Notes under the pieces: model-generated
What the model was told of the DNA's origin: nothing
Seen by the model: the letters and a program-made list of their open reading frames with translations, nothing else
Databases searched by the model: none
In this document: one piece after another, positions 1 to 64,000 of the stretch
How positions within the stretch are numbered: the first letter of the stretch is position 1
Layout: the number at the start of each line of letters is the position of its first letter
Assembly (NCBI RefSeq): GCF_900166625.1
Contig: NZ_LT800499.1
Span: forward strand, 1,468,630-1,532,629
Direction of reading: 5' to 3'
Length of the DNA: 64,000 bases
DNA from: Halobacillus massiliensis
GTDB taxonomy: Bacteria > Bacillota > Bacilli > Bacillales > Halobacillaceae
Position numbers and translations under genes: made by a program

Positions 1-711
1 CAGATCGAGTTTATAAACCTTCCCAATCAGACAATCATTCATTTTGGTTTTTGGAGCATTCCGATTACATTGTTATGGATTATCGGCGTTACAAACTCCA
101 TAAATCTTGTGGATGGACTGGACGGGCTTGCTGCAGGGATTTCTTCGATCGCACTTCTTACAATTTCCAGCATGGCGATTATGGTAGGAAATGAACTTGT
201 CATGTTAATTGGTTTTATGATGCTTGGAGGAACACTGGCTTTTCTTGCCTTTAACTTTTATCCAGCGAAAGTGTTTATGGGAGATACAGGTGCATTGTTT
301 CTTGGCTTCATGATTAGTGTACTCTCCCTCCTTGGATTTAAAAATGTTACACTGTTCTCCCTGGTTATTCCAATTCTTATTCTTGGTGTGCCGATCTCAG
401 ACACTCTTATCGCCATGTTAAGACGGACAATACAGGGAAAACCAATCATGAAAGCGGACTTTTCCCATTTGCACCATAATCTATTGAAACTCGGTTACAG
501 CCATCCGCAGACCGTAATCGTCATATATACACTAAGTGCTCTGTTTTGCTTATCTGCCGTCCTATTTTCCCAAGCCACTCTTATAAATTCTTTAGTGGTC
601 GTCATTTTATTAATATTCACTTTGGAAATTATTGTCGAAATAACAGAAGCTGCAGGAGAAAAGTACCGTCCGATATTAAATAAAATACAATCACAACAAA
701 GCAAAGAGTGA
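1..711 (+). CDS. tagO: Undecaprenyl-phosphate GlcNAc-1-phosphate transferase TagO, 5' truncated by the window edge
   Basis: The open frame runs in from base 1, so only the C-terminal 236 residues are present. TagO-type enzymes transfer GlcNAc-1-phosphate to undecaprenyl phosphate, the first step of wall teichoic acid linkage-unit synthesis, at the cytoplasmic face of the membrane. The MraY/WecA signature NLVDGLDGLAAG is at about residues 35-46 of the visible part, followed by MGDTGALFLGF and a histidine loop SHLHHNLLKLG, with several hydrophobic segments between them. The LCP ligase gene for the last step of this pathway lies a few kb downstream. A closely related WecA function cannot be excluded, but the synteny favours TagO. 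Confidence 0.93.
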   Translation, partial: QIEFINLPNQTIIHFGFWSIPITLLWIIGVTNSINLVDGLDGLAAGISSIALLTISSMAIMVGNELVMLIGFMMLGGTLAFLAFNFYPAKVFMGDTGALFLGFMISVLSLLGFKNVTLFSLVIPILILGVPISDTLIAMLRRTIQGKPIMKADFSHLHHNLLKLGYSHPQTVIVIYTLSALFCLSAVLFSQATLINSLVVVILLIFTLEIIVEITEAAGEKYRPILNKIQSQQSKE

Positions 712-750
712 AGATTTTCTTAGTCGAAATTTCTCACTCTTTGTATTATT
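702..750 (+). terminator. Terminator of tagO
   Basis: A perfect 10-bp inverted repeat (CAAAGAGTGA, 702-711, with TCACTCTTTG, 734-743) overlaps the tagO stop codon and is followed by a T-rich run. Confidence 0.8.
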
Positions 751-848
751 TTAGTAAAAATTGCTATCCCTTCTTCAAATAAAGACACAGTATGATATAA
801 TGTTTATATCTTTTTGAAAATTTTACACAAAGTGGAGGTACAACATCT

Positions 849-1604
849 ATGGAGGAGACGATCTCTCTCAAGGAAATCTTCGAAGTTTTAAAGAAGAGAT
901 TGTGGATGATTATTGCTGTCACTGCTGGGGCAGCCATTATTAGCGCAATCATTACTTTTTTTGTTTTAACACCTACATATGAAGCTTCGTCTGAATTTAT
1001 AGTCAATCAAGCAGAAAGTATGGACGAAAACTCCTATGACGTTAACAATATTCGTACAAACATAGAACTTATTAGTACATACAATGTCATTATTAAAAGT
1101 CCAGCAATTTTAAATGAAGTTATCAATACTATGGATCTGGAAATGACAGCTGAACAGCTGAGTCAAAAAATTCAAGTCTCCAGTGCGGAAGAATCACAGG
1201 TTGTTAATGTTACGGTTACCGACGAAAGCCCTGCAATGGCTGTGGGGATTGCAAACGGAACTGTTGAAACCTTTGAGCAGGAGATTTCAAACTTGATGAA
1301 TGTTGATAATGTCAGGATCTTGTCCCCGGCTGTAGAAAGTGCTGATCCTTCACCGGTAAGTCCTAAACCGCTCCTAAATATTGCAATCGCAATTGTAGTG
1401 GGATTAATGGTGGGAGTAGGTCTGGCTTTTCTCCTTGAATATCTGGATAATACGATTAAGACAGAACAGGATGTTGAGAAGACACTTGGCCTTCCGCTTA
1501 TGGGCGTTATTTCCACTGTATCTGAGGAAGACTTAGGGCCGGAAACGAAGAATAGAAATCCTTCCCGTGCTTCGAAGATAAGGGGTGAGTCTGTTGGGAC
1601 GTAA
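849..1604 (+). CDS. Wzz-type tyrosine-kinase modulator (YwqC/YveK-like)
   Basis: The 251-residue protein is a polysaccharide co-polymerase/kinase adaptor: a cytoplasmic N-terminus, a membrane segment at about residues 16-38, an extracellular Wzz domain and a second membrane segment near residues 177-197 ending in a short cytoplasmic tail. In Firmicutes such adaptors are separate proteins whose tail activates a partner kinase. The partner is the next gene, which overlaps this one by 20 bases. SD-like GTGGAGG lies upstream of the ATG. Whether the pair belongs to capsule, EPS (EpsA-like) or other sugar-polymer control (YwqC-like) cannot be decided, because no polysaccharide cluster follows. Confidence 0.85.
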   Translation: MEETISLKEIFEVLKKRLWMIIAVTAGAAIISAIITFFVLTPTYEASSEFIVNQAESMDENSYDVNNIRTNIELISTYNVIIKSPAILNEVINTMDLEMTAEQLSQKIQVSSAEESQVVNVTVTDESPAMAVGIANGTVETFEQEISNLMNVDNVRILSPAVESADPSPVSPKPLLNIAIAIVVGLMVGVGLAFLLEYLDNTIKTEQDVEKTLGLPLMGVISTVSEEDLGPETKNRNPSRASKIRGESVGT

Positions 1605-2295
1605 ATCGCGAAAAAAGAAGAAGTTCGCTTTGAAAGGCAGAAAAATTATCGCTAATGATAATCCAAAATCTCCAATCTCAGAACAATACAGAACCATTCG
1701 TGCCAACCTGCAATTTGCTTCTGTCGACAAGGAGCTTCAATCCCTCCTGATTACTTCTTCTGGACCTACAGAAGGGAAGTCTATGACGGCCGCTAATATG
1801 GCAGCAGTATTTGCACAGCAAGGCAAACGGGTTCTGTTAATTGATGCAGACTTAAGAAAACCAACCGTTCATCATACATTTCGCTTAAGCAATACACGAG
1901 GATTGAGCAATTTTCTTGTAGGAAGAGAATTACTGAAAGATATTTGTCAAGTCACGGCAGTGGATAATCTTGAGGTTTTGACGAGCGGTCCTATTCCTCC
2001 GAACCCGTCTGAGCTTCTGGGTTCAAAAACAATGGGCAAACTGCTTTTAGAAGCGCGCCAGATTTATGATATGATCATTTTAGATACACCTCCCGTTCTT
2101 GCTGTATCTGATTCACAAGTGCTAGCTAGTGAAGTAGACGGCGTGATGCTCGTTGTACGAAGCGGTCAAACCGAGTTTTCAGCAGCTGAACGTGCTAAAG
2201 AACTCCTGCAGCAATCTAAAGCAAACCTTCTAGGTGTAGTCTTAAACGATCGTGAAAAGAAAAGCAGCAACTATTATTATTATTACGGAACGTAA
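1585..2295 (+). CDS. Bacterial tyrosine (BY) kinase, YwqD/EpsB-like
   Basis: This 236-residue cytoplasmic kinase has a Walker A motif (SGPTEGKSM, about residues 54-62), a Walker A' motif (LLIDADLRKP) and a Walker B motif (IILDTPPVLAVSD), the BY-kinase set. It ends in a tyrosine cluster, NYYYYYGT, the usual autophosphorylation site. It starts with GTG inside the modulator gene; a TTG three codons later is an alternative. The overlap implies translational coupling. Known substrates of the family include UDP-sugar dehydrogenases and DNA-binding proteins. The tyrosine phosphatase gene often found beside such pairs is not present in the window. Confidence 0.88.
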   Translation: MSLLGRKSRKKKKFALKGRKIIANDNPKSPISEQYRTIRANLQFASVDKELQSLLITSSGPTEGKSMTAANMAAVFAQQGKRVLLIDADLRKPTVHHTFRLSNTRGLSNFLVGRELLKDICQVTAVDNLEVLTSGPIPPNPSELLGSKTMGKLLLEARQIYDMIILDTPPVLAVSDSQVLASEVDGVMLVVRSGQTEFSAAERAKELLQQSKANLLGVVLNDREKKSSNYYYYYGT

Positions 2296-2323
2296 AAACA
2301 GGACCTTTGTGTCCTGTTTTTTG
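2295..2323 (+). terminator. Terminator of the tyrosine-kinase operon
   Basis: AAAACAGGAC (2295-2304) pairs with GTCCTGTTTT (2311-2320), giving a strong stem with a T run directly behind the stop codon. Confidence 0.85.
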
Positions 2324-2533
2324 TTGAAAAAAATAGTTAATCCATTCTTTCCTAAGCAATATAAAACCAAAAATTCTCAGCTTGTATAAAAGGGAAAAAG
2401 AGATTATCAGTATAATAATTTCTTTACAGAAATGTTAGAATTGTTAGTAAAAAAACAGGTATTGCTTGCCAGATGTATGATAATCGATTATTCTATATTT
2501 TATATTGTAAAAATGTTGAAAGGGGTCTTATGT

Positions 2534-2740
2534 ATGTTTACACCAGACAAAAAGATAGCGCAACCTGGTAACATTGTAGAATTTGAAAGAAACGATATTA
2601 TGTTTAAAGGGAAAGTCATTCCAAGTCAGTGTCAGCGCTCAGTTATTGTAGACCTAACAATTATGGAAAATTTGGAGGAAATAGATTTCGAATATGACCG
2701 TACAGTCGTGGCCCACGAAAATTATCGAATAATTTCATAA
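2534..2740 (+). CDS. DUF2187 (YkvS-like) small protein
   Basis: This 68-residue protein starts at ATG 2534, eight bases after AAAGGGG; the longer reading frame upstream has no better start. The sequence PGNIVEFERNDIMFKGKVI, followed near the end by RTVVAHENYRII, matches the DUF2187/YkvS family as I remember it, a small beta-rich fold of unknown function common in Bacillaceae. It stands alone between two terminator-bounded units. The 240 bases upstream are AT-rich and hold no further recognisable gene. Confidence 0.75.
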   Translation: MFTPDKKIAQPGNIVEFERNDIMFKGKVIPSQCQRSVIVDLTIMENLEEIDFEYDRTVVAHENYRIIS

Positions 2741-2756
2741 TTTTCAGAATAATAAC

Positions 2757-2785
2757 TTGTTAAATTTAAAAATTATAATTATAAT
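2757..2785 (+). promoter_or_regulatory. Sigma-A promoter of the riboswitch-SinI unit
   Basis: TTGTTA (2757-2762), a 17-base spacer and TATAAT (2780-2785) form a near-consensus housekeeping promoter about 30 bases before the aptamer. Confidence 0.75.
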
Positions 2786-2815
2786 GAGGGTTAATAATAC
2801 AACTTCTCCTTGAAT

Positions 2816-2906
2816 AAAGGCAAACTTATTGAAAAATAAGGACGCAAAGCTACGGGTCTAAGGCCAGTTTTTTCTGGCTAGAGATTTTGACCGCCGGGTC
2901 GCCTAG
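2816..2906 (+). ncRNA. Cyclic-di-GMP-I (GEMM-I) riboswitch aptamer
   Basis: The conserved GEMM-I core is readable in order: GGCAAAC (2819-2825), a 6-bp stem CTTATT/AATAAG closed by a GAAA tetraloop (2825-2840), the near-invariant GGACGCAAAGC (2840-2850), the tetraloop-receptor-like GGGTCTAAGG, a second hairpin CCAG-T6-CTGG (2864-2877), and the closing GCCGGGTCGCC (2893-2903), whose last GCC can pair with the initial GGC. There is no intrinsic terminator between the aptamer and the start codon at 2930, and the Shine-Dalgarno lies only about 12 bases past the aptamer, so control of translation is more likely than attenuation. It is preceded by a sigma-A promoter and followed by a SinI-like gene. 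Confidence 0.9.
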
Positions 2907-2929
2907 GTGAATGGTGGAGGGATCATTCA

Positions 2930-3070
2930 TTGAAAAAGGCTAAGGAAACGAAGTTGGATGTGGAATGGGTCAGTCTCTTGAAAGAAGCCAAAGAAATGGG
3001 GCTTTCACCTGTGGAAGTGCGTAACTATTTAGCCCTTAGTAAAAAAATTATATTAAAGGAAAGAGTTTAA
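2930..3070 (+). CDS. SinI-like anti-repressor, 46 residues
   Basis: A short TTG-started frame (2930-3070) is preceded by GGAGG at 2916-2920. The product contains LDVEWVSLLKEAKEMGLSP and then EVRNYLALSKK, which aligns without gaps with the SinI dimerisation helix-turn-helix as I remember B. subtilis SinI (LDQEWVELMVEAKE, then SPEEIRKYLLLNKK). SinI proteins form heterodimers with SinR-type repressors and so relieve repression of matrix genes. The C-terminal tail is shorter than in B. subtilis SinI, and no SinR gene lies in the window. The Shine-Dalgarno sits in the loop of a perfect 6-bp hairpin (TGAATG 2908-2913 with CATTCA 2924-2929) directly before the start codon. Confidence 0.82.
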   Translation: MKKAKETKLDVEWVSLLKEAKEMGLSPVEVRNYLALSKKIILKERV

Positions 3071-3100
3071 AGCCTCTCAGCAGTTGGGAGGCTTTTTTTG
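3070..3100 (+). terminator. Terminator of the sinI-like gene
   Basis: AGCCTC and GAGGCT arms around an 11-base loop, followed by a run of seven T, immediately after the stop codon. Confidence 0.85.
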
Positions 3101-3197
3101 TATGACTCAATCATCTACAATTTCTAAACTAAAATGGGAAAGGCTGCTAATTTTTATAGTAAAATAGAAGTAGTTTAAAAGAGGATGTGAGAGAAAA

Positions 3198-4403
3198 GTG
3201 GGAGGGAATAAGCAGAAAACAAAGCTGCCTGCTGATTTTGCGAACAGTAAAGACTGGCATGAAGCGAGTCAATATTACGATCAGTATATGGAGACAAGAA
3301 AAGTACATAAAAAGCGGAACTGGAAAAGAATCGTTATTTATATCATAACTCTTTCATTTATACTTTGTTTTTCTTTATCCGGCTGGTTTTACTTGGAAAG
3401 GGTTTCATCTGCGGAGTATACAGCACAGAAATTTGAAAAAGCAATTAAGGAACAAGATGTGTCCAAACTTTCAGAACTTCTTGTATTTCCTCACGATTCT
3501 CAATCTTTTAATGCTTCACAAGCTAATCATATGATTGACTATTATAAAAAGCATTCTGGAGAATTTGTTTCAACTGTGGGCTACTTAAGAAGCTCTTCTG
3601 GTATAAAAGAGGAAAGAAACCCTGACTATTTTATTCACATGAATAAATCAGGAAAGAAATGGGGCATATTTGATGACTATTCAATAGAACTTGATGCATC
3701 ACGGATAACTGTTCAGTCAGCAGCAAAAGGGGTTTTTCTTTATTTGAACGATGAACATATTGGAAAACTGGAAACAAACGGTGTGTTTGCCATAGAAGGA
3801 ATAACTCCTGGAGAGCATGTCTTAAAGGGAGTAGTAAATAGTGGAGAGAAAAAGTATGAAGAGATTATCTCCTTAAATACATACCAAAACTTCGACGAAC
3901 CCTTATCTTTGAAGTTCGAGGAACTGTCTATAGTAAACAGAAAGAAGTTTTTAGAGGAGGACCTTGAAGAAGAAATAACTGAGGCTGTACATACACATAG
4001 TAAAGAATATATTCTTGCTCTGGAATCTAAAGATATTGGGGAATTCAACATTATGAAAAATGAATCTTATTTAGAAAGAGCAGAAAAATCCATAGTGGAA
4101 ATGAAGGAATTAGGGCAAAGTTATGAGGGAGAGATTAAAGAAATTGGCTTTGATTTAGGCAGCCTTGATTTTAGCTATGATAATAAGAGGGATATATACC
4201 AATCGAATATTACCGTATCTCTTACCTTTAATTCTGGGTATTATTTAGATGGTGACAGCCCGGACCATGCACTAAGAGCAAAAAATACGTATTATTGGGA
4301 TTACGAATTCACATATGATGAAAACGATCAGCATTGGTATATCACCAGCGGGACACCGCTGACGGATTATCAGACAGACAATATGGATGTAATTAAATTT
4401 TGA
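3198..4403 (+). CDS. TcaA-like membrane-anchored protein
   Basis: This 401-residue protein has a charged cytoplasmic N-terminus, one membrane segment at about residues 47-67 and a large extracellular part. The order of an alpha/beta domain, a small beta domain (about 175-235) and a C-terminal NTF2-like domain (about 255-400) resembles the TcaA/YvbJ family, whose S. aureus member affects glycopeptide susceptibility and wall teichoic acid. The zinc-ribbon found at the N-terminus of many TcaA proteins is absent here. It starts at GTG 3198 with only a weak Shine-Dalgarno. Assignment is from architecture, not from a diagnostic motif. Confidence 0.55.
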   Translation: MGGNKQKTKLPADFANSKDWHEASQYYDQYMETRKVHKKRNWKRIVIYIITLSFILCFSLSGWFYLERVSSAEYTAQKFEKAIKEQDVSKLSELLVFPHDSQSFNASQANHMIDYYKKHSGEFVSTVGYLRSSSGIKEERNPDYFIHMNKSGKKWGIFDDYSIELDASRITVQSAAKGVFLYLNDEHIGKLETNGVFAIEGITPGEHVLKGVVNSGEKKYEEIISLNTYQNFDEPLSLKFEELSIVNRKKFLEEDLEEEITEAVHTHSKEYILALESKDIGEFNIMKNESYLERAEKSIVEMKELGQSYEGEIKEIGFDLGSLDFSYDNKRDIYQSNITVSLTFNSGYYLDGDSPDHALRAKNTYYWDYEFTYDENDQHWYITSGTPLTDYQTDNMDVIKF

Positions 4404-4405
4404 TA

Positions 4406-4440
4406 GAAAAGCCCCGCTTGTGAGTAGCGGGGCTTTTCAT
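4406..4440 (+). terminator. Terminator after the TcaA-like gene
   Basis: GAAAAGCCCCGC (4406-4417) pairs with GCGGGGCTTTTC (4427-4438). The A/T-flanked stem could work in both directions. Confidence 0.85.
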
Positions 4441-4509
4441 TCGACATTAGCAGCCTTATTTCCCGGGGAATAAAAAATTGGATATTAATAGTCTTCAGAG
4501 TACGAGGAG

Positions 4510-5592
4510 TTATTGATAAAGTTCCTGTCTAGTTTCTTGACTAGGCTTATGACCCCTATCATAATTAGAGTTTTCACCTGCTTCATAACTATTCTCTTGA
4601 TTTTCATCCTCACCAGCGTAAGAACTGTCAGTGGCCTTGTCAGGGAGGTCTAAGTGAGCCTGTAGAGATCCTTGAATATTCATCAAACTGGTATCTTGAA
4701 TTTGGTAATACCATACTCCATTAATATAAACACCTTCACCTTCAAGCTGCATTTCTTCAAAATTCAGCCCTTGGTTGGAGAGGACATAATCTGCATAGCT
4801 CATCATTTCATTAAAAGTAAGGTTTGTTTTCATATTATCGCCTATAGACTCAATTACTTTTCCGTAATTCACAATCGATTCAGCGCTTGCAGCTTTATTA
4901 ACGATAGCTTCAATCATTTCCATCTGGCGTTGACCGCGTGCTAAGTCACTGTCATACTGACGGGAGCGCACTAAAGCCAGTGCTTCCTCTCCTGTCACAG
5001 TTTGATAGCCTTTATCAAGGGCGATGGAGTCCTGCTTATCCTTACTATTTTGTTCAGTTAAATCAAAAGGAACGTCAAATTTCACTCCATTTAAAGAGTC
5101 AATTACATCGACAAAAGAGTTAAAATTCAGGCGGACGTAATAATCGACAGGCACTTCAAGTAAATTTTCGACTGTTTCAATTGTGGCTTCTGTCCCGCCG
5201 AAAGCGTGGGCGTGGGTAATTTTGTCATTGTATCCTACTTCCGGTATATAAGTGTAGGAATCACGTGGAATGCTGACTAGTTTGACTGATTTATCATTAT
5301 TATTAAAAGTGGCCAGCACGAGGGCATCTGAACGTGTGGCCGAATAACTGTCACTTCGCTTTTCACTGTCATCTACTCCAATAAATAAAACGGAAGTCGA
5401 GTCTTCAATCGGTGTAACTTTGTATGCACGTTTTTCTGATTTACCTCCGCGATCTAATTCTTCAAGAGAATTGTTCGCTGTATTTCTTGCTTTTTCGGTC
5501 AAAAAAGCTGCATACCCTGCCGTTGCTCCGATGGTCACCAGGACAACGAGTAATATACTCCCCAAAATTATTTTAACTTTTTTCCTTTTCAT
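4510..5592 (-). CDS. tagV: LytR-CpsA-Psr (LCP) ligase, TagV-like
   Basis: LCP enzymes transfer undecaprenyl-linked teichoic acids onto peptidoglycan outside the membrane. This 360-residue protein has a basic N-terminus (MKRKKVK), one membrane segment at about residues 7-30 and the LCP domain at about 65-215, with the motifs SDALVLATFN, VSIPRDSYTYIP, DKITHAHAFGG and LVRSRQYDSDLARGQRQ; these carry the arginines and aspartates that bind the pyrophosphate lipid. The C-terminal 50 residues are an acidic, low-complexity tail. B. subtilis has tagV (yvhJ) next to yvyE and tagO, as here, which is why I choose TagV over TagU or TagT. Confidence 0.85.
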   Translation of the reverse strand: MKRKKVKIILGSILLVVLVTIGATAGYAAFLTEKARNTANNSLEELDRGGKSEKRAYKVTPIEDSTSVLFIGVDDSEKRSDSYSATRSDALVLATFNNNDKSVKLVSIPRDSYTYIPEVGYNDKITHAHAFGGTEATIETVENLLEVPVDYYVRLNFNSFVDVIDSLNGVKFDVPFDLTEQNSKDKQDSIALDKGYQTVTGEEALALVRSRQYDSDLARGQRQMEMIEAIVNKAASAESIVNYGKVIESIGDNMKTNLTFNEMMSYADYVLSNQGLNFEEMQLEGEGVYINGVWYYQIQDTSLMNIQGSLQAHLDLPDKATDSSYAGEDENQENSYEAGENSNYDRGHKPSQETRQELYQ

Positions 5593-5642
5593 CCAATTGC
5601 GCTCCCTTATTAAGTTGTTAACCAGTTTTTCTCTTTAATTTT

Positions 5643-6278
5643 CTATTTGACAGGGTGTTCGTGGTAACTGTATTCTCCCCATTCAAACACTGTCTGACCA
5701 CTTGTCAGGTCTGTTATCCATTGGTCAAACTCTTCCTGTTTCTTTTTCTCAACATATACTTCTATTTCCACATTTTCTAAGTAAGTAATCTTTTTTATCG
5801 GGTATTCTGAGTTCCTGATTTCATTTTCCAGCTTACCGAGAAGCGTATAGTCCGCTGTTATTTTAACTATTCTCATTAATTCCCGACGAACGATTCCAGT
5901 TATAAGGATTGCTTCTGAAGCTGTCTTAGAGTAGGCGCGGATAAGACCGCCTGCGCCAAGCTTAATGCCCCCAAAATAACGGGTCACTACAATCGCTGTG
6001 TCTTTCAGCTGCATTTTTTTAAGGACTTCAAGCATGGGTACTCCAGCTGTACCGCTTGGTTCCCCGTCATCGTTGGCTTTCTGAATTAAATCATGCTCGC
6101 CAATCATATATGCAGAGCAGTTATGATTCGCATCATTATGTTTTTTCTTTATGGATTGAATAAAGTCCTGAGCTTCTTCTTCTGACTCACAACGTTTGAC
6201 ATAGCCGATAAATCGGGATTTCTGTATATTGATTTCATGTGAACCTTCTAATTGAACGGTTTGATAATTTTCAAGCAC
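5643..6278 (-). CDS. yvyE: YigZ/IMPACT family protein YvyE
   Basis: The 211-residue protein shows the IMPACT N-terminal domain (about residues 15-125) with the signature DANHNCSAYMIG, then DDGEPSGTAGVPMLEVL and TRYFGGIKLGAGGLIRAYS, followed by a C-terminal DUF1949-type ferredoxin-like domain. Its bacterial role is unsettled; eukaryotic IMPACT acts in translational control through GCN1. It lies upstream of and co-directional with the LCP gene on the minus strand and is divergent from degS, as in B. subtilis. Confidence 0.88.
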   Translation of the reverse strand: MLENYQTVQLEGSHEINIQKSRFIGYVKRCESEEEAQDFIQSIKKKHNDANHNCSAYMIGEHDLIQKANDDGEPSGTAGVPMLEVLKKMQLKDTAIVVTRYFGGIKLGAGGLIRAYSKTASEAILITGIVRRELMRIVKITADYTLLGKLENEIRNSEYPIKKITYLENVEIEVYVEKKKQEEFDQWITDLTSGQTVFEWGEYSYHEHPVK

Positions 6279-6437
6279 GAATGGTAACCTCCTAAATTTT
6301 TATTATATAATGATTTAAAGAGAGTGAGCAATAATTTGTTGAATGTTGGTTAAATATATTCTATCACGACAAATACCCCCACAAATGGACTTAGGTATTA
6401 CGAATGAGTATCGTGAATATTGATGGAGGGACTTGCG

Positions 6438-7577
6438 ATGAACGATTTTAAATCTGGGGATAAAGCACTTGACTATATTATTAAAGACATGGTATCCACT
6501 GTCGCGAACAGTAAGGATGAAATTTTCCAGATTGGCGAGGATTCCCGAAAGGAATTCGATAATCTGAGTAAAGAACTGGAGCTTATTAAAAAGCAAGTCG
6601 CTAATTTAATCGAACAAGGCGACGACCTTGAGGAAAAAGTCCGCTTGTCAAGAGCTCGATTATCTGATGTAAGCAAGCAATTCCGGAAGTATTCAGAAGC
6701 AGAAATTAGAAAAGTTTACGAGCAGACACACGGACTGCAGATGGATTTGTCCATCAAACGAGAAAAAGAAAAGCAGCTCCGGGAACGAAGGGATGAACTA
6801 GAACTTCGTTTGAAAAATATTGATGAGACGGTAGGGCGTGCAGAAGCCCTTTCTGGTAAAATTTCCGTTGTATTGAATTATTTGACGGAAGACTTTAAAA
6901 AGGTAACGGAAACCTTGGAATCAGCAAAAGAAAAGCAGGAATTTGGACTCCAAATCATTGAAGCCCAGGAAGAAGAAAGAAGACGATTATCCAGGGAGAT
7001 TCATGATGGGCCTGCACAGGCGCTGGCTAATGTTATGCTGAGATCTGATCTAGTCGAACGGACGTTTAAGGAGCGGGGGATCGATGAAGCCCTTGAAGAA
7101 ATACGAAATGTACGCAAGCTTGTAAGGGCGGCTCTTCACGACGTTCGTCGGATTATTTATGATCTGCGTCCAATGGCTCTGGACGACCTCGGCCTTATTC
7201 CGACTCTTAAAAAATATTTAACTAATGTCGAAGAATATAGCAATGTGCAGATTCGCTTTCTATCTTTAGGAAGTGAGGAGAGAATCGACAGTAAATATGA
7301 GGTTGCCATTTTCCGCCTGATTCAGGAAGCTGTCCAAAATGCTGTAAAACATGCTGAAGCCACGGGAATTGATGTAAAGATAGAGCTTAAATCACATATG
7401 GCCGCTATCATTATTAAAGACGACGGTAAAGGCTTTGACCCATGGAAAAAGAGAGAGAAATCCTTTGGGCTAGTAGGAATGCGGGAACGTGTAGATATGG
7501 TTAATGGGGAACTACATATCAACTCCAAGCCTGGCGAGGGGACCATTGTCACGATACATTTACCATTAAAGCAATAA
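6438..7577 (+). CDS. degS: Sensor histidine kinase DegS
   Basis: DegS is a cytoplasmic kinase that phosphorylates DegU, controlling exoenzymes, competence, motility and biofilm. The start at ATG 6438, seven bases after GGAGGG, gives 379 residues, close to the family norm; an ATG 18 bases earlier has no Shine-Dalgarno. There is no membrane segment. An N-terminal coiled-coil sensor (about 15-170) precedes the HisKA_3 box RRLSREIHDGPAQAL, whose histidine is the phosphorylation site, and the HATPase_c domain with EAVQNAVKHA and KDDGKGFD. It forms an operon-like pair with degU, though 156 bases separate them. Confidence 0.96.
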   Translation: MNDFKSGDKALDYIIKDMVSTVANSKDEIFQIGEDSRKEFDNLSKELELIKKQVANLIEQGDDLEEKVRLSRARLSDVSKQFRKYSEAEIRKVYEQTHGLQMDLSIKREKEKQLRERRDELELRLKNIDETVGRAEALSGKISVVLNYLTEDFKKVTETLESAKEKQEFGLQIIEAQEEERRRLSREIHDGPAQALANVMLRSDLVERTFKERGIDEALEEIRNVRKLVRAALHDVRRIIYDLRPMALDDLGLIPTLKKYLTNVEEYSNVQIRFLSLGSEERIDSKYEVAIFRLIQEAVQNAVKHAEATGIDVKIELKSHMAAIIIKDDGKGFDPWKKREKSFGLVGMRERVDMVNGELHINSKPGEGTIVTIHLPLKQ

Positions 7578-7733
7578 TTTAACGAAAAACTATGTAAAAA
7601 GGCATGTATCGTTTATAATAGGAATTAGGATTAGGGTCGATCTACTAAAAGAAAAGAGATATAGAACAGAAAGACCCATTCGAATATAAAAATACATCAT
7701 TCGGGTGGTCAAAATTTAGGAGGTAGACTCAAA

Positions 7734-8408
7734 ATGACCAGAATCGTACTAATTGATGATCATAAACTTTTTCGAGAAGGCGTGAAACGTATCCTTGATT
7801 TTGAAGCCAGCTTTGAAGTCGTTGCAGAGGGAGATGACGGTTCTCAAGCCTTAGATTTAATTGATAAACACAATCCAGATATCGTATTAATGGATATCAA
7901 CATGCCCAGCATGAATGGAGTAGAAGCGACAGCTGAACTTACCAAACGCTATCCCAGCCTAAAAATTATTATTCTCTCCATACATGATGATGAAAATTAT
8001 GTTACACATGCGCTGAAAACCGGTGCCCAGGGGTATCTATTAAAAGAAATGGATTCTGATGCATTGATTGAAGCGATTAAAGTCGTAAGCAATGGCGGCT
8101 CTTACCTTCACCCGAAGGTAACACATAACTTGGTCGCTGAGTATCGTCGTTTATCTGATACTGCGTCTAATGAAGCCTTTCGCACGATTGAATACCGCAA
8201 GCCTCTTCACCTGTTAACTCGCCGGGAATGTGAAGTTCTACAGCTATTAGCGGACGGACAAAGCAACCGCGGAGTAGCTGAAGCTTTGTTTATCAGTGAA
8301 AAAACAGTTAAAAACCACGTAAGTAATATTCTTCAGAAAATGAACGTAAACGACCGTACACAGGCAGTAGTTACAGCTATTAAAAACGGCTGGGTAGAAG
8401 TTATTTAA
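7734..8408 (+). CDS. degU: Response regulator DegU
   Basis: This 224-residue NarL/LuxR-type regulator is the partner of DegS. The receiver domain (1-120) shows IDDHK, the phospho-acceptor in [11 protein letters not shown] (Asp near residue 56) and the [12 protein letters not shown] segment; the LuxR helix-turn-helix (about 158-222) shows [18 protein letters not shown] and [14 protein letters not shown]. It has the Shine-Dalgarno AGGAGG nine bases before the ATG. TTTATAAT at 7612-7619 in the degS-degU gap could be the -10 of a separate degU promoter, as is known in B. subtilis, but no good -35 was found. Confidence 0.96.
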
Positions 8409-8420
8409 TGTTTTCATAGA

Positions 8421-8457
8421 GTTCCAGAGTCATATAAGGCTCTGGGACTTTTTATTT
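8421..8457 (+). terminator. Terminator of degSU
   Basis: GTTCCAGAGTC pairs with the complementary GCTCTGGGAC arm around a short loop, followed by TTTTTATTTT. Confidence 0.8.
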
Positions 8458-8555
8458 TGAAAAACATGAAGACATCTGGTGCAAAGTAAATAAGCATCAT
8501 GTAAAATAGAGCGTAAGTATGATTAGTCCAGGAAGCACAGAAGGAGAATGACTAT

Positions 8556-9401
8556 ATGAAAACTGCCGTACTTACCGACAGTACAGCCTACCTTCCAAAG
8601 AAGTTACGCCAGTCTAAGAATATACATATGGTGCCGCTAAATGTTGTATTTGGCGAAGAGTCTTATCAAGAGGAAATCGATATAAACATCGACGATTTTT
8701 ACGATATGGTAAAAGAAAATTCTGAACTGCCCAAAACCTCTCAGCCGTCCACTGGGCTTATGGAAGAAAAGCTAAAAGAACTGGCGAAGCAGTACGATGC
8801 TGTAATTGCCATTCATTTATCGAGCGGAATCAGTGGGACTTACCAGGGGATGGTGACAGCAGCAGATATGGTGGATGATATTGAAGTCCACGTTTTTGAT
8901 TCAGAAATCAGCTGCCTCATGCAAGGGTATTATGCTTTAGAAGCAGCAGAGCTTGCGGACAATGGAGCCCTCCCTGATCAAATTTTAAGCAGGATGGATG
9001 AAATGAAAGCATCTATGAGAGCTTACTTTATGGTCGATGATTTGTCCCACTTGCAAAGAGGAGGTCGATTGAACGGAGCACAGGCATTTGTCGGCAGTCT
9101 GCTGCAAGTAAAGCCTGTCCTTCATTTTGTTGATACGAAAATTGTCCCGTTTGAAAAAATCCGAACCCGTAAAAAAGCATTAAAAAGGATTACAACGCTG
9201 TTTGAAGAATCTTTGGAAAGTGCCGGCTATTATAAGGCAAGTGTCATTCATGCCAATCGTCCAGATGAAGCAGAACAAATTAAGCATGAAATTGAATCGA
9301 AATTTTCAAATGTTGAAGTTACTATAAGCTACTTCGGTCCGGTGATCGGTACTCATTTAGGAGAAGGAGCTATGGGTCTTGGCTGGTACCGTCACTCTTA
9401 A
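8556..9401 (+). CDS. DegV family fatty-acid-binding protein
   Basis: DegV/FakB proteins bind a fatty acid and present it to the kinase FakA for incorporation into phospholipid. The 281-residue product has the family order: LTDSTAYLP at the N-terminus, the SQPSTG loop (about 61-66), HLSSGISGTYQG (about 90-101) and LSHLQRGGRL (about 167-176), all lipid-binding or fold-defining motifs. It is the positional homologue of B. subtilis yviA, next to degU, but is flanked by terminators on both sides, so it is transcribed alone. It is not functionally related to DegS/DegU despite the name. Confidence 0.9.
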   Translation: MKTAVLTDSTAYLPKKLRQSKNIHMVPLNVVFGEESYQEEIDINIDDFYDMVKENSELPKTSQPSTGLMEEKLKELAKQYDAVIAIHLSSGISGTYQGMVTAADMVDDIEVHVFDSEISCLMQGYYALEAAELADNGALPDQILSRMDEMKASMRAYFMVDDLSHLQRGGRLNGAQAFVGSLLQVKPVLHFVDTKIVPFEKIRTRKKALKRITTLFEESLESAGYYKASVIHANRPDEAEQIKHEIESKFSNVEVTISYFGPVIGTHLGEGAMGLGWYRHS

Positions 9402-9408
9402 AGTATAC

Positions 9409-9448
9409 AAGCCTGCTTGTGAGACTCGAGCAGGCTTTAATTTTTTTT
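9409..9448 (+). terminator. Terminator between degV and comFA
   Basis: AAGCCTGCT and AGCAGGCTT arms followed by a long T run. The comFA Shine-Dalgarno begins right after the T run, so the comFA promoter must lie inside or upstream of this hairpin, or comFA depends on read-through. Confidence 0.8.
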
Positions 9449-9463
9449 AGGAGAGTGATCGAC

Positions 9464-10870
9464 ATGGTTTCCACAGCAAATAGAACATCCGCAAATTCCC
9501 CGAAGTCTTTAAAATCGATAATTCCTCATGATTCACCTAACCTCTGGCTGTCAGGCAAGCTTCTTACAAGAACGGAACTTGCTTCTTATTCTTCTCAAGA
9601 AATGACTCAACTGCTTCAACTACACTTCCTGAAAAAAGTCTCCTCTATAGAAAAGAATCCGCTCCTATGTAAACGCTGTGGTGCGGATAAGTCTTTTCAT
9701 TTTGGCCATTTTCATCATGCCGGTTGTGAAAAAGAATGCATCTACTGCCGAAACTGTATCCAGATGGGCAGGGTGATCGATTGTGAGCCCCTATATGCTG
9801 GTAGTTCTTTAGTCGCCTGGCCAATACATGAGAAACCCTGTAAATGGGAGGGAGAACTTACGTCAGGCCAGCAGCAAGCGGCAGGTAAGATTATTGAAAC
9901 CATAGAAACTAAGAGAGAGCTTTTGATTTGGGCTGTCTGTGGGGCAGGGAAGACCGAGATGCTTTTCCCCGGACTTGCCAGGGCATTGGAACTCGGCCTG
10001 AGGATATGCATTGCCACCCCAAGAACGGATGTCGTAAAAGAACTGCTTCCTCGACTAAGGAAAGCTTTTCCTGGCATAACTATTCAAGGATTATATGGTG
10101 ATAGTGATGAAAAGCAAGGGGACTCTCAGCTGCTCGTATCCACCACTCACCAGTTGTTCCGATTTTCATCGGCATTTGATGTGATGGTCATTGATGAAAT
10201 TGATGCATTTCCTTACCATAATGATGACTCTCTTCAATACGCCGCTAAGCGGGCATCCAAGCCTGAAAGTTCGCGAATATACCTCACCGCTACTCCACGA
10301 AAAAAAGAAAAGAAGCTGATTCGCCGAAAAAAGCTTCCCGCTGTATTTATCCCTTCTCGTTTCCACGGATTTCCACTCCCTGTCCCGATCTTTCGATTAA
10401 TCCCGATGCTTCGTAAGAATATCCAAAATGGAAGACTCCCTAAAAGTCTTACAGAGAAAATTAGGCGTCAGCAGCAAGAAAGCCGGCAGCTGTTAATGTT
10501 TTGTTCAACAATTGAACAAGCCTCACAGCTTAAAGCCATATTAGGCCGTGAATTTGAAACTACTTCTGTCCATGCGGAAGATCCAGATCGTGCTGGGAAA
10601 GTGCAGGATTTTCGTGATAAAAAGCTTAGGCTTTTAATTACAACGACGATCCTTGAACGCGGTGTTACTTTTCCGGCGGTTGATGTATATGTCATTGATG
10701 CCGGACATCATGTGTTCGATGAAGCCGCTTTAGTACAAATAGCCGGGCGAGCCGGAAGAAGTCCTGTGGATCCGGAAGGAGATGTCATCTTTTACCATAT
10801 TGGCAAAACAAATGCGATGATTGCTGCACGGGAAGCTGTTATCCAAATGAACAAGAGGGCCAATCGATGA
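9464..10870 (+). CDS. comFA: Competence ATPase/helicase ComFA
   Basis: ComFA is the superfamily 2 ATPase on the inner face of the membrane that helps pull transforming DNA into the cell. The start at ATG 9464, ten bases after AGGAG, gives 468 residues. An N-terminal four-cysteine zinc finger (CKRCGADKS, then CIYCRNC) is followed by Walker A in WAVCGAGKTEM, the Walker B box VIDEIDAFPY, SAT-like LTATPRKK, and the helicase C-terminal motif IAGRAGRSP. It overlaps comFC by four bases (ATGA), indicating coupling. The comFB gene of B. subtilis is missing between them, as in many bacilli. Confidence 0.95.
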   Translation: MVSTANRTSANSPKSLKSIIPHDSPNLWLSGKLLTRTELASYSSQEMTQLLQLHFLKKVSSIEKNPLLCKRCGADKSFHFGHFHHAGCEKECIYCRNCIQMGRVIDCEPLYAGSSLVAWPIHEKPCKWEGELTSGQQQAAGKIIETIETKRELLIWAVCGAGKTEMLFPGLARALELGLRICIATPRTDVVKELLPRLRKAFPGITIQGLYGDSDEKQGDSQLLVSTTHQLFRFSSAFDVMVIDEIDAFPYHNDDSLQYAAKRASKPESSRIYLTATPRKKEKKLIRRKKLPAVFIPSRFHGFPLPVPIFRLIPMLRKNIQNGRLPKSLTEKIRRQQQESRQLLMFCSTIEQASQLKAILGREFETTSVHAEDPDRAGKVQDFRDKKLRLLITTTILERGVTFPAVDVYVIDAGHHVFDEAALVQIAGRAGRSPVDPEGDVIFYHIGKTNAMIAAREAVIQMNKRANR

Positions 10871-11547
10871 GCAGGTGTATCATCTGCTTTACTGATATTT
10901 TGCCGGAAGTGTCCTGGATTAACTTCTTCAAACCTCCCAAGGAAGAAAAAATGTGCGGCCGCTGTATTGGAAGATTGGAAAAGATTGAAATACCAGGCTG
11001 TCCTAAGTGTTACCGAATTGATGCACAAGGTGTCTGTTTTGACTGTAGGCGCTGGGAGGAGGTGCATGAATTTGCCGATGTTCTTGAAAGAAATGTTTCT
11101 TTGTATCATTATAATGACTTTGCCAGGGAGATTGTCGCCCGCTGGAAGTATCGAGGGGACTTTATCCTCATTGAAGCCTTCGCTGAAGCTTTACAGACGA
11201 AGCATAATGAGCAGTTTCTTAGCAGAGAAGCCGATTATGTCGCGATTCCATTAAGCAAGGAGCGCCTGAAGGAGCGAGGCTTTAATCAGTCGGAAGCGCT
11301 CATATCCCTTCTCGGAATACAGGCTGTGGACTTTTTTAAAAGAAAGGGAAGTGAAAAGCAGTCGAAGAGGGGAAGACGCGGGAGGATGGGAGCGGAAAAT
11401 CCTTTTTTACTTGTAAAGGATAGGGTAGCTCGTCCAGTGGTTCTTGTTGATGATATTTACACGACAGGGAGTACTGTGAGGAACTTAGCTGTACTGCTAA
11501 AGAGGGCGGGCTGTCCGTCTGTAAGTTCTTTGACTCTTTTCCGTTAA
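10867..11547 (+). CDS. comFC: ComFC, phosphoribosyltransferase-fold competence protein
   Basis: The 226-residue protein begins with cysteine pairs of a zinc ribbon (CIICF, CGRC, CPKC, CFDC, residues 4-60) and ends in a phosphoribosyltransferase fold with the PRPP loop VVLVDDIYTTGST (about residues 190-202). ComFC is needed for DNA uptake and interacts with ComFA and the DprA system. It starts within the last codons of comFA. No terminator follows; transcription can continue toward flgM. Confidence 0.93.
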   Translation: MSRCIICFTDILPEVSWINFFKPPKEEKMCGRCIGRLEKIEIPGCPKCYRIDAQGVCFDCRRWEEVHEFADVLERNVSLYHYNDFAREIVARWKYRGDFILIEAFAEALQTKHNEQFLSREADYVAIPLSKERLKERGFNQSEALISLLGIQAVDFFKRKGSEKQSKRGRRGRMGAENPFLLVKDRVARPVVLVDDIYTTGSTVRNLAVLLKRAGCPSVSSLTLFR

Positions 11548-11572
11548 GGATGCTTTGGTTTAGCTGCTGTAT

Positions 11573-11580
11573 GCCGATAT
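11573..11580 (+). promoter_or_regulatory. Perfect sigma-D -10 element (GCCGATAT) with no good -35
   Basis: GCCGATAT followed by AATAAGG matches the sigma-D (FliA-type) -10 exactly. At 15-16 bases upstream the sequence is CTTTG rather than TAAA, so activity is uncertain. It precedes the yvyF-like remnant and flgM. Confidence 0.4.
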
Positions 11581-11591
11581 AATAAGGAAAG

Positions 11592-11768
11592 ATGGGTTTT
11601 GAGTGAAACTGGTATCCAGGCCTGGTTTATAGCTGTGGGAAACACGGTGAAGCAGATAAAGGGCGGTTTCGCAAAAATAGAGATAGAACAGACTTTTTTG
11701 ATGTTTCCACTAAGGATAAAGACTCTGGTCGAGTGATTTATTATGCAATTAAACGCTCGAAAAGCTAA
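11592..11768 (+). pseudogene. yvyF: Probable remnant of yvyF (flagellar operon zinc-ribbon protein)
   Basis: Between comFC and flgM, where B. subtilis has yvyF, there is no intact gene. A frame from ATG 11592 with a Shine-Dalgarno-like AAGGAAAG is interrupted by TGA at the fifth codon (11604-11606) and then stays open to TAA at 11766-11768. It reads WYPGLVYSCGKHGEADKGRF, spaced like the FPNLGYPC zinc-ribbon segment of YvyF as I remember it, and ends basic as YvyF does. The N-terminal two thirds are missing. The match is short, so the assignment rests largely on position. Confidence 0.4.
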
Positions 11769-11793
11769 ACGGACAGCGGACATCATCCGATAT
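11766..11793 (+). promoter_or_regulatory. Sigma-D-like promoter of flgM
   Basis: TAAA (11766-11769), a 16-base spacer and TCCGATAT (11786-11793) lie 40 bases before the flgM ATG. The consensus is TAAA-N15-GCCGATAT. The -35 overlaps the stop codon of the preceding remnant. Confidence 0.55.
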
Positions 11794-11832
11794 AAAGGAA
11801 AGACCATTTACGAAAAAGTTGAGGTGTAATCA

Positions 11833-12096
11833 ATGCGGGTTCAAGGATCAAACTTTTCTAAGATTAATCCTTATCAAAAGCAGATGAATCAGCAGCATGA
11901 AATTAAACAGGCTAAACAGCAAGATAAGATGGAGATTTCATCTGAGGGAAAAGCGCTGCAAGAAATAGAGAAGACGAATGAACAGCGGGCGGAGTATATC
12001 AAGGACATTAAGGCAAAGGTTGAAAAGGGTGATTATAAGATTGATCATGAGGCAGCGGCCCAGTGTCTGGCTAAATACTATAAAGGAGATTTGTAA
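11833..12096 (+). CDS. flgM: Anti-sigma-D factor FlgM
   Basis: This 87-residue protein binds and holds sigma-D until the hook is complete. The flexible glutamine/lysine-rich N-terminus (residues 1-35) and the C-terminal helical part RAEYIKDIKAKVEKGDYKID, then AAAQCLAKYY, match the FlgM family. It is followed after its stop codon, without a gap, by flgN (GTG at 12097). A sigma-D-like promoter just upstream would give the usual negative feedback loop. Confidence 0.92.
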   Translation: MRVQGSNFSKINPYQKQMNQQHEIKQAKQQDKMEISSEGKALQEIEKTNEQRAEYIKDIKAKVEKGDYKIDHEAAAQCLAKYYKGDL

Positions 12097-12579
12097 GTGA
12101 CGATACAGAAGATCATTTTGTCATTAGATCGGTTGAAGCAGCTTCATACCAGCATGCTTTCAGTATCTAAGGAGAAAACCGAAGCGATTAAAGATAATAA
12201 AATCGAACAGCTGCATGAATGTTTAGTTGCAGAGAGAAAGCATCTTAGCGCGATTGAGAAGCTGGAAAAGAAGCGGATGGAAGAGGTGAAAACTTGGGCT
12301 TTACAGGAGAATCAGACAGAAGAACATCCAACAATTTCTCATATTTTGACCGTTACTGAAGGAGAAGAGAATAGGCGGCTGCTGGAAGTTTATAAATCTT
12401 TCCTTATTGTGCTTGCCGATTTGAAGCAGCAGGAGTGTCTAAATGGCGAGCTGACGAGGCAGTCGCTGCAGTTTGTCAACATGTCGCTTGATCTGTTAGA
12501 GCCGTCAATAAAGAATTTGAACTATGGTGAGTCTGCAGCTGATCGGCCGAAACGTTCTATTTTTGATTCGAAGGCGTAA
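12097..12579 (+). CDS. flgN: FlgN, chaperone for FlgK and FlgL
   Basis: The 160-residue helical protein starts with GTG directly after the flgM stop codon, with AAAGGAG just upstream. FlgN-type proteins are cytoplasmic chaperones that deliver the hook-junction proteins FlgK and FlgL to the export gate; both are encoded next. The sequence shows only long amphipathic helices (for example HLSAIEKLEKKRMEEVKTW) and the usual C-terminal NYG segment. Identity comes from length, helicity and the flgM-flgN-flgK order. Confidence 0.88.
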   Translation: MTIQKIILSLDRLKQLHTSMLSVSKEKTEAIKDNKIEQLHECLVAERKHLSAIEKLEKKRMEEVKTWALQENQTEEHPTISHILTVTEGEENRRLLEVYKSFLIVLADLKQQECLNGELTRQSLQFVNMSLDLLEPSIKNLNYGESAADRPKRSIFDSKA

Positions 12580-12591
12580 GCAAGGGGGAGA

Positions 12592-14136
12592 ATGGATATG
12601 GTATCATCGTTCAGCGGTTTAGAAACCGCAAAGCGGGGATTGTTTGCTCAGCAGTCTGCGCTTTATGCGACCGGTCATAATATCGCCAATGCCAACACAG
12701 AAGGGTATACGAGGCAGCGAGTGAACTTTGAGCAGACCTCACCGTTTCCTCCGGCTTCGAGAAACCGTCCGGAAATTACGGGACAGATTGGCAGCGGAGT
12801 GAGAATTGGAGCGATTGAGCGGATTCGAGATAATTATTTAGATGTCCAGTACCGCTCGGAGAATAATAATGCCGGTTATTTTGAGGCACGGGCGAGTGAA
12901 CTGTCACGTCTGGAGGAAATTATGAATGAACCATTAGAGGACGGGCTTTCAAAAACGATGGATCGTTTCTGGCAGGCGCTGCAGGATTTATCAGTCAATC
13001 CTGAACATTCAGGTGCTCGCTCTGTAGTCGTGGAACAGGGGAAAGCCGTAACGGATACGTTCAATTATTTATCAAAAACCTTAATTAATATCCAGGGTGA
13101 CATTGCAGCAGAAGTTGATATTACGACGAAAACGATTAATTCTATAGCCCAGCAGATCAACAGCTTAAATGGTCAGATTGCATCAGTAGAACCACATGGG
13201 CCGGTGCCTAATGATTTGTATGACCAGCGAGATCTTTTGATAGATAAGCTTTCCAGTCTTGTAAATATTAATGTCACATATGAGTCCACACCTTCCTCTG
13301 CCGATGCTCTGGCGAGAGGAAAAGTAAATATCTCGCTTGTTGATGCCGGAGGAAAAGAGCTTACATCATCATTAGTAAATGGAGCTGATCAATCGGTGAA
13401 TGCCTTATCGGTGACTTATAACGATCGTAATCTGGCTTCCACCATTACGTTAGGCGGCAGGGAGATGAGTGTGGAAGAATTTACGATAAATGGTAAGCTG
13501 AAAGGCTTGATCGATACCGGGGGTTATGTAAAGGCAAACGGTGAGGATACGGGTACATATGAGAAGATGCTTAGTGATTTAGATAAGCTTGCTACCGGGT
13601 TTGCTGAAAAATTTAATGAGGTACACAGGAGCGGGCAGTCATTGCGGACGATCAGTAACGGCGGTCAGCCGCCTGCTTTTTTTGAAATAACAGGGAAGAA
13701 AAATGAAGCAGGTATCATCAAAGGGCTGGCCGGCAGAATTGAAGTGACGGATGAAATAAAAGAGGATATCGATCATATCGCGGCTGCTTCTATAGCAGAA
13801 GCGGGAAATGGGAATAACGCCAAGTTGCTTGCAGAGGTGCAGCATGCGGATGATGAGCTTTTTGGTGAAAAGGCTTCAATGATTAATTACTATGAATCAA
13901 TGATCGGTTCGATGGCTGTAGAAGCGCAGGAGGCTGCACGGATGCAAGGTAATACAGCAACGCTGACTAGTTCTGTTGAGCAGAGAAGAATGTCGGTCAG
14001 TGCAGTGTCTCTTGATGAAGAGATGACCAATATGATCAAGTTTCAGCACGCGTATAATGCGTCTGCGCGAAACATTACCACAATTGATGAAATGCTGGAT
14101 CGAATTATCAATCAAATGGGTGTCGTCGGAAGATAA
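12592..14136 (+). CDS. flgK: Flagellar hook-associated protein 1, FlgK
   Basis: FlgK (514 residues) forms the first hook-filament junction. The N-terminal rod/hook signature is clear (FSGLETAKRGLFAQQSALY, then GHNIANANTEGYTRQRVNF), as is the C-terminal heptad region ending SVSAVSLDEEMTNMIKFQHAYNASARNITTIDEMLDRIIN, the D0 helix that packs in the axial structure. AGGGGGAG lies seven bases before the ATG. flgL follows after eight bases. Confidence 0.96.
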   Translation: MDMVSSFSGLETAKRGLFAQQSALYATGHNIANANTEGYTRQRVNFEQTSPFPPASRNRPEITGQIGSGVRIGAIERIRDNYLDVQYRSENNNAGYFEARASELSRLEEIMNEPLEDGLSKTMDRFWQALQDLSVNPEHSGARSVVVEQGKAVTDTFNYLSKTLINIQGDIAAEVDITTKTINSIAQQINSLNGQIASVEPHGPVPNDLYDQRDLLIDKLSSLVNINVTYESTPSSADALARGKVNISLVDAGGKELTSSLVNGADQSVNALSVTYNDRNLASTITLGGREMSVEEFTINGKLKGLIDTGGYVKANGEDTGTYEKMLSDLDKLATGFAEKFNEVHRSGQSLRTISNGGQPPAFFEITGKKNEAGIIKGLAGRIEVTDEIKEDIDHIAAASIAEAGNGNNAKLLAEVQHADDELFGEKASMINYYESMIGSMAVEAQEAARMQGNTATLTSSVEQRRMSVSAVSLDEEMTNMIKFQHAYNASARNITTIDEMLDRIINQMGVVGR

Positions 14137-14144
14137 GGGGGAAA

Positions 14145-15005
14145 ATGATGCGCATAACACAAGGAATGCTGGCGAATAACATGCTCCGTCATTTAAGCAG
14201 CAGCTATAATGAACTCGGTAGAATTCAGGAGCAGCTGTACACAGGGAAGAAAATCAGCCGGCCGTCTCAAGACCCGGTCGCTGCGATGAAAGGAATGAAT
14301 TACCGTTCACAGGTGACTGAGATTGCTCAGTATCAGCGGAATATGGGCGAGGTTCATGATTGGATGGAGAACAGTGATGCGGCCCTCGATGAAGGCACCC
14401 AGGCGCTGCATCGTATCCGTGAGCTGGCAGTACAAGCGAGCAATGGGACTTATAATACCGGGGAACGTGAAAACATTGCCAAAGAAGTACGACAACTGAA
14501 AGCTCATTTAGGAGATGTTGCTAACACACAAGTGAATAATAAGTATATTTTTAATGGGACGAATACGACAGAAAAACCGGTGAAAATGGATGATTTTTCT
14601 GTTAATGCCAGTGACTCACCAGTAGAAATAGAGGTTTCCACAGGTAGTAAGATTCAAGCGAACGTCACACCAAGCTTAGTTTTTAATCAAGGATTGTTCA
14701 CCGATATAGAAAAGTTTGCCGCAAATTTGGAAAACGGCGGGGGAGAAGACGAACTGGGCCGCAGTCTTAAGGATCTTGACGATCATATTGATTCATTCGT
14801 TAATCAGCGGGCAGATTTAGGTGCGCGGATGAACCGGATGGATTTAATTGAGAACCGGCTGGCAGCACAGGAAATCAGCGCAAAGAAGATGATGTCGGAT
14901 AACGAAGATGCTGAAATTGAAAAAGTTATTACCGATTTAAAAACACAGGAAAGCATTCATCGGGCAGCTAGGGTGCAGGTGCGAGAATTATTCAGCCGAC
15001 ATTGA
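14145..15005 (+). CDS. flgL: Flagellar hook-associated protein 3, FlgL
   Basis: This 286-residue second junction protein is flagellin-like: an N-terminal coiled segment with MRITQGMLANNML and TGKKISRPSQDPVAA, and a C-terminal segment with RADLGARMNRMDLIENRLAAQE. Two ATG codons lie side by side (14145 and 14148) after GGGGG; either could start. It is the last gene of the flgM-flgL run and is followed by a terminator. Confidence 0.95.
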   Translation: MMRITQGMLANNMLRHLSSSYNELGRIQEQLYTGKKISRPSQDPVAAMKGMNYRSQVTEIAQYQRNMGEVHDWMENSDAALDEGTQALHRIRELAVQASNGTYNTGERENIAKEVRQLKAHLGDVANTQVNNKYIFNGTNTTEKPVKMDDFSVNASDSPVEIEVSTGSKIQANVTPSLVFNQGLFTDIEKFAANLENGGGEDELGRSLKDLDDHIDSFVNQRADLGARMNRMDLIENRLAAQEISAKKMMSDNEDAEIEKVITDLKTQESIHRAARVQVRELFSRH

Positions 15006-15021
15006 TGGACTTTTTAAGATA

Positions 15022-15053
15022 AGACTGCCTGCTTTTAGGCGGTCTCTCTTTTT
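15022..15053 (+). terminator. Terminator after flgL
   Basis: AGACTGCCT (15022-15030) pairs with AGGCGGTCT (15037-15045), one mismatch, followed by CTCTTTTT. Confidence 0.75.
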
Positions 15054-15071
15054 CCTAAAGTGGGAAGAAAG

Positions 15072-15220
15072 ATGGAAGTTCCGCAGAATCAGCTTGACTG
15101 CACAGCAGGCAAGGCATAGAGCGGAGAGCACCTCTAGGAAAAACGGTAAAGCAAAAGCCGGTGAGAATAACGGTTCATATGAGGCAGTATCTACAACTGA
15201 AGATTGAGTGGAAGGTTTAA
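15072..15220 (+). pseudogene. yviE: Probable remnant of yviE (DUF6470)
   Basis: In B. subtilis yviE lies between flgL and fliW. Here an ATG at 15072 begins MEVPQNQLDCTAGKA and stops at TAG, resembling the DUF6470 N-terminus (start MQ-P-Q, then PAK-type repeat). One frame over, the sequence continues GIERRAPLGKTV and ends VRITVHMRQYLQLKIEWKV with TAA at 15218-15220, resembling the family C-terminus. The total of 149 bases, against roughly 550-600 for an intact gene, fits a large internal deletion plus a one-base frameshift. The family comparison is from memory. Confidence 0.45.
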
Positions 15221-15234
15221 GGAAGGGGAAAACA

Positions 15235-15687
15235 ATGAAAGCAGAAACTAAATATTTCGGAGAAGTAGAAGTTGCGGAAGATCAGTTTATTCATTTTCAC
15301 AACGGACTGCCGGGTTTTGAACACCTGCGGGTATTCACACTATTGCCGGTTGATGAACAGGGACTGTATTTCACACTTCAGTCGATGGAGGAAGCCGAAG
15401 TGGCACTGATCGTCACAAACCCTTACTTGTTTTACAGTGATTACGAATTTGATATCGATGAAAAATCTACAGGAGATCTCTCGCTGGAACAGCCGGAAGA
15501 CGTGGCGGTATATAGTGTAGTAACAGTAAAAGAACCGTTTGCCAGATCGACAATCAACCTGCAGGGACCAGTAGTCGTGAATACGACAAGCAGCAAAGGT
15601 AAGCAGATTATTCTAAATAAGACTCATTATGAAACGAAGCACCCTTTATTCAATGAAAAAGGCGGTGGTGTCCATGCTCGTCCTTAA
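15235..15687 (+). CDS. fliW: Flagellar assembly factor FliW
   Basis: FliW (150 residues) binds CsrA and frees hag mRNA; cytoplasmic flagellin displaces it, giving a three-part homeostatic switch. ATG 15235 follows AAGGAAGGGG. Family motifs seen are [25 protein letters not shown] at the N-terminus, with [16 protein letters not shown] and the C-terminal [19 protein letters not shown]. It overlaps csrA by 14 bases, so the two antagonists are translated together. Confidence 0.95.
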
Positions 15688-15901
15688 CCGTAAAGAAGGT
15701 GAATCGGTCAGAATCGGTGATGACATTTTGCTTAAAGTAGTGTCGGTAGAGGGCGGTCAGGTGAAGCTCGGGATTCAGGCTCCCAAGGATATAGACATTC
15801 ACAGACAGGAAATTTATGAGGCCATTCAGCGGGAGAATGCAGAAGCGGCAGATTTCAAAGGGAATTTACTGGAAGTACTAAAATTTCAAAAGAATAGTTA
15901 A
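15674..15901 (+). CDS. csrA: Translational regulator CsrA
   Basis: CsrA (75 residues) is an RNA-binding dimer that blocks translation of hag. The start is ATG 15674, reading [17 protein letters not shown], the invariant N-terminus with the RNA-binding beta-1 strand; the second binding strand region ([16 protein letters not shown]) is intact. A longer upstream reading in the same frame would run inside fliW and is not credible. The stop codon overlaps the -35 of the hag promoter. Confidence 0.95.
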
Positions 15902-15924
15902 CAATGCCGCCAGCCGGCCGATAT
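15898..15924 (+). promoter_or_regulatory. Sigma-D promoter of hag
   Basis: TTAA (15898-15901), a 15-base spacer and GCCGATAT (15917-15924), followed by AAG, match the sigma-D consensus with a perfect -10 and an imperfect -35 (TAAA expected). The -35 overlaps the csrA stop codon and the -10 lies in the left arm of the csrA terminator. Confidence 0.75.
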
Positions 15925-15966
15925 AAGTAATGTAGCTCATTACAAAAGTCGGCCGGCTGTTGTTTT
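15911..15966 (+). terminator. csrA terminator overlapping the hag promoter
   Basis: An 11-bp perfect inverted repeat (CAGCCGGCCGA 15911-15921 with TCGGCCGGCTG 15949-15959) has an inner extension GTAATG/CATTAC and is followed by TTGTTTTGG. The upstream arm contains the hag -10. Confidence 0.7.
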
Positions 15967-15977
15967 GGCAATCAAGC

Positions 15978-15997
15978 ATTTCACAAGGACGTGAAAT
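15978..15997 (+). promoter_or_regulatory. CsrA-binding hairpin (BS1 type) in the hag leader
   Basis: A perfect 7-bp stem ATTTCAC/GTGAAAT presents the hexaloop AAGGAC; CACAAGGACGTG fits the CsrA consensus ACARGGAUGU. A second GGA site overlaps the Shine-Dalgarno CAAGGAGGAA at 16009-16018, the spacing expected for one CsrA dimer bridging two sites. Confidence 0.75.
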
Positions 15998-16024
15998 GAC
16001 TTACTTTCAAGGAGGAATCTTAAA

Positions 16025-17074
16025 ATGAGAATTAATCACAACATTGCGGCATTAAATACACACCGTCAGCTGGGGTCTGCGAACCAGGCACAGCAAAATT
16101 CAATGGAAAAGCTGTCATCTGGTCTTCGTATTAACAAAGCAGGAGATGACGCAGCAGGACTTGCCATCTCTGAAAAAATGCGCGGACAAATCCGCGGGTT
16201 GGATCAGGCGAGTCGTAATGCCCAGGATGGGATTTCATTGATACAGACAGCGGAAGGTGCTTTAAATGAGACCCACAGCATCCTACAACGTATGCGTGAG
16301 TTAGCAGTACAGTCATCAAACGATACGAATACTGATACAGACCGAGCAGAGCTTCAAAAAGAAGTAAATCAACTGGCTGAAGAAATCACTAGAATCTCAG
16401 AGAATACTGAATTTAACACTCAAAATCTTTTAGGAGGAGATTTTTCAGGTAAGTTTCAAATTGGGGCAAATTCTGATCAAAACATAGATTTATCCATTGG
16501 AGCTATGGATTCTCAGTCCTTAAGTGTCGGAGAAAAATTCACTATTTCTGAAGGTGCTGAGGCTGGAGATACTTTAACTTATGGAGCCGGTGATTCGACT
16601 GCTACTTGGGAGGCAGCTATTAAATTAGGAGATGATATTTCAGTTGCCCAGGATGGATCTGAATTAGCTACTGAAGATGATGTACAAGCTGCTGGTTATT
16701 ACGATGATGATTCTGGCGAAATAGTGTTAACTGCATCAGAAAAGTTAGCTAACAATGCTGCTGGAGTTATAGGGTTAGATATTTCTTCCCAATCAGCAGC
16801 AGATTCAGCAATTACGACAATTAATTCTGCTATTGAAACTGTTTCAGCCCAAAGATCAGAACTAGGTGCATATCAAAACCGTCTGGACCACACAATTAAC
16901 AACCTTGGAACATCTTCTGAAAACCTGACAGCTGCGGAATCACGTATCCGCGACGTTGATATGGCACAGGAAATGATGAACCAAACGAGGAATTCAATTC
17001 TTGGCCAAGCATCCCAGGCGATGCTGGCACAGGCAAACCAATTACCTCAAGGAGTATTGCAGCTGCTTCAATAA
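16025..17074 (+). CDS. hag: Flagellin
   Basis: The 349-residue filament subunit has the conserved D0/D1 ends (MRINHNIAALNTHRQLG, SSGLRINKAGDDAAGLAISEKMRGQ, and the C-terminal ESRIRDVDMAQEMMNQTRN). The central part (about 160-250) is an acidic, alanine/threonine/serine-rich variable domain, making the protein somewhat longer than B. subtilis Hag (about 304). The C-terminus LPQGVLQLLQ contains the segment that FliW binds in related species. The Shine-Dalgarno AAGGAGG is strong and doubles as a CsrA site. Confidence 0.97.
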   Translation: MRINHNIAALNTHRQLGSANQAQQNSMEKLSSGLRINKAGDDAAGLAISEKMRGQIRGLDQASRNAQDGISLIQTAEGALNETHSILQRMRELAVQSSNDTNTDTDRAELQKEVNQLAEEITRISENTEFNTQNLLGGDFSGKFQIGANSDQNIDLSIGAMDSQSLSVGEKFTISEGAEAGDTLTYGAGDSTATWEAAIKLGDDISVAQDGSELATEDDVQAAGYYDDDSGEIVLTASEKLANNAAGVIGLDISSQSAADSAITTINSAIETVSAQRSELGAYQNRLDHTINNLGTSSENLTAAESRIRDVDMAQEMMNQTRNSILGQASQAMLAQANQLPQGVLQLLQ

Positions 17075-17082
17075 AACGACTA

Positions 17083-17110
17083 AAGAGCCTCTTTTCCGGG
17101 GCTTTTTTTC
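17083..17110 (+). terminator. Terminator of hag
   Basis: A short GC stem (AGAGCC, then GGGGCT) is followed by seven T. The stem is imperfect. Confidence 0.6.
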
Positions 17111-17149
17111 TTTTTCCTTCTTCCTTTTTCTTCACAATCTATAAAATGA

Positions 17150-17157
17150 TCCGATAT
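17150..17157 (+). promoter_or_regulatory. Sigma-D-like -10 upstream of fliD
   Basis: TCCGATAT followed by AAA repeats the -10 seen before flgM and hag. No TAAA is found at 15-16 bases upstream (TTCA or CTTC instead), so it may be weak or decayed. It would serve fliD-fliS-fliT. Confidence 0.35.
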
Positions 17158-17159
17158 AA

Positions 17160-17273
17160 AAAGAAACAAATCACGATATGGTTGTGGATATGGTCACGAA
17201 GAAAGTTGTCAAGGAGATACCACCGAAGAAAATGCTGGATTACTATGGGGCGATGAATGAGTTTCTTGGCTGA
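17160..17273 (+). pseudogene. flaG: Remnant of flaG (yvyC), C-terminal fragment only
   Basis: Between hag and fliD, where B. subtilis has yvyC, a frame open from just after TAA 17157-17159 to TGA 17271-17273 reads VVDMVTKKVVKEIPPKKM, then LDYYGAMNEFLG. This is the highly conserved C-terminal motif of FlaG proteins (VxDxxTxEVIREIPPKKxLDMYAAMxEFLG). The N-terminal two thirds of FlaG are absent, and the only ATG (17178) has no Shine-Dalgarno. FlaG limits filament length or affects filament function in other bacteria. Called a pseudogene with good confidence because the motif is so characteristic. Confidence 0.72.
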
Positions 17274-17297
17274 ATTGTGGACGATAGGATGTAAGGA

Positions 17298-18797
17298 GTG
17301 GAGAAAATGCGTATAGGCGGATTAGCCAGTGGGATGGATATTGATGGAATTGTGGCGGATTTAATGCAAGCCGAGCGGAGGCCGCTTAATAAATTAGAAC
17401 AAACTAAGACGCGTCTTGAGTGGCAGCGGGATGCTTATCGTGATGTGAATAAGCAATTCTTAGAGCTTGACCAGCTGGCATTGGAAATGAAGCTGGATCG
17501 CACATTTCAGGGGAAGGATGCGGTTTCTTCAAGTTCTAATGTTGAAGCCCGGGCTACTTCTGGGGCGGGGGAAGGTACATATAAACTGGAAGTGAAACAA
17601 ATTGCTGAATCGGCTTATAACTACAGTGAACGTATGATTTCAGCTTCTGTAGCTGATAAGCTTGACCCTTCTGCCTCACTTGCCTCGCAAAGAGATAAAT
17701 TCGGGACATGGGTAAATGAAGGCTCTTTTACGATTACAACGGCCGACGGGGAGATGACTTTTGAGATTGATGAGGAAGAATCCTTAAACAAACTTCTGCA
17801 GGACATTAGCAGTTCTGATCTTGGCATTCGGGCTTTTTATGATCAAAGTGCCGATAAGGTGATGTTTGAACGGACGAAGACAGGAAATTTTGTAGTGGAT
17901 GGAAATGAGATTCAATTCAGCGGCGAAGGGTCCGTTTTTTTAACAGAAACGCTAGGTCTTAATCCAGCGGCAGAGGTCGGCGGTAAGGATGCCAGGTTTA
18001 CTTACAATAACGCCCTTGAGATTACGTCTTACAAAAATACATATTCTCTTAATGGCGTGAATTTTAACTTGAAGGAAAAGGGTACAGCTACGATAACGGT
18101 GACCAATAACGTGGACGAGGCGGTCGAGAAAATAACTGGGTTCGTGGAGAAATACAACAGCATTATTGAAAGTCTTACTGAAAAGCTGAATGAGCGGAAA
18201 AACCGGGAATATCCGCCTCTTACTGATGATCAGAAGAAAGCGATGGAGGAGGATGAGATTGAAAAGTGGGAGGAGCAGGCACGTAAAGGGCTCCTTTATG
18301 GTGATACAGTGCTCTCAAATGCGCTGACGCAGATGCGGACGAGCTGGTACAGTAAGGTAAACACGGGCAGCGAACTCATTATTTTGTCTGATATTGGTAT
18401 TTCGACTTCTTCTAATTATTTGGCCAGAGGGAAACTGGAGATCAATAAAGATGAGCTGCGAACTGCTCTTAGTGAGAATGCTGAATCTGTGAAAGCTCTG
18501 TTTGCGAATAGCGGTGAAGCTGACAATAAAGGGATTATCCGGCACCTTGAGGATACAATTGATTACACCCGGCAGTCGATCGAACGAAAGGCTGGAAAAG
18601 AGTCAAGTACGAGTGAAACCTTCACACTCGGCCGGGAGCTTAAAGACATGGATAACCGTATTCAGCGGTTTGAAGATAAAATGGTTGAGCTGGAGGATCG
18701 CTATTGGAAACAGTTTGGCGCAATGGAAAAAGCGATTCAGGAAATGAATTCACAGTCCTCTTTTCTTCAGCAGAACTTTTTCAATCACATGATGTAA
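17298..18797 (+). CDS. fliD: Flagellar filament cap protein FliD
   Basis: FliD (499 residues) caps the filament tip and folds incoming flagellin. The N-terminus MRIGGLASGMDIDGIVADLMQAERRPLNKLEQ is diagnostic for the FliD_N domain. The C-terminal FliD domain contains GDTVLSNALTQMRTSW and the coiled terminal helix QRFEDKMVELEDRYWKQF. The GTG-like start in the longer reading (GTG GAG AAA ATG) is possible; ATG 17307 after GGAG is equally likely. fliS follows after 24 bases. Confidence 0.95.
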   Translation: MEKMRIGGLASGMDIDGIVADLMQAERRPLNKLEQTKTRLEWQRDAYRDVNKQFLELDQLALEMKLDRTFQGKDAVSSSSNVEARATSGAGEGTYKLEVKQIAESAYNYSERMISASVADKLDPSASLASQRDKFGTWVNEGSFTITTADGEMTFEIDEEESLNKLLQDISSSDLGIRAFYDQSADKVMFERTKTGNFVVDGNEIQFSGEGSVFLTETLGLNPAAEVGGKDARFTYNNALEITSYKNTYSLNGVNFNLKEKGTATITVTNNVDEAVEKITGFVEKYNSIIESLTEKLNERKNREYPPLTDDQKKAMEEDEIEKWEEQARKGLLYGDTVLSNALTQMRTSWYSKVNTGSELIILSDIGISTSSNYLARGKLEINKDELRTALSENAESVKALFANSGEADNKGIIRHLEDTIDYTRQSIERKAGKESSTSETFTLGRELKDMDNRIQRFEDKMVELEDRYWKQFGAMEKAIQEMNSQSSFLQQNFFNHMM

Positions 18798-18821
18798 TGA
18801 CTAAAGGAGTGTTCTATCAAT

Positions 18822-19211
18822 ATGTCGATTCAAGCCTATCAAACGAATTCCGTAGAAACCGCATCACCGGGAGAGTTAACGCTGATGCTGTATAATGGCT
18901 GTATCAAATTTATCCGTGCCGGCAGGAAAGCTGTAGAGCAGAATAATATTGAACAGAAAAATATTATGATTCAAAAAGCGCAGGCGATTATCCTTGAGCT
19001 GATGGTCACAATGGATCAGCAGTATGAGGTCGCGAATGAGATATTGCCTCTCTATGAATATATTCATCATTTATTAATTGAAGCCAATACCAAAAATGAT
19101 GGTGCTCTTTTAGAGGAAGCGGAACGTCTCGTTATCGAGTTTCGTGATACGTGGAAACAGGTGCTGCTGCAATCGCGGAAGTTACAGCACGGGACGGGCG
19201 GAACTGCGTAA
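18822..19211 (+). CDS. fliS: Flagellin export chaperone FliS
   Basis: The 129-residue helical protein binds the C-terminus of unpolymerised flagellin. The family start is present (MSIQAYQTNSVETASPGELTLMLYNGCIKFIRA), with AEMNIEQKN-type helix 2 (AVEQNNIEQKNIMIQKAQAII). AAAGGAG lies upstream. Its stop codon overlaps the fliT start (TAATG). Confidence 0.95.
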   Translation: MSIQAYQTNSVETASPGELTLMLYNGCIKFIRAGRKAVEQNNIEQKNIMIQKAQAIILELMVTMDQQYEVANEILPLYEYIHHLLIEANTKNDGALLEEAERLVIEFRDTWKQVLLQSRKLQHGTGGTA

Positions 19212-19564
19212 TGGCCGGCTGGCAGGAATTCTTAAGGATAACTAATAAGCTTTGCCGGCAGGTGGATCGAAGAGTCACTGATAGTAACCGGGAAGACGTG
19301 GCTGTGAAAGTTCAGATGCTTCTTCATGAGAGAGGACTTTTAATGAAAGATCTGCCACAGCCGGAGACTGAATCAGAACTCTCAGCTGCTCGTCAAGTGT
19401 ATATGCTCAATCAGACTATCAGTGAAAAGCTGACTGTCTATATGAGCAAGCTGAAAAAGAAGATTCGCCACGTACGAAAGCAGCACTCCAGTCAAAAGAA
19501 ATATACGAATCCCTATCAAAGTGTTTCAAGCTATGACGGGATGTTTTTAGATCAAAAAAAATGA
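19211..19564 (+). CDS. fliT: FliT-like flagellar chaperone
   Basis: Starting from ATG 19211, which shares a base with the fliS stop, the product has 117 residues and is all-helical and basic. In B. subtilis the gene after fliS is fliT, a proposed chaperone for FliD. The sequence offers no strong motif (MAGWQEFLRITNKLC at the start, a basic C-terminus KKKIRHVRKQHSSQKK), so the name rests on position, size and helicity. A longer upstream frame lies inside fliS and is rejected. Confidence 0.7.
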   Translation: MAGWQEFLRITNKLCRQVDRRVTDSNREDVAVKVQMLLHERGLLMKDLPQPETESELSAARQVYMLNQTISEKLTVYMSKLKKKIRHVRKQHSSQKKYTNPYQSVSSYDGMFLDQKK

Positions 19565-19598
19565 GCCTTCCCTTTAAGAGGAGGCTCATTTTTATTTA
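19555..19598. terminator. Bidirectional terminator between fliT and the ABC importer
   Basis: ATGAGCC (19561-19567) pairs with GGCTCAT (19583-19589), flanked by A and T runs, ending the plus-strand fliT and the minus-strand importer genes. Confidence 0.8.
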
Positions 19599-20594
19599 TT
19601 CAACAAAAGAAGAGTCGACAAGGCCGTTAAGGTTTGGCTTTTCTTCTAAGAATTGCAGCTCATAAGAAGAATCGGCAAACATTTGAACTTCCTTCGGATC
19701 TACCACTGTAGTGAAAGTCATACGTTCGAAAGCATTATCAACCACTTCCTGAGACAGTTCCTGGTCGGTAATTTCCTTAATTTTATCAATCGCAATCTGT
19801 TTCGCTTCATCCGGGTTATCATTTACATAGTCAGTCGCTTTCTTGTGAGCATCGACAAGGTTTTGGATTAAGCCCGGGTCTTTTTCTTTCAGTCTTTCTG
19901 ATGTTACGAATACGGAAGCCGGCATATTAGCGTTATGTGCTACTTCATCGTTTTCAAAAAGAACCTTTCCTGTGCCCTGGGCTTCAATATAAGCCGCCCA
20001 CGGTTCTGGCACTGCGGCTACGTCGACCTTTTCTGTTTCAAACATACTGCTGTACGTCGCAGGCTTTCCTGTAACGTGTTTCATTTCACCATTTAAACGG
20101 TCTGATGTAATGCCGAATTCATTTTTCATCAACGTCTCAAACTGAACATCATGGGTACAACCGACACGTGGGGAAATGAATGTTTTCCCTTTAATGTCTT
20201 CTGCGGATTCAATGTCTGCACCGTTACGTGCCATAATTACGGTACCGCCAGTGGCACCGGCAGCTACAATATTAATTTTCGCTCCGCTTGTGTAAAAGTT
20301 CATCGCAGGTCCTGGACCTACTATTCCGCCTTCAATCTCACCAGTTTCGACTGCCGTCATAAAGGCAGATCCATCAGGAAAATATTTAAAGTTAACTTTT
20401 GTGCCATCCGGCAGTGCATCTTCGTAAAATTCTTTTTCTTCCGCTACCATTCCAGCTGCGTGATCAATATTTGGGAAGTACCCGATCGTTACTTCATTTT
20501 CCGAATCTCCGCTTCCGGAAGTAGACCCGCTTCCACATGCAGCCAGCAGACCCGTAATAAGCACCAATGAAAGTGCCGTAATTAATTTTTTCAT
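19596..20594 (-). CDS. ABC importer substrate-binding lipoprotein (SsuA/TauA/NrtA type)
   Basis: The start at 20594 (after GGGAGAGG on the minus strand) gives 332 residues beginning MKKLITALSLVLITGLLAAC, a lipoprotein signal with the lipobox cysteine at residue 20. The mature part is a type-2 periplasmic-binding fold of the NMT1/SsuA group: VTIGYFPNIDHAAGMVAEEKEF, GGIVGPGPAMNFYTSGAK and FISPRVGCTHDVQFETLM. It is the last gene of a three-gene minus-strand operon. The substrate (sulfonate, taurine, nitrate or a thiamine precursor) cannot be told from the sequence. Confidence 0.82.
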   Translation of the reverse strand: MKKLITALSLVLITGLLAACGSGSTSGSGDSENEVTIGYFPNIDHAAGMVAEEKEFYEDALPDGTKVNFKYFPDGSAFMTAVETGEIEGGIVGPGPAMNFYTSGAKINIVAAGATGGTVIMARNGADIESAEDIKGKTFISPRVGCTHDVQFETLMKNEFGITSDRLNGEMKHVTGKPATYSSMFETEKVDVAAVPEPWAAYIEAQGTGKVLFENDEVAHNANMPASVFVTSERLKEKDPGLIQNLVDAHKKATDYVNDNPDEAKQIAIDKIKEITDQELSQEVVDNAFERMTFTTVVDPKEVQMFADSSYELQFLEEKPNLNGLVDSSFVE

Positions 20595-20614
20595 ATACCT
20601 CTCCCTTTCTGGGG

Positions 20615-21373
20615 TTAAGCTAATCCCCAACGTTTCATTACGTTTTTCTCTAGTTTGGAAAATACGATTTGATCAGCTATAGATCCGATAAGACCGATAA
20701 TAATAATAATGGCTACAACTTGATCCATTCGTGCATAATCTTGTGCATAGGCTAAAGAATATCCAAGTCCTGGTCCGTTACTTAGCAGTTCCCCGGCCAT
20801 TAGGGCTCTCCAGCTGAAAGCCCAGGCTAAGCGCAGTCCCGTCATAAAATATGGAATACTGGCTGGAACTTCCACTCTGAAAAATAGAGGAATGCCATTT
20901 GTACCCATCGTTCGTGCCGCCCGGATAAACTGTGGAGGCACACTGCGAATTGCTGTACGAACATTCAAAGCCATTACGAAGGTACCGCCTAATACGACGA
21001 CGAAAATAACGGCAAATTCACTAAATCCAAAAAGCATAATAGCTAGTGGTACCCAGACGATACTTGGAATACTCTGCAAAGCAATTAAATACATCCCGGC
21101 TGTTTCGTCTGCCTGACGGGACTTACCTAAAATAATCCCGACAGCTGTTCCCATTAAGATGGCTAAAAATAATCCAATAAATAAGTGCCTAAAGCTGGCT
21201 CCCAAAGCTGCAATGAAGTCTCCTTCTGTAAACCCGTAGACAAGAGCGTCCCATACACTGAGAGGAGCGGGAAAAACAATCTCTTCTAAAATGCCTGCGG
21301 AAAAGATCAACTGCCAAATGCCAATGACAACAGCAAGAAAGACAATCCGTTTAACTAGAATATTCAATGTCAT
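20615..21373 (-). CDS. ABC importer permease (SsuC/TauC type)
   Basis: This 252-residue protein has about six membrane segments and the BPD_transp_1 coupling motif in the form ARTMGTNGIPLFFRVEVPASIPYFMTGLRLAWAF. The family match is to the sulfonate/nitrate/taurine importers, like its neighbours. It overlaps the ATPase gene by 23 bases and precedes the binding protein by 20 bases, consistent with one transcript. Confidence 0.85.
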   Translation of the reverse strand: MTLNILVKRIVFLAVVIGIWQLIFSAGILEEIVFPAPLSVWDALVYGFTEGDFIAALGASFRHLFIGLFLAILMGTAVGIILGKSRQADETAGMYLIALQSIPSIVWVPLAIMLFGFSEFAVIFVVVLGGTFVMALNVRTAIRSVPPQFIRAARTMGTNGIPLFFRVEVPASIPYFMTGLRLAWAFSWRALMAGELLSNGPGLGYSLAYAQDYARMDQVVAIIIIIGLIGSIADQIVFSKLEKNVMKRWGLA

Positions 21374-22145
21374 GACTAAGCTCTTCCTTTAAAACTTTAT
21401 TTATTTCATCTTTAAGCAGATCCATTATTTTGTTTTCTAGCTCTATCACTCGGGCGTCATCTCTTTTTCGGGGCCTTGGAATATCGATTTCAAAATCAGC
21501 GATGATCCGTCCAGGACGAGTACCCATAACTACAACTCGATCTGACAGTTTAATAGCTTCCTGAATACTGTGAGTAACGAAAACGATCGTCTTTTGTGTT
21601 TCCTGCCATACTTTTATCAGCTCATCATGAAGGATGTGACGAGTCTGTTCATCAAGGGCTCCAAATGGTTCATCCATAAGCAATACCTTAGGATCCATGG
21701 CGAGTGCCCTGGCAATAGCCACACGCTGCTGCATACCGCCCGAAAGTTCATAAGTATATCGGTCTTTAAAGCGGCTGAGATGGACCATTTTCAAAAAGTG
21801 ATCAGCTCGTTCATCAGCTTCTTTTTTATTCATTGTTGATTTTAGAGGGAAGGTCACGTTTTCCTTTACATCCAGCCATGGAAATAAGGAAGGCTGCTGA
21901 AATACCATGCCGCGGTCAGGCCCAGCGTTTTTAATTTCATTTCCCTCTAATAAAATTTCCCCTGAGGTCGTTTTTTCCAATCCGGCAATTAATGCTAACA
22001 GAGTGGACTTCCCGCAGCCGGATGGTCCCAGCAGGGATACAAACTCTTTTTTATCGATATCAAGATTGATGTTTGAAAATACTTGAAAGTCCCCATTTTC
22101 TCTGTCATGAAAGGATTTCCCAACATCACTTATTTGTAGAAACAT
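21351..22145 (-). CDS. ABC importer ATPase (SsuB/TauB type)
   Basis: The 264-residue ATPase has Walker A GPSGCGKST (about 40-48), Q-loop, the signature LSGGMQQRVAIARAL (about 136-150), Walker B VLLMDEPFGALDEQT and the H-loop VTHSIQEA. It powers the importer encoded in the next two genes. It is the first gene of the operon; 150 AT-rich bases separate it from the acyltransferase terminator upstream and must hold its promoter, though no clear -35/-10 pair was picked out. Confidence 0.9.
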   Translation of the reverse strand: MFLQISDVGKSFHDRENGDFQVFSNINLDIDKKEFVSLLGPSGCGKSTLLALIAGLEKTTSGEILLEGNEIKNAGPDRGMVFQQPSLFPWLDVKENVTFPLKSTMNKKEADERADHFLKMVHLSRFKDRYTYELSGGMQQRVAIARALAMDPKVLLMDEPFGALDEQTRHILHDELIKVWQETQKTIVFVTHSIQEAIKLSDRVVVMGTRPGRIIADFEIDIPRPRKRDDARVIELENKIMDLLKDEINKVLKEELSHDIEYSS

Positions 22146-22262
22146 CTGCTTCCTCCCAGTATATAATAATTCCTATCCATATAGTTGGTTTTAATTGTAT
22201 AGTTTATGATTATACAGATGAAGCCTATACCGTGCAATAATTATTGTTTAAAATTTTTAATA

Positions 22263-22294
22263 ATAAAAAAGCCAATGGATAAGATCCACTGGCT
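22263..22294 (-). terminator. Terminator of the acyltransferase gene
   Basis: On the minus strand AGCCAGTGGAT pairs with ATCCATTGGCT (one mismatch), followed by TTTTTTATTA. Confidence 0.8.
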
Positions 22295-22295
22295 G

Positions 22296-23420
22296 TCAAC
22301 TTGCTTTGTTTAACTTGTTTTTAGTTTCTTTAAAATTATAGTTTATATTTTGAGGGTTAGCTTTGACTAAGGTCACTATATATTCATTAAAAGGTACGTA
22401 AGAAATAGCCTTTAAGATAATTACACAAATTAATATAACCATAAGATGGTAAGGGATTATAAATATTGAATAAGCAAATACATCATATGGTGCGTAGTCC
22501 TGATATAAGTAAATAACTAAAGGATGTAGCAGAAAAATCCCCATAGACATATTTCCTAAACTTATAAAGACTTTAATTATACTTTCACTAATTAACATTA
22601 AAGAATAATAAATACTTATGATTACGACAAAAGAGATAGGAATAGCAAATAAATTTATCAAATTTTCATTAGAATTTATAACTTGTTGGCTAGTGTGATA
22701 ATCAAAAACAATTAAAGCCAATACGGCTAACCCCGTAATCTGAACAAAAAGCCGGTTATTTCTCAAAGATAAATATTCGTGAATATACGGCCATAGGTGG
22801 ACAAATAATGAGCCGAGCATAAAGTAATAAAGCCACTGTAATAGGAACCCGCGTCCATTTATGAAGTTTTCTAGGTAGGATCCTCCGGCTTCGAAATGAT
22901 TAGTAATGAATACATAATTTATAAATAGAGAAGTAATAGTTAGGAAAATAACAGATTTGAAATTCAGCCACTTCTTAATTAATACAAACAAAACATAGAA
23001 CTGTATAACTAAACTGATAAAGTATAAATGATAATGCGATTTTCCAGATATAACCATGTATATGAAATCTTTTACTTGTTCTTGGTTAGACCAGTCAGGA
23101 ATGCTGTAACTACCCATATAATATTTGTACACTAAATATATGAAACTCCATACAAGAAAAGGAGAGATAATTTTTACCATTCGGCTTTTTATAAACCGCT
23201 TTAGTGTAAAATTTTTCCCAATCATAGAATTATATAAAAGGAATCCGCTCATAACAGCAAACAGAGGAGTGCCGATTCTTGATATTTGGTTAAAGAAATT
23301 TGTAAGAGTGGTATAACCATCAATGGAATGATAAAAACGAGCACTGACGTGAACCATAACAACCATTAAACAGGCGACTGCCCTTACAAAATTAATTTCA
23401 TAAAAGTATCTCTTTTCCAA
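22296..23420 (-). CDS. Acyltransferase 3 family membrane protein (OafA/WecH-like)
   Basis: The 374-residue protein consists of about ten membrane segments and carries the family's N-terminal motif FVRAVACLMVVMVHVSARF with the conserved His, followed by RIGTPLFAVMSGFLLY and a basic loop FIKSRMVKIISPFLVWS. Such proteins O-acetylate surface polysaccharides or peptidoglycan sugars. The target is unknown. The gene is visibly more AT-rich than its neighbours and breaks the order seen in B. subtilis between fliT and hpf, so lateral acquisition is plausible. It has its own terminator. Confidence 0.82.
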   Translation of the reverse strand: MEKRYFYEINFVRAVACLMVVMVHVSARFYHSIDGYTTLTNFFNQISRIGTPLFAVMSGFLLYNSMIGKNFTLKRFIKSRMVKIISPFLVWSFIYLVYKYYMGSYSIPDWSNQEQVKDFIYMVISGKSHYHLYFISLVIQFYVLFVLIKKWLNFKSVIFLTITSLFINYVFITNHFEAGGSYLENFINGRGFLLQWLYYFMLGSLFVHLWPYIHEYLSLRNNRLFVQITGLAVLALIVFDYHTSQQVINSNENLINLFAIPISFVVIISIYYSLMLISESIIKVFISLGNMSMGIFLLHPLVIYLYQDYAPYDVFAYSIFIIPYHLMVILICVIILKAISYVPFNEYIVTLVKANPQNINYNFKETKNKLNKAS

Positions 23421-23579
23421 GTCTACCTCCTCCTATTGAGTTTTTAATAACCTTTTGTTACAAAGTCTCACCCAATATAACATTATTACTGGTAAAGGGA
23501 CATTTTTCAATAGTACATATTTACAATCTTTTACCATTTCCAACAATTTCCGACACAAAAAGTTCGAAAAGTTCTGAAA

Positions 23580-23613
23580 GTTTATGCAGGAATGGGCGAG
23601 GGTATGGTAGAAT
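23580..23613 (+). promoter_or_regulatory. Overlapping sigma-B and sigma-H promoters of hpf
   Basis: Sigma-B: GTTTAT (23580-23585), 14 bases, GGGTAT (23600-23605), against the consensus GTTTAA-N12-14-GGGWAW. Sigma-H: GCAGGAATG (23586-23594), 11 bases, GGTAGAAT (23606-23613), against RnAGGAWWW-N11-12-RnnGAAT. B. subtilis yvyD (hpf) is known to use both factors. Confidence 0.8.
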
Positions 23614-23649
23614 ATAAACTACATAAGGATGAAAGGAGGACACTTCTAG

Positions 23650-24213
23650 ATGTTAAAATATAACATTCGTGGTGAAAACTTAGAGGTGACAGATCCAATT
23701 AAGGACTATGTGGAAAAAAAGGTGGGCAAGATGGAACGCTACTTTGAAACTCCACCGTCATCTGAAGTACACGTAAATTTAAGTGTCTATAATGATGAGC
23801 AGACGATTGAAGTGACTATTCCTATGAAGAATTTACTTCTTCGAGCCGAGGAGCATAACACTGATCTATATGCTGCCATCGACCTTGTGGTAGATAAATT
23901 AGAAAGACAAATACGTAAGCACAAAACGAAAGTGAACCGGAGATCCCGCCAGGAGGGTGCTCCTAAGTATGTGTTTGCCGAACTTGAAAGGGAAGCACAA
24001 GAACAAAGACTTGAACAACAAGAAGAAAATGATTCCGATATCGAGATTGTAAGGACAAAGCGTTTTGACTTAAAACCAATGGATAGTGAAGAGGCTGCAT
24101 TGCAGATGGAAATGTTAGGCCATGCGTTTTACGTTTTTACAAACGCGAACACGGATGAAACAAATATTGTATATAAACGACGTGATGGAAAATATGGATT
24201 AATTGAAACCTGA
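23650..24213 (+). CDS. hpf: Long-form ribosome hibernation promoting factor
   Basis: The 187-residue protein has the N-terminal S30AE domain (MLKYNIRGENLEVTDPIKDYVEKKVGKMERYF, about 1-100), a charged linker, and the C-terminal dimerisation domain (IVRTKRFDLKPMDSEEAALQMEMLGHAFYVF, about 130-187) that pairs two 70S ribosomes into 100S particles in stationary phase. GAAAGGAGG lies nine bases before the ATG. The promoter region fits stress and stationary-phase control. Position before secA matches B. subtilis. Confidence 0.95.
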   Translation: MLKYNIRGENLEVTDPIKDYVEKKVGKMERYFETPPSSEVHVNLSVYNDEQTIEVTIPMKNLLLRAEEHNTDLYAAIDLVVDKLERQIRKHKTKVNRRSRQEGAPKYVFAELEREAQEQRLEQQEENDSDIEIVRTKRFDLKPMDSEEAALQMEMLGHAFYVFTNANTDETNIVYKRRDGKYGLIET

Positions 24214-24220
24214 TCCTAAA

Positions 24221-24256
24221 AAACAGCTCTGCCAAACCGGCGGAGCTGTTTTTTTT
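24221..24256 (+). terminator. Terminator of hpf
   Basis: AACAGCTC and GAGCTGTT arms around a GCC...GGC inner part, followed by eight T. Confidence 0.85.
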
Positions 24257-24444
24257 GTGGTAGAAATTAAAATAGATAGTATTTTTCTTTTTTGACCAAT
24301 CATTTATTTAAATTCTCCTGTTTTACTGGGTGAAAACTTTGTTGTGAAAGGAATGTCACATAAAGTTCTATTTTTTGCTGCTTTTTTATTTTGATAAAAA
24401 GAGTGTATAAATAAGATGTAATCCCTACCAAGGAGGCGATGTGA

Positions 24445-24645
24445 ATGTCTAATACTTATCCATGTAAAGTTTGCGGGCAAGTCCTAAAGCAAACAAAACA
24501 GCAAGAAAAAACGATAGCCCAGCTTGTTGAAATCATCGGTGCCCTTAACCGGAAAATTGCTGATCTTGATCAGCGCCAGGTGAAAATGGAACGGATAGTC
24601 GTTCCGGAGCTTTTTCCCCGCTCGACCTCCTCTGCCTCCTCTTAA
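24445..24645 (+). CDS. Small CxxC protein of unknown function
   Basis: I do not recognise this 66-residue protein. It has a strong Shine-Dalgarno (AAGGAGG, 24430-24436), an N-terminal YPCKVCGQ cysteine pair (residues 7-10) that could form half of a zinc site, a helical middle (residues 18-50) and a serine-rich tail. It is followed by its own terminator, so it is a separate unit between hpf and secA. A metal-binding or dimerising coiled-coil protein is possible. Confidence 0.65.
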   Translation: MSNTYPCKVCGQVLKQTKQQEKTIAQLVEIIGALNRKIADLDQRQVKMERIVVPELFPRSTSSASS

Positions 24646-24658
24646 ATCGCCTCCATCT

Positions 24659-24698
24659 GGGCAAGTAGTCTTCCCAGGATTACTTGTCCTCTTTTTTT
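24659..24698 (+). terminator. Terminator after the CxxC protein gene
   Basis: GGGCAAGTA pairs with TACTTGTCC across a 13-base loop, followed by CTTTTTTT. Confidence 0.8.
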
Positions 24699-24818
24699 AT
24701 CCTTGCGGGACTGATCCTGCTTTCCTGTTCTGTTGTCAGTAAGCCTCCCTTAGTGTTATGATTAGGAGTGGATTATACTATTCAACCGAAGATTTGGTAT
24801 GAAAGAGGAGCGGTTGCC

Positions 24819-27326
24819 ATGCTTGGAACCTTAAAGAAAATTTTTGGTGGAGAGAATCGCCAACTTAAAAATTTAGAGAAACTAGCAGAAAAAGTTGAAG
24901 AACTAGAAACAGATATAGAGAAGCTCTCTGATGATGGGCTTCGACAAAAAACAGAAGAGTTTAAGTCACGTTATGAAAAAGGGGAGACTCTTGATGATCT
25001 TCTTGTAGAAGCCTTTGCTGTTGTGAGAGAAGCATCTAAACGTGTTTTGAACATGCGTCCCTTTAAAGTACAGATTCTTGGAGCCATTGCACTCCACGAA
25101 GGAAACATTGCAGAAATGAAAACAGGTGAAGGTAAAACGTTAGCATCTACTATGCCTGCTTACTTAAATGCAATTACTGGAAAAGGCGTACACATTATTA
25201 CAGTTAACGATTACCTTGCCAGCCGTGATGCTACAGAGATGGGGCAGCTGTTTGAATTTCTCGGCTTAAAAGTCGGTTTGAATTTAAATGGAATGTCAAA
25301 GGATGAAAAGCGTGAAGCTTATCTTGCTGATATCACTTATGGTACGAACAATGAATTTGGTTTTGATTATTTAAGAGATAACATGGTCTTATATAAAGAA
25401 CAAATGGTACAGCGTCCTCTTCATTTCGCTATTATTGATGAGGTCGATTCAATTTTAATTGATGAAGCACGTACCCCTCTGATCATTTCCGGAACGGCCT
25501 CTAAATCCGCTGACCTTTATCAGTCAGCAAACTCTTTCGTTCGTTTACTGGAAAGAGATGATGAGTTTACGTATGATGAAAAAACAAAAAACGTACAGCT
25601 TACTGAAGAAGGGATCAATAAGGCTGAGAAGTTCTTTAAAATTGAAAACTTGTTTGATCTATCAAATGTGACACTGATTCATCATATTAATCAGGCATTA
25701 AAAGCCCATACAACAATGCAGCGAGACACAGATTATGTAATAGAGGAAGGCGAGGTCGTTATCGTCGATCAGTTTACGGGTCGATTAATGAAAGGCCGCC
25801 GATACAGTGACGGTCTGCACCAGGCAATCGAAGCAAAAGAAGGACTGCCTATTCAAAATGAAAGCATGACTCTAGCTTCTATTACGTTCCAAAACCTTTT
25901 CCGTATGTATGAAAAGCTGTCCGGAATGACGGGTACAGCAAAAACGGAAGAAGAGGAATTCTTAAATATCTACAACATGCGGGTAATTACCATTCCCACA
26001 AACAGAGAGATTATCCGTGACGATAAACCAGACCTTGTTTATAAAACGATGGATGGAAAGTTCAAAGCCGTCGTAGAGGATATTAAAGAACGTTATCAAA
26101 AAGGACAGCCGGTGCTAGTCGGTACGGTAGCCGTTGAAACTTCCGAGATTATTTCGCGATATTTAACGAAAGCGAAAGTGCCTCATAATGTATTGAATGC
26201 GAAAAACCACTTCCGTGAAGCTGAAATTATAGAGAATGCCGGTCAAAAAGGAGCAGTTACGATTGCGACCAACATGGCCGGCCGTGGGACGGATATTAAG
26301 CTCGGTGAAGAGGTGAAAGATCTGGGCGGTCTTGCCGTCATTGGGACAGAGCGTCATGAATCACGCCGGATCGATAATCAGCTGCGTGGACGTTCCGGTC
26401 GTCAGGGAGACCCGGGTATGTCTCAATTCTACCTTGCGACAGATGATGAACTAATGCGTCGATTTGCATCTGATAATATGCGCAATATGATGGAGAGACT
26501 TGGAATGGACGACTCTCAGCCGATTGAAAGTAAGATGATTTCACGAGCAGTAGAGTCTGCCCAAAAACGTGTGGAAGGTAACAACTTTGATGCTCGTAAA
26601 ACCGTTCTTTCTTATGATGACGTACTTCGACAGCAGCGTGAAGTTATCTACAAACAGCGGTTCGAAGTTCTGGATTCTGAGAACTTACGCGAAATCGTTG
26701 AACAGATGATTAAGAGTACAGTAAATCAGACAGTAATGGCACACACTCAGGAAGAACTGGATGAGGACTGGAACTTAGAAGCGATTGTAGATTACTTGAA
26801 AGCCAACCTGCTTGAAGAGGGTGATATCACAGTTGAAGATCTCAAAGGCAAAGATCCAGAAGAGATGGAAGAATTAATTTTACAAAAAGTTAAAGAACGC
26901 TACGATGAAAAAGAAGCAGAACTCTCAGAGGATCAAATGCGTGAATTTGAAAAAGTCATTCTTCTGCGAACCGTCGATCAGAAGTGGATGGATCACATTG
27001 ATCAAATGGACCAGCTGAGACAAGGAATCCACCTGCGGGCTTACGGGCAGAATGATCCGCTTCGTGAATATCAGTTCGAAGGATTTAATATGTTTGAAAA
27101 AATGGTAGCTTCTATTGATGAAGAGGTAGCTAAATATGTCATGAAAGCCCAAATCCGCAACAACCTGCAGCGGCAGGAAGTAGCAAAAGGCGCCACCGCT
27201 GTATCAGGCGGCCAGGAGAGCAAACAGCCAAAGAAAAAGACGCCTTTCGTGAAGAAGGATTCCGTGGGACGTAATGACCCATGCCCATGCGGAAGCGGTA
27301 AAAAGTATAAGAATTGTCATGGTTAA
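24819..27326 (+). CDS. secA: Preprotein translocase ATPase SecA
   Basis: SecA drives secretory proteins through SecYEG. ATG 24819 after AGAGGAG gives 835 residues, the usual Firmicute length; the longer frame upstream lacks a Shine-Dalgarno. Seen in order are [19 protein letters not shown] (Walker A), the [19 protein letters not shown] box, [11 protein letters not shown] in the second nucleotide fold, the scaffold and wing regions, and the C-terminal zinc motif [17 protein letters not shown] that binds SecB or lipids in relatives. prfB follows, as in B. subtilis. Confidence 0.97.
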
Positions 27327-27398
27327 GAAAGGAGAGAGGCACTCTTACACAGAGTGTCTTCCCTTATGTTTTTAGAAGAATATTAGGAGTGATTGGAT

Positions 27399-28500
27399 AT
27401 GGATATGGCAGAAATTCGCCACGAGTTAGACAATTCAGCTAAGCGATTAGCGGACTTCAGGGGGTCTCTTTGACGTCGAACAAAAGAAAACCAGGATCGC
27501 TGAACTCGAAGAGGAAATGACGGAGCCGGGATTTTGGGATAGCCAGGACACCGCTCAAAAGGTTATTAATGAAGTAAATAGTTTGAAATCCCTTGTCCAT
27601 ACGCTTGAAGAGCATGAAGAAACTCATGAAAATCTTGAAGTTTCTTATGAGCTTGTAAAAGAAGAAAACGATGCAGATCTTTTAGAAGAGCTTGTTGAAG
27701 AAATTCAACAACTTGTAGAGAAACTGGATAATTTTGAACTGTCTTTACTACTAAGTGAAGCTTATGATAAAAACAATGCGATCCTTGAACTGCATCCCGG
27801 TGCCGGCGGAACAGAGTCCCAGGACTGGGCAAGCATGCTGCTTCGTATGTATACACGCTGGGCTGAAAAGCGAGGGTTCTCTGTAGCTACTCTTGATTAC
27901 CTTCCTGGAGAGGAAGCCGGCGTGAAAAGTGTAACATTGATGGTTAAAGGTCATAATGCCTATGGTTACCTAAAGGCTGAAAAAGGAGTTCATCGACTCG
28001 TTAGAATATCTCCATTTGACTCGTCTGGCCGCCGTCATACTTCCTTCGTATCCTGTGAGGTCATGCCGGAATTCAATGATGAAGTTGAGATTGATGTGCG
28101 CACCGAAGATTTAAAAATTGATACGTATCGTTCAAGTGGTGCAGGCGGACAGCACGTTAACACGACTGATTCTGCTGTTCGTATTACTCACTTGCCGACA
28201 AACACGATTGTGACGTGTCAATCGGAACGGTCCCAGATTAAGAACCGCGAACAGGCCATGAAGATGCTTAAATCCAAGCTTTACCAGCTGGAGATTGAAC
28301 GACAGCAGGCACAGCTTGATGATATCCGTGGGGAACAGAAGGAAATTGGCTGGGGGAGTCAAATCCGCTCCTATGTCTTCCACCCTTATTCTATGGTGAA
28401 AGATCATCGTACGAATGTAGAGAATGGAAATACTCAGGCTGTAATGGATGGGGAACTTGATAAGTTTATTAACGCCTATCTTCGTTCTCAAATGAACTAA
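27399..28500 (+). CDS. prfB: Peptide chain release factor 2, made by programmed +1 frameshift
   Basis: RF2 reads UGA and UAA. The first 24 codons run from ATG 27399 (after TAGGAG) to CTT, then TGA at 27471-27473. The site CTT-TGA-C is preceded by the Shine-Dalgarno-like AGGGGG (27459-27464), the classical autoregulatory signal: low RF2 lets the ribosome slip +1 and continue from GAC at 27472. The full product is 366 residues. Diagnostic motifs are [13 protein letters not shown], the GGQ peptide-release loop in [19 protein letters not shown] and the SPF-type tripeptide in [16 protein letters not shown]. Confidence 0.97.
27459..27474 (+). promoter_or_regulatory. prfB +1 frameshift site
   Basis: AGGGGG, a three-base spacer, then CTTTGAC: internal Shine-Dalgarno, slippery CTT and UGA stop with a following C, all at canonical spacing. 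Confidence 0.96.
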
Positions 28501-28522
28501 GATCCTCTATACTAGTAAAAAT

Positions 28523-28570
28523 AGAAAAAGAGGAGGAAACCCTTCGGTTTCCTCCTCTTTTTCTGTTTTT
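28523..28570. terminator. Bidirectional terminator between prfB and the WYL regulator
   Basis: AGAAAAAGAGGAGGAAACC (28523-28541) pairs perfectly with its complement at 28546-28564, flanked by T and A runs on both sides. Confidence 0.88.
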
Positions 28571-28588
28571 CTTACAAAGGCTTAGAAT

Positions 28589-29530
28589 CTAAGTCTTGTA
28601 ATGCTGCAGTACTTCATCAGCTAATGTACATATGCGATTTACCATTTCAACAGGCTTCACCACTTTAGCCGCTGTTCCTAATTGGTAAAAGTAATGGGAG
28701 ACATATTCTATTTCATTACGGTCAATTTTTGTATCAATATAGCCTTCATCTTCATTTATTATCTCTATATATGGTTCCAGCCAGGACTGGCTTTTGCATT
28801 GGCGGAGTCCTTCCCCAGTTAATTCTACGTATAGAGGTGTGGAGAATGTTTTTTCATTTAAATGGCTAGTCAACCAATCATGGAGCGTAATATTAGGATC
28901 ATAATGTTTATTTAACCTGCGGAACGATTGAATGCGGTCTGCACGGAATACTCTTATGGCACAGTGTTCCATATCGAAGGCGGGCACATACCAGAAACCA
29001 TTATATGCATACATACCAATAGGTGATATCTTTCTAGGGGCTATCCCTGTTTTTGAGTAATATTGAATGCCCACTATTTGCTTATTTATAGCTGCTTCAA
29101 TGATTTTCTTTAAATAGGGGGAGTCTGCCCCTCTTTTTATGTTCCAAAAAGTTAATACGGAAGAAAGTTGAGTCATTTTCTTTCTAGTATCAGCTGGGAG
29201 AGATGAATAAAGTTTATCGGAGACATATTTAATATCAACATCGAAGGGAAGAGAATGGTAGTATTTTAAAGATTCAAATGCAAAAAAGATAGAGAAGGCT
29301 TCGCTTTCGTTAAAAAGAATGGGAGGCAGAACCCGGTTGTCCAATACACGGTAGCCTCCGTTGCGCCCAGGCTCTGTATAGAGAGGAACACCGATCTCTC
29401 CTATTTCTGAAAGGTAGCGATGAGCTGTTCGCAAGGAAACATTGAATTCGTAAGCGATATCTTGAGCGGTAAATTTCCGTTTTGCATTTACGTAGACAAT
29501 GAGATCGAATAGCAATTTAGTTTTAGACAT
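28589..29530 (-). CDS. HTH/WYL-domain transcriptional regulator (YafY-like)
   Basis: The 313-residue protein has an N-terminal HTH_11-type winged helix (KRKFTAQDIAYEFNVSLRTAHRYLSEI, about 15-45, followed by YTEPGRNGGYRVLDNRVLPPILFNESEA) and a central WYL domain (about 140-215, with NGFWYVPAFDMEHCAIRVFRADRI). WYL domains bind ligands, in some cases nucleic acids. The gene is divergent from an oxidoreductase gene, with a 14-bp palindrome between them, so it probably regulates that gene and itself. Not part of the B. subtilis order here. Confidence 0.88.
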   Translation of the reverse strand: MSKTKLLFDLIVYVNAKRKFTAQDIAYEFNVSLRTAHRYLSEIGEIGVPLYTEPGRNGGYRVLDNRVLPPILFNESEAFSIFFAFESLKYYHSLPFDVDIKYVSDKLYSSLPADTRKKMTQLSSVLTFWNIKRGADSPYLKKIIEAAINKQIVGIQYYSKTGIAPRKISPIGMYAYNGFWYVPAFDMEHCAIRVFRADRIQSFRRLNKHYDPNITLHDWLTSHLNEKTFSTPLYVELTGEGLRQCKSQSWLEPYIEIINEDEGYIDTKIDRNEIEYVSHYFYQLGTAAKVVKPVEMVNRICTLADEVLQHYKT

Positions 29531-29549
29531 AAATCTCCCTCCTTTTTTG

Positions 29550-29582
29550 ATAATAACATGTCAATTCCTGACATGTTATTAT
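29550..29582. promoter_or_regulatory. Operator palindrome between the WYL regulator and oxidoreductase genes
   Basis: A perfect 14-bp inverted repeat, 29550-29563 (ATAATAACATGTCA) with 29569-29582 (TGACATGTTATTAT), separated by five bases. It lies 19 bases from one start codon and 40 from the other, the expected place for the WYL regulator to bind. Confidence 0.7.
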
Positions 29583-29622
29583 GTTAAATTTTTAATAGAA
29601 AATAACTTAAGGAGGAGTTACC

Positions 29623-30597
29623 GTGGAAGTGTCCTCAAGAACAATGAATGCAGCAATTCTTCATCGTTTTGGCGGTTGTCATGAATTGTTATACCAGGAA
29701 ACGTTTATACCTGACATTGGACCACAGGAGGTATTAATTGAAGTTGCCTTCGCCGGGGTTGGTGAATGGGATGCGTTTGAACGACAAGGCGGATATGCCG
29801 AAATGCTTCATATGGATCCCGAATTCCCTTATATTCTTGGTTCTGAAGGATCGGGTACGGTTATTGCTATTGGAGAGGAAGTAACCGGTGTAAAGGAAGG
29901 AGATCAAGTCTATGCCCCAGCCTTCTTAAACCCAAAGGGAGGGTTTTACGCGGAATATACGGTTGTTGAAGCCGAGTATGTTACTCCAATACCGGTAGAA
30001 TTAACAAGACTGGAGGCTGCGGCTATTTCCGGCGTAGGATTGACTGCATTACGGGGACTGGAGGATGTTTTGCATTTAAGAAAAGGAGAATCCATAATGA
30101 TCTTCGGTGCCAGTGGAGGAGTGGGCCATATCGCCGTGCAGCTGGCAAAAGCAATGGGGGCGCGCGTATTTGCAGTTGCTTCCGGAGAGGACGGAGTTGC
30201 TATAGTAAAAAAACTTGGTTGTGATATGGTGGTAAATGGTAAGAGTGAGAATATTACATCCCAGGCTAGAGGTTATATGCCGTGTGGATTCGATGCAGCT
30301 CTTTTTACTGCAGGTGGTACAAAGGCTGATAGCGCTGTGAATTGTCTCCGTAAAGGCGGAAGGATCGCTTATCCTAATGGAATATTCCCTGAACTCCGAC
30401 TTCCTGAAGGAATGACAGCAGCTGGTTATAATGCCGATCCGGACCGCGAGATCATCGTACGTCTTCTGACTTATATCATAAGATTCGACTTATTTGTTCA
30501 TATTAGTTATATGTTTCCTTTAAAAGAGGCAGATAAGGCTCATAAAATGCTAAAAAAACATTATGTGGGGAAAATTTGTTTGGAAATAAATCCTTGA
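29623..30597 (+). CDS. MDR-family NAD(P)H quinone oxidoreductase / zinc-less alcohol dehydrogenase
   Basis: The 324-residue protein starts at GTG 29623, seven bases after AAGGAGG. An N-terminal GroES-like domain (GSEGSGTVIAIGEEVTGVKEGDQVY) and a Rossmann fold with SIMIFGASGGVGHIAVQLAKAMGARV bind NAD(P)H. The cysteine ligands of structural and catalytic zinc are lacking, placing it with quinone-oxidoreductase or crotonyl-reductase-like members. The divergent WYL regulator suggests induction by an electrophile or similar signal. The substrate is unknown. Confidence 0.85.
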   Translation: MEVSSRTMNAAILHRFGGCHELLYQETFIPDIGPQEVLIEVAFAGVGEWDAFERQGGYAEMLHMDPEFPYILGSEGSGTVIAIGEEVTGVKEGDQVYAPAFLNPKGGFYAEYTVVEAEYVTPIPVELTRLEAAAISGVGLTALRGLEDVLHLRKGESIMIFGASGGVGHIAVQLAKAMGARVFAVASGEDGVAIVKKLGCDMVVNGKSENITSQARGYMPCGFDAALFTAGGTKADSAVNCLRKGGRIAYPNGIFPELRLPEGMTAAGYNADPDREIIVRLLTYIIRFDLFVHISYMFPLKEADKAHKMLKKHYVGKICLEINP

Positions 30598-30728
30598 AAA
30601 CCTCTCCTTCGATGTCTTAACTACTTTTATCAGGGCCTGCTCTTTCTTAGTGTGACGGTAAGTTCTGTCTATTCCACATTATTTTTGCTATTCTAAGAAT
30701 AAAGACTAATGGAAAGGCTGGAAGACAA

Positions 30729-31607
30729 ATGACCGTAAAAAAAGCAATTATTCCTGCAGCTGGACTAGGCACACGTTTCCTTCCCGCTACGAAAGCCATG
30801 CCTAAGGAAATGCTTCCTATTGTAGATAAGCCAACGATTCAATATATAGTAGAAGAAGCGATCGCCTCAGGCATAGAGGATATTATTATCGTGACCGGGA
30901 AAGGTAAGCGGGCCATTGAAGATCATTTTGACCATGCTTTTGAGCTTGAAGATAATTTATATAAAAAAGAAAAATTTGAACTCCTCGAAAAGGTAAAACA
31001 GCCGGGAGCTGTAGATATTCATTATATCCGGCAGAAGGAACCGAAAGGGCTGGGCCATGCTGTCTGGTGTGCGAGGAAATTTATCGGAGATGAACCTTTC
31101 GCCGTTCTGCTCGGAGATGATATTGTAGAAGCAGACAAGCCATGCTTAAGACAGCTGATTGATCAATATGAGGAGACTCAATCATCAATTATTGGAATTA
31201 AGCAGGTTCCTGAAGAGGATACTTCACGCTATGGTATTATCGCCCCGGCTTATCAGGAAGGCCGGCGCTATCAGGTGGAACATTTTGTTGAAAAGCCTAG
31301 AAGAGGTGAGGCTCCCTCCAACCTGGCAATAATCGGCCGCTACATTTTAACACCAGGGATTATGGAGCTGCTTGATAATCAGGAAGCGGGCGCTGGTAAT
31401 GAGGTTCAGCTAACGGATGCTATTGAAAGGCTGAACCAAATAGAGGCGGTATACGGATACGAATTTGAAGGGGAACGCTATGATGTAGGTGATCAGCTCG
31501 GATTTATAGAGACAACGCTAGCTATCGCTCTTAACCGAGATGATGTAAAAGAAGATGTTAGGAAGCTGATCAAAAGATTAGCTGCAGAAAACACATCACT
31601 TAAATAA
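30729..31607 (+). CDS. galU: UTP-glucose-1-phosphate uridylyltransferase
   Basis: The enzyme makes UDP-glucose for teichoic acid glucosylation, glycolipid anchors and exopolysaccharide. This 292-residue protein has the nucleotidyltransferase start [22 protein letters not shown] with the catalytic Arg and Lys, the [10 protein letters not shown] metal/uridine loop and the [11 protein letters not shown] and [14 protein letters not shown] segments. Called gtaB in B. subtilis. AAAGG lies eight to nine bases upstream of the ATG. It is a single gene with no partner in its orientation. Confidence 0.95.
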
Positions 31608-31708
31608 CCTTTAACGAATTAATACGTTATCATGCTCTCGTTTACACGTCATTAGCCGAGTGGTATACTCCTATCGGTAGTTTAACGGATGGAAGGAGAT
31701 CGCTCGTC

Positions 31709-32581
31709 ATGATGATGGCTAAAAAATATAGAAGGGAACCGCTGCCTCCACTTGTACGCCATACTATTGAATATGGACTTGTCATTTTAGGTTCCTTTTT
31801 TGTTGCGCTTGCATTTAATGTTTTCTTACTGTCGAACAATATTGCTTCGGGCGGTGTGGCAGGTATCAGTACAATAACAAAGGGTGTATTCGGCTGGGAA
31901 CCCGGAGTGGTGCAGTGGGTGCTGAATGTTCCTTTGTTTATTACTGGTGTTATTATACTTGGGAAAAATTTCGGTATGAAATCATTTGTTGGTACAATGG
32001 TTCTTCCGCTTTTTGTATTACTCACAAGCAGCCTTTCTCCTGCTACTCCTGATCCGTTGCTTGGTGCCATATTTGGTGGTATGGGAGTCGGACTGGGACT
32101 TGGAATTGTATTTCGTGGGAGGGCTTCAACGGGAGGTATAGACTTAGCAGCACAGGTATTACATAAGTTTACGCACTTGCCGCTTGGAGTCAGTGTAGCT
32201 CTCTTTGACGGCCTCATCGTCATAACTTCAGCACTTGTGTTCTCGCTTGAAGAAGGGCTCTATGCATTAATCGGATTGTTTGCTACAAGCCGTACTATAG
32301 ATTTTGTTCAGGTGGGTTTAAACACTTCTAAAAACGTGATGATCATCACGGAAAATTTAGAAGAAACGAGGCAAACAATTCTTGAAAAAATTGATCGAGG
32401 AGTTACCGTTCTTGAAGGTTCTGGCGGTTACACGGATGAAAAGCGGAAAGTCATTATGTGTGTCGTTCAGCAAAATGAATTCATCAAATTGACACAAACG
32501 GTAAAACGAATTGATCCAGGGGCATTTGTCGTAGCTATGAACGCAACAGAGGTTCTCGGCGAGGGTTTTAAAATGCCGTAA
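31709..32581 (+). CDS. yvjA: YitT-family membrane protein YvjA
   Basis: The 290-residue protein has five to six membrane segments in two DUF161 units (about 20-200; FVALAFNVFLLSNNIASGGVAGIS, then FRGRASTGGIDLAAQVLHKF) and a C-terminal cytoplasmic DUF2179 domain (about 210-285; RGVTVLEGSGGYTDEKRKVIMCVV). The family has no settled role. Three ATG codons stand at the start (31709, 31712, 31715) after AAGGAG. The gene before cccB in B. subtilis is yvjA, of the same family. Confidence 0.85.
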   Translation: MMMAKKYRREPLPPLVRHTIEYGLVILGSFFVALAFNVFLLSNNIASGGVAGISTITKGVFGWEPGVVQWVLNVPLFITGVIILGKNFGMKSFVGTMVLPLFVLLTSSLSPATPDPLLGAIFGGMGVGLGLGIVFRGRASTGGIDLAAQVLHKFTHLPLGVSVALFDGLIVITSALVFSLEEGLYALIGLFATSRTIDFVQVGLNTSKNVMIITENLEETRQTILEKIDRGVTVLEGSGGYTDEKRKVIMCVVQQNEFIKLTQTVKRIDPGAFVVAMNATEVLGEGFKMP

Positions 32582-32641
32582 GTGGGTTATACTAATTACA
32601 TCCATTTTTTGAAAAAAACGTAATGGTGAGGTGTATGTACA

Positions 32642-32992
32642 ATGAAAAAGTGGTTATTGACTCTTTTATTTGGAGGAACTCTTGTTCTTAGCGCCTGTGG
32701 TGGTGGCGGTGACGAGGGGGCTGAAGATGCCGGCGACGGCGGAGATAACGGCGGAGGAACTGAAGAAGTTGACACAGCCGCTGCGGAACAGACGTATGAG
32801 CAAACCTGTGCAAGCTGTCACGGTGGAGACATGGAAGGCAATGTCGGACCGGCTTTAACGGATGTAGGATCAAATTATTCGGCTGATGAAGTCTCCCAGA
32901 TTATTCAGAATGGAAAAGGCTCTATGCCAGCTCAGAATGTAGAACCTCAGGATGCTGATAACTTAGCTCAGTGGTTGACTTCTAAGGAATAG
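32642..32992 (+). CDS. cccB: Cytochrome c-551 lipoprotein CccB
   Basis: The 116-residue protein has a lipoprotein signal (KWLLTLLFGGTLVLSAC, lipobox cysteine at residue 19), an acidic glycine-rich linker (about 20-50) and a small class I cytochrome c domain with the haem motif CASCH (about 56-60) and the distal methionine in GSMPAQ. It carries electrons on the outer face of the membrane, probably to a cytochrome c oxidase. The very acidic linker fits a salt-adapted host. Confidence 0.94.
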   Translation: MKKWLLTLLFGGTLVLSACGGGGDEGAEDAGDGGDNGGGTEEVDTAAAEQTYEQTCASCHGGDMEGNVGPALTDVGSNYSADEVSQIIQNGKGSMPAQNVEPQDADNLAQWLTSKE

Positions 32993-33003
32993 CGGTAATA
33001 CTT

Positions 33004-33036
33004 AAACCTGGTTTGTAAATAACCAGGTTTTTTTAT
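33004..33036 (+). terminator. Terminator of cccB
   Basis: AAACCTGGTT (33004-33013) pairs with AACCAGGTTT (33021-33030) and runs into T. Confidence 0.85.
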
Positions 33037-33391
33037 GTTTTCAAGATAGGTCTTTTGACCTGTTTTTGGCTTATTTCAAGATTTCACGAACTTAAATTTT
33101 AGTAAAACCACCTGCAGTAACTTCTGATATTTAAAAAGCAGAAAATGAGAATTACATTTAGTTAAATAAGTGAATTCAAGAGTTTTGAATCGGTTTAATT
33201 CAAAAGGGAAATTGCGAATTTTGTCGAAATGATAGAGGAGCATAAAACTTTTGAAATGAAAATGTAATATATTTTTGTCTTAAAAACTCGAAATCAGATG
33301 TTATAATGTACGAGGACTTAAGGGGTCAATTCAGAAATTAAAGGATTACAACATAGATGAAAAACAACAAAGGAGTATGGGTGATTACTAT
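33037..33391 (+). promoter_or_regulatory. AT-rich ftsE upstream region with extended -10 promoter
   Basis: This 355-base stretch has no gene. The only clear signal is TGTTATAAT (33299-33307), an extended -10, with no good -35. The rest is AT-rich sequence in which I see no hairpin of note. Confidence 0.45.
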
Positions 33392-34078
33392 ATGATTGAG
33401 ATGAAGGGTGTGTATAAGACTTACCCAAATGGTGTTACTGCTTTGAATGGGATAGATGTACATATTGCGGATGGAGAATTTGTATATGTAGTTGGTCCCA
33501 GCGGTGCGGGGAAGTCGACATTTACAAGATTGATGTTCAGGGAAGAGAAGCCGTCTAAAGGTACTGTGAAAATTAATAAATATAACCTTTCCACATTAAA
33601 AGAACGAAAAGTCCCTCAGCTTCGCCGTAATATCGGTGTGGTCTATCAGGATTTTCGTTTACTTCCAAGAATGACAGTATATGAAAACGTCGCATTTGCT
33701 TTAGAGGTTATTGAAGAATCTCCAAACCAAATTCGACGTCGTGTCATGGATGTGTTGGAGCAGGTACGCTTAAAAAATAAAGCCCGCTTCATACCTGATG
33801 AATTATCAGGAGGAGAACAGCAGCGGGTCTCGATTGCAAGAGCAATTGCCAACCATCCGAAGCTGTTAATAGCTGATGAGCCGACAGGCAATCTGGATCC
33901 GGATACGTCATGGGAAATTATGCACATCTTAGAAGAAATTAATGCAAAAGGGACTACAGTACTTATGGCTACCCACAGCCAGGAGATTGTAAACACGATT
34001 CGCAGACGTGTAATTGCGATTGAGGATGGCCAGATTGTACGTGATGAAGCACGGGGGGAGTATGGATATGAAACTTAG
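33392..34078 (+). CDS. ftsE: Cell-division ABC ATPase FtsE
   Basis: FtsE powers FtsX to activate a peptidoglycan hydrolase. ATG 33392 (reading MIEMKGVYKTYPNG, as in relatives) follows GGTGAT; the upstream ATG 33377 is only one base from AGGAG and is less likely. The 228-residue ATPase has Walker A GPSGAGKST, signature LSGGEQQRVSIARAI and Walker B LLIADEPTGNLDP. It overlaps ftsX by 11 bases. Confidence 0.95.
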   Translation: MIEMKGVYKTYPNGVTALNGIDVHIADGEFVYVVGPSGAGKSTFTRLMFREEKPSKGTVKINKYNLSTLKERKVPQLRRNIGVVYQDFRLLPRMTVYENVAFALEVIEESPNQIRRRVMDVLEQVRLKNKARFIPDELSGGEQQRVSIARAIANHPKLLIADEPTGNLDPDTSWEIMHILEEINAKGTTVLMATHSQEIVNTIRRRVIAIEDGQIVRDEARGEYGYET

Positions 34079-34961
34079 AACCCTCGGTAGACATACACGT
34101 GAAGGTACTAAAAGTGTCTGGCGTAACGGCTGGATGACGATATCAGCTATTGGGGCTGTAACGACGACACTGCTTTTAGTCGGAGTTTTTTTGGCTGTAA
34201 TGTTAAACTTAAATGAATTTGCGAGCAATGTGGAACAAGACGTCGAGGTTAAAGTCCTTGTCGATGTAACAGCCAATGATGAACAAATTAACAATCTCGA
34301 GAGTGAATTAAGTGAAATACCAGAAGTTAATGAATTGAACTACTCATCCAAAGAAGAAGAATTAGATCAGCTTGTGGACAGCCTTGGGGATCAGGGGAAA
34401 GCTTTTGAATTGTTTGAGCAGAGCAACCCGCTCAATGATGCTTTTGTTATTAAGCCTCAGGAACCTGTAGATGCTATTGAAATTGCAGATCAAGCGGAGT
34501 CTATGGAGTATGTAGATGAGGTCGATTTTGGAGAGGAAATCGTTCAGCGCTTATTCCAATTTAATGAATATGCAAGGTATATTGGAATGGCTCTTATTGT
34601 AGGATTAGTTTTCACAGCTATCTTTTTAATCTCAAATACAATCAAAATAACAATTATTGCGCGGAGAAAAGAGATTGAAATTATGAAGCTTGTAGGAGCG
34701 ACTAATTCATTTATCCGCTGGCCGTTCTTTATAGAAGGAATAATATTGGGGGTTCTAGGAGCTATTATCCCTATTGCTGCGGTTATGGGCGGATATTACT
34801 ATATGTATTACAACTTACAGGACCGTATCAGTTTTGATTTTATCCAGTTACTACCGTATTATCCTTTTGCTTTCCAACTGGCAGGGATCATTCTTGTAAT
34901 TGGTGCATTCATCGGCGTTTGGGGAAGCGTGATGAGTGTTCGTAAGTTCTTAAAAGTTTAA
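34068..34961 (+). CDS. ftsX: Cell-division protein FtsX
   Basis: The 297-residue membrane protein has one segment near residues 22-45, an extracellular domain (about 46-165) and three C-terminal membrane segments with the FtsX signature IARRKEIEIMKLVGATNSFIRWPFFIEG. ATG 34068 has a GGGGGGAG seven bases upstream; an ATG six bases earlier is too close. The extracellular loop normally contacts a coiled-coil hydrolase, encoded next. Confidence 0.95.
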   Translation: MKLRTLGRHTREGTKSVWRNGWMTISAIGAVTTTLLLVGVFLAVMLNLNEFASNVEQDVEVKVLVDVTANDEQINNLESELSEIPEVNELNYSSKEEELDQLVDSLGDQGKAFELFEQSNPLNDAFVIKPQEPVDAIEIADQAESMEYVDEVDFGEEIVQRLFQFNEYARYIGMALIVGLVFTAIFLISNTIKITIIARRKEIEIMKLVGATNSFIRWPFFIEGIILGVLGAIIPIAAVMGGYYYMYYNLQDRISFDFIQLLPYYPFAFQLAGIILVIGAFIGVWGSVMSVRKFLKV

Positions 34962-34989
34962 GGTGAAAAATGGGGAGGAAGAAAACCAG

Positions 34990-36354
34990 ATGAGGAAGTT
35001 TTACACTGTTTCATTGACTGCACTTCTAGTTGCCGGTTCTCTTCTTACGCCTTTTCAAGTAAATGCCAATGGTGATCTTGAAGAGGTAAGAGAGGAACTG
35101 CGCGAACTAGAAAAAGAAAAGGGTAACGTAGGAGATAAACAAAGTGAGATCTCTGATGATAAAAGCAAAACAGAAGATGAAATAGCAAAAAATGAATCAG
35201 AACAGAAAGAAACCGAAAAGCAAATGGAGAAGATTGATAACGAGTTAAGTGAAACTCAGGAAAAGCTTCGTAAGAAAGAAAATGAAATTAAAGAAACAGA
35301 AGAGCGTATTGCTCAGCTCAAAGAAGATATTGAAATTCTTCAGGAAAGAATTAAGGAGCGGGAGGAGCTTCTTAAAGAACGACTGCGTGCCCTGCAAAAA
35401 AGCGGTGGAGATGTTCAGTACTTAGAAGTGTTGATGGGGGCACAGAGCTTCGGAGACTTCTTAGATCGCGCCTCTGCTGTTACTACGATCATGGATCAGG
35501 ATAAAAACATCATGGATACACACATGCAGGAAAAACAGCTTCTTGAAGAAAAGCAGGAAGAGGTAAAGCAGAAGAAAGAAGAACTGATCAAACAAAAAGA
35601 AGATCTTGAAAGCATCAAAGCCGATTTGGACGCCCAAATGGCGGAAAAAGAAAAATTAATGAAAGAACTTGAAGTTCAGCAGGAAGAGCTTCATGATCAT
35701 AAGATGGATCTAGAAGAAGAAGAAGCTCTGCTCAGAGACCAGGAAGCTTCCATCCAGAAAGCAATGGAAAATGCGAAAGGTGAAGAGTCCCGGATCCAAG
35801 AAGAAATGGAACGTCAAGCTGAGCTGGAAAGACAAAAGGAAGAAGCTGAACGTAAAAAACAGCAGAAATCTTCAAGCAGCTCAAACAGTGATTCCAGTTC
35901 CTCTTCATCAGCAGACTCAGCACCTGCACCAGCTCCAAAGCCAGCAGCTGCAAGCTCAGGCAGTGACTTTATCCGCCCAGCAGCAGGACCAGTAACCTCG
36001 GAAATGGGTGCACGCTGGGGAACTACACATGCGGGAATAGATATTGGAGGTAATGGAACACCAATTGTTGCAGCAGCTGATGGACAAGTTCTTCGTTCCT
36101 ATTACTCTTCCTCTTATGGGAATGTCGTATATTTAACCCACTATATTGATGGTAAGATTTATACAACCGTTTATGCACATATGCAGAACCGTAAAGTCAG
36201 TTCCGGTGATACAGTTTCTCAAGGACAGCAGCTCGGACTAATGGGCACTACAGGAAATTCAACCGGGCCTCACTTGCACTTTGAAGTACACGAAGGAGCC
36301 TGGAATGCTTCCAAGAGTAATGCGGTGAACCCTAGAAACCATATAAATTTTTAA
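34990..36354 (+). CDS. Coiled-coil M23 peptidoglycan hydrolase, probable FtsEX partner
   Basis: From ATG 34990 (GGGGAGGAAG upstream) the product has 454 residues: a signal peptide cleaved near NANG (about residue 26), a long glutamate/lysine coiled coil (about 28-285), a serine/alanine/proline linker and a C-terminal M23 (LytM) domain (about 335-450). The zinc ligands look intact in HAGIDIGG and HLHFEV, so the peptidase should be active. Its place directly after ftsEX, with the coiled coil as an autoinhibitory arm, fits the EnvC/PcsB mode of control. Confidence 0.88.
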   Translation: MRKFYTVSLTALLVAGSLLTPFQVNANGDLEEVREELRELEKEKGNVGDKQSEISDDKSKTEDEIAKNESEQKETEKQMEKIDNELSETQEKLRKKENEIKETEERIAQLKEDIEILQERIKEREELLKERLRALQKSGGDVQYLEVLMGAQSFGDFLDRASAVTTIMDQDKNIMDTHMQEKQLLEEKQEEVKQKKEELIKQKEDLESIKADLDAQMAEKEKLMKELEVQQEELHDHKMDLEEEEALLRDQEASIQKAMENAKGEESRIQEEMERQAELERQKEEAERKKQQKSSSSSNSDSSSSSSADSAPAPAPKPAAASSGSDFIRPAAGPVTSEMGARWGTTHAGIDIGGNGTPIVAAADGQVLRSYYSSSYGNVVYLTHYIDGKIYTTVYAHMQNRKVSSGDTVSQGQQLGLMGTTGNSTGPHLHFEVHEGAWNASKSNAVNPRNHINF

Positions 36355-36365
36355 ATGATAAATTA

Positions 36366-36400
36366 AAAATCCTCTCTTTTCTAAAGAGAGGATTTTTTTT
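36366..36400 (+). terminator. Terminator of the ftsEX operon
   Basis: AAATCCTCTC and GAGAGGATTT arms separated by an A/T loop, then eight T. Confidence 0.85.
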
Positions 36401-36464
36401 ATGAACTTTCCTTTTATACGATCAGAAATAAAGAAAAAGCTTAGCCTTTATAGATAATTCCTTC

Positions 36465-36698
36465 TTATTGTTGTTGTCCCATTTGCTGCTGACACTGCTG
36501 GGCCAGCTGTTGAATTTGTTGAAGCTGCTGAGCTGCGTTTTGCTCACGCTGAGCCATAGGCTGCTGAGCATTCATGTTAGTGTTTGGCTGCTGCTGGGAT
36601 TGCTGAATCTGCTGGGAATTTTGTCTTTCCTGCTGCTCTAATTGTTGAGCTATTTGTACGATTTGCTGAAGAGCTTGTTGCGTTTGCTGTTGTTGCAT
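36465..36698 (-). CDS. Glutamine-rich small protein of unknown function
   Basis: The 77-residue product is extremely rich in glutamine (runs such as MQQQQTQQALQQIVQIAQQLEQQ). A strong AAAGGAGG seven bases before the ATG shows it is translated. Hydrophobic residues recur at helical spacing, suggesting a coiled coil. One cysteine is near the C-terminus. Similar glutamine-rich small proteins occur in spore-forming bacilli, sometimes as spore proteins, but I cannot assign a role. Confidence 0.7.
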   Translation of the reverse strand: MQQQQTQQALQQIVQIAQQLEQQERQNSQQIQQSQQQPNTNMNAQQPMAQREQNAAQQLQQIQQLAQQCQQQMGQQQ

Positions 36699-36826
36699 AA
36701 AAATTCCTCCTTTATTTTTGTTCAGTTACTAGTGTGCTTATAATCTTAACGTTTATTCTTATAATTTTTACATGTATAACCACTTAAACTCTACAAAAGC
36801 TAACAACAGAAGGAGGTGTTTGTATC

Positions 36827-37264
36827 GTGAAACATTTTAAACTTTTTGCGATTAAATTTATAGTAACCTTGATCGCTCTTACTTTGATTTTAGGAGCGGG
36901 ATATGATGTTTCCTTTGGAAATGTATTTTTAATATCACTTGTTTTAGGAGTCATTTCCTATGTTCTGGGAGATTTGATTATCTTACCAAGAACGAGTAAC
37001 ACCATTGCTTCTATTGCTGACTTTGCCCTTGCCTACTTTGTCATTTATTTTATGACAGATGCTTTAACTGTAGGAGGAGACTTGTTTACTGCTTCTCTAT
37101 TATCGGCTATTGCGATCGGTATTTTTGAGTATTTCTTCCATAAAAGTGTCAGCACTACTCTTCATTATGACCAGTCAAAACGACGGAGACGTACCACTAA
37201 TCCAGAATTGCGTACAGAAGCTTCAGACGAGTTAACTCCTTATCCAGAAGAAGAAAAGGATTAA
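36827..37264 (+). CDS. DUF2512 membrane protein (YndM-like)
   Basis: The 145-residue protein has four membrane segments (about 8-25, 30-50, 57-80, 85-105) and a charged C-terminal tail of about 40 residues. The sequence FGNVFLISLVLGVISYVLGDLIILPRTSN matches DUF2512/YndM as I remember it. The GTG-like start is a GTG at 36827 after AAGGAGG; function unknown. It is divergent from the glutamine-rich gene and followed by a terminator. Confidence 0.75.
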   Translation: MKHFKLFAIKFIVTLIALTLILGAGYDVSFGNVFLISLVLGVISYVLGDLIILPRTSNTIASIADFALAYFVIYFMTDALTVGGDLFTASLLSAIAIGIFEYFFHKSVSTTLHYDQSKRRRRTTNPELRTEASDELTPYPEEEKD

Positions 37265-37274
37265 CTGTGCAGCC

Positions 37275-37305
37275 TACCCTCCTGGGAAATCGGGAGGGTT
37301 TTTTG
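37275..37305 (+). terminator. Terminator of the DUF2512 gene
   Basis: ACCCTCC and GGAGGGT arms with a small loop, then six T. Confidence 0.8.
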
Positions 37306-37422
37306 TTCCTTTAGCATCTGCGGGTAATTTGTTATGGCATGGATATACTAATCTTTGTCTATTTTTTTGTAAGAGGCCTATACTTCTGTCTCTTTTTAAA
37401 ACGCCAGAGAGAAGGATTTTAT

Positions 37423-38754
37423 GTGAAGACTAAATGCAAACCTAATGATAAAAAAATTGCCTGGTGGCAGCTGTCGCTTATAGGCGTCGGCTGTACAATC
37501 GGCACTGGCTTTTTCTTAGGATCATCCCTTGCCATAAACAGGGGTGGACCGACGGTACTATTATTATTTCTACTCGCTGCTCTTGGTACTTATATCGTAT
37601 TTGACGCCCTTTCTAAAATGACCGCAGAGGATCCCCAAAAGGGTTCATTTCGTACGTATGCGAAGAATGCTTTTGGCAGGTGGGCCGGTTTCAGCAACGG
37701 CTGGGTATATTGGTCCTCTGAACTGTTAATTATGGGTAGTCAGCTGACCGCATTGGCTATTTTTGCGCAGTTTTGGTTTCCGGATATCCCTCTTTGGGTA
37801 TTATCGAGTATCTTTGGAGTGCTTGGAGTCGGTGTAATTCTTACAGGAGTCAGCGGTTTTGAGCGAATAGAGAATATATTTGGGGTTATGAAGATCGCGG
37901 CAATTCTAATGTTCATTGTGATTGGAGTCCTTGCAGTCAGTGGTCTTCTGAAGGGAGGACAGCCTGAGCAGGCTTTCTCTTTTTCAAAAGATGGACTGCT
38001 TCCTGCAGGTTTGACTGGACTGTGGACTGCTTTTATTTATGTGTTTTATGCATTTGGGGGGATTGAAGTGATGGGGATTATGGCCAATGAATTAAAAGAG
38101 CCTAAAGAAGCCCCAAAAGCGGGGAAGGTGATGCTGATCCTTCTAACAACCATTTATGTTATCTCTATCGGACTTGCTGTATGGCTGCTCCCAGCCGATA
38201 AGTTTAATGCAGATGAAAGCCCGTTTCTTTCAGCTCTTCAAGCTTTTAATTTGTCATTTGTTCCACATGTATTCAATGGAGCTCTGATCATTGGCGGTTT
38301 TTCAACAATGGTGGCCTCTCTTTACGGAATCACCACCATCTTAACTTCTCTTTCCGAAGATGGAGACGCCCCGAAGTTTTTCTCGAAAAAAGGACCAAGG
38401 GACGTACCTTACTTTTCCCTGCTGCTTACAGTGGGCGGGTTAATCGCATCCATCATTGTCGCTCTTCTTCTACCAGGGAAAATATATGAATACTTAACGA
38501 CGGCGGCGGGGTTAATGCTGCTTTATATTTGGGTGTTTATTTTATTTACGTTTCACAAAATGGTACATCTTTCGTTATTTAGTGAAGTAAAACGATGGGT
38601 GGGAGTTGTTCTTATTCTGCTTGGAATCAGCGGTACTCTGTTTCATAGTTCAAGCCGTATCGGTTTATTCATCAGTCTAGGATTTATTCTAGTGATTGGT
38701 GCCGTCACGCTTTTAATGAGAAAAAGGTGGCGTTCATCCCAGGTGAAACAATAA
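37423..38754 (+). CDS. APC-superfamily amino acid permease
   Basis: GTG 37423, seven bases after AGAAGGA, gives 443 residues; the longer frame adds a hydrophobic stretch with no Shine-Dalgarno and is rejected. The start of the first membrane helix reads SLIGVGCTIGTGFFLGSSLAI, the APC substrate-binding motif, and about twelve membrane segments follow. The AAT-like motif GGIEVMGIMANELKEPKEAPKA lies in the middle. The amino acid transported is not evident. Its last 21 bases overlap the end of the convergent LysE-type gene. Confidence 0.85.
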   Translation: MKTKCKPNDKKIAWWQLSLIGVGCTIGTGFFLGSSLAINRGGPTVLLLFLLAALGTYIVFDALSKMTAEDPQKGSFRTYAKNAFGRWAGFSNGWVYWSSELLIMGSQLTALAIFAQFWFPDIPLWVLSSIFGVLGVGVILTGVSGFERIENIFGVMKIAAILMFIVIGVLAVSGLLKGGQPEQAFSFSKDGLLPAGLTGLWTAFIYVFYAFGGIEVMGIMANELKEPKEAPKAGKVMLILLTTIYVISIGLAVWLLPADKFNADESPFLSALQAFNLSFVPHVFNGALIIGGFSTMVASLYGITTILTSLSEDGDAPKFFSKKGPRDVPYFSLLLTVGGLIASIIVALLLPGKIYEYLTTAAGLMLLYIWVFILFTFHKMVHLSLFSEVKRWVGVVLILLGISGTLFHSSSRIGLFISLGFILVIGAVTLLMRKRWRSSQVKQ

Positions 38755-39366
38755 CCTAATAGCTTGATATCCAAAATAGAGGGCAAATCCAAATAAACAG
38801 ACTCCTGAGGCTATGGATATTCCTTTTAAAAGCGCAGGGGTTAAAATTTTTCTGAAACCACTTGAGACGAAAGCCATCGTAATATCCCAAATCATCAAGC
38901 CGGTCAAAATGGCTGCTCCATACAGAAGGACATGGTTAAGGTCATACACCTGCATAGTATTGGCCAGTACAGAACCATAAATGCCCAGCCAAAACAAGAT
39001 CGACAGAGGATTAGTAATGGTTAATAAAAAACCGCTTCTAAATGTTTTTCTTAAAGAATCCTTTGTCCTGCGCTCAGAACTCGTAATTTCCTGGGAACTT
39101 ATCATGCTCTCTACCGCTGTATAAAAGAGAACAAAGGATCCAAACAGCCATAGAAAGGTTTTCATAAGCGGTATTTCAATAAAATGGACCACTCCGAAAA
39201 AGACACTCAAAATTAACAAGCATTCACCGATAATGGAACCAAGACCGATCACCCATGAATGAAGAAATCCATTACGTATGCCTTGATCCATTTGAGCCGC
39301 ATTGATAGGACCGATCGGCGCGGCTAAAGAAAAACCTAATAATATGTAGCTTAAAAATACGCCCAA
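38734..39366 (-). CDS. LysE/RhtB-family amino acid exporter
   Basis: The 210-residue protein has six hydrophobic segments and the family N-terminus GFSLAAPIGPINAAQMDQGIRNGF. Members export basic amino acids, homoserine or threonine. It is convergent with the amino acid permease and overlaps it by 21 bases. The opposite roles (uptake and export of amino acids) may be coincidence. Confidence 0.85.
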   Translation of the reverse strand: MGVFLSYILLGFSLAAPIGPINAAQMDQGIRNGFLHSWVIGLGSIIGECLLILSVFFGVVHFIEIPLMKTFLWLFGSFVLFYTAVESMISSQEITSSERRTKDSLRKTFRSGFLLTITNPLSILFWLGIYGSVLANTMQVYDLNHVLLYGAAILTGLMIWDITMAFVSSGFRKILTPALLKGISIASGVCLFGFALYFGYQAIRLLFHLG

Positions 39367-39433
39367 AAAATTCGCTCCTCTCCATATTTAATAACTTGTC
39401 CTATCTTATTCAAGAAAGAAGCGAACTATGAGG

Positions 39434-39474
39434 AAAGAAAAAAGACACAGTCTCCTGGAATGTGTCTTTAACGA
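39434..39474 (-). terminator. Terminator of the 79-residue protein gene
   Basis: On the minus strand AAAGACACA pairs with TGTGTCTTT, followed by T-rich sequence; the stem begins at the stop codon. Confidence 0.75.
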
Positions 39475-39707
39475 TTAGAGGCTTGATACGTCTCTTCAAT
39501 TAAGCGCAGTAAATCCGCGGCTTTTTGAATTTCCTTAGCATTCGATTCTGTATTAAATTCCGGATCTTCCTTCAGCTGGTAAACTGCTTCTTCGGCCATT
39601 TTAACGTGCTGCTGTGCCTCTGCGAAACCTGTATTATCCTCCTGCATCTTTTCCACAGATTCTTTTGCTCGAAATAATATATCCTTAACATGACTTATCT
39701 GATCCAT
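39468..39707 (-). CDS. Small acidic helical protein of unknown function
   Basis: This 79-residue, acidic, soluble and fully helical protein is unknown to me. AAAGGGG lies about seven bases before the ATG on the minus strand, and a terminator follows the stop codon, so it is a real single-gene unit. No cysteine, signal or membrane segment is seen. Middle segment: AEAQQHVKMAEEAVYQLKED-like helix. Confidence 0.65.
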   Translation of the reverse strand: MDQISHVKDILFRAKESVEKMQEDNTGFAEAQQHVKMAEEAVYQLKEDPEFNTESNAKEIQKAADLLRLIEETYQASNR

Positions 39708-39855
39708 TTTGAAAACCCCTTTCTTATAGGGTTAATGTGATAAAAAAGCCCTGCATTTATTCATAAACAGTAGAAATGCCTTAGTTTTAAAAAAGCTGTG
39801 CACGGAAATGAAAGAATAAAAGGCGTTAGATTATCTTATTGGAGGTGCTATTTTT

Positions 39856-40719
39856 ATGGAGAATTACAATCATGGTATGAGAGATACAATGGATGGTAAG
39901 AATATGCCGATGACTTCAGTATCGAGCGGGAAAGGGGAAGAAATTCTTCCAGACGTTTACAACTTTACAAACCAGATCGTCAACCTTTGCTTCGTAGGGA
40001 ATGCTGAACACTGGGTACTAGTAGATACAGGGATGCCGGATTCTGCGAAGACGATTGTTGAGGAAGCGGAAAAACGATTCGGAAAAGGATGCAGACCAAG
40101 AGCTATTATTCTAACCCATGGACATTTTGACCATGTGGGGGCTGTTGTAGATCTAGTGGAGAAGTGGGAGGTACCTGTTTATGCGCATGAAGCAGAGCTT
40201 CTTTATTTAACGGGGAAACTGGATTATCCTGAACCCGATTCTTCTGTAGAAGGAGGAATGGTCGCTAAAATTTCCCGCTTTTTTCCTAACAAGGCTGTCG
40301 ATTTAGGGAATCATGTACTTGCATTGCCAGAGAATGGAACGGTTCCGCTTATGCCCGAATGGAAATGGTACCATACGCCAGGCCACAGCCCCGGACATAT
40401 ATCGCTTTTCAGGGAAAAAGATCACACGTTGATTGCCGGGGATGCATTTGTAACTGTAAGGCAGGACGTTTTGTATAAAGTCCTTGTACAAAAAAAAGAG
40501 GTTCACGGGCCGCCGCGATACTTTACAACAGACTGGGATCTGGCTTTTACGTCAGTTAAAAAGCTGGAATCCTTAAAGCCGAAGACGGCAGTTACGGGTC
40601 ATGGCAGCCCGATGGCAGGTGAGGAACTTCAAAACGGATTAAAAGAGCTCGTCAATAAGTTTGAGCAGGTGGCAGTTCCTGATCATGGGAAATTCGTTAA
40701 AGGTGATCAAAATCGCTGA
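39856..40719 (+). CDS. Metallo-beta-lactamase-fold hydrolase
   Basis: The 287-residue protein has the MBL zinc motif THGHFDHVGA (about 93-102), the later histidine in YHTPGHSPGHISLF and the aspartate in LIAGDAFV, then TGHGSP near the C-terminus, so both zinc sites appear complete. Such stand-alone enzymes include hydroxyacylglutathione-hydrolase-like and lactonase-like members; bacilli use some in bacillithiol-dependent detoxification. No substrate can be inferred. GGAGG lies about ten bases before the ATG. Confidence 0.85.
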   Translation: MENYNHGMRDTMDGKNMPMTSVSSGKGEEILPDVYNFTNQIVNLCFVGNAEHWVLVDTGMPDSAKTIVEEAEKRFGKGCRPRAIILTHGHFDHVGAVVDLVEKWEVPVYAHEAELLYLTGKLDYPEPDSSVEGGMVAKISRFFPNKAVDLGNHVLALPENGTVPLMPEWKWYHTPGHSPGHISLFREKDHTLIAGDAFVTVRQDVLYKVLVQKKEVHGPPRYFTTDWDLAFTSVKKLESLKPKTAVTGHGSPMAGEELQNGLKELVNKFEQVAVPDHGKFVKGDQNR

Positions 40720-40767
40720 AATTTAATAGTGGACGGCTTCACAAATTTAACGCATAATTGTAATATA

Positions 40768-40805
40768 AAAAGGCATCGCACATTTACGTTGCGGTGTCTT
40801 TTTTG
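40768..40805 (+). terminator. Terminator of the MBL hydrolase gene
   Basis: AAGGCATCGCA pairs with TGCGGTGTCTT with two wobble or mismatch positions, followed by six T. Confidence 0.7.
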
Positions 40806-40852
40806 CTAGTATAGAGTCATCTACAGAAATTTTTTACAGAAGGGTGAATGCG

Positions 40853-42346
40853 ATGAATCTCAAGCCGCGTTACGTGGCTATCATAGTCATGCTCGCTTTA
40901 CTTATAGGGGCTGCCGGGTCGTACGTGGGAATCCAGTACTTTGGAGCCGGCGGTAATAGTTCCAATTCTGCTGCTGAAAGCACTAAGAATTTCGGAAGCC
41001 TTTCACAGGAAGATCAAAAGCAATTAATTGAAGGGATGACAGGTGGAGAGCAAGCGGACATAGAAAAAGTTGAACAAGCCTACAGCATAATCCAGGAGAG
41101 TTCCTTAGTTGAAGCTGATAAAACCCAGCTTGTCGAAGGAGCTATTAAGGGAATGCTCGATACATTAGAAGACCCATACAGTGTTTATATGGATAAAGAA
41201 ACTATGGAGCAGTTTGACCAGTCTATTGAATCTTCTTTCCAGGGGATCGGGGCTGAGGTCAGTATGGTCAATGAAAAGGTGACTGTAGTTGCGCCAATTA
41301 AAGGGTCACCAGCTGAAAAAGCTGGATTAAAGCCAAATGACCAAATTCTTGAAGTAGACGGTAAAAGCGTAGAGGGCCTTGATCTTTATGAAGCTGTTTT
41401 AAAGATACGTGGTGAAAAAGGAACAGAGGTTACATTGACGGTTGAACGTCCGGGGGCCAGCGATCCCCTTGAAGTGAAAATGACACGTGATGAAATTCCA
41501 CTGGAAACCGTTTATGAAGACGTGCAGGAAGTGAATGGCAAAAAAGCCGGGGTCATTGAGATTACTTCATTTTCTGAAGAAACGTCTAAGGAATTCGAAC
41601 AAGCCTTAAAGGAACTTGAAAGTAAGAATATTGAGGGATTAGTTATAGATGTACGGGGGAACCCGGGCGGCCTATTTACTGATGTGCAAGATATCTTAAA
41701 ACTGTTTATTCCAAAAGATAAACCTTACGTTCAAGTCGAAGATCGCAACGGGGAAACGTCCAAATATTTCTCGGAAATCAAGCAGCTGAAGGAGTATCCG
41801 ATCACTGTGCTTCAGGATGAAGGAAGTGCCTCAGCCTCAGAGATCCTTTCCGCGGCTATGAAGGAAGCTGGCAATTATGAGATTGTAGGGACTCAAAGCT
41901 TTGGTAAGGGTACAGTGCAGCAGACTGTTCCAATGGGAGATGGAAGTACGATTAAGCTTACACTGTTTAAGTGGCTGACTCCTGAAGGAAACTGGATTCA
42001 TGAAAAAGGAGTGGAACCGACAGTAGAGGTTAAGCAGCCGGATTATTTTTACAGTAACCCTGTCGAGGTAAAAGAAAAATTAAAGTTTGATGATAATAGT
42101 GAACAGGTGAAAAGTATTCAGGAAATGCTTAAAGGTTTAGGGTATGATCCTGGCCGTACTGATGGATATTTCAGTAAAGAGACAGAACAAGCTGTAGAAG
42201 ATTTCCAGCAGGATGAAAAATTAGAAACGAACGGAGAAGTTTCTAAAGAAACAGCTGGTAAAATACAGGAGCTAATCGTTAATAAAGTTCGTGATGATAA
42301 AAATGACAAGCAGCTTGATAAGGCGTTAGAAGTATTATTTAAATAA
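40853..42346 (+). CDS. ctpB: S41 carboxy-terminal processing protease CtpB
   Basis: ATG 40853, eight bases after AGAAGGG, gives 497 residues: a membrane anchor (about 8-28), a PDZ domain (about 105-190; SSFQGIGAEVSMVNEKVTVVAPIKGSPAEKAGL), the S41 protease core with the catalytic serine in DEGSASASEILSAA and lysine in SFGKGTVQQ, and a C-terminal peptidoglycan-binding domain (about 410-485). B. subtilis CtpB cleaves SpoIVFA to trigger sigma-K in sporulation. Its pairing with minJ matches the B. subtilis order. Confidence 0.93.
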   Translation: MNLKPRYVAIIVMLALLIGAAGSYVGIQYFGAGGNSSNSAAESTKNFGSLSQEDQKQLIEGMTGGEQADIEKVEQAYSIIQESSLVEADKTQLVEGAIKGMLDTLEDPYSVYMDKETMEQFDQSIESSFQGIGAEVSMVNEKVTVVAPIKGSPAEKAGLKPNDQILEVDGKSVEGLDLYEAVLKIRGEKGTEVTLTVERPGASDPLEVKMTRDEIPLETVYEDVQEVNGKKAGVIEITSFSEETSKEFEQALKELESKNIEGLVIDVRGNPGGLFTDVQDILKLFIPKDKPYVQVEDRNGETSKYFSEIKQLKEYPITVLQDEGSASASEILSAAMKEAGNYEIVGTQSFGKGTVQQTVPMGDGSTIKLTLFKWLTPEGNWIHEKGVEPTVEVKQPDYFYSNPVEVKEKLKFDDNSEQVKSIQEMLKGLGYDPGRTDGYFSKETEQAVEDFQQDEKLETNGEVSKETAGKIQELIVNKVRDDKNDKQLDKALEVLFK

Positions 42347-42420
42347 AGAAAAAAGTATGTATGATTTATATCCGTAGTCTTTGACTGCGGATATTTTTGA
42401 GAATGAGGAGGTTGAAAGAA

Positions 42421-43581
42421 TTGGAAAGCTGGCTGAATGAATTAGGGACAGGTGCATTGAAGTTTTTTATATCCCCTATCTTATACTGGGCGATTCTCCT
42501 TTTATTTATCGTTTCAATAAGGCGGATGAAACTAGAACGAAACAGTTTCGGAACGAGAATCTACGATATATTTACAGAAGGACGAAGTACATGGAAGGTT
42601 TCCTTAGCAGGGGGAAGTGTGATTTCACTGGTATGTATTGGAGCAGGATTAGTAGTATCTCAGGAATTCTTATGGCTGCTGGCAGCCATTACCATTCTGC
42701 TCAGTTTTCCCTTTAATTTAAAGGGACTTTCCCCGGTATATACGCTTGGTATAAGCATATTCGTCATTTCACTGCTGCCACTTTTAACAGACAGGCAGAC
42801 CTTTTTAGACGTTTCAACAGCACACCTTGCCATATTGCTCGGTCTTTTGTTGATAATTGAAGGTGTTCTTCTGGTCCAAACTTCTTCACGAAGAACTTTT
42901 CCTGAGAGGACCCTTGGAAAACGAGGAAAAACCATTGGCCGGCACAGAGTGAAAAAGATGACCGTTCTTCCCCTAATCACCCTGTTTCCGGCTGGAATTA
43001 TCGAACCAATAGCCTCATGGTGGCCAACCTTCGATGCTGCCGGTCATTCATTTGGTCTTATAGCTTTTCCATTTTTAATGGGATATGAATTTGTTGTAAA
43101 GGGGCAGTCACCTAAGCTTGCCTCTATTACAATGGGAAGACAAACCATTCTATTGGCTGTGGTCACTTTATTGGTTGCAGCAGGAGGACTATTTCTTCCT
43201 GTTCTCTCATTGGCTGCTGTTGGAATCAGTATATTGGGCCGTCTCGCTATTTACAGCCTATACAGAAGCCGGGATGGCGAGAAGGCATACTTCTCAGAGG
43301 ACCATCGTGGACTCAGAGTGTTAGGGACGATTCCAGACAGCCCAGCGGATGAAATGAATCTTCTGCCAGGAGAACTGATTGTGCAAGTTAATGGTCTTCC
43401 AGTAACTACTGTAAGAGATTTTTATGAAGCTCTTCAGCGAAATCGCGCTTTAACGAAAATGGAAGTAAGAGACTTCCGAGGGGAAAATCGATTCCTGCAA
43501 AGGGCCGGTTATGAAGGTGACCATCATGAACTTGGTGTTATTTTCGTGCAGGAAGTAAACTATAATTTAATGGCTCAATAA
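42421..43581 (+). CDS. minJ: PDZ-domain polytopic membrane protein MinJ
   Basis: MinJ bridges DivIVA and MinD at division sites. The TTG at 42421, nine bases after AGGAGG, gives 386 residues (MESWLNELGTG), similar in length to B. subtilis MinJ (YvjD). About eight membrane segments fill residues 15-280 and a C-terminal PDZ domain (about 295-375; LRVLGTIPDSPADEMNLLPGELIVQVNGLPV) is cytoplasmic. Position directly after ctpB is the same as in B. subtilis. The longer frame beginning before the Shine-Dalgarno is not credible. Confidence 0.85.
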   Translation: MESWLNELGTGALKFFISPILYWAILLLFIVSIRRMKLERNSFGTRIYDIFTEGRSTWKVSLAGGSVISLVCIGAGLVVSQEFLWLLAAITILLSFPFNLKGLSPVYTLGISIFVISLLPLLTDRQTFLDVSTAHLAILLGLLLIIEGVLLVQTSSRRTFPERTLGKRGKTIGRHRVKKMTVLPLITLFPAGIIEPIASWWPTFDAAGHSFGLIAFPFLMGYEFVVKGQSPKLASITMGRQTILLAVVTLLVAAGGLFLPVLSLAAVGISILGRLAIYSLYRSRDGEKAYFSEDHRGLRVLGTIPDSPADEMNLLPGELIVQVNGLPVTTVRDFYEALQRNRALTKMEVRDFRGENRFLQRAGYEGDHHELGVIFVQEVNYNLMAQ

Positions 43582-43637
43582 GCAAAAAATTCATTCGAAA
43601 ATACTGTAAAAGTTTTGTGAAAAGTCGGAAGACTGAA

Positions 43638-43652
43638 TGAAAATGATTCTCA
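43638..43652 (+). promoter_or_regulatory. Fur box upstream of the siderophore ATPase gene
   Basis: TGAAAATGATTCTCA differs from the 7-1-7 Fur consensus TGATAATNATTATCA at two positions. It lies about 140 bases before the start codon. Confidence 0.65.
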
Positions 43653-43790
43653 AAGTCATTGACATTAAGTCTTTTACCTTCTAAACTAAAAGAAGAATAT
43701 TCAGTTCGATCTCTAGATAATTATAGATGAATAACGGTAATTTAATAAATACAGACAACCGGGATCGTTGTACAAAGGAGAGAATGACAG

Positions 43791-44642
43791 ATGGAGTCAC
43801 TGATGGCGAAAAATCTGACACTAGGCTACGGAGATACAGTAATCATTGATTCATTGGATATCGAAATTCCTAAAGGGGAAGTAACTGTCCTTATCGGCGG
43901 TAATGGCTGTGGAAAATCAACACTACTGCGTTCATTAGCCCGACTTCTTAGACCGAAGCAGGGAGAAGTAGTGCTGGACAGTGAAGATATCTCTAAAATG
44001 CGTACAAAAGATGTAGCCAAAAAGATGGCCATCCTGCCTCAAAGTCCGACAACTCCGGAAGGCTTGACTGTTTATCAGCTCGTAAAACAGGGGAGGTATC
44101 CTTATCAAAGCTGGGCAAAACGCTGGTCTAAAGAAGATGAAGAAGCGGTAAATCGTGCTTTAGCAGATACAAACCTGATTGAACTTAAAGATCGTACGGT
44201 TGACTCATTATCGGGTGGCCAAAGGCAGCGCGCCTGGATTGCTATGACACTGGCTCAGGATACGGAGCTTATTTTACTAGACGAACCAACAACATACTTA
44301 GATATGACCCACCAAATCGAAATTTTGGATTTGCTTTTTGATTTAAACCAGGACAATGGACGGACCGTCGTCATGGTTTTACACGATATCAACCTTGCCT
44401 GTCGTTATGCCGATCATATTATAGCTGTGAAAGATAAAGAAGTATATGCTCAGGGGAAACCGGAAGAAGTGGTTACTTGTGATTTAATGCGCCATGTCTT
44501 TGAAATGACATGTGATGTCCGCAAAGATCCTTTGTTCGGCACACCGATGTGTATCCCGCATGGGAAAGGGCGCTGCCTTATTAAGCAGGCACAAGCGGAA
44601 GCACAGACTCCGACAAAAGTTCCAACACAGACCGTGAGCTGA
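43791..44642 (+). CDS. yusV: Iron-siderophore ABC transporter ATPase (YusV/FhuC-like)
   Basis: The 283-residue ATPase has Walker A GGNGCGKST, signature LSGGQRQRAWIAMTLAQ and Walker B LILLDEPTTYLDM, with TYLD typical of FecE/FhuC-type importers. The C-terminus extends past the family norm and has histidine/cysteine residues (MCIPHGKGRC). No permease or binding-protein gene is nearby; B. subtilis YusV is likewise a lone ATPase serving several siderophore importers. A Fur box upstream supports iron control. Confidence 0.85.
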   Translation: MESLMAKNLTLGYGDTVIIDSLDIEIPKGEVTVLIGGNGCGKSTLLRSLARLLRPKQGEVVLDSEDISKMRTKDVAKKMAILPQSPTTPEGLTVYQLVKQGRYPYQSWAKRWSKEDEEAVNRALADTNLIELKDRTVDSLSGGQRQRAWIAMTLAQDTELILLDEPTTYLDMTHQIEILDLLFDLNQDNGRTVVMVLHDINLACRYADHIIAVKDKEVYAQGKPEEVVTCDLMRHVFEMTCDVRKDPLFGTPMCIPHGKGRCLIKQAQAEAQTPTKVPTQTVS

Positions 44643-44680
44643 AAAAACAGCAGAGAATTTCTCTGCTGTTTTTTTTTATT
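44643..44680 (+). terminator. Terminator of the siderophore ATPase gene
   Basis: AACAGCAGAGA (44647-44657) pairs with TCTCTGCTGTT (44660-44670), with A and T runs; likely bidirectional with the convergent HAD gene. Confidence 0.85.
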
Positions 44681-45326
44681 GAGGAAGATCTGTTAAATTT
44701 TTTAAGATATGATCAGGTTTAATTCCGAGATTCGGCCAATCGGAAGATGAGCGATTGACCCATGCGGTTTGAAAGCCATAGCTCGCGGCACCGGCTATAT
44801 CCCACGGATTACTGGAAAAGAATAGGATCTCTTCTTTTTTCTTATGAACTTGTTTTTTTGCATATTCATAGGCTTTTGGGTGCGGCTTGTAGACCTTTGG
44901 TTCATCTGCACTGATAAGAGAAAAGCTAGAGGTCAGCGCATTATGTTCCAGTAACGGCTCAAGCATAGAATGGGTACCATTTGAGAAAATCGTCAGTTCT
45001 TTGTCCTTATTTCTTTCCTTCATTTGTGAAACTTCTTCATATGGAGCTAACTTTTTATATTGCTGCATCAATTGTTCGATAACAGCGGGAGAGTCATCCA
45101 CTTCGTTCTCCGATAATGCATCCTTTAATGACCAAAGAGTAATTTGATCAAAAGGAACATAATCATCGATCAGCTGGCGAATCATAAAATAATGGATTTG
45201 TTTCTGCCGCCAGTCCTGGCTGATGGATTCTGCTTTGCTGGAGTACTGTTCCTGCAGCAGCTCTTTTACAGAGTGGACATCGAATAACGTCCCATATGCG
45301 TCAAAAAGATAAGCTTGGTATTTCAT
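44676..45326 (-). CDS. Haloacid dehalogenase, type II
   Basis: The 216-residue HAD-superfamily enzyme starts MKYQAYLFDAYGTLFDVHSV, with the nucleophile Asp in FDAYGTLF, the motif typical of (S)-2-haloacid dehalogenases rather than phosphatases (which have DxDGT). Motif II is TIFSNGTHSML, motif III lysine is in EPKVYKPHPKAY, and motif IV SSNPWDIAGAASYGFQTAWVNR closes the site. It should hydrolyse 2-haloalkanoic acids or a natural analogue. The gene stands alone, convergent with yusV. Confidence 0.85.
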   Translation of the reverse strand: MKYQAYLFDAYGTLFDVHSVKELLQEQYSSKAESISQDWRQKQIHYFMIRQLIDDYVPFDQITLWSLKDALSENEVDDSPAVIEQLMQQYKKLAPYEEVSQMKERNKDKELTIFSNGTHSMLEPLLEHNALTSSFSLISADEPKVYKPHPKAYEYAKKQVHKKKEEILFFSSNPWDIAGAASYGFQTAWVNRSSSDWPNLGIKPDHILKNLTDLPQ

Positions 45327-45527
45327 TCCTAGTATCCCCTTTCTTCTTAACGATTTCCCCTATGCGGACTTTTGTAAACGAAGAGAGAGAAGCGCTTCCA
45401 TTGACACGTTCACAAAAAATTCACCACCGTTCGCGTGTTTTTTAGCTTAAGAAACAGAAGTTTCGTGATATGATTTGATAGTAAGATTATTTATTTAATT
45501 GAGTTCTGATATAGAAAGGGTAAGACG

Positions 45528-46412
45528 ATGAAGAAATTTTCAATCGTAACAACTGTCGTCACATTCGTTGCACTCATCCTTGGAAACCTCGTAGTAGCTA
45601 CAAACTCAGGGGATGCATGTGGAACAACGTGGCCGGTTTGTAATGGAAAAATCATACCTGACATTACAGACTATCATGTAATTATTGAATATTCGCACCG
45701 GCTGATGGTGCCGCTGCTTGGATTACTAACTTTTATAAATGCTGTTGGTGCTATTAGAAAGCAGAGGAAAAATAAAGCGGTACTTATTCTGGCCATTGCC
45801 AGTTTGGGCATGCTCATTTTTCAATCAGGCATCGGAGGTCTTAATGTGCTCCTTGGCACACCTCCTGGGTTTACCACACTGGACGTTACCTTCAGTCAGG
45901 TTCTCCTGCTGATCTTAGTCCTGCTCAGCTACAGCCTCCATGAAACGAAAATAGAACTCGATCGAGTCAGCTGGTCAACGGTGAGCATGAGTTACCGGGC
46001 TTTTGTACTTGGATTTGCTGTTTATGTATTCCAGGTTATCCTCGGCGCATTCTTTAAGCATAGCCGGGCAAGTAACGTGTTGCTTGATATACCAGCTGCT
46101 GAGTATTTAATTCGCAGCGAAGGTTTGGCTAATGTTATTTACTCTCTGCACTGGGTAGCTACAGTCGTAATCTTTGTGGCCGCTCTCTGGTATGTTATCT
46201 ATGCTACAAGATTTCAATATCATCGCTTTTTAGCATGGGCCTATTTAGTAACGATCCTGTTGAATGCAGCGGTCGGTTTTGTAATCGTCATAACAGGAAA
46301 TGTTGTGCTTGCTTCTTCCATTCATATGATCATTTCTACGGTAACGATGGCCGTAGGCGGCATGATCCTTGGCGGTTACTGGTTTAAACTGCAAAAAAAA
46401 TCAATAGCATAG
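45528..46412 (+). CDS. Divergent CtaA/COX15-family membrane protein
   Basis: The 294-residue protein has eight membrane segments and the overall CtaA (haem A synthase) pattern. The first half retains the extracellular cysteine pair (GDACGTTWPVCNGK) and the haem-ligand/catalytic EYSHR (His near 57). The histidine that follows in helix 4 of CtaA is replaced (TTLDVTFSQ), and the second-half cysteine pair is absent, though both second-half histidines (YSLHW and SSIHM) remain. No ctaB is adjacent. It may be a paralogue with a changed role or a reduced form of the enzyme. Confidence 0.72.
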   Translation: MKKFSIVTTVVTFVALILGNLVVATNSGDACGTTWPVCNGKIIPDITDYHVIIEYSHRLMVPLLGLLTFINAVGAIRKQRKNKAVLILAIASLGMLIFQSGIGGLNVLLGTPPGFTTLDVTFSQVLLLILVLLSYSLHETKIELDRVSWSTVSMSYRAFVLGFAVYVFQVILGAFFKHSRASNVLLDIPAAEYLIRSEGLANVIYSLHWVATVVIFVAALWYVIYATRFQYHRFLAWAYLVTILLNAAVGFVIVITGNVVLASSIHMIISTVTMAVGGMILGGYWFKLQKKSIA

Positions 46413-46447
46413 AAAAAGCAGATCTTTTTAAAAGATCTGCTTTTTTG
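46413..46447 (+). terminator. Terminator of the CtaA-like gene
   Basis: AAAAAGCAGATCTTTT pairs with AAAAGATCTGCTTTTTT; strong stem with T run. Confidence 0.85.
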
Positions 46448-46490
46448 CATTAGAGAAAAGTTTCTTTTCCTTTATAAGAGTTTCTACTAT

Positions 46491-49400
46491 CTACTGAAAA
46501 AGCTCGCGGATTTCATTTTCACTTAAGGATGTCAGCATTGATTCACCTGGCTGAATGATCTGGTCAACAAGGTCTCTTTTCTTCTGCTGCAGCTGGAAAA
46601 TTCTCTCCTCAATCGTTCCTTCAGAAATTAACCGAATCACCTGCACAACTTTTTCCTGTCCGATTCTATGAGCTCGGCCTGCTGCCTGTTCTTCAATAGC
46701 AGGATTCCACCATAGGTCGTAAAGAATAACTGTGTCAGCACCTGTTAAGTTTAGACCAGTTCCTCCTGCTTTCAATGAGATAAGGAACGCTTCTTTTTCA
46801 CCTTCATTAAAGCGTTCCACCATTTCAAGCCGCTTATCGCTTTTGGTGCCGCCATCCAGATAGAATAGATCTGTTCCTTCGTTTGTCAGCTCTCCTTCTA
46901 AAATTCGGAGCATGCTGGCAAATTGAGAGAAAATGAGCACACGGTGACCGCCTTGCTTTAATTCACTCATCAGTTCTTTCAACTGCTCAAGCTTTCCTGA
47001 ATTACCTTCATAATTTTCCAAAAAGAGGCCGGGGTGGCAGCAGATTTGACGCAGACGAGTCAGGCCGGCGAGAATTTCAAGCTTTCCTCGCTGAAGACCT
47101 TTCGTTGCAATTGTCTCCTGGACGTCAGATTGAATTTTTTCTAAATACCCTAGATAGACTTCCTTCTGTGGACGAGTGAGCTCCGAATATTGGACGGTTT
47201 CAATTTTATCTGGCAGTTCTTCAAGCACTTCTGTTTTCATTCTTCTTAAAATAAACGGACGCGTCATGCGCGCGATTTTTTCCGGCTTCATCTGCAGAAA
47301 TTTCTTTTTACTTGAATAAAAGCCGGGCATAATCGTGCGGAATAGCGACCATAATTCTTGGAGTGAGTTTTCAATAGGAGTTCCGCTTAGCGCAAAGCGG
47401 TGCACAGCTTTAATGCCTCTCACAGCCTGAGATGTCTTCGTTGATTCATTTTTAATCGCCTGTGCTTCATCTAGAATCATGGCATGAAACGTACGGGTTG
47501 AATAAAATTCCGTATCCTGTCGCAGCAGAGGATAAGATGTAATTAGAATCTCTGCCTGATTCGAATTAATCAGTTCTCTTCTTGTTGACGGGTCTCCAGT
47601 TATCACCTGGGCCGTTAACGACGGAGCAAATTTCTCAATCTCTTTTTTCCAGTTATACACAAGAGATGCAGGTGTCACAATAAGGACCGGCTCGTTTAAC
47701 AGCTTTGCTTCCTTTTCATATAAAATAAAAGCAATGCTCTGCAACGTTTTTCCAAGTCCCATATCATCTGCAAGCACACCGCCAAGACCATAAGTTGAAA
47801 GAGTCTTTAACCAGCGGAAACCGGTCAGCTGGTAAGATCTCATATCTGCCTGCAAATCTTTAGGTGGGTTAATGTTAAATGTTTCTGGAGACTTCAGTCT
47901 TTTAACAAGCTGTTTAAACCGATCATTTCGTTCACTGTCCCCAAGCTTAAGCGTATCATCTACTTGAAGGCTTCTAACTTTAGCTACTTGGAGCTCAGAG
48001 TCTTGAATGTCTCTTGAAGACAATTCAAGCTCATCAGCAAGAGAACGGAAGCGGCTGAAAGAATCTGAAGTTAAAGACATTAAAGCCCCGTTGGACAGCC
48101 GGAAATAACGCTTTTTCTCAATAGCCGCTCTTAAAGCGTTCGTAATATCGTCGTTAGATATACCCTCAATTTCAAATCGAATATCGAGCCAGCTGCCTTC
48201 TGTATCCACTTGAACGGAAGGAATCAATTCATGATCCTGATCGTTAACCAGTGAGCGGACTGATGCAGACGTAAACACTTCGGCCTGTTCATTTAATCGT
48301 GGGAGATACATTGTTAAAAATTGATCCAGCGCCTCATCATCTTCGATATAGACAATTTCTCCATCAAATTTAAATTCAGCCTGTTCTAAAATGTGAATAA
48401 TCGACTGTTCCGCCTGTCTATCGCGCTTGATAATTTGAGATTGACCAGGCGGATAATGAAACGGTCTGATCATATGATCTCCGTAATGGAATTGGACATC
48501 GATCGTAAGAGTCCACTGGTTGAAATCCAGATATATTTTTGTCTTTAAGTCTTCCTGTACTATTTTCTGCTGGGCTTTCTCATCGAGAGTTACATCAGCA
48601 ATCGACTCCAATTCAGGAAGAACGTAAGAGACAATGCCTTCCATATCTGTATGTCCTACAGTGTGGCTGCCATTAGAATTATATGGAAGCAGCGTGTGAA
48701 GTGAACGGACGATTTCCTCTTTTTCGGGATCCAGCTGATAAAAAGTTCCTTCTTTATAAAGGAAATGATAATCCTTCATATAATCGAGTTCTTTCAGCTG
48801 ATTCATACGTATATGATACATTCCTCTTTCTTCAGAGATATAAAAATCAAATTTCGGCATTTCTTCAAAGAACTGCAGCCCCCCAACTGACTTTCCTTTC
48901 TCGAAGACTTCGCAGAATCCTTTAGAAAGCTCATTCAGAAGTTTGGGAGCCATAGAAGGAGATATGGTCAGCTGCCGGTGTTCGCCTGTATGCCAGTGGC
49001 GGTCATAAAACAGTTCCTGCTCATAGCTGCTGTAGAGTCTGTTTAAAATCATAGCATCCCGTTCATCCAGAACGTGAACAGACGGGTCATAAGTGAATTT
49101 TTTAGATATTTGGTATGGTTTCTGCTGGTGATAATGAGTTAAAAGCTCGCGGATATCTTTAATCACATACGGATAATCCTCGCCCAGCTTAATTTCCATG
49201 TTTAAGCTCTTCGTTCCTAATATATTTTGAACATGCAAAAAATACTGGATCATCAAAGGCTTTTTCTGTTCATTGCTGTATCTTCTTTCCTGCCGGTCGC
49301 GAAATGTTTCGAAAAGCCTCGTGGCAAATACCCGATCTACCTGACGGCTGGCCGGTTCTTTTTCTATTTCTGTTTTTGAAGTAAGCTGAGGTGCCGCTTC

Positions 49401-49691
49401 TACAATTGCCTGTTCACGTATCGCACAAAGTACAGCCGCTATATGCTTACACTTGTAGTAAGTGTCATAGGCGGGGCATTCGCATCTGGCTTCCAGATCC
49501 TCATTTTCAAAAAAGAAAACACGCACCTCATAATCATGAGTGCCTGTTACAACAGCGCGCCAGGAGCGGATGGTACTATTATAAGTAAGACCGTATACCT
49601 TTCCTTGCCTGAAATATCTTTCCCCTCGTTTGTAAAAGGTTGATCCTGTTATTTTAATAATGTCTTTAGGTTGTAATAGGTATGACTGCAT
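46491..49691 (-). CDS. SNF2-family helicase with SWIM zinc finger (YwqA-like)
   Basis: The 1066-residue protein has an N-terminal SWIM zinc finger (CECPAYDTYYKCKHIAAVL, about 73-91), a bacterial SNF2-associated domain, and a C-terminal SNF2 motor (about 600-1066) with DDMGLGKTLQSIAFI (motif I), MILDEAQAIKN (DEAQ, motif II), SGTPIENSLQELWSLF (motif III), GGTGLNLTGADTVILYDLWWNPAIE and AHRIGQ (motifs V-VI). Related bacterial SNF2 proteins act on RNA polymerase or DNA, but this branch has no firm role. It is a single gene, divergent from prfC. Confidence 0.9.
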   Translation of the reverse strand: MQSYLLQPKDIIKITGSTFYKRGERYFRQGKVYGLTYNSTIRSWRAVVTGTHDYEVRVFFFENEDLEARCECPAYDTYYKCKHIAAVLCAIREQAIVEAAPQLTSKTEIEKEPASRQVDRVFATRLFETFRDRQERRYSNEQKKPLMIQYFLHVQNILGTKSLNMEIKLGEDYPYVIKDIRELLTHYHQQKPYQISKKFTYDPSVHVLDERDAMILNRLYSSYEQELFYDRHWHTGEHRQLTISPSMAPKLLNELSKGFCEVFEKGKSVGGLQFFEEMPKFDFYISEERGMYHIRMNQLKELDYMKDYHFLYKEGTFYQLDPEKEEIVRSLHTLLPYNSNGSHTVGHTDMEGIVSYVLPELESIADVTLDEKAQQKIVQEDLKTKIYLDFNQWTLTIDVQFHYGDHMIRPFHYPPGQSQIIKRDRQAEQSIIHILEQAEFKFDGEIVYIEDDEALDQFLTMYLPRLNEQAEVFTSASVRSLVNDQDHELIPSVQVDTEGSWLDIRFEIEGISNDDITNALRAAIEKKRYFRLSNGALMSLTSDSFSRFRSLADELELSSRDIQDSELQVAKVRSLQVDDTLKLGDSERNDRFKQLVKRLKSPETFNINPPKDLQADMRSYQLTGFRWLKTLSTYGLGGVLADDMGLGKTLQSIAFILYEKEAKLLNEPVLIVTPASLVYNWKKEIEKFAPSLTAQVITGDPSTRRELINSNQAEILITSYPLLRQDTEFYSTRTFHAMILDEAQAIKNESTKTSQAVRGIKAVHRFALSGTPIENSLQELWSLFRTIMPGFYSSKKKFLQMKPEKIARMTRPFILRRMKTEVLEELPDKIETVQYSELTRPQKEVYLGYLEKIQSDVQETIATKGLQRGKLEILAGLTRLRQICCHPGLFLENYEGNSGKLEQLKELMSELKQGGHRVLIFSQFASMLRILEGELTNEGTDLFYLDGGTKSDKRLEMVERFNEGEKEAFLISLKAGGTGLNLTGADTVILYDLWWNPAIEEQAAGRAHRIGQEKVVQVIRLISEGTIEERIFQLQQKKRDLVDQIIQPGESMLTSLSENEIRELFQ

Positions 49692-49800
49692 AGAATTGCA
49701 TCCTAACTAGATTATTTTCTTTAATTATAACAGGTTAAAAGGCAAATAACTTTCCTTTCAACTCGTTAAAGAAGAACTGTCAAAACATTTTATGGTGATT

Positions 49801-49957
49801 ACAGGTGAGGTATAACCTCAGTGGGATTTTATCGTTCCCGGGTATCAAGTTGATATTTGAACTTCCCACTTATTGATTTTAGCTAACGGTTATGCTAAGT
49901 TTCAAGATAGAGATTTTCAAAACTTTTGAAGCCGCTTCTGAAATCAGCGGCTTTTAA
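49801..49957. repeat. Dense nested-hairpin element between the SNF2 and prfC genes
   Basis: The 348-base intergenic region holds a compact set of inverted repeats: TGAGG/CCTCA (49806-49820), AGTGGGA/TCCCACT (49820-49826 with 49864-49870) enclosing GTTC/GAAC (49834-49837 with 49859-49862) enclosing TATCA/TGATA (49843-49855); then TTAGC-TAAC/GTTA-GCTAA (49879-49898); then AAGCCGCT/AGCGGCTT with a short T run (49929-49953). No ORF fits. It could be a non-autonomous IS200/IS605-like palindromic element or a structured RNA. The rest of the gap shows nothing. Confidence 0.5.
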
Positions 49958-50039
49958 TAATGGAGTGGAGTTGCCAATGTAAAACGTATATCCTGCCCAA
50001 TCAGTATTTAAATTAAATTTTTTAGTGGAGGATATGACG

Positions 50040-51623
50040 ATGAGTATACAAGATGAAATGAAAAAACGGCGAACATTTGCTATTATTTCCCACCCGGATG
50101 CCGGTAAAACCACAATGACAGAGAAAATGCTGTTGTTCGGTAATTTAATCCGTTCGGCCGGAACAGTTAAAGGGAAAAAATCAGGAAAGTTTGCTACATC
50201 TGACTGGATGGAAATTGAGAAACAGCGTGGAATATCTGTTACATCAAGTGTTATGAACTTTTCCTATGAAGGCTACCAGGTGAACATTTTAGATACGCCT
50301 GGACACGAAGACTTCAGTGAAGATACGTATCGTACATTAACTGCCGTGGACAGTGTAGTGATGATTATTGATGGAACAAAAGGAATAGAAGCCCAGACGC
50401 TAAAACTGTTCAAGGTCTGTAAGATGCGCGGAATTCCGATTTTTACTTTTATTAATAAGATGGACCGGGAAGGCCGTGAACCGCTGGATCTGCTCGAAGA
50501 AATTGAGTCTACGCTTGATATAGAAACATACCCAATGACATGGCCTGCTGGAATGGGAAAAAGATTTCTGGGTGTATTTGATCGTCACAATGATCAATTC
50601 GTTAAGTTTACCGGTAATGAAAGGGAGGAATATATTCCTTATTCTGAATTAGGCCAGCATCAGGAGCTTACGGAAGACATAACTTATCAGGAAGCGAAGG
50701 ATGAAATGGAACTTGTTGATGAAGCTGGAGACGGATTTGACCTCGAAAAAGTATTAAGGGGTGATCAGACTCCTGTATTCTTCGGAAGCGCATTGGCTCC
50801 ATTTGGAGTAGAAACCTTTTTTAATACGTTCATAAAATATGCCCCTGAACCGGCTCCTAGAAGGTCAACGGAAGGAATAGTCTCTCCAGAGAGTGAGGAA
50901 TTTTCAGGATTTATTTTCAAAATCCAGGCGAATATGAACCCACAGCACCGTGACCGTATTGCCTTTGTGCGAATATGTTCAGGAAAATTCGAACGCGGGA
51001 TGAATGTAACCCTCTCTCGAACAGGGAAGACGATTAAGCTTTCCCAATCTCAGCAGTTTGTTGCATCTTCAAGAGGAACAGTTGAAGAGGGATATGCAGG
51101 TGATATAATTGGGATCTATGACCCAAACGTTTACCGTATTGGAGATACGATTTTAACAGGGAATCAGAAATATCAATATGATGAACTTCCTCAGTTTCCT
51201 CCAGAGCTTTTCAAAAAAGTAACGGCAAAGAACGTAATGAAATCCAAGCAGTTTAAGAAAGGGCTTGAACAGCTTGTTCAGGAAGGCGCCATTCAGCTCT
51301 TTAAGCATTATCATTTTGAAGATTATATTATTGGGGCCGTCGGCGAGCTTCAATACCAGGTATTTGAGTATCGAATGAAAAATGAATACAATGTAGAAGT
51401 AGAGCTTATGCCAATGGGAGAAAGAATTCCTCGCTGGATTCCTTCAGACCAAGTGGATGAATCTATGTTTGATGAAAGAAATATGCTCGTCCTTGACCGT
51501 GAAGAAAACCCGGTCGTGCTGTTTAAGAATGATTTCTCTCTACGTTGGTTTAAAGATAAGCATAAAGATATTGAATTGGTTGATTTATTTGAGGTTAATC
51601 AATACGATCAGTCGTTTGAATAA
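50040..51623 (+). CDS. prfC: Peptide chain release factor 3
   Basis: RF3 is a GTPase that recycles RF1 and RF2 from the ribosome after termination. ATG 50040, eight bases after GGAGG, gives 527 residues. G-motifs: G1 [10 protein letters not shown]2/G3 region ISVTSSVM and [15 protein letters not shown]4 [14 protein letters not shown]. It is absent from B. subtilis; many other bacteria have it. It interrupts the B. subtilis order between minJ and uvrB. Confidence 0.95.
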
Positions 51624-51653
51624 AAATAGAAAAATTCTTATGAAATTATAAGG

Positions 51654-51697
51654 AATAGCTTGCAGGGGAACCACTTTTCTTCTGCAGGCTATTTTTG
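51654..51697 (+). terminator. Terminator of prfC
   Basis: AATAGCTTGCAG pairs with CTGCAGGCTATT with one bulge, followed by TTTTTGT. Confidence 0.65.
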
Positions 51698-51750
51698 TAT
51701 GGAGCCTGGTTTTCATAGGAAAGTCAAACGTTGGTAATTATTTTCAACAC

Positions 51751-51764
51751 CGAATGTTTGTTCG
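51751..51764 (+). promoter_or_regulatory. LexA (DinR) box upstream of uvrBA
   Basis: CGAATGTTTGTTCG matches the Bacillus SOS box CGAACRNRYGTTYG at 12 of 14 positions and lies 70 bases before the uvrB start. Confidence 0.75.
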
Positions 51765-51833
51765 TTGAAGGTTAGAATGGTAAACTTATGTGGTAAACTA
51801 TCTTTGAATGAGTTAGGATCGGAGGATCGTATT

Positions 51834-53813
51834 ATGAACAATCAATTTGAACTCGTGTCAGAATATTCACCTCAAGGAGATCAGCCCCAGGCGATTAAGG
51901 AGCTGGTCGAAGGCATAAATAATGGCCGAAAGCATCAAACGCTGCTCGGTGCGACAGGAACGGGTAAAACGTTTACGATGTCGAATGTCATCCAGCAGGT
52001 GAATAAACCGACACTGATTATCGCCCATAATAAAACTTTAGCAGGGCAGCTTTACAGCGAATTCAAGGAATTCTTCCCAAACAATGCGGTTGAATATTTC
52101 GTAAGCTTTTATGATTATTATCAGCCGGAAGCATACGTTCCTCAAACCGATACCTTCATTGAAAAAGATTCGAACATAAACGATGAAATAGACAAATTAC
52201 GTCACTCGGCTACGACCTCACTATTTGAGCGGAATGACGTCATCATTGTAGCCAGTGTTTCTTGTATATATGGGCTGGGTTCACCAGAAGAATACCGAAG
52301 CCAAGTCGTTTCTATTCGTCCCGGTATGGAAAAAGAGCGGGATGAACTCCTACGTTCTTTAGTCGATATCCAGTATGCACGAAATGATATTGACTTTCAG
52401 CGCGGGACGTTCCGTGTGCGTGGAGATTCTGTAGAAATAATACCTGCTTCTAAAGAGGAACATGCGATTCGAGTAGAGTTTTTCGGTGATGAAATTGACC
52501 GTATTCGTGAAGTGGATGTATTAACAGGGGAAGTAGTAGGAGAACGGGAACACGTAGCGATATTTCCTGCTTCCCACTTCGTAACTCGTGAAAATAAACT
52601 AAAAAAAGCTATTCAGAATATTGATGCTGAAATGCAGGAACGTGTGAAAGAACTGAAAGACCAGAATAAGCTGCTTGAAGCACAGAGGATTGAACAAAGG
52701 ACGCGCTACGATCTGGAAATGATGGATGAAATGGGATTCTGTTCGGGGATTGAGAACTACTCCCGTCACTTAACATTCCGTGAAAAAGGAGCGACTCCTT
52801 ATACACTGCTGGATTTCTTTCCAGAGGACTCCTTAATTATAGTGGATGAATCTCACGTTACACTGCCGCAGATTCGTGGAATGTATAATGGGGACCAGGC
52901 TAGAAAACAGGTGCTGGTAGATCATGGTTTTCGCCTGCCGTCTGCACTTGATAACAGACCTTTGAGATTTGAAGAGTTTGAAAAGCATATTAATTTTATT
53001 ACTTATGTATCAGCGACTCCGGGTCCATATGAACTGGAGCATACACCGAAGATGACTGAACAGATTATTCGTCCTACCGGGCTGCTTGATCCAGAGATTG
53101 ATATTCGTCCGATCCATGGTCAGATAGACGACTTAATCGGTGAAATAAATCTGCGTAAGGATAGAAACGAGAGAGTACTCGTAACAACACTGACGAAAAA
53201 GATGTCAGAAGACTTAACCGATTATTTAAAAGAAATCGGATTGAAGGTCGCATATCTTCACTCAGAAATCGACACGTTTGAGCGAATTGAAATCATCCGT
53301 GATTTACGCTTAGGTAAATACGATGTCCTTGTAGGAATTAACCTGTTGAGAGAGGGAATTGATATTCCAGAGGTTTCACTTGTTACTATTCTTGATGCTG
53401 ATAAGGAAGGTTTTCTACGATCAGACCGTTCACTCATCCAAACGATTGGACGAGCAGCTAGAAACGAAAATGGGCGAGTGATTATGTATGCTGATAAGAT
53501 AACGAAATCGATGCAGTACGCTATTGATGAAACGTATCGACGTCGTGAGAAACAGATTGCCTATAACGAAAAACATGGCGTAACACCTAAAACAATCAAA
53601 AAGCAAATTCGAGATCTTATTTCCGTATCCTCAGTTGCTGAAGATGAAGAGAGCTATATTGCGGATAAGAAGCCGTCCAAGATGACGAAAAAAGAACGTA
53701 TGGAACTGGTAGATAATTTAGAAACTGAAATGAAGCAGGCAGCTAAAGATCTTGACTTTGAACGGGCAGCAGAGCTGCGTGATGTAATTTTGGAACTAAA
53801 AGCGGAAGGATGA
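51834..53813 (+). CDS. uvrB: Excinuclease ABC subunit B
   Basis: UvrB verifies DNA damage with UvrA and loads UvrC. ATG 51834 after CGGAGGAT gives 659 residues; the longer frame has no Shine-Dalgarno at its start. Walker A is GATGTGKTF (about 39-47), the beta-hairpin shows [18 protein letters not shown], motif II is VDESHVT, and motif VI is QTIGRAARN. The C-terminal UvrC-binding coiled coil (about 620-655, [13 protein letters not shown]) is present. It is followed by uvrA after seven bases. Confidence 0.97.
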
Positions 53814-53820
53814 AAAGCTT

Positions 53821-56697
53821 ATGGTTAGTAAGAATATCAGCATAAGAGGAGCCAGGGCTCATAATCTGAAAAATATCAATATCGATATTCCTAAAAACAA
53901 ATTAGTAGTTATGACCGGGCTCTCAGGTTCAGGGAAGTCTTCCTTAGCCTTTGATACAATTTATGCAGAAGGTCAGAGACGCTATGTAGAATCACTTAGT
54001 GCATATGCCAGACAGTTTCTCGGCCAGATGGATAAGCCGGATGTCGATTCTATCGAAGGTTTATCTCCGGCTATTTCCATAGATCAGAAGACAACAAGTA
54101 AGAACCCGCGTTCTACAGTAGGGACTGTGACAGAAGTCTATGATTATTTGCGCCTGTTATATGCGAGGGTAGGAAGACCGACATGTCCAAATCACGGCAT
54201 AGAAATTTCCTCTCAGACGGTTCAGCAGATGGTAGATCAGCTGATGGAGCATCCGGAGAGAACAAAGATGCAAATTCTGGCTCCTGTAGTTTCCGGCAGA
54301 AAAGGTGAGCATGTCAAGGTGTTCGAACAACTGCAGAAGGAAGGATATATCCGCCTCAGAGTAGACGGTGAAATGCGGGAGATTTCCGAGGAAATAAAAC
54401 TGGAAAAGAATAAAAAGCATTCCATTGAAGTGGTGGTTGACCGAATTGTCATAAAAGAAGGAGTGGAGGGCCGGCTTTCTGATTCTATTGAAACAGCGTT
54501 AGGTCTTGGTGGAGGACACCTGATTGTCGATGTGATGGATGGGGAAGAACTTGTATTCAGCGAGCATCATGCCTGTCCAATCTGTGGTTTTTCTGTCAGT
54601 GAACTTGAGCCGCGCATGTTTTCCTTTAACAGTCCTTATGGAGCTTGCAGCCGTTGCGACGGACTGGGCACACAGCTTGAAGTGGATTTGGATCTCGTAA
54701 TTCCTGACTGGGATAAAACTTTAAATGAACATGCGATTGCCGCTTGGGAACCTACAAGCTCCCAATACTATCCCCAGCTTCTTCAAAGTGTTGCCAGACA
54801 CTATAAGATCGATATGAATAAGCCTGTTAAAAAGCTTCCGAAAGACAAAATGGACAAAATTTTATATGGAAGTGGAAATGAAAAAGTTCACTTTCGTTAT
54901 GAAAATGACTTTGGGAAAATACGGGAAAGCGAAATTTATTACGAAGGAGTCATCCCTAACATTTCCAGGCGCTATCGGGAGACAAGTTCTGATTTTATTC
55001 GTGAGCAGATGGAAAAATATATGGCGCAGAAGCCTTGCCCTAAATGTAAAGGGAATCGTCTGAATGACGAAGCGCTGGCTGTCCTCATCGGTGGTAAACA
55101 TATCGGAGAAACAACCGAGTATTCTGTAGTAGAGGCCAAACGGTTTTTTGAGGGGCTGGATCTGACTGAAAAAGAAGAAACAATTGCCCGGATGATTTTA
55201 AAAGAAATTTGCGAGCGTCTCAGCTTTCTGGCAAATGTAGGGCTGGATTATCTGACTCTTTCCCGTTCGGCAGGTACGCTCTCGGGAGGGGAAGCCCAGA
55301 GGATCCGGCTGGCAACCCAGATCGGCTCAGCATTAACAGGTGTTCTATACGTACTTGATGAGCCTTCAATCGGCCTTCACCAGCGTGATAATGACCGTTT
55401 AATTGACACACTTAAACGGATGAGGGATTTAGACAATACGCTGATCGTCGTAGAACACGATGAAGATACGATGCTGGCGGCCGACTATTTAATTGATATC
55501 GGGCCGGGAGCAGGTGCACACGGCGGTGAAATTGTTACACAGGGAACACCAAAGCAAGTTATGAGAAGCAGTCATTCCTTGACAGGCCAATACCTCTCGG
55601 GGAAAAAGTTTATTCCGCTTCCTGCTCAGCGCAGAAAGCCGGACGGACGGTATATTACGATTAAGGGTGCTGAAGAAAATAACCTGAAAAAAGTAAATGC
55701 AAAGATTCCGCTTGGTCTTCTTACAGCTGTTACAGGAGTATCAGGCTCTGGGAAGAGTACACTGATTAACGATATTTTATATAAATCCTTGTCCATGCGT
55801 CTGCATAGAGGCAAGCAAAAGCCAGGAAAACACAAACAGATTGATGGAATTGAACAGCTTGAAAAAGTCATTGATATTGATCAGTCTCCGATTGGACGAA
55901 CGCCTCGTTCAAATCCAGCAACCTATACAGGTGTTTTTGATGATATTCGGGATGTATTTGCGCAAACCAGCGAGGCAAAAATCCGGGGCTATAAAAAAGG
56001 CCGGTTTAGTTTTAATGTGAAAGGCGGCCGATGTGAGGCCTGCCGCGGGGATGGAATTATTAAAATTGAAATGCACTTTCTTCCGGATGTTTATGTTCCT
56101 TGCGAAGTTTGTAACGGGAAGAGATATAACCGGGAAACGCTCGAAGTGAAATACAAAGGAAAAAACATCTCTGATGTGCTTGGTATGACTATTGAGGAAG
56201 CACTTGAATTTTTCTCGAATATTCCTAAAATCAAGCGTAAGATTCAAACCGTTGCTGATGTAGGGCTGGACTATATTAAATTAGGACAGCCGGCCACCAC
56301 CCTTTCAGGAGGGGAAGCTCAGCGTGTGAAATTAGCGAGTGAACTGCACCGCCGATCAACAGGAAAATCTTTTTACATTCTCGATGAACCTACGACGGGT
56401 CTCCATGTCGATGATATTTCCCGTCTGCTGAAAGTTCTCCAGCGTCTCGTCGATAATGGCGATACCGTTCTAATCATTGAACACAGTCTTGATGTAATTA
56501 AGGAGGCTGATCATATTATTGATCTTGGCCCTGAAGGTGGAGAAAAAGGCGGACAGATTATTGCATCAGGTACTCCGGAAAAAGTAGCTAAGGACAGCAA
56601 ATCCTATACCGGTAAGTACTTAAAGCCAATTCTGGAAAGAGACAAAAAGCGTATGGAAGACAGGCTGAATACTAAAGAGAAAGTTTCCAGCAAGTAG
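53821..56697 (+). CDS. uvrA: Excinuclease ABC subunit A
   Basis: The 958-residue protein has two ABC modules. The first Walker A is [14 protein letters not shown] (about 31-44) with signature [12 protein letters not shown]; the second is [13 protein letters not shown] with [12 protein letters not shown]. Zinc modules with CPICG...CSRC, CPKCKG and CEACRGDG...CEVCNG are intact. Damage recognition in nucleotide excision repair, with uvrB from the same LexA-controlled transcript. No terminator was seen after it. Confidence 0.97.
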
Positions 56698-56766
56698 ATA
56701 CTTTGACGACTTAGGAAGAATTAAGTATCGTTAAAGGTGAGATGCTTAGCGGGAGGAATGCAGGAA

Positions 56767-57141
56767 ATGAAACCAATTGAACAGGATAAAGTGCAGGCTG
56801 TAATTGATCAGTTTGCCAATAAAGATGTATATATTCATTTAGAAACGACTAATGGAGCTTACGCCAGTCATTTTGATGAGAATGCATACAATGTCGGTGC
56901 ATTTATTCGTAATGCACATGTAAACTATCAGCATGGAAAGCTGGTTAGCACCGGCGGTTCTTTTCGTGTCGGTCTTAAGCTCGAACTCGGATGGGTGTAC
57001 GCTGAAGGAGTCAGCGACTACGAAGTCGATGAACAGGGCCGGCTGCTGATGGCTGGACACGATCGGGAAGGACGTCTAATGGTCGCTCTTGAAATCAGCG
57101 AAAAACCATTTACACATGAGGCTGACACTGATGAACAATAA
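56767..57141 (+). CDS. yojF: YojF-family (DUF1806) protein
   Basis: ATG 56767, ten bases after GGGAGG, gives 124 residues; an ATG nine bases earlier is too close to the Shine-Dalgarno. The sequence (DVYIHLETTNGAYASH, NAHVNYQHGKLVS, YRVGLKLELGWVYAEG-like segment) matches the small beta-barrel DUF1806 family. It overlaps bshB2 by 11 bases, as yojF and yojG (bshB2) do in B. subtilis; a helper role in bacillithiol metabolism is an inference from that pairing. Confidence 0.8.
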   Translation: MKPIEQDKVQAVIDQFANKDVYIHLETTNGAYASHFDENAYNVGAFIRNAHVNYQHGKLVSTGGSFRVGLKLELGWVYAEGVSDYEVDEQGRLLMAGHDREGRLMVALEISEKPFTHEADTDEQ

Positions 57142-57793
57142 ACACGCGTTAGTGATCTTCCCGCATCCGGATGATGAATCCTTTGGAGCATCCGGCATTA
57201 TAAGTAAATTCCGTTCCGAAGGTGTACCGGTTACCTATTTATGCGGAACACTTGGGGAAATGGGACGCAATATGGGGAATCCCGTTTTTGCTAATAGAGA
57301 AACACTTTCAACATTTCGAAAAAGAGAGCTGGAAGAAGCAGCACGACAGCTTGATATAAATGTGGAACTGCTTGGCTATCGGGACAAAACATTAGAATTT
57401 GAACCGATTGAAAGCCTTGCTGCTGATTTGAAGAAGAGAATTCAATCTCATCGTGCTTCAGTTGTAATCACTCATTATCCGGGTTATGCGGTCCACCCAG
57501 ATCATGATGCTTTGGCTGCTGCAGTAATAAAAGCTGTAGAACAGATAGATCCAGGGGAGCGTCCGGAAGTATGGATGCATGCGATCAGTAATGGCCATGA
57601 AGAGAAACTCGGTGAGCCGGACCTTATCTTTGATATTGCCCCCTACTGGGATAAAAAAGAAGCAGCGATTCGAGCACATCTTTCCCAGGCGGATGGAATG
57701 ATGCAGCTGATTGAAAATCACGACCAGCGAAATGAACAGCTTCAGAGACTCAAACGAGAGAGTTTTTACCGCTGGACTCTTTCTACAACATGA
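57131..57793 (+). CDS. bshB2: Bacillithiol N-acetylglucosaminyl-malate deacetylase BshB2
   Basis: BshB2 removes the acetyl group from GlcNAc-malate on the way to bacillithiol, the main low-molecular-weight thiol of bacilli. ATG 57131 gives 220 residues with the LmbE/PIG-L zinc motif FPHPDDESFG (His, Asp, Asp; about residues 9-18) and the later histidine in YAVHPDHDAL. TLGEMGRNMGNP and LGYRDKTLEF are family landmarks. Translation is coupled to yojF. Confidence 0.92.
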   Translation: MNNKHALVIFPHPDDESFGASGIISKFRSEGVPVTYLCGTLGEMGRNMGNPVFANRETLSTFRKRELEEAARQLDINVELLGYRDKTLEFEPIESLAADLKKRIQSHRASVVITHYPGYAVHPDHDALAAAVIKAVEQIDPGERPEVWMHAISNGHEEKLGEPDLIFDIAPYWDKKEAAIRAHLSQADGMMQLIENHDQRNEQLQRLKRESFYRWTLSTT

Positions 57794-57797
57794 TGAT

Positions 57798-57839
57798 AAG
57801 ACACCTTGCAGAGTCACTTCTTCAAGGTGTCTTTTTTTA
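57798..57839 (+). terminator. Terminator of yojF-bshB2
   Basis: AAGACACCTTG (57798-57808) pairs with CAAGGTGTCTT (57823-57833) followed by seven T. Confidence 0.85.
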
Positions 57840-57896
57840 TCTTGTTTGTTCTGTCTTAAGGTAGGGAAAAGAATTAGTTGAAGGAGAGATGCATTT

Positions 57897-58922
57897 ATGA
57901 ATGAGGAACGTATGAAAATACTTAAAATGATCGAAGAAGGTACAATTACGGCTGAAGAGGGAGCAGAGCTTTTAAAAGCAGTAGAAACTACAAAAGAAAT
58001 GAATAAAACTTCCTCAAATAAAAAGTACGGGTTTAAGGATTTCATTGATGAAGCGGTTGAAAAGATAAAGAATGTGGATTTCGATTTGTCATTTGGTGAA
58101 GCGGTCGAATTTCATCATGAATTAAAAGCTGATCCAGTGGATTTTCACGACCTGGATATATCGATTGCTAATGGTTCTCTTCACCTTGAACCATGGGATA
58201 AAGACTTTGCCAAGGCTGATTGCCGGGTAAAGGTCTACCAGACTTCAGATGAAACAGAAGCAAAAGAACAGTTTCTGGCGGATTCAGAATTAGATATAAC
58301 ATCAGGAATTCTTCGCCTTTCAAATCCTTCAAAAAAGATTAAAATCTTTGTTAAACTTTACCTTCCGAAAAAGCGCTACGACTTTATCAAATTAAAGCTT
58401 TCAAATGGTGCTATTACATCCAATCATTTAGAAGCTGCTCATTTTCAGTTAAAGACCTCCAATGGTTCTCTCCGTTTGAAAGATGCTCAGGGAGAAACTT
58501 GTAAGCTGGAAACTGGAAATGGCTCTATTACCGTTGCAGAAAGTGCTTTTGATCATTGTGAAGCTGATACTATTAATGGTTCAGTTAAACTGGACGGACA
58601 GTTTGGAAAGTCTGATGTATCGGCGATAGCAGGCGGTATTACTGTCTATAATTATGGAGATCGGGCCCATACGGGTTTTTTCAAAACAACGACCGGTCAA
58701 ATTTCTGTTCTTCTGCCGGAGAACAAAAGGATTGACGGCACGTTAAAGTCCAGTATAGGCAGCTTAACGTGTGAATTAGAAAACTATAAAATCCTGAAAA
58801 ATAAAAAAGAGGTAATGAGCAAGGAACTTGTATTTGAAGCACGCGAAGAGTTAGAAAAGATTTATCATATAGAAGCAGAAACAAAGACAGGCTCTGTAAC
58901 GATCAAAGATCCTGTGATATAA
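57897..58922 (+). CDS. yvlB: DUF4097 cell-envelope stress protein YvlB
   Basis: The 341-residue protein has an N-terminal SHOCT-like helical motif (MKILKMIEEGTITAEEGAELLKAVE, about 6-30) and a long beta-helix of DUF4097 repeats (about 80-340) in which NG(S/A) steps recur (SIANGSLHL, KLSNGAITS, KTSNGSLRL, ETGNGSITV, DTINGSVKL). B. subtilis yvlB responds to envelope stress. It precedes yvlD, forming the operon without yvlA and yvlC. Confidence 0.85.
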   Translation: MNEERMKILKMIEEGTITAEEGAELLKAVETTKEMNKTSSNKKYGFKDFIDEAVEKIKNVDFDLSFGEAVEFHHELKADPVDFHDLDISIANGSLHLEPWDKDFAKADCRVKVYQTSDETEAKEQFLADSELDITSGILRLSNPSKKIKIFVKLYLPKKRYDFIKLKLSNGAITSNHLEAAHFQLKTSNGSLRLKDAQGETCKLETGNGSITVAESAFDHCEADTINGSVKLDGQFGKSDVSAIAGGITVYNYGDRAHTGFFKTTTGQISVLLPENKRIDGTLKSSIGSLTCELENYKILKNKKEVMSKELVFEAREELEKIYHIEAETKTGSVTIKDPVI

Positions 58923-58939
58923 AGCAGGGAGGATAGTTT

Positions 58940-59284
58940 ATGAAAAATTGGCTTCTTCACATTCTAGTTAATGCTATTGCTATATTTATTGTTGGGTTTG
59001 CGTTTCAATCAGTAGAAATTGATGGTTTTATGGCAGCCGTTCTCGCTGCATTAATTCTTTCGATCTTAAATACGATTGTAAGGCCGATTCTTGTCTTATT
59101 AACCCTTCCCATTACAATCGTAACACTTGGTTTATTTTTACTTGTAGTGAACGCCATTACATTAGCGATAACGGACGGACTGCTCGGTGACATGTTTGAA
59201 ATTGCCGGTTTTGGCATGACGATCATTGCCGCTCTTGTCATTTCCTTGATTAATCTCATCCTAAATAGTGTAATCAAAGAATAA
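58940..59284 (+). CDS. yvlD: Phage-holin-4 superfamily membrane protein YvlD
   Basis: The 114-residue protein has four membrane segments with the family sequence LAALILSILNTIVRPILVLLTLPITIVTLGLFLLVVNAI. Despite the family name it is not a phage gene; B. subtilis yvlD lies in the same operon upstream of hprK. GGGAGGA lies ten bases before the ATG. Confidence 0.88.
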   Translation: MKNWLLHILVNAIAIFIVGFAFQSVEIDGFMAAVLAALILSILNTIVRPILVLLTLPITIVTLGLFLLVVNAITLAITDGLLGDMFEIAGFGMTIIAALVISLINLILNSVIKE

Positions 59285-59290
59285 TGGGGA

Positions 59291-59322
59291 AAACTGCCGG
59301 CATTCAGCCGGCAGTAATTTTG
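59291..59322 (+). terminator. Terminator of yvlB-yvlD
   Basis: ACTGCCGGC and GCCGGCAGT arms around a five-base loop, followed by AATTTTG. Confidence 0.78.
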
Positions 59323-59353
59323 TTTGTAAACAAGAGAAAGCCCCTATCTAGGG

Positions 59354-59500
59354 AACCACTCGCTTTCCGTAGACGAACGTTGAGCTTCATCAGATTAAAA
59401 CCTTCCAGGATCTCCCCCTGTTCTTCTCTCCCATAGGAGCCTCGCCGTTTCCCCTGGCACTTTATGTTTTTTAGAGTAACGGAACATTGAGTAAAGGAAG
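59354..59500 (-). repeat. Degenerate, inverted copy of the Bacillaceae palindromic repeat
   Basis: Read on the minus strand, this stretch follows the two copies downstream: GGCGAGGCTCCTATGGGAGAG, GGAGATCC, GAAAGCGAGTGG and GTTCCC ends. It has many substitutions and a changed centre. It ends in AGAGTAACGGAAC like the flank of copy 1. Confidence 0.65.
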
Positions 59501-59534
59501 ATCATTTCTTTTAGAGCGCTTACTGAAACTACAG

Positions 59535-59700
59535 CGTTCCGTTTATACCACCAATAGTAAAAGAGGCTGGGAAATGACGAGACTCCTGCAGGGAGATAGA
59601 GCCAGGATGAGATCCGCGAGTGCAACGAGCTAGCTCATCGGCTCCCCGCGGAAAGCGAGTCATTTCCCAGCCGCTTTTCTCTTATTCCAGTAAACGGAAC
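59535..59700 (+). repeat. Bacillaceae palindromic repeat, copy 1
   Basis: The ends GGCTGGGAAATGAC (59565-59578) and GTCATTTCCCAGCC (59659-59672) are perfectly inverted, and the flanks GTTCCGTTTATA / CAGTAAACGGAAC extend the palindrome. The core has GAGACTCCTGCAGGGAGA, GTGAGATCCGCGAG-like and GCTCCCCGCGGAAAGCGAG, a sequence type scattered in many Bacillus-related genomes. Confidence 0.82.
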
Positions 59701-59854
59701 CGTCTTTCCACTTCCTAAAAAAGGGAGATGGCGAGACTCCTGCAGGGAGATAGAGCCGTGGTGAGATCCGCGAGTGTAACGAGCTAGCTCACCGGCTCCC
59801 CGCTAAAAAGCGAGCTATTTCCCAGCCGCGTTTCTCTTTATACAGTAAATGGAA
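59701..59854 (+). repeat. Bacillaceae palindromic repeat, copy 2
   Basis: The core at 59723-59827 repeats copy 1 almost base for base (GCGAGACTCCTGCAGGGAGA, GAGATCCGCGAGTGTAACGAG, then AGCTCACCGGCTCCCCGC), with TTTCTCTTTATACAGTAAATGGAAC behind it as in copy 1. Its left outer end is altered. The following bases to 60040 hold no gene; an imperfect hairpin with a T run is at 59989-60020. Confidence 0.8.
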
Positions 59855-60040
59855 CAGACTTTTCTCTAGCTAAAGTAAACGCCTTTTACCTTCTCAAGCC
59901 TCTTACATACACGGAATGATTTCTCTCCCCCAAAAACCCTGAAAGCAAGACACGTAACTCGAGTAACAGAACCCTTTCTCAATAACCTGACTGCCGGCAT
60001 CAAGCGGGCTGTATTTTTTTATCCAGGCGATTCGTAAAAA

Positions 60041-60051
60041 TATGCTACAAT
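60041..60051 (+). promoter_or_regulatory. Extended -10 promoter of the hprK operon
   Basis: TATGCTACAAT is an extended -10 (TG-n-TACAAT) 40 bases before the hprK start; no good -35 was found. Confidence 0.45.
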
Positions 60052-60090
60052 AAGGGACAGTGAGTGATGATTTTGAAGGAGGAAACACCA

Positions 60091-61023
60091 ATGAGTAAAG
60101 TCCGTACAGAAGATTTGCTGGAGCGATTTGATCTTGAGCTGTTAGCGGGAGAAGACGGTATCCACCGTGAAATACATATGAGCGATATTTCCCGTCCTGG
60201 AGTTGAGATCACCGGGTATTTTAAATTTTATCCTAAGGATCGCCTTCAGTTGTTAGGAAAGACGGAGCTGTCTTATTTTAATGAACTGACACATGAGCAG
60301 AGAAAGCATAGAGCAGAACAGCTATGTACTGATATAACACCAGGGATTGTTATCACCCGGGGGATGGACATTCCAGAAGAGCTGGTGACAGCTGCGAATG
60401 AAGGAGCGGTCCCTCTCATGAGGTCGCCTTATAAGACGACTCGTGTCATCAGCCGGCTGACGAACTACCTCGAATCTAAGTTTGCCCCTTTTACCGCGAT
60501 TCATGGTGTATTAGTCGATATATACGGGATCGGTGTCCTAATCACTGGACAGAGCGGGGTAGGGAAAAGCGAAACAGCACTTGAGCTTGTTAAGAGAGGT
60601 CACCGCTTAGTGGCTGATGACAGCGTAGAAATTCGCCAGGAGGATTATGACACATTGATTGGTAATAGTCCTCCTTTAATTGAACATCTTCTTGAAATCC
60701 GCGGGCTTGGCATTATTAATGTAATGACATTGTTCGGGGCGGGAGCCGTTCGAAGTTATAAACGGATTACGCTAGTAATTAACCTTGAAATTTGGGATAA
60801 AACCAAACAGTATGATCGTCTTGGACTAGAAGAGGAAACGATGAAAATTATGGACGTTCAAATTCCGAAAGCGACCATTCCTGTCCGACCTGGCCGTAAC
60901 TTAGCCGTAATTATTGAAGTAGCAGCCATGAACTTCCGCTTGAAGCGTATGGGAGTAAACGCGGCTGAAGAGTTTTCTGAGCGTTTAACGAAAGTGATTG
61001 ACGAGGATAATAGTGAACAATAA
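60091..61023 (+). CDS. hprK: HPr kinase/phosphorylase
   Basis: HprK phosphorylates Ser46 of HPr and so directs CcpA-mediated catabolite repression. ATG 60091 after AAGGAGG gives 310 residues. The N-terminal domain is about 1-130; the kinase core has Walker [10 protein letters not shown] (about 153-161), the VADDSVEIR strand and the family signature [20 protein letters not shown]. It heads an operon hprK-lgt-yvoD-ppaX-yvoF with short gaps. Confidence 0.97.
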
Positions 61024-61037
61024 AGGAGCGAAAGGTT

Positions 61038-61871
61038 TTGTCTTGTACACCAGAACAGCTTGACCGAGTGCTAATTCAGTTTGGCCCTTTATCCATTTAT
61101 TGGTATGGGGTAATTATTGCAACAGGAGCCTTTTTAGGTCTTTTGATTGCAACAAGAGAATCTGAACGGCTCGGTTTAAAAAAAGATTATCTTGTTGATA
61201 TTGTCGTTTATGCGATTCCAATTGCGATTTTATGTGCTCGTATATACTATGTTATTTTTGAATGGGATCGATATGTAGGTGAACCCTGGTGGAAGATTTT
61301 TGCTGTGTGGGAGGGCGGAATCGCCATCCATGGAGCCTTAATTGGTTCGTTTGTAACTGCATATGTGTACACGAAGCTAAAAGGTTTATCTTTCTGGATG
61401 ATTGCGGATATTGCTGCACCTAGTATTATTTTGGGTCAGGCGATCGGCCGCTGGGGTAATTTTATGAATCAGGAAGCCCATGGCGGACCTGTCTCTGAAA
61501 CCTTTTATAATAATTACATGCAGTATCTCCCTAATTTTATTAATCAGCAGATGTGTATTGATGGTACAATTTATCATCCGACATTTCTTTATGAATCTCT
61601 CTGGAGTATGCTTGGATTTATATTACTGTTGGTGCTTCGCTATAAGGTCAATCCTCGTCGCGGGGAGATATTCCTTAGCTACTTAATTTGGTATTCTGTG
61701 GGAAGATTTTTTGTAGAAGGGCTTCGCACGGACAGTCTTTATTTATTTGGGGACATCAGAACTGCTCAGTTCATTTCCATCCTGCTTATAGCAGGGGCGG
61801 TTATTGCGATGATTTACCGTAGGAAAGCCGGGCTTGCAAATAAAAGATATAACGGGAAGAAAGTAAAATAG
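61038..61871 (+). CDS. lgt: Prolipoprotein diacylglyceryl transferase
   Basis: Lgt attaches diacylglycerol to the lipobox cysteine of prolipoproteins. The start is TTG 61038, eight bases after AGGAG. The 277-residue protein has seven membrane segments with [15 protein letters not shown], the conserved [11 protein letters not shown] (catalytic His region) and the signature [19 protein letters not shown], followed by [10 protein letters not shown]-like [10 protein letters not shown]. Its likely clients in this window include CccB and the ABC binding protein. Confidence 0.96.
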
Positions 61872-61884
61872 GGAGAGACGTTCT

Positions 61885-62829
61885 ATGAGTTCTATACTGA
61901 AAGAAGGATCTAAAAAAGGCCTTCAGCTTACTTGGGCATTAGGAAAGATTATCTTTCCGGTCACTTTAATTGTTACGATCCTTCAATTTACCCCTATTTT
62001 ACCATGGGTGATTAATCAGCTGTCTCCCCTGATGAGTATCCTCGGGCTCTCTGGAGACGCAGCAGTGCCGCTCGTGCTTGGGAACTTTCTCAATCTGTAC
62101 GCGGGGATCGCGGCGATTATATCCTTTGATTTTACAGTGAAAGAAGTGTTTATTCTAGCTGTTATGCTGTCTTTTTCACATAACCTGATCATAGAGTCGG
62201 CAGTGGCAAAAAAAGTCGGAATCAGCTGGTGGCTGGTGGTAGGTATTCGTTTAATACTTGCTGTTGGTTCAGCTATACTGATTAATTTGACTTGGAATGG
62301 CGGGCAGGAACAGGCAAAATATGGCCTGGCGCCTGACCGCCAGACTATGCCGGAGGGCTGGGGAGAAATAATTTTACAAGGACTGCAGACAGCTTTTATG
62401 GGAATCGTCCAGCTTGCACTAATTGTCCTTCCTCTAATGATTGTTATGCAGTATTTAAGAGAGAAGGGCTGGCTTGATCGTATGTCCGATTGGCTCGCTC
62501 CGACAACTAAGTTTCTCGGCATGGAACGCAATACGTCAATGACACTTGCAGCCGGGCTGACGATTGGTCTTGCCTATGGGGCAGGTCTTATGATTCAGGC
62601 GGTAGAAGAAGATGGAGTATCCAAAAAAGACATGTTTCTCGCTATGATCTTTCTTGTTTCCTGTCACGCCGTGGTTGAAGATACCCTGATCTTCATTCCA
62701 TTAGGTATTCCTGTCTGGCCTCTGCTGCTCATTCGTTTAACCACCGCAGTAGTCTTAACAGCAGGAATAGGGTTTGTCTGGAATAAGTTAGAACGAGAAA
62801 GGCGGAGGGATTTAAGCCATGAGTATTAA
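61885..62829 (+). CDS. yvoD: Nucleoside-recognition (Gate) domain membrane protein YvoD
   Basis: The 314-residue protein has about eight membrane segments and two Gate/nucleoside-recognition repeats (LSPLMSILGLSGDAAVPLVLGNFLNLYAG, then LAPTTKFLGMERNTSMTLAAGLTIGLAYGAG), like spore-maturation and FeoB-type gate modules. The transported substrate is unknown. It overlaps ppaX by 11 bases. Position between lgt and ppaX matches B. subtilis yvoD. Confidence 0.85.
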   Translation: MSSILKEGSKKGLQLTWALGKIIFPVTLIVTILQFTPILPWVINQLSPLMSILGLSGDAAVPLVLGNFLNLYAGIAAIISFDFTVKEVFILAVMLSFSHNLIIESAVAKKVGISWWLVVGIRLILAVGSAILINLTWNGGQEQAKYGLAPDRQTMPEGWGEIILQGLQTAFMGIVQLALIVLPLMIVMQYLREKGWLDRMSDWLAPTTKFLGMERNTSMTLAAGLTIGLAYGAGLMIQAVEEDGVSKKDMFLAMIFLVSCHAVVEDTLIFIPLGIPVWPLLLIRLTTAVVLTAGIGFVWNKLERERRRDLSHEY

Positions 62830-63457
62830 CACGATTTTATTTGATTTAGACGGTACATTAATTGATACGAATGAACTTATCATTTCATCTTTTACCCATA
62901 CTTTAAAAAATCATGCGGACCGTCCATATACAAGGGAAGAAATTATACAGTTTATAGGAGAGCCGCTAAAAGACAGTCTTGCTTCTGTAAATGAAAACGA
63001 AGTTGAAGAGATGATTGAAACATACCGGAAACATAATATAGCTAATCATGAAAATTATGTAAAGGCCTACGATGGAGTGCTGGAAACCATTCGAACATTA
63101 AAGGAGCAAAACTACCAGCTGGGTATAGTAACAACAAAGATGCGACAAACTGTAGAAATAGGAATGAAAATGACAGAACTCGAAGGACTGTTTGATACCA
63201 TCGTAACTCTTGATGACGTTGTACATGCCAAACCTCATCCGGAACCTGTTATGAAAGCCCTGCGTTCACTTAATGCTCCTGCTTCAAAAGCACTAATGGT
63301 AGGAGATAATACGCACGATATTGAATCGGGAAAAAATGCCGGTACGAAAACTGCGGGTGTTGCTTGGACATTAAAAGGCCGGAATGTACTAGATGAACTT
63401 AAGCCTGATTACATGCTGACTAATATGAGAGAGTTACTTCAAATTACAGGAGGCTAA
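62819..63457 (+). CDS. ppaX: Pyrophosphatase PpaX
   Basis: PpaX hydrolyses the pyrophosphate formed when HprK/P dephosphorylates Ser-P-HPr. The 212-residue HAD-family protein has FDLDGTLIDTNEL (nucleophile and acid/base Asp), a helical cap with IIQFIGEPLKDSL, motif II IVTTKM and motif IV MVGDNTHDIESGKNAGTKTAGV. It sits in the hprK operon, consistent with its job. Confidence 0.95.
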   Translation: MSINTILFDLDGTLIDTNELIISSFTHTLKNHADRPYTREEIIQFIGEPLKDSLASVNENEVEEMIETYRKHNIANHENYVKAYDGVLETIRTLKEQNYQLGIVTTKMRQTVEIGMKMTELEGLFDTIVTLDDVVHAKPHPEPVMKALRSLNAPASKALMVGDNTHDIESGKNAGTKTAGVAWTLKGRNVLDELKPDYMLTNMRELLQITGG

Positions 63458-63461
63458 CCTT

Positions 63462-63977
63462 ATGCGTCGTACACAACGCTTTCCGGTTCAAGGAGCCAAC
63501 TCCCTCTGGCATATTTATAAAACAGTTCCTTTTATAAAAGTAATGAAGAACTTTGTCGTAATTCAAGTGGCACGGTATACCCCATTTTTAAATGTGAAAA
63601 ATGGGATGTACCGCCGCTTTTTAAACATGAGGGTGGGGGATGAAACATCTTTTGCCCTCATGGTAATGGTAGATATTATGTTTCCGGAAAAGATTTCCGT
63701 TGGACGAAATTCTGTAATAGGTTATAATACCACAATATTAGCCCATGAATATTTAATTAACGAGTATCGGCTTGGAGAAGTAGAAATTGGTGATGAAGTT
63801 TTAATTGGTGCCAATACTACGATACTGCCTGGTGTGAAGATCGGCAGTGGGTCTGTAATATCAGCTGGTACGCTCGTTAATAAAGATGTTCCTGCCGGCG
63901 CGTTCGTCGGCGGCAACCCGATGCAATTGATCTACACAAAGGAACAAATGGAGCAGCGGAGAAATAAGGAGAGTTAA
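63462..63977 (+). CDS. yvoF: Left-handed beta-helix acetyltransferase YvoF
   Basis: The 171-residue protein has hexapeptide repeats in the C-terminal half (ISVGRNSVIGYNTTILAHEYLI, VEIGDEVLIGANTTILPGVKIGSGSVISAGTLVNKDVPAGAFVGGNP), the maltose/galactoside acetyltransferase type fold. The acceptor is unknown. AGGAGG lies seven bases before ATG 63462. Last complete gene of the hprK operon here. Confidence 0.88.
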   Translation: MRRTQRFPVQGANSLWHIYKTVPFIKVMKNFVVIQVARYTPFLNVKNGMYRRFLNMRVGDETSFALMVMVDIMFPEKISVGRNSVIGYNTTILAHEYLINEYRLGEVEIGDEVLIGANTTILPGVKIGSGSVISAGTLVNKDVPAGAFVGGNPMQLIYTKEQMEQRRNKES

Positions 63978-63978
63978 G

Positions 63979-64000
63979 ATGGAGCTTAAGCAGACGGTAC
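63979..64000 (+). CDS. Start of the next gene, cut by the window end (possibly hisZ)
   Basis: AAGGAG followed by ATG at 63979 opens a frame (MELKQTV) that runs off the window. In B. subtilis hisZ follows yvoF. Seven codons are too few for identification. Confidence 0.4.

Follow-up and report, generated by a model that had tools for sequence, protein, structure and literature searches.

A c-di-GMP-I riboswitch upstream of a SinI-like gene in Halobacillus massiliensis, its predicted control of translation, and the recurrence of the pair among the Bacilli

The stretch of the Halobacillus massiliensis genome analyzed here (64,000 nucleotides, referred to below as the window) contains a complete small transcription unit at 2757-3095, made up of a promoter, a c-di-GMP-I aptamer, a sinI-like open reading frame (ORF) and a terminator (Table 1), all within the span for which the original prediction had proposed a self-contained unit. 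The sigma-A promoter and the terminator that it had named were recovered, and the TATAAT of the former lies at the same position in most Halobacillus relatives (by eye). The promoter scan is weak by itself (2 found versus 1.3 expected in shuffles), and the terminator scan gave 1 versus 0.5 expected, with a fold of -15.6 kcal/mol (z -2.8). Transcription is expected to start at about 2791 to 2793. In all ten Halobacillus genomes that bear the unit, a hairpin with a T-rich tail follows the stop codon (by eye). The unit is solitary in this genus, flanked in 10/10 members by a DUF2187 gene and a TcaA-like gene; in the window it is found one gene behind a Wzz/tyrosine-kinase pair. Directly 5' of the -35 hexamer, at about 2741-2752, there is an element like TTTTCTGAAAAA that recurs in Halobacillus relatives (by eye). 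Similar letters also lie upstream of a second, riboswitch-less sinI of the same genome (locus L004), and the element is possibly the site of a shared regulator.

Table 1. Features of the riboswitch-sinI unit, in positions of the window
Feature	Position	Strand	Basis or detail
Sigma-A-type promoter, TTGTTA (2757-2762)-17-TATAAT (2780-2785)	2757-2785	+	10/12 consensus matches
Leader UUCUCC, complement of the Shine-Dalgarno (SD) sequence GGAGGG	2804-2809	+	Sequence
c-di-GMP-I aptamer including P1	2808-2907	+	Rfam covariance score
SD-masking hairpin	2906-2931	+	Arms 2906-2915 and 2922-2931; loop GGAGGG (2916-2921) is the SD; start codon at base
sinI-like gene, 46 codons, TTG start	2930-3070	+	SinI domain at residues 9-35
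Intrinsic terminator at unit end	3069-3095	+	12 pairs and T run

The predicted SinI-like gene stood up to the Pfam search, its 46-aa product matching the SinI domain (PF08671) at 46.7 bits (cut-off 31.4, E value of 2.7e-12). The protein is short and has no helix-turn-helix (HTH), and its best PDB match is SinI of Bacillus subtilis (1b0n_B, E value of 5.5e-8). With 46.3 bits it misses the 80-bit cut-off of the NCBIfam SinI equivalog (NF046031), so that we treat it as a SinI-domain protein rather than as an established orthologue of B. subtilis SinI. The aptamer, for which a covariance search had been proposed, matched RF01051 (c-di-GMP-I) at 2809-2906 with 66.9 bits, well past the gathering score of 35, and no other place in the window reaches an Rfam gathering score. 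We read its P1 as 2808-2812 paired with 2903-2907, with one U-U mismatch (register by eye).

The search of related genomes suggested at the outset showed that the pairing recurs, with at least 55 aptamer-sinI pairs in at least 44 genomes and at least 26 families (labels of the listings, each pair counted once). Their ORFs measure 35 to 71 aa, too short for an HTH plus a SinI domain. All pair counts are lower bounds, the order-sample aptamers having been taken among the matches listed and those of the class sample from 20 of 28 new loci. Within the genus, the unit is present in 10 of 11 Halobacillus genomes, the eleventh (G032) having no aptamer match. At the family level, 39 aptamers were found in 27 of 44 genomes, and 24 of them, in 18 genomes, have a SinI domain 47 to 83 nt downstream on the same strand. 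Some RF01051 match exists in 351 of 397 order genomes. The order sample of 41 genomes held 170 aptamers (per-genome counts) and SinI in 27 genomes, at least 19 of which, own genome included, have an adjacent pair (coordinate lists intersected by hand); the 21 pairs outside the own genome were rechecked by sequence, and the SinI of one genome, G064, falls below the Pfam cut-off (27.4 bits). At least 22 of the 170 aptamers thus precede a SinI, most serving other genes, and by our own arithmetic about 0.01 pairs would be adjacent by chance. SinI was detected in 15 of the 101 genomes of the class sample, with an aptamer directly upstream in at least nine (own genome included, 20 of 28 new loci scanned for aptamers). 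Two units per genome were seen in L158 (a tandem at a distance of about 700 nt), L153/L154, L148/L149, G001, G039-G043, G442 and G456, and by sequence the pair appears to have been duplicated repeatedly.

Among the family, order- and class-sample leaders looked over by eye, we found no hairpin with a U-tract between the aptamer and the gene, so that control is probably exerted at the level of translation. Three arrangements that would mask the ribosome binding site (RBS) could be distinguished. In the first, found in 17 leaders from Halobacillus, Thalassobacillus and two other genera, the SD sits in a hairpin loop, and the start codon is at the foot of the stem. The nine inner pairs are standard in 153 of 153 cells across the 17 leaders, compared to at most 62.7% in slid registers, although the variation is wholly one-sided, to G-U, with no compensatory change, and column shuffles give equal scores. 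The window belongs here, with a fold of -9.5 kcal/mol (z -1.9, a stability matched by 7 of 200 shuffles) that is unexceptional alone. In the second arrangement, an anti-SD in the leader shares nucleotides with the P1 5' strand (judged by eye). In 12 of 54 leaders, four of them also of type 1, the duplex is at least as strong as -10 kcal/mol; it amounts to -7.4 kcal/mol in the window and goes down to -11.8 in another Halobacillus. As C2808 and C2809 belong also to the outer P1 5' strand, the full leader:SD and P1 pairings are mutually exclusive. In the third arrangement, a hairpin of the form CCUGAAAUAC...GUAUUUUAGG takes the P1 3' strand as its 5' arm, and the SD lies in its 3' arm. A strict count (at least five P1-SD pairs, -8 kcal/mol or stronger) places 15 of 54 leaders from 14 families in it, and in an alignment of 14 of these (L179 left out) 98.5% of 136 cells pair, compared to at most 52.2% in slid registers, with no two-sided changes. 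Automatic typing of the 54 leaders (L188, with no start codon chosen, left out) gave 27 of type 3, 15 of type 1, 5 of type 2 and 7 unclear; this typing is crude, and the stricter count was used because several of its type-3 labels rest on three weak pairs. Since closed P1 and a fully masked RBS draw on the same nucleotides in the second and third arrangements, the ligand should unmask the RBS there.

The hairpin itself was rejected as a wide marker of such units. In named genomes the exact pattern occurs at 10 loci, with an aptamer in six (Halobacillus andaensis and five Thalassobacillus records) and none in the other four. With one mismatch allowed, 24 of the 397 order genomes have it; three of these matches, in G000, G025 and G033, are exact and belong to known units, and the 21 one-mismatch loci showed no c-di-GMP aptamer and no SinI domain in any frame, with the three positive loci as control. 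The riboswitch-less second sinI of the own genome has a similar structure at L004 1450-1470 (C2 1443818-1443838), AATGAAC-ggggag-GTTCATT, with the SD in the loop and TTG at the base (by eye), and the masking hairpin may thus predate the aptamer or act without it.

To evaluate the sign of the switch, we computed the cost of opening the region from SD to start codon with P1 forced or forbidden in 45 leaders, a set that excludes the ten class-sample leaders and in which start codon and SD were chosen by rule. Opening was cheaper with P1 in 39 of the 45, by at least 1 kcal/mol in 34, with a mean effect of -2.8 kcal/mol versus -0.9 for shuffled flanks (25 shuffles per leader, keeping base composition only and not dinucleotides). 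Thirty-three leaders fell below their own shuffle mean and 12 did no better than it, and in 21 at most 2 of 25 shuffles did as well. A separate run on the family leaders gave cheaper opening with P1 in 22 of 23. The type-1 leaders were negative in 15 of 17 cases, only 5 of which beat all but two or fewer shuffles. The opposite reading, an OFF switch in which closed P1 keeps the SD hairpin and blocks alternative folds that open the SD, with c-di-GMP lowering SinI, has several points in its favor: forcing P1 leaves the hairpin as the 3' fold of the window, L021 and L073, which share the window's hairpin type, come to +1.6 kcal/mol, and Off-type c-di-GMP riboswitches exist, for example, upstream of mcpA (PMC7793685, in the text available). 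In all, six leaders do not go the ON way (L021, L070, L073, L148 and L155 at +0.8 to +2.5 kcal/mol, and L161 at +0.1). However, the other 39 leaders have the opposite sign to OFF control, and where masking uses the P1 3' strand (strict type 3), 11 of 12 favor ON and 9 of 12 beat all but two or fewer of 25 shuffles, so we regard OFF control as unlikely. One of the six exceptions, L148, has the hairpin that uses P1. For the window's own leader, where the SD hairpin has a probability of 0.99 with P1 forced or forbidden and overlaps P1 by two weak G-U pairs, the effect of -2.8 kcal/mol was reached by 5 of 25 shuffles, and its sign therefore rests mainly on the relatives; on these computed folds, a translational ON switch is moderately supported.

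The ON switch that we favor would work as follows. In the absence of c-di-GMP, P1 would be open and the RBS masked as the loop of a 9- to 10-bp hairpin with the start codon at its base, while the free leader UUCUCC could also pair with the SD. Binding of c-di-GMP would close P1, removing the anti-SD leader; closed P1 would compete for the first nucleotides of the hairpin 5' arm and may be extended by pairing of the leader with GUGAA. The RBS would then open more easily and SinI would be made, which would pair with one or both SinR homologues and relieve repression, most likely of exopolysaccharide genes. The sign, the binding to SinR and the matrix output of this scheme are what we infer from the arrangement of its parts. 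The parts themselves and their conservation, together with the partner and enzyme genes described next, are established at the level of sequence comparison.

The genome encodes two SinR homologues with an HTH and a SinI-type C-terminal domain (L075 2595-2921 and 4092-4418), so that the partner required by the original prediction is present. They head an exopolysaccharide cluster, and a CpsB/CapC-like gene comes after each of them (tested for the first, similar by eye for the others). The whole arrangement (L075 2595-6355, same basis) reads sinR, CpsB/CapC-like, sinR, CpsB/CapC-like, a third such gene, and then the exopolysaccharide cluster, and the tandem would represent duplicated regulator-phosphatase pairs. 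There are also two GGDEF proteins, one of them with a GAF-GAF-PAS-GGDEF-EAL architecture. Possibly the SinI-like protein is under c-di-GMP control but has a target other than the exopolysaccharide-linked SinR, such as the HTH protein of L004 or an unseen regulator. The box GTTCTYT, the B. subtilis SinR operator consensus, was absent from seven intergenic stretches of L075, as from five of the window, and this together with the missed equivalog cut-off and the second sinI without an aptamer, about 28 kb upstream of the unit, speaks for such a target. Against it, both SinR homologues keep the HTH and the SinI-type C-terminal domain, and elsewhere aptamer-sinI units lie directly before sinR or convergent with it, which leaves a different target improbable in our judgment. 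Paired GTTCTYT boxes showed no excess genome-wide (2+2 versus 2+2 in the control). Of the two sites, one is near genes resembling the ResA/ResB pair and the other near a stretch of sugar-transferase/EamA-like genes (named by eye); as canonical SinR boxes were not found, the SinR regulon is a predicted one. Three GTTCTTT boxes in both orientations at L004 882, 939 and 1011 lie upstream of a short HTH protein without a SinI domain, which precedes the second sinI, and are possibly a SinR target. Taken as a whole, we give a probability of roughly 70% to the reading in which translation of a SinI-type anti-repressor is under ON control by a c-di-GMP-I riboswitch, with relief of SinR repression as the result.

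The assignment of the ligand requires some comment, as the aptamer also matched RF03167 (c-di-GMP-I-GGC) at 2810-2907 with 60.1 bits, marginal to its gathering score of 59, and RF03167 is the best Rfam call after clan competition, yet the bit score of RF01051 is higher. Each model matches a single place in the 4.3-Mb genome, this same aptamer (E values up to 0.1, 150 candidates scored per model). We take positions 20, 47 and 92 of the Vc2 pocket to correspond to G2819, A2846 and C2902 of the window (mapped by eye), and we read the letters of the variant names as the bases at these positions, on which G-A-C is presumably the canonical c-di-GMP-I set. The base after GACGC is A (A2846) in the window, compared to G in the RF03167 consensus. 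A different ligand, as the GGC label might hint, is thus very improbable given both the scores and the pocket, and c-di-GMP is the ligand to be inferred from the sequence. A47 is found in 55 of 55 sinI aptamers and G20 in 54, L025 (G028) having A (Vc2 numbering, L157 and L188 by eye). Position 92, in the same numbering, is U in seven (L008, L010, L012, L015, L027, L070 and L151), five of them from Halobacillus (by eye), so that affinity may vary among relatives; for these seven and for the A at position 20 of L025, a changed affinity or specificity is possible.

The TTG start that had been proposed is found at the base of the same hairpin in all ten Halobacillus units, and other genera with the same leader type have ATG or TTG there. 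Five aligned ORF pairs of Halobacillus relatives differ at 28, 17 and 48 first, second and third codon positions (93 in total), with 30 synonymous versus 46 nonsynonymous changed codons. That the ORF is untranslated and the riboswitch idle or serving the downstream TcaA-like gene, as its shortness, its TTG start and the preponderance of nonsynonymous codons in these close pairs might suggest, is hardly credible when a SinI-domain ORF with an SD-like site stands behind the aptamer in the units examined, third positions are the most changed (48/93) and a terminator separates the sinI-like ORF from the TcaA-like gene.

SinR and SinI form the textbook matrix decision switch of B. subtilis, a species in which c-di-GMP is not known to have much effect on the matrix. 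The window resembles that system in its SinI-domain peptide and SinR-type partner. B. subtilis, one of our 14 control genomes, has a SinI match and no RF01051 match. According to the accessible text of PMC3163267, SinI of B. subtilis frees matrix genes from SinR repression and sinI is under Spo0A, whereas the promoter of the window has no 0A-like box (at most one mismatch) in the 150 bp upstream of the aptamer. Other c-di-GMP riboswitches of Bacilli are those of Bc1 and cbpA in the Bacillus cereus group (PMC11218506 and PMC7423583, as excerpted). In these excerpts the platform of Bc1 is long and contains two Rho-independent terminators, whereas none precedes the gene in the window, and the window also differs from both in that its target is an anti-repressor.

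The original prediction held the link between aptamer and sinI to be undescribed, which does not stand: Irla et al. (2015, PMC4342826), in the portion available, combined RNA-seq 5' untranslated regions (UTRs) with Rfam and named a (c-di-GMP)-sinI 5' UTR in Bacillus methanolicus MGA3 (BMMGA3_08510), like the window a predicted c-di-GMP riboswitch in a transcribed sinI leader. There it takes up one table row and one sentence, which give no platform, sign, mechanism or wider distribution. Among the open-access matches listed, in the text that they offered, no report of the link was found other than this one. A paper on MogR cites, in its available part, deposited unpublished data on raised sinI expression at high c-di-GMP in Bacillus thuringiensis. 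The riboswitch-sinI unit, judged by sequence comparison, is real and conserved, and at least one publication has already mentioned the pairing, if briefly. With respect to the open-access literature searched, what appears new is the breadth, together with the three RBS-masking designs, the ON logic and the sense reading of a Paenibacillus riboswitch (see below).

We consider it reasonably likely that c-di-GMP ON control of SinI, exerted directly at the leader through translation, is the common Sin wiring across much of the class Bacilli. On this view several RBS-masking designs would have arisen on one aptamer-gene pair, and B. subtilis, with Spo0A and no riboswitch, would represent one of the minority states. 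The wiring would have been overlooked as sinI is too short for reliable annotation, which would also have led to the report of an antisense riboswitch at sinR. Were c-di-GMP read directly at sinI in most SinI-bearing Bacilli, the textbook Sin wiring would not be general, and c-di-GMP, a widely used signal, would gain a short route to the matrix decision.

Gene order in the relatives brings sinI and sinR together in several cases. A SinR-type domain lies 450 to 560 nt behind the unit in several Thalassobacillus units and others, and the sinI and sinR matches are convergent in G067, G071, G072, G080 and G081 (by eye). Outside the order of the window, G426 and G481 have the aptamer, a short sinI ORF and then sinR on the opposite strand, and in G426 the sinR strand also carries a camelysin/TasA-family gene (PF12389), upstream of sinR. 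At L186 (1342-2841) an aptamer-sinI unit is convergent with sinR, with a camelysin/TasA-family gene upstream of the latter. In Paenibacillus sp. FSL P4, a c-di-GMP-I riboswitch has been described as antisense to a SinR homologue (PMC9943018, available text). The likeness to G426 and G481 is that of a c-di-GMP-I aptamer beside sinR; the difference is that the published one is called antisense, whereas in these two genomes the aptamer precedes a short sinI ORF convergent with sinR. Their layout raises the possibility, by analogy, that the Paenibacillus riboswitch is in fact the sense switch of an unannotated sinI, which it may drive, and if so, a short and poorly annotated target gene can make a sense riboswitch look antisense.

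Spo0A may take part as well in some lineages. Boxes resembling TTTGTCRAA, which we take to be the 0A box consensus, occur with at most one mismatch within 150 bp upstream in 24 of 55 units, compared to 5.4 expected by shuffling. Perfect boxes were found in five Thalassobacillus sinI units (L029, L067, L068, L069 and L071) and in L145 and L147, 89 to 120 bp upstream of the aptamer, and some lineages may thus combine control of the promoter by Spo0A with control of the leader by c-di-GMP.
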